This document shows, one piece after another, positions 1 to 64,000 of a DNA stretch of 64,000 nt. Below the pieces are notes generated by a model. It worked only from the letters and a program-made list of their open reading frames with translations. It searched no databases and had not been told where the DNA came from. The position numbers and the translations under genes are program-made. The stretch's first letter is position 1. Each line of letters starts with the position of its first letter. This DNA comes from Procambarus clarkii (taxonomy: Eukaryota; Arthropoda; Malacostraca; Decapoda; Cambaridae). Location of the stretch: contig NC_091220.1 in NCBI RefSeq assembly GCF_040958095.1, positions 18,327,750 to 18,391,749 of the forward strand. Direction: 5' to 3'.

Positions 1-26694
<26,694 letters not shown>

Positions 26695-29600
26695 AAAAGG
26701 CTTTGACATTGGTTAAAATTGTGAACAGGAAAATAAGATTAATGATAAAACGGTAGTGTGAAGTTAGCAAAGTGCTGAACTGGAACTAAATGTCTTGTAG
26801 GGTACATTTTGTCGGCAACATACTACCCTACCTAAATGACTGGAATGTAAAGCATTCACTCTAGTGTGTATCATAGAGAGCTTCCATTTTATTTTGGTTT
26901 TAATCGATTAATCTTTAGATTTGGTTTTTATATCAAATTCATAAAGCTCTTGCAATGCCTTAATGTGCTTAATCCCAGTCAAGCATGACTGGCACAGTTC
27001 GTTAAATTACCTGAACAGTTTACCACTTATGGGTCGTACTACCTACAGGTATTGGGTTATGGCTGATCCTCGACTACTATTTACACACCAGGATTACGTC
27101 GTGATTTTTTTTTTATATATATACGTATATAAATAATTTTTGTCACTGTGAAAAGGGACCAATTATTTGTAGTTTGTGATGCATCTTGTCTGGTTTATTT
27201 ACTACATATTATAATAAATATACAATCTAGGTGAAATGGAATTAAACACCTGAATTTGTATAGTTGAGCCAAAGGAGAAATGTGATAATTCATTGTCTAC
27301 CGCTGCAAAAAGTTTGGCTCGGATATTGACGTGGAAAAACATGAAGTGCAGTGTACTGTAGTTCATTTGACGAAACAGTAACAAAGAATTTTAATTTAAA
27401 TGATCATTAATAAATTTATTGTTTTTATAAACTTGTTTAATTTTCGTGGTAAAAGCTTTAAATTTTAACAAGAAAATAAAGGTAGATGTCCTACATTATT
27501 GCTTGCTGAATTTATAAATGTAATCTGTGTAGCATTTGCAGTAAGTAGTCCCCAAAAATGACAGTACAGTACTTGTATCTACTATGAATTGACTATACAA
27601 AAATATACTGTCGTAATAAAACAAAGGTTCATACTATTGGCCTGGTAAACAGTGGGACAGTAACTACAAGCTTAACCTGTCCTAGACCCAATATAAACCA
27701 ACTTTTGCTATAATATGCCATTTTAGGCTTTTAATACTAACATGCTATTAGGCCTAAAAAAAAGTTTGGGTTTTGTTGCAGTGTTCCTTAATTGAACCCT
27801 CTTTAAAATGAATTGTACTGTGTGGGGTGCAAAAGTCCATAGTTTGTATTTGGCTTCCTCTTGTCTGTCTCGGTGGGGAAGCCTGATGTTCCACTCTATT
27901 TTTTGGGTGGCAGGACTGGGGCATGAGAGCCTTTGACCCTGCATTAGAGAATGTCAAAAAGGGGAAGAATTGCTTGGGATAACACCCACTTTCTTGCACT
28001 GCCTCGTGCCGAGCCTCCCTCGCTCCCTAGGTGGTGGTATTCCACGGCTCTGGGGCCCGACCCCTCTAACTCGCTCAAGGATAAGGAACATACTAGTACT
28101 TGCTCTCAGACTTTGTGTGATGGACAACTAAACCCTCAAGTTGGATCAGCCTGGCTTCCCCTACCCTAGCCAGTTCAATGGCCGGGCAACACTTTCCCTG
28201 GCACTTAATTTTTCCCTCACTACTAGGAAAACATGCTGTCATAATTTCACTTAAATGCATACCATTTCCTAGTATATTCTTACATTCCACCATTTGTTTG
28301 ATCTACCTACATGGGCAAAATTAATCAACTATTGCTGATTTTCACATGTATTATCATGTTCAGTCAGTTGATTTGAATGTTGGCACTCAGCTCAACCAGT
28401 CTGGTGCAGTTATGATTCCCTTTGCTGATTTGTGGCTGACTGCCTAGTTACCCTCTTGCATTGGTAAGGTCCTAGTTTGTGTACCGAAGAATGTACATTT
28501 GAATGTCACTATCAGCAATGTCATTTTACCACCAAAATTTATAACAAGAAATGGGGGACCATGATTGCCACACACAATTCGGTCGCCCTAAAATTCCATT
28601 CCAGGAAATTTTGTCCTCCAGGTTAATACAAACACATGACCCTTGTGGCAGACATTCTAAATCCTTTCATGTTTAGATCACTTAAGTCTTACCCTCCCAC
28701 TCTATTATTGCTATGCCAAATGTACCTTGTAGAAATACATTCCCTCTGTGCCTTTGCAAGATGTGCTGGAACATGGAACTTCAACTTGTAGTATTGTGTT
28801 CTTTAATGTGGTGAATCGGGCCATAAGAAGCTTGATTGTTCTTCACTTGCTCACTGTATTAACTACAGTGAAGCCCTTCTTGTCCTTTTAGGTTATGTAT
28901 GCAATATAAATTTGAACAGGCAGGCCATCCTCAACCTGTGAAAGACTATATATCCTTCCCCGAGGCAAGATGCCAAGTTAAATATCTTGGCTTGATCATT
29001 CTCTCGAGTGCAGGCAGGAGAGGTACATCAAAATTTATACATGGAAAATAGTAAAGGGGCTGGTCCCAAACCTGCACACAGAAATAACAGCACATGAGAC
29101 CAGAAGGTATGGCAGGATGTTCAGAATAACCCCATTGAAGAACAGAAGTGCAACAGGTACTCTGAGAGAACTCTATCAACATCAGAGGCCCGAGACTGTT
29201 CAACACGCTTCCACTGCACATAAGGGACATAACTGGCCGTCCCCTCAGTGTTCAAGAGAGAACTTGACGAACATCTCCAAAGGATACCTGATCAACCAGG
29301 CTGTGACTCATACGTCAGGCTGCGAGCAGCCGCGTCCAACAGCCTAGTTGACCAGTCCAGCAACGAGGCCTGGTCGACGACCAGACCACGGGGTCGCTGA
29401 GCCCCGGAATCGCCAAGGTAGCCTCAAGGTGGCCTCTTCTTTGGCATTCAATTATTCTTGTATAGTACATTATGAACTTTCTTCTGCCATACCATCAATC
29501 CTAGATTCCAGAACATTTGAAAGTCTAATCACACCTTCTAATGCCCCTCTGTACTCTGATGCTGGGAGTGTTTCTCCACCCTGTATGTGTGTCCTTACTT

Positions 29601-29870
29601 CCAAGCTTTTCCCTATTCACCCTACTAGTAACTGCTTCTCTACCTCTTCACCCTTTTATAACGGATGCAAACCCCTCCTGCCCTCTGTTTCATTCTTCAC
29701 CTTGGCCCTCGGTCCCATTTGTAATCTTTAAGACCTTTAGCACTTATGAATATCCTGCAATACTGACAGTCTTCCAAGCTTGGTGCCTTCTTTTAATAAG
29801 TATTTTTTTTAAATGTTCAAGCAATGACAAGGTAAATCTTTTGGATACATAGTCTCAAATGCTACAAAAC
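26695..29870. other. ABCC 3' UTR and tail-to-tail spacer with NUP43
   Basis: The sequence after the ABCC stop is AT-rich. AATAAA occurs at 27213-27218 and 27475-27480; either could end the transcript, but the choice cannot be made from sequence. No conserved reading frame is seen. The stretch 27950-28990 is more GC-mixed and may be an old element. A LINE tail occupies 29100-29440. Confidence 0.55.
29100..29440 (+). mobile_element. LINE 3'-end fragment
   Basis: Plus-strand coding pieces resemble LINE reverse-transcriptase ends. The tail with CTGATCAACCAGGCTGTGAC and GCCTGGTCGACGACCAGACC recurs in inverse at 51723-51807 and 62971-63205. It lies just past the NUP43 3' end. Confidence 0.65.
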
Positions 29871-29876
29871 TTTATT
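29871..29876 (-). promoter_or_regulatory. Likely NUP43 polyadenylation signal
   Basis: AATAAA lies on the minus strand about 50 bases past the NUP43 stop codon, giving a short 3' UTR. Confidence 0.55.
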
Positions 29877-29922
29877 ATTCAAACTGGAATAGGACACTTA
29901 ACATTTTCTCAGAATAAGTTTT

Positions 29923-30098
29923 TCAGTAAAGTAGAACTTGCCGAACTGTGTAAATTGCCTCGTTGTCAGAGCCAGCAACCAGAGTGGAGCCTTCTACATC
30001 AAGGGAGTTGATGGGTAGAGGTGAATGTGGGATCACATTTGTGGTGTCTATAGCTCCTCGAGCGACATCACTACTCAACCACACGGTAACACTTCCTC
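29923..30098 (-). CDS. NUP43: NUP43 exon 8 (stop codon)
   Basis: It encodes GGSVTVWLSSDVARGAIDTT, then NSLDVEGSTLVAGSDNEAIY and TVRQVLLY, with stop TGA at 29925-29923. Human ends NTLDVLGPCLVCGTDAEAIY, so the frame and end are secure. Confidence 0.95.
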
Positions 30099-33000
30099 CT
30101 GTAAATATTGTACCATTTAGTTTTTTAATAACAGATCAACACTTAAAATCATTTAAGGGAACTTTGTCCATTTCCTATACCTGGTGACAAGGTAGCTAGC
30201 TCTATAATGATCTCTCCAGTATTACTAAAATGTCGCCATAACAGTTCTCACCTAACGGTTCTCGGGTACTTTTGAAGGGGACGTGTGTGGGTCTAGCAGA
30301 GGCAGAAGCATCCCAGTGCAGCAGCTGACCATCAAGCCCACAGGTAAACACATGCTCAGGTGCACCAGGATGGAAACATACTTCACTAACTGAAACAAGA
30401 GAAATCTAAGAAGTTGTCCAACTTCAATCATACACAATATTAAAATGTTTATCCATTACTTTTTCATGGTAGTAGAGAATTGTTTTCTGTAAGTTTGTAG
30501 CATAACCAGAGATTGCCTTAAGGCACCACTTTCACCACAGCGCTTTTTTTTTTTTCTTTTTTAACGTGTAGTCCAACCTGTCCTCCTACAAATTACGTAA
30601 CTGCTATTTTGCACTACGCCCAAAAAGGCCATAATTTGAAAATTAAAATTTTTTTTTTTTTCAGAAATGGCAAGTTAAGGATCCTCAGGCAGGTTAGGAG
30701 GGCAGGAAGTTCTAAGACGTCAACATGAAACTTTCAATTAACGGTTTTCGTGACCTCTCCTAACTTAATAGTCTAAGCCAGAAGACCCAAAATAGAAAAC
30801 GGGACAGTACACTAATTTTGCGAGCCGATTTCATCTTGAATTGCGTAAATTTAGCCCGAGTGCGCATTCGAGCAAAAAGCGACGTAATTTGTAAAAGGAC
30901 ACAAATGACAGGTTGTGTAACATTTACGTAACGGGTAAAGGATGTTGATGCGGGACGCTCGATGATGAAAGATAATTACAACTAAATTTTTAAGAACATG
31001 AAATTTGTAAAATGAAGATATCGTAATAAATTTATTTTCATGACACTCATCCTCAAAAGCTCAGGGTGTGTTATTTGCTGGCCCTAATAAAAAATGAGTA
31101 AAGTGGGTGTGGGTTACCAGGAGGTAAGTACTAGTACAGGGGTATAATGATGTTTTGGGTAAGATATGGTCCAAATAAGGAACAAACCAAAGTGGGAATA
31201 ACCAGTCATGCTAGTATGCTAAAATCAAATGGTTTCACTTTACATTATGTCTCTAGTATAGAAGAGATGTCTTGTTAAACTATCAGGACTAGTTTTTTGT
31301 AACTTCAGTATTTTGAATAATGCCATGTATACAAAATATTTCAAATGCAACATACCAATGTACAACCCTGCATTATTTAAGAAAATATTAGCTCAGCCTC
31401 CAGACACAAGTAATTGTATAAGAGCTGCCTTGTTAGAACTATTAGACCTGCAGTTTCCTCAAGACTCGGAACTTGACACACACACTGGCAAAGAATCATC
31501 TTGACTTTACTTGATGTCCAAACGGTTTGGAAAGGATGGGGGAGGTAGAGGGATGGGGAGATGAAATTCTGGAAGAGGACACGGGGGGAGACATCTCCCG
31601 TCACGCAGGGTGCAGTTGCACCTCCACAGATCTCCAGTATCAGCTCTTGATACTCAATGGCTCAAAAGGGCCACCACTTACGGGCTATTCATGCCCGTGC
31701 CACCTTTTGGGTGGCTTAAACTTCATCAATCAATCAATGGAAGAGGATGTGGGTGTAGAGAGAGAGGTGGTTTGAAAGTTTGGTGGCCTGTCATCAATCA
31801 TCATAGATATTCATAAAGTAAGATCAATGAATAATGGTCAGAGGAACACACTTACTTGGTCCATTGTGAGCAGATATTATGGTGAAGGGTTGGTTGATAT
31901 TACGCATGTCCCATATAGCCAGAGCTCCGTCCTCCCCTCCTGCAGCCACCAGGTGTTGCTGTGTTGGGTGGCCAGCAAGGTCACACACGGCAATCTGTCA
32001 AAAAATATTCATCGGTAATCATAAAAAGTGTTGAGCCATTATGGCTACAGTGTGCAACAGATCTTTGATATTGTTCAGGGTGCCAAGATGAGCAATACCA
32101 AAGTCTGTCCCCGTAGATTCTATCAAGGGACGTATGATCCAAAGGATTTGCTTAAAAGCAATATTTTGATCTTGAAATAATACATTCTACAAGAGGTGTG
32201 ACTTTTCAGAAAAAAAGTGGGATTAGACATTTTGCCTTTTTGAGCAATACATCAAATACTTGAGACTTCCTTTGGAAAAAAATAGTTTTGTGCACATTTG
32301 GATAACTTATTGCATGTAAATCAAATTATTGAATATATGAATAGTATATACATAACAATATATAAACCACATACAAGTGGCTATAAATATTATAATTAGT
32401 TTTTACTTTTGTTTTGGTGGCTCTGGCTGATCATTGTTGCACAGTAACAACAAGTAAGCAATTATCAAAAGAAAGCAACATGCTTGGAAGATTTTTTATG
32501 ACTTTTCATGACACTACATTAACATGAATATCCTAATCTATGTATAAAAAGCTGATTGTTATCATTAAACAACTATTTATTTAGATAACCCCACTGTTTA
32601 GTGTAACCTTTTCTCTTGATATCTGCATACCTTTGCTTCCAAATTAAAATCTAGCCAATCACAAATTTGATGCACAAAATCCAAAACTGCCAGAATCTCT
32701 CCTCTAGGTTCATTTTGTGTGAAACAATTTTACGCAATTGAGAAATTGTATCTAGCTTCACGTAAGTCATCTTGTGCTGAAGGACAGCCATAAGTGCTAA
32801 GGTATCTTGCAATTGAGTCCTTGCTTAGGCAAACATTCTTTTACCCAAGATAACTGCTGTGAAACTGTCCCTCATATCATGGCCATGGATTGCACACCAG
32901 TGTCTATACGCAATGACGTGGCAGAAAAAAGTTAAAATAAAAAGTTGTATATCTGAGATATTGTTACTGTTGTATATCTGTAGATACTGTTGTAAATCTG

Positions 33001-36000
33001 TAGATACTGTTGTATATCTGTAGATACTGTTGTATATCTGTAGATACTGTTGTATATCTTTAGATACTGTTGTATATCTGTAGGGGAGCCGAGCGGACAG
33101 CACGCTGGACTTGTGATCCTGTGGGCCTGGGTTCGATCCCAGGCGCCGGCGAGAAACAATGGGCAGAGTTTCTTTCACCCTATGCCCTTGTTACCTAGCA
33201 GTAAAATAGGTACCTGGGTGTTAGTCAGCTGTCACGGGCTGCTTCCTGGGGGGTGGAGGCCTGGTCGAAGACCGGGCCGCGGGGACACTAAAGCCCCGAA
33301 ATCATCTCAAGATAACCTCAAGATAGATCTGGTATGGCACTAATATTGCTCAAGAAATCTGCACTGGCACGTTCCTTAAATACACTGATCATGCCATTTA
33401 AAATTTAAGTAATAATTTACAAAATCTCGAGTTGATATGAACCTGGTCCGGACTGAGAAGAGTGGCCTTGGCTGGTTGAGATGCTCGAAGGTCCCACAAC
33501 TTGAGGTGCCCTTGCATATTAGCCGTTACAACCTCGCTAGCTCTCACGTACACCACAGCATACACACTGCATCCACCCACACTTTCTAGAAATCAAAAGA
33601 AATAAAGGTAAAAGATTATAATGTGTAATAGGTTCCCGTTAGTTCATTTGGCAGAAAACTGAAAGAGAAGCTATTCAAGAATGGGGTCAGGTATAAATGG
33701 AGCACGAGTGGACACACAACCGCTCATTGTTATATCAACTGTAGCACTAGAGCTGCCATACTACCACACTCAAAGCACTTCGTTAAAACAGTTCTTAATA
33801 TTATCAATACTGCGCAAACTTATTAAAAGCAGTTCTTAATATTAACAGTACTGTGCAAGCTTATTAAAACATTACAACAGAAGTCAAATAAACCTGCCCA
33901 TCTTTACCTATAGTCAGAACTCTTTATTCATGTAGTCCATTACTCACAAAAGTCTTAATACATAACATAACCAAATGTATACATGCCCCGGGTGTCCTAC
34001 CTGCATGTTGTTGTTGTTTTCCTTGTGGTTTAAACACTTTATGAATTATATTCTAGTATTAGGGCACCGTCCAAATGTTCTCCATCAGTTGCAAGTGTAC
34101 AAATTTACTTTATAGAGCATAACTGTGACTGGGAAATACAAATTTCTCTCCCCTACATCACTGATAAATGAATAATCAACTTTCTTCAGTATCCGCATTA
34201 TCCCACATGGTTACCCACTAAAGTATGATTCCAGTGTGTATGGGAGAGTAGATTATGCAGTCTTCATATACTGTACATTCAAAGCCCATTATTTGTAAAG
34301 GGGCTGCGCATGCAAGTTGCCACCAGATTCTTGATTTCAACAAATGCTTAAATTATCACATCATCTTGCTTATTCTAATAACTAATATTTAATAATGCCG
34401 CTTGAAAATAAGAAACTGTGATGGAGAGGGAAATGAATAAGGAGAGAGTCAGCTTGTTAATGAAAGAATAGTAGTATGGGGGCAATAAATTACTTTTTGT
34501 GGCACAGAACAAGGTGTTTGCATGTGAAATTCACAGTTTGTAAGGGTTAAGATGGCTTCTGTTAAGTTGTGGTGACTGCATATACACTGTATGGCAACAG
34601 AAGGGATAATTAAAGTTTTCTGTGGAGGTTGGAGAGAGAGAGAATATGATACCAAAATGTAGTGATCATTATTATGGGTGATATGAATAATAGTGAAGGA
34701 CAGGCCCTGGAGCATAATGTGACAGATGCACATGCTGTGCCAAGTATTTCATACATTTTAAATTTATGAATATACATAAATATACTTGGCATGTCAAAGA
34801 TGAAAGGGTAGATAAAGACCAAGTTCTTACTGTTGCAGAAACAATAATAATAGTTTTCCATATCTCATCTGAAAAAAAACACTACAGTATTGTACAAGTA
34901 TTGACATTTAAATGTTTCATGGCATGATTCAAGTGTCAATAGCACATTACCTATGTTTCTGATAGGATTTTTCTGATTTGGATTAATGATGACAAGTTTT
35001 CCGTCTTCACCAACCGAAGCGATTTGATCTCCATTGGTGGCCAGGGCGGTGCATGGAGCAGGACCTGCCAAGAAATGGTAAATTTACAGTGCATTTGTAG
35101 TATAAAGCATTAACCCTTGGATTCCTTCCATTGTCGTGTATTTATTTCCTAGGTGACTACAGACATCACTACATAACAATTTTACATTTTGTGCCATTAT
35201 TTCAATACTGGTGGTGCCTATATGGCTCCCACAGCTCAGTGGTATCACCTAGCAGTCATGAAGTCAGCGTACTTCAACTTCTGATCCACCATCATACAAT
35301 AATGATGGTAGTTGCCCAAGCAAAACTAGACTGTACGGCATAAGACTTGCGTGGTATATTTAACACTTTTGTATAAAAATTTATAATTCCATATTTATAT
35401 TGTTAGGTTTTGCTTTGGCCTATATGGAGAGAGATGAAGAGATCTGCATGTCTCGGGGCCAAAAAAGATTCCATTACGAAAATAAATTTAAAAAGGTTGG
35501 TGTTCCAAGCAACAACTTAAAAGAAAATGATTTATTTGCATAAATAACAATTACTTTCATGATTCATTAATTGATTCATCAGCTCAGAAAAACTGCAATG
35601 TCCAGAAGACAAAATAATAAGGAACAAAGCCATACTAAAGTCAGAGTCATTACTCTAACAAAGTGGTACAGTATTATAAGGTTAAACATGCTGGCAATTT
35701 ACTCACAAACATAATAACTGAGAAATTGTTATTTAACAACCTCGAGCTAGCAGCAAATAACCTATAATGTATATCTTTTATTTGTTTTAATTTTATTGTC
35801 AACTGAATTTTTAGCAATTGTCATTTTTTGTAAGCATGTTATATACAGGAGAGAATGTTAGTGTAATGTAATACAGTATTGTACTGTACTACATGTAATG
35901 TAAAGTACAGAAAAGCATAGCTCTCCTGTACTTTAGCAAGCATAGCTTGGTTCCACCCGTGAATCTCACAACCTCAACAGAGTTGTATCTTGTCGGAGGC

Positions 36001-38375
36001 GGCATGATTACGAGTTGTGTTCTCATGTGCCCACATCCACTGTGAGGTTAAGCTCGGACTTCATTTTAGGCAAATGATAATTGTATCTATGTTGTATATG
36101 TTCCATTTCATGCATTATAAATATACATAATGCACACATCTAAATGGTTTGTTTGAATCCCTCAATTACAAATAGTTGTGGTGTTAATTGAAACTCTTAT
36201 ATGCAAATAAGTGCAATTTTACTTAAAGTGTTCCTAACTAAATTATTACACAACTGTAACTCTTTCCCCTAAAGGAATTAATTAAAAATTTTCTGTTGAT
36301 ATAGTCAAATAAAACAAATTATAAACACTGAACTTAATTTTGTGCCAGAAGATTCTCACATTATAAATTCTGATACACACATGACTTTACACTTCCAAAA
36401 TAACAAACTCAAAAGTAACACATGACAGCTTTGACCAACTGAAGACGGCATGATGCTACAAGTAACTCAAACTGAAACACGCCATCTTCCCCCAAATTTT
36501 TAATAACCGACATATTTCTCTAAATTCATAACAATAGAATTACTGTACTGTACAGTATATTAATATGTACTGTAGTAGTAGTAGGCATCCATCAGTCTCG
36601 GGAGACTATGGAGTTGCGCTCTGGTTGTCGGTCTGGAGTGTGTTCACCTGGAATCAGGTGTTACCTAGCAGTAAAATAGGTACCTGGGTGTTAGTCAGCT
36701 GTCACGGGCTGCTTCCTGGGGGTGGAGGCCTGGTCGAGGACTGGGCCGCGGGGACACTAAAGCCCAGAAATCATCTCAAGATAACCTGGGGTGAGGCCAC
36801 TCCAGACCACTCCAATGCTGTATCATACGTGCCATAGAGACCTACCTCCCATAAATGTGTGCGCTCTGTCCCAAGACATTTTTTCCTCCAGGTGATTGTT
36901 GCCGTCATGTTGGTACAGCTTTACGTCACCGAGGTTGCCGCCCACTGCAAGCATGTCCCGTGTGATGTACTATAACAATAAAATAAAAACGTGTTTATTT
37001 ATGGGAACAAAACATTAGGTTTTTAAATCAAACTAATTCAGTAGTTAGGTGAAGGATGTTTTTATAATGCAAAATTTTAATTATGCCATATTTACCTCAA
37101 ACACAAATACAGTACAGTATTGTTACTGTGAACCTCAATATCTATACTGTGTTCTGTATTAAATATTTTACCAATAAAGAATGCCATTTCCTAATGTTTC
37201 CAATATTGTACAGTACTGTACATGTTACTAAATTTCACCTGACAGCTGTCATTCTGCACATTAGCATACATATGAATGAAGCAAAACGGTTAACCCTAAG
37301 CCATGTTCGATAAGTTTTTTTTTATATAATTATATACACTACCTGTATGTCACTGACACTGCCTGGGTGAGGCAGCTGATGTATTTGTGTCGGGTCGTCA
37401 TCCGACTCCGGGACGTGCCATACTTCGACAACATTATCCTGTAAAAGCAACATATGACATCAATACTCTTCAATTTATCTGAATTTACAAGAGGGCCACT
37501 ATCTCTTTAGTGGCCTCGATGAGGACAGGAAGCTGGTGGCTTGTCATATATCCCCCCCCTCAATTTATCAAGGGAAAGGGAACTATCAGAAGAAAGTGCC
37601 AAGCCTTTATGGTTATAACACTGGGTCCCCGTGGGTGGGACCCCAGGGGGACCCACCGTGTCGTCCCAGGACCCCAGGGGGGACCCACCGTGTCGTCCCA
37701 GGACCCCAGGGGGACCCACCGTGTCATGCCAGGACCCCAGGGGGACCCACCATGTCGTCCCAGGACCCCAGGGGGACCCACCGTGTCGTGCCAGGACCCC
37801 AGGGGGACCCACCATGTCGTCCCAGGACCCCAGGGGGACCCACCATGTCATCCCAGGACCCCAGGGGGACCCACCGTGTCGTGCCAGGACCCCAGGGGGA
37901 CCCACCATGTCGTCCCAGGACCCCAGGGGGACCCACCGTGTCGTGCCAGGACCCCAGGGGGACCCACCGTGTCGTCCCAGGACCCCAGGGGGACCCACCG
38001 TGTCGTCCCAGGACCCCAGGGGGACCCACCATGTCGTCCCAGGACCCCAGGGGGACCCACCGTGTCGTGCCAGGACCCCAGGGGGACCCACCATGTCGTC
38101 CCAGGACCCCAGGGGGACCCACCGTGTCGTCCCAGGACCCCAGGGGGACCCACCGTGTCGTCCCAGGACCCCAGGGGGACCCACCGTGTCGTCCCAGGAC
38201 CCCAGGGGGACCCACCATGTCGTGCCAGGACCCTAGGGGAACCCACCGTGTCGTCCCAGGTGCCGCTGACGAAGGTGTCTGTCCTGCCATAGTCAGAGAG
38301 CGGCGGCTTCCACCTCACACACTTCACCTTCCTGGAGACATACTTCTTGCTCACCACCACGCCGCCCGCCATCAT
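29923..38375 (-). CDS. NUP43: Nucleoporin NUP43, WD40 beta-propeller, complete in 8 exons
   Basis: NUP43 is a beta-propeller subunit of the Y (Nup107-160) complex of the nuclear pore. Exons in transcription order: 38375-38247, 37438-37343, 36969-36846, 35064-34951, 33585-33443, 31994-31856, 30389-30252, 30098-29923. All phases agree and give 352 aa against about 380 in human. Matching blocks include TFVSGTWDD (human TFATGSWDN), ASVGEDGKLVIIN, VTANMQGHLKLWDLR, LVAAGGEDGALAIWDMR, FHPGAPEHVFTCGLDGQLLH and the C-terminus PINSLDVEGSTLVAGSDNEA then IYTVRQ. The start is taken at MMAGG; the second ATG has the better context (A at -3, G at +4). An in-frame ATG at 38420-38418 would add 15 residues from repeat-derived sequence and is less likely. 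The gene is head-to-head with FHIP2. A 31-bp minisatellite begins at the exon 1 donor. Confidence 0.95.
30252..30389 (-). CDS. NUP43: NUP43 exon 7
   Basis: It encodes SEVCFHPGAPEHVFTCGLDG then QLLHWDASASARPTHVPFKS (human VHFHPSNPEHLFTCSEDGSL). The acceptor is TGTTTCAG and the donor TAG|GTGAGA, phase 1. Confidence 0.95.
   Translation of the reverse strand, partial: LVKYVSILVHLSMCLPVGLMVSCCTGMLLPLLDPHTSPSKVPENR
30390..31855 (-). other. NUP43 intron 6
   Basis: It is AT-rich without recognised genes, apart from a short interspersed repeat at 31590-31740. Confidence 0.7.
31590..31740. repeat. Short interspersed repeat with ATCA tail
   Basis: A GC-mixed block with inverted words GGGCCACCACTTACGGGC / GCCCGTGCCACC, ending in ATCAATCAATCAATG. 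It looks like a small retroposon. Confidence 0.45.
31856..31994 (-). CDS. NUP43: NUP43 exon 6
   Basis: It encodes IAVCDLAGHPTQQHLVAAGG then EDGALAIWDMRNINQPFTII, aligning to human VDRHPNQQHVVATGGQDGML. The acceptor is TTGACAG and the donor CAA|GTAAGT, phase 1. Confidence 0.95.
31995..32960 (-). other. NUP43 intron 5, 3' part
   Basis: AT-rich intron sequence; nothing recognised. Confidence 0.6.
32961..33082. repeat. 20-bp minisatellite, about 6 units
   Basis: The unit is TAGATACTGTTGTATATCTG, nearly perfect, running straight into the SINE that starts at 33083. It lies in NUP43 intron 5. Confidence 0.9.
33083..33325 (+). mobile_element. tRNA-headed SINE, copy 1
   Basis: The 5' tRNA-like head has a B-box (GGTTCGATCCC). 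The body has AACAATGGGCAGAGTTTCTT and GTACCTGGGTGTTAGTCAGC, and the tail is ATCTCAAGATAACCTCAAGA. Compared with 59461 it lacks about 8 bases of the D-arm/A-box region. Confidence 0.85.
33443..33585 (-). CDS. NUP43: NUP43 exon 5
   Basis: It encodes ESVGGCSVYAVVYVRASEVV then TANMQGHLKLWDLRASQPAK, with a WD dipeptide ending the blade. The acceptor is ATTTCTAG and the donor CAG|GTTCAT (weak after GT), phase 0. Confidence 0.92.
33586..34950 (-). other. NUP43 intron 4
   Basis: AT-rich intron; no recognised features. Confidence 0.6.
34951..35064 (-). CDS. NUP43: NUP43 exon 4
   Basis: It encodes PAPCTALATNGDQIASVGED then GKLVIINPNQKNPIRNI, matching human APCTGVVCNNPEIVTVGEDG. The acceptor is TTGGCAG and the donor TAG|GTAATG, phase 1. 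Confidence 0.94.
   Translation of the reverse strand, partial: VLLHAPPWPPMEIKSLRLVKTENLSSLIQIRKILSET
35065..36845 (-). other. NUP43 intron 3
   Basis: AT-rich sequence to about 36560. A compound repeat block then fills 36570-36815. Confidence 0.6.
36570..36815 (+). mobile_element. SINE 3' half inside a GGCATCCATCAG repeat
   Basis: 36661-36787 is the 3' half of the tRNA-headed SINE (from TTACCTAGCAGTAAAATAGG). On its left is TAGTAGGCATCCATCAGTCT...GTCTGGAGTG, and on its right the inverse GTGAGGCCACTCCAGAC. An inverse copy of the flanking repeat without SINE is at 46315-46455. Confidence 0.65.
36846..36969 (-). CDS. NUP43: NUP43 exon 3
   Basis: It encodes YITRDMLAVGGNLGDVKLYQ then HDGNNHLEEKMSWDRAHTFM, a WD40 blade. 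The acceptor is TGTTATAG and the donor GAG|GTAGGT, phase 1. Confidence 0.92.
37343..37438 (-). CDS. NUP43: NUP43 exon 2
   Basis: It encodes DNVVEVWHVPESDDDPTQIH then QLPHPGSVSDIQ (compare human ISLWSIGDF...IRHHGDVMDLQ). The acceptor is TTTTACAG and the donor CAG|GTAGTG; it is 96 bases, phase 0 to 0. Confidence 0.92.
37509..37625 (-). repeat. Composite of LINE remnant and family P
   Basis: AGTGGCCTCGATGAGGACAG matches the 6377/20024 family. AAAGTGCCAAGCCTTTATGG matches family P. It lies in NUP43 intron 1 beside the 31-bp array. Confidence 0.5.
37641..38247 (-). repeat. 31-bp minisatellite of duplicated NUP43 exon 1 splice donors, about 20 units
   Basis: The ACCCACC word of each unit starts at 37651, 37683, then every 31 bp to 38241. 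On the minus strand each unit contains CCTGGGACGACACGGTGGGT or a close variant, the same sequence as the end of NUP43 exon 1 plus its GT donor. Since 31 is not a multiple of 3, the array is read in all three frames, and long ORFs cover it on both strands; these are repeat artefacts rather than separate genes. Confidence 0.95.
38247..38375 (-). CDS. NUP43: NUP43 exon 1 (start codon)
   Basis: It encodes MMAGGVVVSKKYVSRKVKCV then RWKPPLSDYGRTDTFVSGTW and DDT. The donor is ACG|GTGGGT, phase 0. The last 14 or so exon bases plus the donor are the template of the downstream 31-bp tandem array, so the exact donor used is ambiguous. Confidence 0.88.
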
Positions 38376-38388
38376 CCTCCTCCACACA

Positions 38389-38866
38389 CTACTACCACCA
38401 CTGGAGTCTGCTACCACCACTGGAGTCTGCTACCACCACCACTGAAGTCTGCTTCCACCACCACTGGAGTCTGCTGCTACCACCACTGGAGTCTCCTACC
38501 ACCACTAGAGTCTGCTACCACCACCACTGGAGTCTCCTACCACCACTAGAGTCTGCTACCACCACCAGAGTCTGCTACCACCACCACTGGAGTCTGCTAC
38601 CACCACCACGACCACCACTGGCGTCTGCTACCACCACTGGAGTCTGCTACCACCACCACGACCACCACTGGCGTCTGCTACCACCACTGGAGTCTGCTAC
38701 CACCACCACGACCACCACTGGCGTCTGCTACCACCACTGGAGTCTGCTGCAACCACCACGACCACCACTGGCGTCTGCTACCACCACTGGAGTCTGCTAC
38801 CACCACCACTGGCGTCTGCTACCACCACTGGAGTCTCCTACCACCACTACCACCACCACTGGAGAT
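38389..38866. repeat. CAC-rich minisatellite upstream of NUP43
   Basis: Units built from CACCACTGGAGTCTGCTACC with variable numbers of ACC triplets. Between 38601 and 38800 a 50-bp higher-order unit repeats at 38601, 38651, 38701 and 38751. It begins about 14 bp upstream of the NUP43 start codon, so it covers the 5' UTR or promoter. Confidence 0.9.
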
Positions 38867-38875
38867 TGTTTACAA

Positions 38876-39678
38876 ACACTGCTTGAAAATAACTTTTACT
38901 CACCGAATACAGTTTAATTATTGCTAGGTGAAGAGAAGCATCAGGTGTATGAAAGCTTTGGGAATATACGTAGATATAATACCAGGAAATAATAAAAATA
39001 AATTATCTATGTTCCAATTTCAATTTCAAATTTTGTTAAATTTCACACGTAACTGATGCTCCCCTATATATACCTTATATATCATATGTGTATTATTATA
39101 TGTATTATATATATTTATACGTATTTATATATAGGAATTTAGACAGTAATGAGTGTTAGTAAGTCTATGGGTCTACATTACCATAATTATAATATACCGT
39201 CACCCCTTACCCAGCGGTCAATCTATAATAAATTATATATCTATTGCAAATATTTGGTTGATATAATTAATATGTTAAAATTCCTATTGCACCTAGAGGT
39301 ATTTATTTATGTTTACTGATTAAAATAGGACTGGAACTAGGGGCATATAATGCCGGTAAAGTCAGATAAAAATACTGCTCAAAACGCTATATACGTGTTA
39401 GTGGCTTTATAAGAATTATAAAAAAATATTATTCTAATGTAATTTCACCAAATCATTGTACCTTCTTGTAAATAAAATATTTTTGTTATTATTATTATTA
39501 TTATTATTATTTTGTGTTGTGAATGTCCACGTCGCAGGCGCGCGCGCGCACCCTCCTCCTCAAGGAAGAATTCTCGTCTTATTTCAGGTCTTATTTCAAG
39601 GGTAATTTCCCCCGGTGGTAGCGGCCCCCGCCCCCCACTGGTGAGTTGAGCCCCCTGGGGGCCTGCCAGGGACGCTGG
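38876..39678. other. NUP43-FHIP2 spacer, AT-rich part
   Basis: AT-rich with TA and ATT microsatellites (39490-39510), then GC-rich from about 39530. No gene is recognised. Confidence 0.7.
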
Positions 39679-40672
39679 CCAGGTAGGGAGCTGTCACTGT
39701 TGACAGTCTGCCAGGTAGGGAGCTGTCACTGTTGACAGTCTGCCAGGTAGGGAGCTGTCACTGTTGACAGTCTGCCAGGTAGGGAGATCTCACTGTTGAC
39801 AGTCTCCCAGGTAGGGAGCTGTCACTGTTGACAGTCTGCCAGGTAGGGAGCTGTCACTGTTGACAGTCTGCCAGGTAGGGAGCTGTCACTGTTGACAGTC
39901 TGCCAGGTAGGGAGCTGTCACTGTTGACAGTCTGCCAGGTAGGGAGCTGTCACTGTTGACAGTCTGCCAGGTAGGGAGCTGTCACTGTTGACAGTCTGCC
40001 AGGTAGGGAGCTGTCACTGTTGACAGTCTGCCAGGTAGGGAGCTGTCACTGTTGACAGTCTGCCAGGTAGGGAGCTGTCACTGTTGACAGTCTGCCAGGT
40101 AGGGAGATCTCACTGTTGACAGTCTGCCAGGTAGGGAGATCTCACTGTTGACAGTCTCCCAGGTAGGGAGCTGTCACTGTTGACAGTCTCCCAGATAGGG
40201 AGCTGTCACTGTTGACAGTCTCCCAGGTAGTGAGCTGTCACTGTTGACAGTCTCCCAGGTAGGGAGCTGTCACTGTTGACAGTCTCCCAGGTAGGGAGCT
40301 GTCACTGTTGACAGTCTCCCAGGTAGGGAGCTGTCACTGTTGACAGTCTGCCAGGTAGGGAGATCTCACTGTTGACAGTCTCCCAGGTAGGGAGCTGTCA
40401 CTGTTGACAGTCTCCCAGGTAGGGAGCTGTCACTGTTGACAGTCTCCCAGATAGGGAGCTGTCACTGTTGACAGTCTCCCAGGTAGGGAGCTGTCACTGT
40501 TGACAGTCTGCCAGGTAGGGAGATCTCACTGTTGACAGTCTCCCAGGTAGGGAGCTGTCACTGTTGACAGTCTCCCAGGTAGGGAGCTGTCACTGTTGAC
40601 AGTCTCCCAGATAGGGAGCTGTCACTGTTGTTGACAGTCTCCCAGGTAGGGAGCTGTCAAGGATGTCTTGCC
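39679..40672. repeat. 32-bp minisatellite, about 30 units, with internal hairpin
   Basis: The unit starts CCAGGTAGGGAGCTGTCACT and continues GTTGACAGTCTG. CTGTCA-CTGT-TGACAG in each unit is a perfect 6-bp stem with a 4-base loop. Sequence variants (AGATCT, CAGATAGG, TCTCCC) are arranged in a 160-bp, five-unit higher-order repeat at about 40352 and 40512. One unit near the end has a 3-base insertion. Confidence 0.95.
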
Positions 40673-41157
40673 AGTCTCCTAGGTAGGAAGGCTGTCAGGA
40701 ATGTGTTGCCAGGAGCTGTCAAGGATGTGTTGACTGGCTACCAAGACAGGCAGCCAATGCACTAAGTGTACGTGTTTCTTTAATGAACTAACTAATGCGA
40801 TGAAGGGCCGGGCAGGTGACAGGTGTATGTACTGCCCGTTACCCTAGACCTGTCGCCTTGTGGAGTGTGCGGCATGGGGGAAGGGGGTGTGAAGGGGTCA
40901 CCCCCCCCCTTCCCCACCTTCCCCAGTGGGGGAGGGGGTGACTTTGCCTGGTGGGGTCGGGCCGTGGTGCTCCCAGGATGGCACGGTCTAATTTGTTACA
41001 CGTTTATTGTATATGTGTACATACATTAGTACGTAAAACAAAACGGCAGATAACATAGGTGCGCAAGCCGAGTGTAAGCTGCATTTCTATAGCTATAACA
41101 AAAAATTTAGTAAATATTAAATGCATATTTTAAATGTTGGTACTGTATATAACTTTG

Positions 41158-41194
41158 CACACACACACACACACGTTGTGTGTGTGTGTGGTGC
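41158..41194. repeat. (CA)n/(GT)n inverted microsatellite
   Basis: A CA tract followed at once by a GT tract, able to fold on itself. Confidence 0.8.
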
Positions 41195-41345
41195 AGAAGA
41201 CAAAAGGGATGGCTATACCAAAGGAAACAGAGTTAGTATAAATGGGGTTAAGTCAGAGTGGGAAAATGTTGTAAGTGGAGTGCCTCAAGGCTCTGTCCTG
41301 GGACCTCTGTTGTTTATAATATATATAAATGATTTAGATTCAGGT
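41195..41345 (+). mobile_element. LINE reverse transcriptase fragment
   Basis: An open frame reads [20 protein letters not shown] followed by NDLDSGL, the fingers/palm motif of non-LTR reverse transcriptases. The fragment is short but undamaged, so it is fairly young. Confidence 0.85.
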
Positions 41346-41514
41346 TTGAGTTTAATGTATATATAATACATTAATTATAAGGAATTAGTGTATATATAAT
41401 TCATTGTGTCGGGGGACAGGCAGCCAGTTTATTACAGTATATGTTAGGCTTATATCGAGGTCTTCCCCAGGGTCAAATTACTGACCCTCCCCAGGATACA
41501 ACCCCCTCAACAAG

Positions 41515-41664
41515 CTGTCGCCAGAGCAGGTGCTTCACCTGTCGCCAGAGCAGGTACTTCACCTGTCGCCAGAGCAGGTGCTTCACCTGTCGCCAGAGCA
41601 GGTGCTTCACCTGTCGCCAGAGCAGGTGCTTCACCTGTCGCCAGAGCAGGTGCTTCACCTGTCA
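41515..41664. repeat. 24-bp minisatellite, 6 units, with E-box palindrome
   Basis: The unit starts CTGTCGCCAGAGCAGGTGCT and ends TCAC. Across each unit join, CAGGTG-CTT-CACCTG forms an inverted pair of E-boxes; one unit reads CAGGTACTT. All frames are open, but this is repeat, not protein. Confidence 0.93.
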
Positions 41665-41980
41665 TCAAACACTGGGATAGCAGACAAGGTCTAGTAAGAC
41701 TTTTGGTAGGTACTCTGCCCCATGACTGCTTTACAAGCATGAGGCATAGAGAGATTTGATCCAAGTCCCTTCAAAGTCCAAGTCTAAATCTGTCACCTTG
41801 TAAATAAACCCTGTAGATGATTCTGTCCAATAGACACAGCTGGAGCTTATTTTAAGGAAGAAGCAAAACGAGATCACTTAGTTTTTTAAGTACCCCAGTA
41901 AAAATGAAAAAAAAAGTACTTTAAGGTATAACATTATAGTGTGAAGACGGAACAACTGTCGTTGCTACATCAATGTGATT

Positions 41981-42106
41981 GTTTATGATCAAAGATATCA
42001 ATTGTGAGAAAGGCCATTGTTTATCTTGTTGCTTCACTTGTATGTTTATGATCAAAGATATCAATTGTGAGAAAGGCCATTGTTTATCTTGTTGCTTCAC
42101 TTGTAT
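41981..42106. repeat. Perfect 63-bp tandem duplication upstream of FHIP2
   Basis: Copies 41981-42043 and 42044-42106 begin GTTTATGATCAAAGATATCA and show no difference. It lies 139-264 bp before the FHIP2 ATG, in the likely promoter or 5' UTR. Confidence 0.93.
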
Positions 42107-42244
42107 TGACTTTTGACATCTGCAGATTGTATAGGTGCAACATGGGGCCTGAGCTTCGTCTTCATGTCCTGCTCTGAGATACTCGGTTTTGTCTTGAGTG
42201 AGACCTTGTGTCGTACTAGTCGTAGGGCGAAGCACGACCCAGTT

Positions 42245-42289
42245 ATGTTCTCGCGTATCTCGGATGCTCTGCAGGCTGCTGCAGATGTG
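42245..42289 (+). CDS. FHIP2A: FHIP2 exon 1 (start codon)
   Basis: It encodes MFSRISDALQAAADV, as human MFSKFTSILQHAVEAL. The donor is GTG|GTAAGT, phase 0. G lies at -3 of the ATG. Confidence 0.88.
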
Positions 42290-45200
42290 GTAAGTTTCAG
42301 TGTCTTGAGTTTGCGTGAGATATGGTCTGCTTTTATTTTTTTTTTAGCAGTTGCCTATTTGCATGATTTGTCTTATTTTATATTTTCATCCAGTACTGTA
42401 GGTTTAGCTTATGGACTTTCCACATTGTTTGTATCCTCTTTTTTTCTCTTCTTACTCTCTGTTTTGCTCCTCTTTCCTTTCTTCTCTTCTTCCATTGTTT
42501 TATCATCTCTCCCTGTCTGTTCAACCTTTTTACTGCAGCACCATCCTTCCCTTGCTTATGCATTCTATTTTCACCATATTTATATTAGGCCCATTCTCCT
42601 GTTTTGGTAGTACTGTACTTATAGGAACGATGAGGATCATAGTGTGTGTGTGTGTGTGTGTGTGTGTGTAAGTGTAAGTGTAAGTGTAAAATATACAGTA
42701 TATATACATATCTCAACGTACAAGTGTACGTTGGTATATATATACTATGTATTCAGATTTGTCCAACTCAATAGTTCAGATTTCTATACTTTTTTAAGTG
42801 TAGAAATCTGAACTATTGAGTTGGACAAACTGGAAAACTGTTTTTTACTTGCGTTGCTTTGACAAACTAACCTAACCTAGCCTTCCGAGGCCTAATGCAC
42901 GATATCTGAGGCCTAATATAATACATGTGTGTGCTATACTAGGCCTAGGAGTAATATTTTTTTTTTTTTTTTTGCCTCATTTATTTTAAAAGAATTCCTT
43001 ACTAGTCAGTATATGACTATCTAAAAGCTAAGTACTGTACTGTACTGTACTGTACTGTACAGTACTGTACTGTACAGTACTGTACTGTACTGTACTGTAC
43101 TGTACTGTACAGTACTGTACTGTACTGTACTGTACGTGCATACGAATTCGTGACTGTTGATGACCATCACGATACGTAGCCAACCTACTTTCCTATCTAA
43201 ACATGGGTTTAGATTGGTTGTTATAAATATTCAATCTTCATCATATTTATATAAATATATATTTATATTCACTGTAACAATAAAAATTATTATAAGGTAT
43301 TTATAATGTTTGTTTGGATTTTTACAATGTTTCTTCTTATAATTTAATTTGAGATTTCCAATGAAAAATAAATATTACTGCACTTACAGTACATACTGTA
43401 CTAACAAATCTTTTTAGGACAGATGTTGATAGATGACTATATATATTATATTTTAAGGACTATAATGAATACTTTTCTTGTACAGTACTGGAATTGAATT
43501 TGTGTACTTGATTTATAACCATAAGTATAGAATACAAAAGCAATGAGGTGCTTCCAACAGATCGCTCCACCGTGCCCTCGAGTGGAGGATCTGCGTTACC
43601 ACTGGACACAGTTATCGATCGTGTGTCAGCGGTGCCAACACTATGATGGGCAGCCACCACCTATTGAAGAAACACACGTACCCAGGCATCTTTCTCAAAT
43701 GCTGAAGGTACAGTTCCCTTTTAACTTCAGGTTATCAGGACTTGACTCAGATTTGTAGTTCTCTTGTGAATTATAATTAAATTGTAAGTTTTTACAAGTG
43801 TGAGAGGATGTACTTAAGTTATTGCATCTGTTCTAGCCTCTAAATATTTACATTTTTTAAGTATTAAACTTTATTTACAGTTGTGTCATATCAGATAAAG
43901 AAAGTTTAATATGACCGCAGCTACTGGTGGCAGAGGAGAGGGAGCAGCACATAGGAGGACCTTTGAGCCCATGCATGGAGTACCTAGTCCAGGAGAAAGT
44001 ATTAGCGACATTGGCGTCTCATGCACGTGCGGACCGACCTCTAGGGATACGTCAGCATGTCTACATATTCTTGGTGGGGGTCCTTAACCATCTTCATCAT
44101 TCTCATCTCCATCATGCACCCATACACAAGCCCCTGCAGGTATGTGACTGGCCTGGTTGCCTCTTCTCATATGATTACCACGTGGGTACATTGTCCTAAT
44201 TAGCAGCACACAACACATGACTCTTGTGTACACAAAGGTTAAGCCACAGCTTCTCAGGCTGATTAGGATTAACAATTAAAATTCAAACTACATACAATAC
44301 TGTACTTAATTTTCAAGAGTTTTGTTAAATAATATTTTAAAGATTTTAATATAATAGTGAATTTCTCTAAAAATATTATTGTGTCCTCTCGATTCAGCGA
44401 CTTGGTTTGGTTAATTACAAACAATGTGAATTTAGACATTTGAGTGTACTGTATGTACACTATCACCTATTATTCTAGTAAACAGTTATGTTGTTAAAAT
44501 TATTGTACTGTACTTAATTTACCCTGCCAAAACGTAACACAGTACAGGCTGTAGGTACAATATTTGTCTTCCTTATTGTGATTTATGGTACATGACCCAG
44601 CCGTGTCCACCAATATTTCACCAGTTTTCCACCTTGTGTGCATGTTGCTAAACTTGTAATGCCGAGGCTTTCATTGCTAATTTGTATTTATTTTTAACTT
44701 TAAAATCAGCCAATTTCTAATAAAACAAGATACCCAAAATTAGCAGCAGTAACCAAATTAAATGGTGGTAACAGGAGAAATGATCTAATAGCTGCACAAA
44801 TGCTTAAATTAATTGATAAACTTAAGATAGCTAATTATGTTATTAGATTTGTAGTACTTTAGAGTACTGTTTTGCATTGCAGAGGGTAACAAGGTTACAG
44901 TTTCTCGTGGGAAGCTAAGTACTCACCTAGTTGTACTCACCTAGTTGTGCTTGCGGGGGTTGAGCTCTGGCTCTTTGGTCCCGCCTCTCAACCACCAATC
45001 AACAAGTGTACAGGTTCCTGAGCCTATTGGGCTCTATCATATCTACACTTGAAACTGTGTATGAAGTCAGCCTCCACCACATTGCTTCCTAATGCATTCC
45101 ATTTGTCAACCACTCTGACACTAAAAAAGTTCTTTCTAATATCTCTGTGGCTCATTTGGGCACTCAGTTTCCACCTGTGTCCCCTAGTGCGTGTGCCCCT

Positions 45201-46384
45201 TGTGTTAAATAGCCTGTCTTTAAGTGAAACGTTAGAGATGTAAGGAAATTCTCATTCCCTGTATGGGTGCTCAGCAAATGGAATATATTGAAGGAAGATG
45301 TTGTTAAAGTCAATTCCATCCACAATTTAAAGAAAAATACGATGAAAATTTTATTATTGAAAAAAAGATAATTACGTAGTGTGCTTGGTATAAATGGCTA
45401 GGAGGATAAAGAACTAGATCTCATTCCCCTCCCCCCCCCCTCTTTCATGCCCATAGTCAGTGATAGTCAATTATAGAACTGTAGTCTCTGTATTAATCCG
45501 TCATTCCAGGCCATGGTGCGAACAATTTGTGAGATGAGAGCTTCTCCATATGAAGCTGAAGAAATTGAATTCTTATCGACATTGTCTGAAAAGATTCGTC
45601 AAGATAATGGTATAATACTGCTCTATATACAGGTAATAGTAGAACATTGCTTTTGGGTAACTGTCGGAGTTGTGTGTTGCATGTTTGGAAAGCAGGAAGT
45701 GGGATTAAACAATGTGCATGTAATGCGAGTTTAGATGCAGTACAAAAGTACTTCATTTGCTTATTATGTAATATAAAAATCCAATCATTCAATCACCATT
45801 AGGAAATTTTTCAAAGGATTAATACTGTACTGAAAAATGTTATCTTGATGATTTTGGGGCTTGGCGTTTCTGTGGCCCGGTCCTCGACCAGGCCTCCTTT
45901 TTGTTACACACCCCCAGGAAGCAGCCCGTAGCAGCTGTCTAACTCCCAGGTACCTATTTACTGATAGGTGAACAGGGCATCAGGGTGAAATAAACTCGGC
46001 CCATTTGTTTCCATTTCCACCGGGGATCGAACCCGGAACCTCAGGACTACGAATCCGAAGCGTTGTTTACTCAGCTGTCAGGGGCCCCTATTTTACTTTT
46101 TGTTGACTTTAACATCTTTAGCATCATACAGTTCGTGAAATAAAAGAAATGTATATATAATCGAAGGTAGTATATTGTGAAGGCATTGATAATGGTATGG
46201 AGATGATAGTAGGATGGGTGAGAACCGGTTAATATCTAAGTGTTTTTCCCACACCCTGCTCAAAATGCTGTGCATATTACTGGCTTTAGACATACTGTAG
46301 TGTGTACTAAAGTGCGCCCTGGTGAGGCCACTCCAGACTGACAACCAGAGCACAACTCCATAGTCTCCTAAGACTGATGGATGC

Positions 46385-46456
<72 letters not shown>

Positions 46457-49400
46457 GTGTGTACTAGCTCTATCTAGAAATCCAACATTATGTTTGTAAC
46501 TCATCTTGGATGTATGAAATGTTTGTGGTGGGATTTACCTAAAATTGTTATGTTATAATATGTTTGGCATGATATACTAAGCTCTTAATCCCATATTTGA
46601 CCAATATTTGTTAATTCTTACACTGCTTCAATCACTCACTATCTACAATTTTCTTTGTGCTTTAGTTACGAACTGTCGTTTCCTCTTTCTTTTTCTTTAT
46701 TTCGCACCCCATACCCATCCTGTGTGCAGTGGAGGAAAGGGTTACAGAGGCACATAATGGGTTCAGGACTTGAACCCCATAGTTCATTTAACTAAGCAAG
46801 TGACAGTCTTGTGAAGTCCCATGTTCAAGTCACTACTGCAATTTCTTGCTGTGCTCAGATCACTCTGTGATTTCCTCCTATGCTCCAAACCCCATAAGAT
46901 ATTTATTTATAATTATATTTGTTAGCTATTCATACACATTTTAATGGTTTACTTATAAATACCTGCCTAGTTTAATCATTGACGTGCAAATGATCTTTCG
47001 CCCTGTTGACCATAATAATAATTACTATGGAGTCGGGGGGTCACTTGTTTAACTACATCGGATTATATTTCGGCAACAAACACCAATATATAGCCATGAA
47101 CATCACTTTCTCTCCTACGCTATTAGTAAACATTGGCATCCCTCAGAGCAGTGTACTTGGCCCTTTCCATTTTCTCATATAAATTAATTCCGTGACGAGT
47201 GTCTGCGGACACCTCCAAGCTAACACTGTTTACTGATGCACAACTTCTTATGTTCTTGAGCACAGACCTAAACAGTCTAAACAAAACTAAATACAGAATT
47301 GAAAAGACAGTATGTAATTTACAATTAACAAACTCATTATTATTAATGAGTGTTGTTATAAATTATTAACTCGATACAAAATCTTACTGAAGCGACCATA
47401 CGAGTCATAAATACTCATACTCTGCCCAAGTAAAACAAACAAGCAACACTTAGTGGGCCAGCCAGAGGCGTAGGGTTCGTGCAGTCCAAAAAAATAAATA
47501 AATTAAATCAATTATTAATTAAATAAGATTCTCACCTTGAAGGTGCAAGGGCGCATTCTTACTTTCGAAAAATATTTTGCAAGATCAATCCTTTTATTGT
47601 GTGTGTGTTTGTAAATTGCAGCCAATAGCCCTAACTGGAGGTGTTTCAAGTGGTTATACGCCAGAAGACAGTCTCCCACCGACCCCATCCCACGTGGCCA
47701 CGGGCACCAGCAGCAGTGACTCTCACTCCGTAGTGACATCACAGAAATTACAACCTAAATTTCCATTGGTGGATGCTCTGCTCAACCTCTGTCACAGTGC
47801 CGTAAGTACAGTAAAGTGCATTGTATCTCCTCTTGAGGTTATCTTGAGATGATTTCGGGGCTTTAGTGTCCCCGCGACCCGGTCCTCGACCAGGCCTCCA
47901 CCCCCAGGAAGCAGTCCGTGATAGCTGACTAACACCCAGGTACCTATTTTACTGCTAGGTAATAGGGGCATAGGGTGAAAGAAACTCTGCCCATTGTTTC
48001 TCGCCGGCACCCGGGATCGAACCCGTGACCACAGGATCACAAGTCCAGCGTGCTGGCCGCTTGGCCGACCGGCTCCTGTGTATGCTATATCTAGTGCACA
48101 ATAGACTAAGTAATTTTAGTAGGGTCAAAAAAGTATTTCTTTGTCTTTTATTTATCTAATAAAATGCTCATTAGATTACTAAATATCTAAAATAATATTG
48201 TTCACCAGTAACTGAAGGTATGTTTTCCATAACTATAGTAAATGTTGCTTTTAATATAATATGTTTACCATGTAAATTAGAAGAAAATTTAATTTAATTT
48301 CTTGATTTGAAATGCAACGTCATTGTTTGTAACTACAGGTCACTCAAGATATTCTTGAAGTTTAAGCACTTTACATACAATATAAGTACATACTGTATCA
48401 CAATTTCCCCACATTAACATGAAGTTTGAAAGAGTGAAACATTCCTTGCTAAGTAATAAAGATCATATTTCATCACGTTAATGTGCTATGAATTAATAAT
48501 AAACATTTCCTTGGACAACTTACCAGGACAGTGAGATCTCGGCTACAGCCCATGACTGCCTTGTGGGTATAGCAAGTGTCCGAGAGGGCCAGAGCAGTTC
48601 AACTATAGCGAGACACACACTCCTTCCCCACTACCTGGCCACCCGTTTAGTCACTGCCTCTGACAGCATTCCTGCAGATACTGAATCAGCATTAATAGAG
48701 GATGTACCATTGTCAGAAAGAGTCAGGTGAGCAGGAAAATACCATATGTGACATCCCTTTGCAGTTAGATATCACCCGTGATGAAGAAGCACTGTGCAAA
48801 AATTACTCTTTTATTGTTGATGGTAATTCACTAAAGGTGAATGAAACATATACTAAAAAGCTTATACCTTGTATGTTGTTTTTTCACATTTTCATTGACA
48901 GTCCTTGCACTTGTCCACCAGAGATCATATTGGACATAAATTTTAACACGTGTGTATAATAATATCCTTCATGGCATGAAATATTAATCGACCTCATTTT
49001 ATTGGCTTTCATGTTGACTTATATATCCTTCTCCTTGGCACACTAAATGGAGTTAGTTTCATACTCTGATGACAAAGAGGGAAATTGAGCAACTTCTGAA
49101 GTCCCTGTTTTGACTATAGGATTGAAAACAGACCAAGAGTGTTGCATCCATTAGGAATGACCCTCTGTGGTCCTGGGACCAGATTCACGAAGCAGTTACG
49201 CAAGTACTTACGAACCTGTACATCTTTTCTCAATCTTTGGCGGCTTTGTTTACAATTATTAAACCGTTAATGAACTCCGAAGCACCAGGAGGCTGTTTAT
49301 AACAATAACAACAGTTGATTGGGAAGTTTTCATGCTTGTAAACTGTATAATAAATGTAACCAAACGTGTCAAAGATTGAGGAAAGATGTACACGTTCGTA

Positions 49401-52400
49401 AGTACTTGAGTAACTGCTTCGTGAATCTAGCCCATTTTTCAGCATTTCATCTCTGGTGTGACTTCAGATGTTGGAAAGTCAGGCACAGACTGTACATGCA
49501 AAGGTTCCCTAATGCAAAGGTTTCATGCATATTTGTATAGTCAGTGTTAATGATCTCATCTTTTTGGTGCCTCAAAAAGTTTGCATGTCAAGTAATGTAA
49601 TTACAGTAATTTTCATTTGTGTGTGTTTTATTAGCCACTGTATCTAGTGATGCCTGCAGGGCTGAGCTGAGCATAGGTCCACCAGACACCTAAATATTTG
49701 TAGCCACTGACAAATGCATTAATATAGTTTGAATGTTATGATGGTGTGCATGATATTAAGTACGTCTCTTGAATGATATGAAAGTTGTCTCAAGTCTCAT
49801 TGTATGTATCACTTGTTACAACGTGGGATCTGTAACATACGATCATTAAACAATGCATGTGTCCAGGTGCTACAGTACATACAACACATAATTCATAACA
49901 CTGGCTCATTCATACACAGTATATAGTTGTGTAAATAATAATTTAATTGTTACCAGTTAAGCCTTATATCAAGAAAATGACTCCTGACTGACCAAATAAT
50001 CTAGGACTGAAGGCGGCGAAAACAGCGACAGTGAGGATGAAGAAGATGTGGGAGAGTTTCCCGGGAAAAAAGAAGTAGTGACATTCCTGCACTGGCTCAC
50101 TTTCTGTGATAAGGTACTCTCGTCTCTTGAATATTATACCCGCTAAATTTCAGTGCAGTAGAGTTTCATTATCTGTGGGCTTTTGGGCCCCATGTCCTAG
50201 ATATTGGTGATGACCAGACCACACACTAGAAGGTGAAGGGACGACGACGTTTCGGTCCGTCCTGGACCGTTCTCAAGTCGACTTGAGAATGGTCCAGGAC
50301 GGACCGAAACGTCGTCATCCCTTCACCTTCTAGTATGTGGTCTGGTCATCATACTTTAGTCACGTTATTGTGACTCATCGCCTGCAAATAGATATTGGTG
50401 CTCAGTCTGCTGTTTTTTATTTTACTGTTTTGATTCACTATCATATTTACTCCTGAAAATGTGAATGGAGGTGGCATCAACCATTTTTCTCTGTACATTC
50501 TATCTGTTTACCACCTACACTGCATACAACCACTTTCTTACATCTCAAATTTCCACATACAGTATTCTGCCTTCAATTGGAAAAAATTATCCCTGTCTGC
50601 CTTGACTATTGCCTTTTAATATTTTTTGACTGTGCCTTCTCTGGTCCTTCTCTATTCTAAAGTTGTTTGATTGAGCTCTCTTATCCTGTTTCTATTGCTT
50701 AGTTTTCTTATTTAAACAACCAGCCTTGTTTATTTACTTCTATACGTTCCAGTCTTCTTGTGCTTAACTAGAAGAGGATTTCCTGGCAGAGCTGCATGTT
50801 CTACAACTGGAATGACTTAGGCTGTGTATTTTGTTTTGAAACAATCCTTGTTTACATGTTTGCCAGGTTCACACATGCTGCTGATGTTATAATATTTTAT
50901 GCACTTCCAGTGTTAAAGGATGCCTTTGTTCCAATCTTTTTCTGGTTCTTGTAACTGCTTTCCTCTTATTTTTGTTCAGTCCTTTGTCTCCTTTCCATTT
51001 CCCCATCTTCAACCAGTCTTCCCCCCTCTTTACTATCTTTGTATTGTCTGCAAACTTTGGCATGGAGGAACTCATTCCTTTGGTTAGGTCATTAACTTAA
51101 TGTAGGAAGAGCAGAGGTTCAAGGACCAAGCCTGGTTGGACTCTGCTTACTACTTGCCTACATTCTCACATTTCCTCTATAACTAATAGTGCTGGGTATA
51201 ATATATAATAATATAGTGCTGGGGAGATGGGACACCACGAGCGTAGCTCTCATCCTGTAACTACACTTAGGTAATTACACTTGGGTAATTACTAAGACTG
51301 TTTTCATGTCTTATCAGGTTGGTAGTCTGGGAAAATGCAATCTTTCCAGTCCTTTGTTATCTTAGCTTAAGCATCAGACTTGCAATATTGCAAGCCTGAA
51401 ACGGCAATGTGTGCTGGTTGTCATAATATTAGCACAATAATACAATTAGCACAATGGTGCTAATTGAAAGGTGCTCCATACTTAGTGGAAGTATGTTGCA
51501 GTGTCAGTCCTTAAGAAACTAAGCCATATGAACAGGCATATAGTATAGAAACATCCCAGTTACAGCCCCGCTCCTGTGGCAGACAAGTCCACTAAGGGCT
51601 CACCATAGGCCGTGCTCCTTGCAACATTTTTCTCAATAGCGGATTCTAAAACAACAACAGTATTGAAAGTACTATTGATACTAGATATTTGATCAGATTC
51701 TCAGATATATCTTTTAAAAAGTTACCTTGAGGTGCTTCCGGGGCTTAGCGTCCCCGCGGCCTGGTCGTCGACCAGGCCTCCTGGTTGCTGGACTGATCAA
51801 CCAGGCAAGTTAAGCAAATTATTTTAATGGGGGGGGGGGCAGTTTAAAACACACTTTTCCTCACTGCGACCTGTTGCAATGTGAGGTGTAATTATTTTCT
51901 TATTATTATTTTGTTCATTAATAAATTTTCATCTGTAGTGGGTGCCTTATCTTAAATCATGAAGCTTTCTTTACTCCAAAGTTTAAAGGGCTAATTTCTA
52001 TAGCATCTTCCTGGAACATCCAATCTTCCATTTTTATATTCTGTATTCAATCATTAAGCAATAATGTTTGTTTTGCAATGTCTGTCAGATTGGGTTTGTT
52101 ATTAATATACAGTACATATTTGTTTCTAAATGATTATTTCATACTACACAATTACTGAAGTTCAGAAAAAACATATTGGGTAATTAAATTTTAATCTCGT
52201 CTTTCAATAAACAGTCTACCGTTAAACGTATGTGACCGTATTTCATCTTTATAGCTTGTAGGTGTAAGTGATGGTGCGTTGGGTTCAAGCATCTGTTCTA
52301 CGATAAGAGAGGTGTTCTTAGATGGTGTTTTACGTGGGAATCTCACCAGTGACGACGAAGATACCATATCTCTCTACATTGCTGTCACGGCCAAGATCAT

Positions 52401-55400
52401 TACCTCAGTTTCCTCTCCACTGCTCGTTAATAGTGAGTTCGCTTCCACTACTTGTCAACAGTCATTACTTTCCCATTTCCAGTTAATAGTAACATCTGCA
52501 CCACTTAGTGTTGAAAGTTTAGTGAACAGTGAAAATTATCAGATGAGGGATATGAAACTGCACAGGTATAAAAATAATAGTGGTATGTCATTGATAATGG
52601 TGCAAGTTATGTTAGACACCAGAGGTAATACCAGTTTGCTTATGTATGAAAACTCTTCTAGCCAATGTACTTTAGACTATGAAGACAGCAGGTTGTCCCA
52701 TTGCAAGGGGAAGGTGTTGACTGGTGTTGCTAGGTAGTGAAGAGACCAGCGAGAGAGTGAATCTGTCTGCACAGACGCTGGCCGTACTTAAACCATACTT
52801 GTCGCTGTAAGAATGTCCGTCTACAGCCCCGGAGATGCTTGAGGAAGTGTGGGCCTGGGAGTACAGCTGTGTGGTGTGTGGCAGTTACTACAAATACTTC
52901 CCCTTTCTGCTTGTGAATGGTATCTCCCCCACCACTTGTTAGTGATTAGTACTTTCCTGCTAATTTTATTGGTAAATTATTTGACCTTTAGTATATTTGT
53001 TGCATTTCTATTGCAAATTGATAGTAATTGTATAAGTTTTATTTGTGACTATATTGTGATAGGAAAGAGGGTTTATTGTAGGACAAAGAGGGAATGAAAG
53101 CCTTCAGGAATATTTGGCTGGTGTGTGAAAAGTATGATGACAAATTCAATGCAAAAATGTAAAGAATATCTAGTGTACATTATGAGTTGCTTAAGCTGCT
53201 GAAGATACATTTATCATCCTCATTATAGCTCAGAACATTGTAGTAGAGCTTAGCTCCAAACTCTTCTATAGTTTTAGCATGTACATAAAGTGTGACATTT
53301 TTTTGAAATTGTACAGGCATCATCTCGTGGCTGACTGAAGACTCTGAGGACATAGAAGGCAGTGAGAACAGCATGAGACAACAGGTGATGGTTCTGTGCC
53401 AGCGTCCACCTCATCACCTCCAGATACAGGCTCTAAGGCTACTTCAGGTATGTGATTGACACGGACGCTGAGGCTACTAAAGGCACGTGATTGATACAGA
53501 CTCGATGGCTACTCCAAGTATGTCGTGTATGGTTTTCAGTTACATATTTAATTGATATCTTAATGTATCGCCCAACATCCAGGTGCTGATGGAGAAGCCT
53601 GGGAGCATGGCTGTACAGTCACTGGTGCTGAACTATGTAGTAACGCGGTCGTACTACGATTCCTCGGCAGCAGAACACCTTCAGAGCTCCTGGTCGGATG
53701 AAGAAGATGAGAGATACAAACACCGAGAGGGTGAGACAGAGTTGACAATTTAAAGGTGTAATTTGGTGTCAATATTCTCATGTTGTCTAGTATAAGGGAA
53801 TATAAATTAGTATCAGAATGATGTCTCATAAACCACTCATTTTGAAGTGAGATTATTGAATGTTAATTTTTTACAGCATATGCAACTTGCAATTCATCCT
53901 CTATATAATTTTCATATTTCTACTGTGAAAAGAAATTACTTGCCAAACGAGAAGGGGAACATAAAATTAAATTGATTTTTGTGTGTCCTGCATGTGCATT
54001 TGTACTTGCATTTATTGCTTGCAAACACACACACCTCTTACTGTGTGTGCGTGTTTACACAGGTGAGATGTCTCCTGGATCACAGCCCATCAGCAGAACC
54101 TTAGCCCCAGCTAACATAAATAAAATTGTCAAGAGGTGAGTCTCATCATAATGCATCTATTAGAAGTACAGTAGACTTTCGTACTGGTATTAACACATAT
54201 CGAGCCCCTCTAAATGCTACTTGGCTTCATGAAGACTGGCAAGCAGCACTTGGGGTAACTACCAAATGACATGTTTTGGCTGTTTTTCCTGACTGCCATT
54301 ATCAGACAGCAGCTCAATAGGGCCTCGAGCCTCAAGCCCAATCCCCATGGAGGGAGGCAACAGGAGCAACCAAGTTCCATGCTCAGAAAGCACAGTTGAA
54401 CCTAATTTAACATCACCTCGGTTAATGTCGTTCGTTTGTACATCAGTAGAATAGATAAATTCAAACCTTCTTTGGCATCTGACAGGCAAACAGTCCTGCT
54501 TTCTTGTTTTTAAATGTAAAATAGAGAAAACGAAGTGGAAACTTATGGCACTTAAAACAAATTAAGTACTCTACGAGGCATAACTTAAATATTGTCAATG
54601 AACACTTCATTTATAATAAAAATTAAAATTTGTATTAGCGGAAAATAATACAGTAGCACAATACAATACATAAAAATTATATAATGCTGCACTGTATAAC
54701 CATATGGCTACGTTAACAAATTATCAAGTGAATTTAGCTGTTGCTGAAGCAAATGCATCTCGCCAGCTGATCACTGACATAACAAGGTGTGGGAGATCCA
54801 AGCTTGATATTACTGGTACTAGTAAACATGTTCCTTAGACAAGACATGGACAGGTTAACAGCCTGTAACAGGTAGTACTCGTAATGAAAGGGCAAGGGAC
54901 AATAGAAGACAATATTGTTAGAAACTCTTGCCAAAAGGTTTTCGTTTCACTTAATGTCGCTTCAATTGCGGTTTTAGCACAAAGCAATCTGGGCAAGATA
55001 GCTTCAGGGAGCCACAGTGTCTGGACCAGAAAGAGGTGTTTCATTACATTCAATGCTGAGTTTTAAATAAAAATGGAATATAATTTGTAGGTTGGAACTG
55101 GCATGAAAATTTGCTTAATCTTGGACTAGTGCAACTAATTTCACCCCAAAGTTGGTACAGTTCTATATATTATTTAATGTTTATGGTACTGTGGTATGTT
55201 GCTAATTTTGTTGCTTTTTTTAACAGTTTCATGACAGTCGTACCTGAGGAGTTGAGATCAACAACCAAGGATGACTTTGAGAGTTACATGGCTGATGCCC
55301 AGCGCCAGTACAGTGACATGTGTCGGGTGAGTCACATGGATATTCTTATATAATGCAATTTTTGTCATATTGTATATTAAATATATTTGAAAATTGGATA

Positions 55401-58400
55401 AGGGTATGCAAGATACAGAGCTTATTTCCTATTAACAGCTCTTGAGGGGAGCATCATAATTTTAGTTCCATCATTATTGTCAGCAATTTGATACTTTACT
55501 ACCTTAATTGACAGTAATACTTCAGTTATCTTCTGAAGTTAATCCTTAAGCAAAATTATAATATTATAATTTAAATGTCAATTTATTTTATAATATTTAT
55601 GAAGTAGAAATTCAGTCTTGAGTATCATTAGGTTTTCTACCATATTCCTTATTTATCCCAAACTTTCTTTCATCAGTCATGTTCATCATTTGGTTGGCCG
55701 AGAGAAGCTGTAACTCCAGAGTGCCCGTCCGATTCCTCGTCCACAGCATCCCGGGAGTCTCGGCCCGAAGCAGAAGGAAACACGTTCTATGAAGGACCAT
55801 TCCTTAGCATGCTCATGGATTTCCTGGAACACTTACCTGATCAAGTATGAAGTTGCTTAGTTTCTTGTTCAAAATATATCATATGCATCAATCACTTTTC
55901 CATCCCTGTGGACTGGTTGGTAAAGACCATACACCTTGCAGGGTCAGCATTCAATTCCCATTTGACTAAGTAGTTGGGCACTGCTTCTTTCTCCCCCTTC
56001 TAATTCCTTGTCCTCGTATCCCTTAGAAATGCTATATAGTCATACTGACTTAGTGAGCTCACCTGATAATTATCTTACCCTATCTGGGGTCAAGTATGAA
56101 ATGTTTGGTGTTTCCCCATAGAGTTGCTCGGTGCTTTGTAATATGTTTTTTGAGAAGGGGAAGAGGGGAAGGACCAAGGGAAGGGGGAGATGGGGTGAAG
56201 AGAGGGGAAGGGAGAGATGGGATGAGGAGGGGGAAAGAGGAAGAGACCCAGGTGTAGCTGGTTACCCCTTTTATATATATAAATGGAAATGTCTGTTCAA
56301 GGTTGGTCAGATGGGAAAGAAGGGAGAGGGAGGTGGGAAGGAAGAGGAACAGGGGGAGGGGCAGAAATGGTGGAAGAGGTGGGATGTGGGGAAAGGGAGA
56401 GAAGGAAGAGGGGTGGAATGATAAGATGAACCATCCCGGGCACAGCCAGATACCCCCTTTGAGTTTGATTATAAGCAGACCATATTGAGACACCAAGGAA
56501 TCATCTAAGCATGTTTCAAACAAAATAACTGATGGAAATGGAATAGAGAGAAGGAACGCACATGAGAGAGTACTGTAACACGCTGTGAAGATATGGGAAT
56601 GAAGGAGGGAAGTAGGTGTGAGAGGTCACCAGAGTTGTCACCACGATTCCATGTAAATACTGTAGTATAGTATTTATATTTTGTTCATTGTCAGATATCC
56701 AATACAACCAATATGTGTGTTATGTTATGGACAAATTACAGAAGATGGTAAAATATTACATAAAATTATCACCCAGTTTTTATACAAATGATGTAAATAT
56801 GGATATAATGCTTCTATATGAATGTGAAGGAGTTAACTAAGATCCCATGAGACAAATTTTGGTATAGTTCTTAATTGGTTACTATGTAATTAGGTTATTG
56901 TGTACCAGTGGCTTGCTTGTATTGTGAAATTGCAATCTGATCTTTCCAGCCACTCTTTCAGTTTATTTCTGTACAATGTTCACAAACAGAATAATAACAA
57001 AGCAGTGGGCTGCAAGACACTTTCTGAGCTGTGCCAGGAACTGGTTTGTGCACTATATAAGTGTACATGTTACCTTGTAGGACTACATATACAGTACTGA
57101 TGGTGTTTTTGTCAATTACGAGTTAATAAATAATTATTCAAAGCAAAAAGTACATTTTGTAAGCTAGCGAGTGAGGCTACAAACATAAAAACCATCCTTG
57201 ATCAATCGAGTCCTCGCCGTCTATACCACAAGTCGGCAAACAGCACAATTCGTATTGACTAGCTCGTTGACCCCTCCACCTGGCTGTTGTGTACACTTCA
57301 TGTAACTAGAAAGGAAGCAGATAGGTTTTTAAATTTTTCTTTCTTCCACATACAAGGTGACAATTTTGATGATAGCCACACAATGAGGGTTAAAGCATAT
57401 TAGAAACACTTTAGTTGTTCAAAGCACGATGGGAAATATCTGGTAACTATAGTTTAATGAATTATTATATTCATATAATATTGAGAAATGGTCTCTCATA
57501 ATACATTTTGTACGTAGGATTATGATATCAACTTGCAAGTGACATCGTTGATGGCAACTCTAGCACTGCTACCACACCCACACCTCCACGAGTACCTGCT
57601 GAACCCCACCATAATGGTGGCTGGGGGTGTACGCACACCCTTCACTGTCCTCTCCTCGGTAGTGTCCAAGATTCACCAGCCAATTATGGAACGTGAAGAT
57701 TACCTGGATCATCTCAAGGTCACCAGATACCAGCTCTTGGGCACAATGGAGGACTTTGACTTTGAGTAAGTATAGAAACATGCTATTTCCATTTGTTTTT
57801 AAGAACATTTTGTAATTCATTAAGGTTTGAAGCTGTTCAGTCCATTCTATTGACAGATAGCCTGCACTTCTTGCTGTTGATAATTCACTCAGAATTATAC
57901 ACATTGACATGAGCCTTGTGCTGGACTAATCATCCTTTTAAATATTGTAACTAAGAAAGAGAAGTGATATTTGCATCTTTCAAACTATTCACTTGCATGC
58001 TGCTACTATAAATAATAAATAAATGTTTATTTAGGTAAGGTACATACATACAAGAAATTTTTACAAAGATTGGTGGACTTATAGATAGAGCTAGTACATA
58101 CAATGCCTAAAGCCACTATTACGCAAAGCGTTTCGGGCATAAGACATATAACATAAGTCTTCATAAATAATACAAAATAGTTGGAAAGTTTTCAAAATAT
58201 TTTTTCTACCAAAGTTTAAGACAGGATTCTATATTGTATTTGTGACTTTGATTTAGACAAGATGATATTACTGTAAGCATTTTTTTGCTTGTATGTTTCA
58301 CATGCACTGTCTTGTATGTTATGGAGATTGGCTGGATCATTAAATAGTATTTAAATTTAAAATGTAAAGAAATGATTCGATGTTAGGAAATAATGCATTG

Positions 58401-58590
58401 TTTACAAATTATACACTAGGTACTATAGTATGGTTCAGCCGATTACTGTTTTTATGGGTTTTAAAATTGTTTTCACAGCCGAGATGAAGACAGCCATAAG
58501 TTTGAAGCACTGATTGTCATTGAAGAATTCACCAAGGAATTAGCATCAATTGCATATGCCAAATACATTACAGAAGGTAGTGGATGGTAG
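42245..58590 (+). CDS. FHIP2A: FHIP2 (FAM160B family), FHF complex subunit, complete in 15 exons
   Basis: FHIP proteins join FTS and Hook to form the FHF adaptor that links dynein to membrane cargo; FHIP2A in vertebrates is tied to Rab1-marked vesicles. Coding joins: 42245-42289, 43561-43707, 43921-44139, 45510-45632, 47622-47801, 48527-48726, 50005-50113, 52255-52432, 53317-53447, 53583-53730, 54063-54135, 55227-55326, 55677-55844, 57518-57765, 58479-58590. All phases agree and give 726 aa against 743-765 in the human paralogs. Landmarks: MFSRISDALQAA, YHWTQLSIVCQR, PCMEYLVQEKVLATLASHAR, LVDALLNLCHSA, EFPGKKEVVTFLHWLTFCDK, INLQVTSLMATLALLPHPHL and EFTKELASIAYAKY. It fits FHIP2 rather than FHIP1. 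The frame is open 44 codons upstream to another ATG (42113), but homology supports 42245. Which human paralog (2A or 2B) it should be named for is not decidable here. Confidence 0.95.
42757..42830. repeat. Inverted repeat with 34-bp arms
   Basis: Arms 42757-42790 and 42797-42830 around a 6-base loop differ at two positions. The core word is CCAACTCAATAGTTCAGATT and its inverse. Confidence 0.92.
43028..43136. repeat. (TACTG)n array with inverted segments
   Basis: Runs of TACTG interrupted by ACAGTACTGTAC switches, each making the tract locally palindromic. Confidence 0.9.
43561..43707 (+). CDS. FHIP2A: FHIP2 exon 2
   Basis: It encodes IAPPCPRVEDLRYHWTQLSI and THVPRHLSQMLK (human NIPSHLEQMLDIL). 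The acceptor is CCAACAG and the donor AAG|GTACAG. Confidence 0.94.
43921..44139 (+). CDS. FHIP2A: FHIP2 exon 3
   Basis: It encodes LLVAEEREQHIGGPLSPCME, VLATLASHARADRPLGIRQH and an unusual His-rich run, NHLHHSHLHHAPIHKPLQ. The acceptor is ACCGCAG and the donor CAG|GTATGT. Confidence 0.95.
44930..45245. repeat. Interspersed repeat (CTCACCTAGTTG family)
   Basis: It contains TACTCACCTAGTTGTACTCA, TTGAGCTCTGGCTCTTTGGT and CCACCTGTGTCCCCTAGTGC. I recall this composite from decapod genomic sequence. It has partial ORFs but no recognised domain. It lies in FHIP2 intron 3. Confidence 0.55.
45510..45632 (+). CDS. FHIP2A: FHIP2 exon 4
   Basis: It encodes AMVRTICEMRASPYEAEEIE then FLSTLSEKIRQDNGIILLYI. 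The acceptor is CATTCCAG and the donor CAG|GTAATA, phase 0. Confidence 0.93.
45846..46089 (-). mobile_element. tRNA-headed SINE, diverged copy
   Basis: The same order as 59461 in reverse: GGCCCGGTCCTCGACCAGGC, CAGGTACCTATT and the B-box GGGATCGAACCC. Many differences make it an old copy. It lies in FHIP2 intron 4. Confidence 0.75.
46315..46455 (-). repeat. GGCATCCATCAG repeat with (CTA)n tail
   Basis: The inverse of the flank repeat at 36575-36640, ending in about 24 CTA triplets (46384-46455). Confidence 0.8.
46700..46870. repeat. GCACCCCATACCCATCC repeat
   Basis: A longer copy of the fragment at 9238, with GTTACAGAGGCACATAATGG. It lies in FHIP2 intron 4. Confidence 0.5.
47020..47345 (+). 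mobile_element. LINE reverse transcriptase fragment, old
   Basis: Translation pieces read NIGIPQSSVLGPFHFL, matching the [13 protein letters not shown] motif, preceded by YLSNR-like sequence. The frame contains stops. It lies in FHIP2 intron 4. Confidence 0.65.
47622..47801 (+). CDS. FHIP2A: FHIP2 exon 5
   Basis: It encodes a Ser/Thr-rich variable stretch (GYTPEDSLPPTPSHVATGTS) and then KFPLVDALLNLCHSA, equivalent to human LVNSLLNLTRSP. A SINE sits in the intron only about 30 bases past the donor GCC|GTAAGT. Confidence 0.92.
47831..48077 (-). mobile_element. tRNA-headed SINE, copy close to FHIP2 exon 5
   Basis: A near full-length reverse copy: CTTGAGGTTATCTTGAGATG at the left and GGCCGACCGGCTCC at the right, with GGGATCGAACCC as B-box. 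It starts 30 bases after the exon 5 donor. Confidence 0.88.
48527..48726 (+). CDS. FHIP2A: FHIP2 exon 6
   Basis: It encodes DSEISATAHDCLVGIASVRE, RHTLLPHYLATRLVTASDSI and EDVPLSERV. The acceptor is TTACCAG and the donor CAG|GTGAGC, phase 2. Confidence 0.92.
48727..50004 (+). other. FHIP2 intron 6
   Basis: AT-rich, with one MITE at 49175-49433 and nothing else recognised. Confidence 0.7.
49175..49433. mobile_element. MITE with about 65-bp terminal inverted repeats, copy 2
   Basis: Homologous along its length to 12670-12923, with ends GGGACCAGATTCACGAAGCA and its inverse GCTTCGTGAATCTAGCCC. No transposase. Confidence 0.78.
50005..50113 (+). CDS. FHIP2A: FHIP2 exon 7
   Basis: It encodes an acidic run NSDSEDEEDVGEFPGKKEVV then TFLHWLTFCDK, matching human FPGKEALAAFLGWFDYCD. 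The acceptor is AATCTAG and the donor AAG|GTACTC. Confidence 0.93.
50210..50388 (+). mobile_element. Hairpin element, copy 2, perfect 12-bp flanking repeat
   Basis: The same arms and tail as 16316-16526. TAGATATTGGTG stands at 50198-50209 and 50389-50400, an exact 12-bp target-site duplication that fixes the element ends. It lies in FHIP2 intron 7. Confidence 0.9.
50440..51165 (-). mobile_element. LINE reverse transcriptase remnant, old
   Basis: Minus-strand translation contains a KFADNTKIVKRG-like segment (FADD.K motif) and, upstream at about 51085-51150, a degenerate [13 protein letters not shown] block. It is heavily decayed. It lies in FHIP2 intron 7. Confidence 0.6.
51215..51300 (+). 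repeat. LINE/SINE tail fragment
   Basis: GTGCTGGGGAGATGGGACAC then ACACTTAGGTAATTACACTT, the same tail as 24590-24665. Confidence 0.6.
51723..51807 (-). repeat. LINE tail fragment
   Basis: CCTTGAGGTGCTTCCGGGGC through GGACTGATCAACCAGGC, the inverse of the end of 29100-29440. Confidence 0.65.
52255..52432 (+). CDS. FHIP2A: FHIP2 exon 8
   Basis: It encodes LVGVSDGALGSSICSTIREV, FLDGVLRGNLTSDDEDTISL and AKIITSVSSPLLVN. The donor AATA|GTGAGT (phase 1) is chosen because exon 9 then aligns without a gap to human FHIP2. The frame stays open a further 101 codons into the intron. Confidence 0.9.
52433..53316 (+). other. FHIP2 intron 8 with open 5' part
   Basis: Bases 52433-52737 keep the exon 8 frame open for 101 codons before a stop. 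The predicted peptide shows no family similarity. No other feature is seen. Confidence 0.5.
53317..53447 (+). CDS. FHIP2A: FHIP2 exon 9
   Basis: It encodes SIISWLTEDSEDIEGSENSM then RPPHHLQIQALRLLQ. The acceptor is TTGTACAG and the donor CAG|GTATGT, phase 0. Confidence 0.92.
53583..53730 (+). CDS. FHIP2A: FHIP2 exon 10
   Basis: It encodes VLMEKPGSMAVQSLVLNYVV (human LLQKPNEHILYNLVLRNL) and an acidic tail WSDEEDERYKHRE. The acceptor is CATCCAG and the donor AGG|GTGAGA, phase 1. Confidence 0.93.
54063..54135 (+). CDS. FHIP2A: FHIP2 exon 11
   Basis: It is a small exon of 73 bases encoding GEMSPGSQPISRTLAPANIN then KIVK, leading into the conserved KIV.SF..LVP block. The acceptor is TTTACACAG and the donor GAG|GTGAGT, phase 2. 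Confidence 0.9.
54136..55226 (+). other. FHIP2 intron 11
   Basis: AT-rich; short ORFs only. Possible old DNA-transposon debris around 54400-54970, not classified. Confidence 0.4.
55227..55326 (+). CDS. FHIP2A: FHIP2 exon 12
   Basis: It encodes SFMTVVPEELRSTTKDDFES then YMADAQRQYSDMCR (human SFLCLVPDDAK...YDTYLRDAHRQFRDYC). The acceptor is TTTAACAG and the donor CGG|GTGAGT. Confidence 0.95.
55677..55844 (+). CDS. FHIP2A: FHIP2 exon 13
   Basis: It encodes FGWPREAVTPECPSDSSSTA then GNTFYEGPFLSMLMDFLEHL, matching human WEWP...FFEGHFLKVLFDRM. The acceptor is TTCATCAG and the donor CAA|GTATGA. Confidence 0.94.
55905..56060 (+). repeat. Dispersed repeat family P, diverged copy
   Basis: AAGTAGTTGGGCACTGCTTC then CCTTGTCCTCGTATCCCTTA, in the order of 9647-9805. 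Confidence 0.5.
56140..56420 (+). repeat. Polypurine tract
   Basis: A strongly purine-biased GA-rich stretch on the plus strand. The overlapping ORFs in both directions are composition artefacts. Confidence 0.75.
57518..57765 (+). CDS. FHIP2A: FHIP2 exon 14
   Basis: It encodes DYDINLQVTSLMATLALLPH then PHLHEYLLNPTIMVAGGVRT, the best-conserved block of the family (human [20 protein letters not shown]). The acceptor is GTACGTAG and the donor TGA|GTAAGT, phase 2. Confidence 0.96.
58015..58145. repeat. Interspersed repeat (ACGCAAAGCGTTTCGGGC)
   Basis: TTTATTTAGGTAAGGTACAT then CCACTATTACGCAAAGCGTT. I recall this as a common decapod repeat. It lies in FHIP2 intron 14. Confidence 0.45.
58479..58590 (+). 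CDS. FHIP2A: FHIP2 exon 15 (stop codon)
   Basis: It encodes EALIVIEEFTKELASIAYAK then YITEGSGW and stop TAG at 58588-58590. Human ends FCKELAAIAFVKYHAASTP, so this is the expected terminus. Confidence 0.93.
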
Positions 58591-59460
58591 TGATTGTCAG
58601 GTATGGTGACTTCTCTACTCTACATTCCTGTCACAGTTGTGTGTCTGCCCCGATCATGGCTTATTACAGGCACTCGCAGCGGAAGCGACATTGGTGACGG
58701 GTAAAAGACGGCAATCCTCTTAGATTTGATATATATAATGTGCACCAAAATCTTTGTAGGTATTTTGGTTTCAACTAAGAAAAATGAATGTAAGTTAACA
58801 TTTAAGCACCTGATACTTTTATAAAATGTTCAACAAGATAACTTATTGAGCTCAACACAGATCTGACATTGTTATCTTGAATACTTGCCATATAATTTTT
58901 GCTTGTTGTGAAATGGGTAATAGCTCGCTTATTTAAATGTTACTTTTATTTAATTTATTGATAACCTATGCTTCTTGTTGCTATTTTTTCTTTGTGTGTC
59001 ACTCTTCAAATTTAGTTAATGTATAGATGGTCTCTTTGGTATCACATGCACAAGTCTTATAGTGAGGAAGAGAGTGCAATTGTGAATACTCTTCCTGTCC
59101 CGGTGTTGCATTTGCATGGGGAATAATGCACAGGTTGCACCCTATTTTGTAAAGGGAATGTAGTCATGTTAGTGCACAAATATACACAGCAATAGATGGG
59201 ATGGAAATGGTAGAAATTTATGTATTTTTTTAAGCAGCTTCTGGGACTAGATTAAGTTTAATGACGGAATTCTGCAGTGGAGAAAGAAAGCATCACACTG
59301 GTCAGTCTTTATTTAAAAGGACTTTTTGTATATGTTGTAACTTTAGCTGCAAGTCAGAACCTCAACTGTGTTGTGAAGGCAGTTCTCCACAACCTAGATG
59401 TGCCATATTGTCATGTATTGTATTTTCTGCATCTGCTCTTTCTTGTTTGTGCGCGTACAA

Positions 59461-59710
59461 GGGAGCCGGTCGGCCGAGCGGACAGCACGCTGGACTTGTG
59501 ATCCTGTGGTCCCGGGTTCGATCACGGGCGCCGGCAAGAAACAATGGGCAGAGTTTCTTTCACCCTATGCCCCTGTTACCTAGCAGTAAAATAGGTACCT
59601 GGGTGTTAGTCAGCTGTCACGGGCTGCTTCCTGGGGGTGGAGGCCTGGTCGAGGACCGGGCCGCGGGGACACTAAAGCCCCGAAATCATCTCAAGAAAAC
59701 TCAAGATAAC
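59461..59710 (+). mobile_element. tRNA-headed SINE, full-length reference copy
   Basis: The head GGGAGCCGGTCGGCCGAGCG and B-box GGGTTCGATCACGG resemble a Ser/Leu-type tRNA. The body and tail match 33083, 36661, 47831 and 45846. It is about 250 bp, and the last 20 or so bases are CTCAAGA repeats. Confidence 0.9.
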
Positions 59711-60034
59711 GTACATGAAGAGAATAGCGGTGGTTAAAAATATATATGCGGTATATTTATTTCAATTGAATACTATGCTGCAGTATTATGCTAAACACTC
59801 GTGCATCTTTGCCATTTTAAATTTTCTGGCACCTTTTTCTTGTTGAGAATGATCTCAATTTTATAGAAATTGCTGTTGTGGTAATTTAGTGATGATTAGT
59901 TTTCTGGTTATTGGTCTCACTGCTGTACTGTAACAGGGCCATAATACTTTTGTTTTGTAATGCCAATATTTATTTGGTGATGTTTGCTAGCAGTTGCAGG
60001 GAGCTGTGAGAGGTGGGGGGACATCACCTATGTT

Positions 60035-60214
60035 GCAGGTGAGGAGTCACAATAACTTAGCTGAAGTATGTTGACCAGACCACACACTAGAAGGTGACGG
60101 GACGACGACGTTTCGGTCCGTCCTGGACCATTCTCGAGTCGACACACAATCAACTTGAGAATGGTCCATGACGGACCGAAACGTCGTCGTCCCTTCACCT
60201 ACTAGTGTGTGGTC
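60035..60214 (-). mobile_element. Hairpin element, copy 3, reverse orientation
   Basis: The inverse tail GTCACAATAAC comes first, then the two arms. ATCACCTATGTT at 60023-60034 and 60215-60226 is an exact 12-bp direct repeat (13 with the preceding C). Confidence 0.88.
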
Positions 60215-61511
60215 ATCACCTATGTTTTTCATCTGTACTAAATCAACATTATACCGGTATATCTGAAGGTTCTAGTCTACGCCTACACAATGTGCAATGG
60301 TTATCTTGCCCGTCTTATTTCGTGTTCATGCGGAAAGCGAATAATTATGTAGTTATTACCATATTTTAAATATCTTGTACAGCATTTGTGTTTATATTCC
60401 ATAAAATTTACAGATTGACTTGTTGTGATAATAATGACTTAAATTTTATCAAGACAAGCAAGACTTTCTGGAATACAAATTGTGGTTATTTAATTTATAT
60501 TTTATTTCAGGAATGTTTTCAATTATTCCCTTATTTTAACACTGCAAAAAAGTTTGTTGGATATTAAAAGTTTATGTATGTCAGATTAGTTAAGTATTCT
60601 TATATTAAAGTACAAGGTTGCAGATATTTAAGGTACTAGACCATATACTGTATGATATTATATGCAAGCTTATATTATAGGTATTAGCCATGTTGATAAA
60701 GTGCAATACTTACCGCTTTAGTACAGTTAATTATTCAATTAAAGATATTTATCAACTATCAAGTCTGTGTGTGTATGTATGTATGTATAATCACACATAT
60801 ACACACGGTTTATAAAATTTTGTATTTAAATACTTAAATTTATTACAGTACTTTAATTGTCGTAACTGTGCTAACAATTTTATACTGTACCAGTAATGAA
60901 CAGTATGGTAGAAATAGATCGTTTTAAAATTAAATTTTAAAAATTATTACATGTTCACCTATACCCAAAATATACAATCCCGGAAAGAAATATAGTCGCA
61001 GCAGAAAGACCACGCACACCCCGACTACTCTAAATATATATATGTATATTTTTTAATATGTGAACTTATAGTTTTCAGATTTATTTAGTGTTACTATTTT
61101 TTATGTTATTCAAAAAGTAAATTTTGTTTTGAATTGTTGTGTGTGTGTAACTGGAGCCTTTGAGGTAACGATGTTAAGGATTATGTGTCATTCTGCCGTC
61201 TGTGTGAACATATGATTATTATGCTTCATACAAGTACTAAATCAACTGTCAATTATACAGCAATGTAATTCTGCTCTAGACAATGTGGAAACGTGTAACT
61301 TTTGTCTGCATAAAGTAAAAATAAATTAAATTTTTCCCCGCTAACAGTCTGATGCGTAACAGCAATGCAAAAGTACTTTATGAACAGGGAAGTTTTAAGT
61401 ATGTGTATTTTAGCTCTCACTTTATAATCGTTTCCATTACTGAAGATTCAACTAATAAGTTATTTGTACAAATAAGCGTGATATTGGGATAGATGCATAA
61501 CACAAACATCA

Positions 61512-61596
61512 CCCAAATGAACAAATCCACAAGGGCCGTGACGAGGGTCACGGTCACCCTCGTCACGGCCCTTGTGGATATGTTCATTTGATGCCT
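61512..61596. repeat. Near-perfect palindrome of a SINE end
   Basis: ATGAACAAATCCACAAGGGC is followed within 85 bp by its inverse, with a GTCACGGTCAC centre. It relates to the ends of 10180-10290. Confidence 0.85.
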
Positions 61597-62970
61597 CGCG
61601 CTATTGTGATTTGTGTGTAATCAACCATATGCTTTGTACTGTACACACAAGGCCTATTAACTAGAGGTTATCTACTTATAACTTGCCATTTAGGCTTAGT
61701 CATGGGTTTAACTTGTTTTTTTTTGAGAGAGATCATTAACTGGCTACCGTCATGTGGTCTTTAACAGTGAATGTGGCATAATAGTATCGCTTTTTGGGGG
61801 CGATTGCATAGAGCATTTCTTTTTGAGCATTCAAAAAATTGTAGTCTTCCATACAGTTAATATTTTTATTATTATACTTGGTTCTAAAAAAAAAATGCGA
61901 GAGACAAAGGGGCACACATGTGAAGTGGCCTGGGGATATTTTAGACATTTAATGCAAATCTTAAAATACAAAGAAATGTGCTATAGAAGGAATACAACAG
62001 TAATGAATGAGCAAAGCTGCCTGCAAGTACAGATGCATTGGCAATGTGTGCATCAATATACATCATTACATTTGAGGATACACACACTAATGCATGCGTG
62101 TATTCCTCAAATACAGCACAATATGGGCTCAACAGCACAAATCTTGGTACAAATTTACCAATTACTCTAATTTTGTCCATTATACAGTATATAATATTGT
62201 AATTATATAGTATGGCAAATACAGAACCTCAGCCAAGATATTTGTAATAAAGTTATAATGTATGGGTTAGGGGAGACTTTCATACTTGAAATGGTTAAAG
62301 CCGAGGCTTCAGTTGTCTCTCTCCCTCTAATTTGTCCGATGTTCTCCAGAAGGGAATGTGGGCATACCATCATCTAAGAACCAAATGCTGAGCTAGGTGA
62401 ACAAAGGCATTAGGTAAAAGAAAACTTGCCCGACCTAGGATCCCAAATTTGATTTGAGAACGGAGCCAACTGTACTAAGAGATCCTATAATGATTATATT
62501 CATTTGAAAAATTAACTAGTGGCTTCATTTAGATTTTAAATTCTCACATGTACATGCATCAGATGTGTTCATAACAGAAAACAAGCTCATGAGTGGGTTT
62601 AAAATGGGTTAAGCAATACTGTTGCAGCATAACTCCTACAGTCATCCTAAATGCTTTTGTTTTACTGCAGAAAAGGAGTGAATTACCAAATACTAGGTGT
62701 TTAAGAGGCAAGAGAACTTGAGTGGTCATTATTTACTTCCAAATTAGAAAAATCTATGTATCGAATGAAGGAAAAAAAAGAAAAAACTATGATAATGTTC
62801 TTGAGTGGTTAACATGATATAGAACTAATGTATAAATGCAACAGGCAAGTAAAATATGTTCAAACTTTGCTCATTAATATATTGCTTAATATTCTGATAT
62901 TTCACATTTATGTCCTATTTTAAAATATAGCATATACAGTATATAAATGCTGATACTGTATGCTACCTTA

Positions 62971-63205
62971 CCTTGAGGTGCTTCCGGGATTAGCGTCCCC
63001 GCGGCCCGGTCGTCGACCAGGCCTCCTGGTTGCCGGACTGATCAGCCAGGCTGTTGGACGCGGCTGCTCGCAGCCTGACGTATGAGTCACAGCCTGGTTG
63101 ATCAAGTATCCTTTGGAGGCTATACCATAGGTTATACCATAGGTTTTGTACAACTTGAATAGTCCAACTTTGTATAATCTTCAGCATGGCCTGATTCAAT
63201 ACCAA
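62971..63205 (-). mobile_element. LINE 3'-end fragment
   Basis: Minus-strand frame contains QPGCDSYVRLRAAASNSLAD, matching the 29100-29440 tail. The plus strand starts CCTTGAGGTGCTTCCGGGAT. Confidence 0.7.
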
Positions 63206-64000
63206 CCACGCACCATTGGTATATATTCATAAGCCAAATGTTATCTATACAAGATTTTTAATAAGCATATTTTTACAAGTTCCTTATAAATGACCAACAT
63301 AAGAGTACATACAAGTGATAAAGCAGTACTGGATAATCCATTGTGTACACTCTTAACGTGGGACATGTTTAATTAAAGTAATGCTACAACATTAAGCAAT
63401 CACCTCTGACAATGTGACAACTGATTGTAAAGAAAATCCCAAAATAAAGAATAGAAAAACTAATGTTCTTTGGTTACATAATAGGAAACTGACTTATAAA
63501 CTATTTTGAAAGCTGCAAACTTGATCTAATTCGACATCACAGTAAATCCATTTCAGGCTGAAGGTGTCTGGCATAGATATTGATATCCACCACAATTTCT
63601 TATTAGCATCTGGATGTAACCTCAAACCATTGATCGTGCACAAAAGCTTAAGTGATAGAGCTCAACAGATTTACATGTACAACCTTTCTATATGTATAAA
63701 GTTAGTCGTTGATATTACAGATGATAATTACCCATTATATCAATAACCAAATTCATTCAGGATAATTCACTTCTCTCCAGCAAGTTTTATAAATAATATC
63801 CAGGAAGAGCAGTGACGAGTTCAGGTATTTAAACATGCCGTTGATGTGCCAATATAAAGTCGTAATGCACATACTGTACGAGTTGTGTAGAATTGTGAAA
63901 CACTTGTCATACCTCAAACTATTTAGAGCTTTTAATTTTTGACTTCTACATATATTGTCTTCCCTATCTATCGTATACCAAATGGTTTGCAGTGGTCGAC

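Follow-up and report, generated by a model that had tools for sequence, protein, structure and literature searches.

A donor-spanning minisatellite of 20 units at the exon 1/intron 1 junction of a NUP43 gene

The closest described system is the VNTR in intron 18 of human ABCA7 (De Roeck et al. 2018, PMC5954066). According to excerpts of that paper, the VNTR comprises 23.7 copies of a 25-bp unit (592 bp), and its first two bases are the exon 18 donor. The second donor is used, and retention of one unit was indeed found in RNA. Two frameshifting isoforms are given in these excerpts as 14 ± 6 and 2 ± 1%, the second of which is the unit retention, judging by the order of the text. VNTR length was associated with reduced expression and with increased exon 19 skipping, while unit retention was independent of length. 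This next exon (132 nt) was skipped in frame 3.2 times more often with the largest diploid combination than with the smallest, and in 90% of BA10 cases the sum of the alternative transcripts was above the level of the canonical transcript. These transcript levels and length effects speak against regarding such arrays as generally harmless.

Related phenomena have been reported at other splice sites. Internal tandem repeats with units of about 30 bp at human exon-intron boundaries can change splicing, according to excerpts of De Grassi and Ciccarelli (2009, PMC2812944), and introns gained when an AG|GT proto-splice site was duplicated in tandem are described for Drosophila (PMC2891723) and reported for potato RdRp (PMC4974935). 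A crayfish satellitome paper (PMC13130569) reports that minisatellites are abundant in decapods, and its text contains neither the word 'intron' nor 'exon'. A donor array in NUP43 was not named in the titles or abstract beginnings among the related-topic matches listed, which does not establish its absence from print, and NUP43 by name, combined with other terms, was absent from the best 12 of 748 literature matches.

We analysed a window of 64,000 nt, meaning the whole stretch of DNA under study, in which Tandem Repeats Finder detected an array at 37638-38260 on the minus strand with a period of 31 bp, 20.1 copies, 94% matches and a score of 1118. With its head-to-tail units within the range of about 10-100 bp and their high identity, the array is a minisatellite, and it lies across the exon 1/intron 1 junction of a NUP43 gene with the following features.

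37638-38260, minus strand: minisatellite of 20 tandem 31-bp units, each composed of 14 nt like the exon end and 17 nt like the intron start and each with GTGGGT
38247-38375, minus strand: coding part of NUP43 exon 1, 129 nt, ending in phase 0 at ACG|GTGGGT (gene model and homology)
38241-38249, minus strand: donor 1, ACG|GTGGGT, the putative functional 5' splice site (gene model; gapless protein alignment across the junction)
38247-38260, minus strand: exon 1 portion of unit 1, CCTGGGACGACACG, encoding WDDT of a conserved WD motif; taken as the copy source, the direction of copying being presumed
37848-37850, minus strand: in-frame TGA ending the read-through frame, a C to T change at CpG in unit 14
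37439-38246, minus strand: NUP43 intron 1, 808 nt, or 218 nt if the last array donor is used
37343-37438, minus strand: NUP43 exon 2, 96 nt, starting and ending in phase 0
29924-36969, minus strand: exons 3-8 of NUP43 with their GT-AG introns, down to the region of the stop codon (gene model)

The array begins 14 nt inside exon 1 and extends 609 bp into the 808-nt intron. Its unit consensus, obtained by cutting the array into units from 38260, is CCTGGGACGACACGGTGGGTCCCCCTGGGGT, and GTGGGT is kept in all 20 units, as the 9-mer ACG|GTGGGT in 13 and as ATG|GTGGGT in the remaining 7. A 25-nt piece of the unit matched at 19 places with up to three mismatches, as opposed to none in 100 shuffles, which excludes chance as the source of the array; the one unit missed has an inserted base. 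Because unit 19 carries one extra base, the last donor lies at +590 and not at +589. The original prediction had described about 20 copies of the donor, one every 31 bp, over about 600 bp of intron 1, and proved correct in nearly every detail. Its span of 37641-38375 does not give the limits of the array, which occupies 37638-38260; 38375 belongs to the start codon.

The minisatellite at this junction is real in the assembled sequence. Its G+C content is 72%, compared with 39% for the window, and the length of arrays of such kind is difficult to measure, for which Southern blots were used in the ABCA7 study, as excerpts of the paper state (PMC5954066). The copy number could have been inflated or collapsed during assembly of a GC-rich repeat. 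However, the substitutions among the units are varied, and no higher-order periodicity stands out at any lag from 1 to 7, unlike the pattern of a copy-paste error. Since the gene around the array is intact as well, we consider such an artefact very improbable. The substitutions, counted from the unit listing with the three shifted letters of unit 19 excluded, amount to 15 cells in units 2-20; nine are C to T at CpG, hinting at germline CpG methylation, and six are G to C. At the far end of the array, 14 nt at 37622-37635 match the unit in inverted orientation with one mismatch, and are perhaps the scar of a template switch.

The identity of the gene was established by full-length homology and an intact frame. 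The model comprises eight exons from 38375 to 29924 on the minus strand, with GT-AG borders at all introns, and encodes 352 residues with no internal stop. Its best three matches among solved structures are Nup43 chains, which cover residues 10-349 or 9-349 of the model. The first, 6lk8_C (E 2.9e-77), named MGC154553 or Nup42 by its depositors, is one that we take to be from Xenopus, and the next two, 5a9q_0 and 4i79_A (Nucleoporin Nup43; both E 1.2e-68), are presumably human. A WD40 repeat in the model also passes the Pfam cut-off. These matches bear out the earlier assignment to NUP43.

Splicing from donor 1 yields a normal-looking protein, in which SGTWDDT is joined to DNVVEVW. The best-match alignment across the junction, SGTWDDTDNVVEVW against TGSWDNEENKVCVW, has no gap there. 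Chiefly because of this gapless alignment to vertebrate Nup43 at 38247|38246, donor 1 is very likely the functional donor of exon 1, exactly where it had been predicted. Furthermore, the 14 exon-derived nucleotides that are repeated encode part of the conserved motif, suggesting that the exon was the source and that the copies most likely spread outward from the junction. The exon-derived part of the unit consensus is identical to the exon end, as would also be seen had the array come first and the exon end been recruited from it later. Yet the exon end encodes a motif that aligns gaplessly with vertebrate Nup43, and we regard this reverse order of events as extremely improbable.

The anticipated presence of a near-identical 5' splice site in each unit agrees with the modelled pairing to U1. 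In ViennaRNA, donor 1 gave -8.1 kcal/mol and the two types within the array -8.1 (ACG) or -7.9 (ATG), within the range of -5.1 to -9.9 kcal/mol for the other six donors of NUP43; the 19 downstream sites are thus predicted to pair with U1 almost as well as donor 1. Donor 1 has the highest unpaired probability of the 20 (0.022; the other 19 have a median of 0.0024 and do not exceed 0.0072) when local folding over 150 nt is calculated with a thermodynamic model, although by chance each site would come first once in 20 cases. The complete array (621 nt) is not specially folded, being less stable than its dinucleotide shuffles (z +3.2, 30 shuffles), and six copies of the real unit in a row were likewise below the average stability of 60 shuffled units repeated in the same way. 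Canonical G-quadruplexes were absent from the array with loops of up to 7, and 46 overlapping matches appeared with loops of up to 12.

The array can add sequence to the mRNA only by lengthening exon 1. The dinucleotide AG is absent from units 2-20, the single AG of the whole array being in unit 1, so that no internal exon can start there and cryptic internal exons within the array are ruled out; the same absence occurs in 17% of shuffled units and is unremarkable. If used, donors 4, 7, 10 and 13 (+93, +186, +279 and +372 nt) would leave the full NUP43 frame open with 31, 62, 93 and 124 additional residues. The remaining 15 of the 19 downstream donors lead to a stop in exon 1, 2 or 3, at 609-945 nt upstream of the last exon junction. 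Stops located so far upstream of the last exon junction are expected to trigger nonsense-mediated decay. The exon frame had been predicted to stay open to about 37850, and it indeed ends at the TGA of 37850-37848, into which the donors 15 and 18 units on also run. The accompanying claim that donors 3, 6, 9 and further such steps on would add multiples of 31 residues therefore holds for +3, +6, +9 and +12 and fails for +15 and +18.

The four complete open frames would permit functional NUP43 isoforms in which a turn of the first propeller blade is enlarged by 31, 62, 93 or 124 residues, and the insertion point would lie within a WD-type hairpin, judging from the alignment with Nup43. However, 58% of shuffled units are free of stops in all three phases, like the real unit, and the array is also open on the plus strand. 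Openness is therefore no signal of coding, and we reject a coding meaning of the open frame. In addition, Pfam found no match at E 0.001 in the read-through of exon 1 into the array, nor any in the 363-residue ORF on the plus strand. As 15 of the 19 donors break the frame or reach a stop, and a TGA is present in unit 14, we assign little credence to such isoforms.

Chance also accounts for other properties of the donors. The seven positions from -1 to +6 do not vary in units 2-19, with P 0.18 given six variable columns, or P 0.45 when calculated by hand with the three variable columns left after the shifted-reading columns of unit 19 are dropped; we therefore reject this invariance as evidence of selection on the donors. 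A donor-like site as good or better is held by 7.6% of single-base-shuffled units and is not striking by itself. The interpretation of the locus as an array of decoy donors is possible, and it is weakened by these results, since chance would produce both the open frame and the invariant donors, and 15 of 19 donors give premature stops.

The position of the array is unusual but not compelling. Seven arrays of at least 100 bp, after merging of overlapping rows, cover 4% of the window. When the arrays were placed at random, at least one of the 14 NUP43 junctions was spanned in 31% of trials. This crowding by minisatellites and the frequent overlap at random suggest that no special function is needed. 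An array with 14 nt or less on one side of a junction was obtained in only 4% of trials, under a placement model that ignores selection.

Several other repeats lie in the window. The minisatellite at 38389-38862 (rows of 19-22 bp and a 50-bp row) starts 13 bp upstream of the NUP43 start codon, so that the 5' end of the gene has two large arrays with only 128 bp of unique sequence between them. At 39678-40659 on the plus strand, a 32-bp unit is repeated 30.6 times, and its consensus contains CAG|GTAGGG, a strong donor-like site (U1 pairing -11.2 kcal/mol) that none of 500 single-base-shuffled units equalled; the plus strand there showed no recognisable gene. The array at 41515-41663 (24 bp, 6.2 copies, 98% matches) holds a donor-like CAG|GTGAAG on the minus strand, and 3.4% of shuffled units were as good. 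A possible reverse-transcriptase remnant is found at 41121-41363 on the plus strand (RVT_1, E 1.3e-4; its 22.2 bits fall short of the curated cut-off, 29.6). ORF fragments with SSKIGTWVLVSCHGLLPGG occur at 33044-33343, 36538-36837 and 59234-59737, pointing to a dispersed repeat within NUP43 introns and elsewhere. Viral contigs contained no exact match to the minisatellite unit or to a piece of this dispersed repeat, a result that has no bearing on animals, and Rfam gave 0 matches at gathering scores.

We consider it probable that the locus is a near-neutral donor-spanning minisatellite, with donor 1 dominant, the downstream donors leaky, and their transcripts rare and mostly decaying. The minisatellite would have been seeded when a short stretch spanning the exon 1/intron 1 junction of NUP43 was duplicated in tandem, and its expansion into the intron would have produced the 20 units, each with a copy of the exon end and the 5' splice site. 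Donor 1 would dominate through its place next to the real exon and its low degree of structure, the lowest of all the sites, and the downstream donors, chiefly the second, may be used at a low level. The products would be mostly frameshifted mRNA removed by nonsense-mediated decay, and the array would be near-neutral and probably variable in length between individuals. Points against this near-neutral reading include the 4% placement figure, the ABCA7 array, which is not neutral, and the choice among competing donors. According to excerpts of PMC5585400, the donor closest to the acceptor can be preferred by SRSF1 and the one farthest from it by hnRNP A1, and the preference of SRSF1 would predict use of the far units rather than donor 1.

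The ABCA7 case also raises the alternative of a length-dependent rheostat, in which the array would compete for U1 or alter splicing and transcription, so that longer alleles would lower normal NUP43 mRNA through unproductive donors or exon 2 skipping. Excerpts of PMC5954066 associate VNTR length with lower expression and more in-frame skipping of the next exon, exon 2 of NUP43 is likewise symmetric (96 nt), and GGG runs are dense, at 87 per kb. The same excerpts, however, indicate that unit retention itself does not change with length, and the NUP43 array, at 623 bp, falls well short of the 5.6 kb by which expanded ABCA7 alleles were defined. We consider such a rheostat unlikely, and are also doubtful, slightly more so, that a length-variable array of 20 near-identical 5' splice sites tunes NUP43 output, with each unit shifting the balance between normal, decaying and 31-residue-extended products. 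If this tuning were true, nature would already have set up at this locus an experiment on spliceosomal choice between identical donors.

Since a downstream unit donor is used in ABCA7, some decoy use of the NUP43 array donors is plausible by analogy, and exon 2, being in phase 0 on both sides, could be skipped in frame as in ABCA7 (96 nt versus 132 nt). In anatomy, the NUP43 array is close to a twin of the ABCA7 VNTR. Both directly follow an exon and include its splice donor, here with GTGGGT in 20 of 20 units and the first copy at the putative donor of the gene; in both, the unit length is not a multiple of three (31 versus 25 bp), and the sizes are similar (20.1 copies and 623 bp versus 23.7 copies and 592 bp). 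The gene and the unit differ, and almost certainly the animal group, and the published array starts at the GT, whereas 14 exonic nucleotides belong to the unit in NUP43. RNA use and length variation, putative for the NUP43 array, were shown for ABCA7.

The repeats in the excerpts of PMC2812944 are likewise minisatellites with units of about 30 bp at exon-intron boundaries, but they are found within segmental duplications, average about four copies and have been connected with the emergence of novel introns, whereas in NUP43 an existing intron is lengthened. Intron gain at AG|GT similarly copies a splice signal by tandem duplication, but requires an acceptor AG beside the donor. The NUP43 junctions are CG|GT or TG|GT and the acceptor half is missing, with one AG in the whole array, and this route does not fit. 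Donor-spanning minisatellites are thus a kind already known from human ABCA7, and the NUP43 array is a new example and not a new mechanism. With 20 donors of near-equal predicted U1 pairing placed 31 nt apart, it offers a natural test, readable from long-read cDNA, of position effects on 5' splice-site choice. If confirmed by RNA, the array would parallel the ABCA7 risk VNTR in a distantly related animal, which would suggest that minisatellites spanning a donor have independent origins and that a conserved gene can tolerate them.
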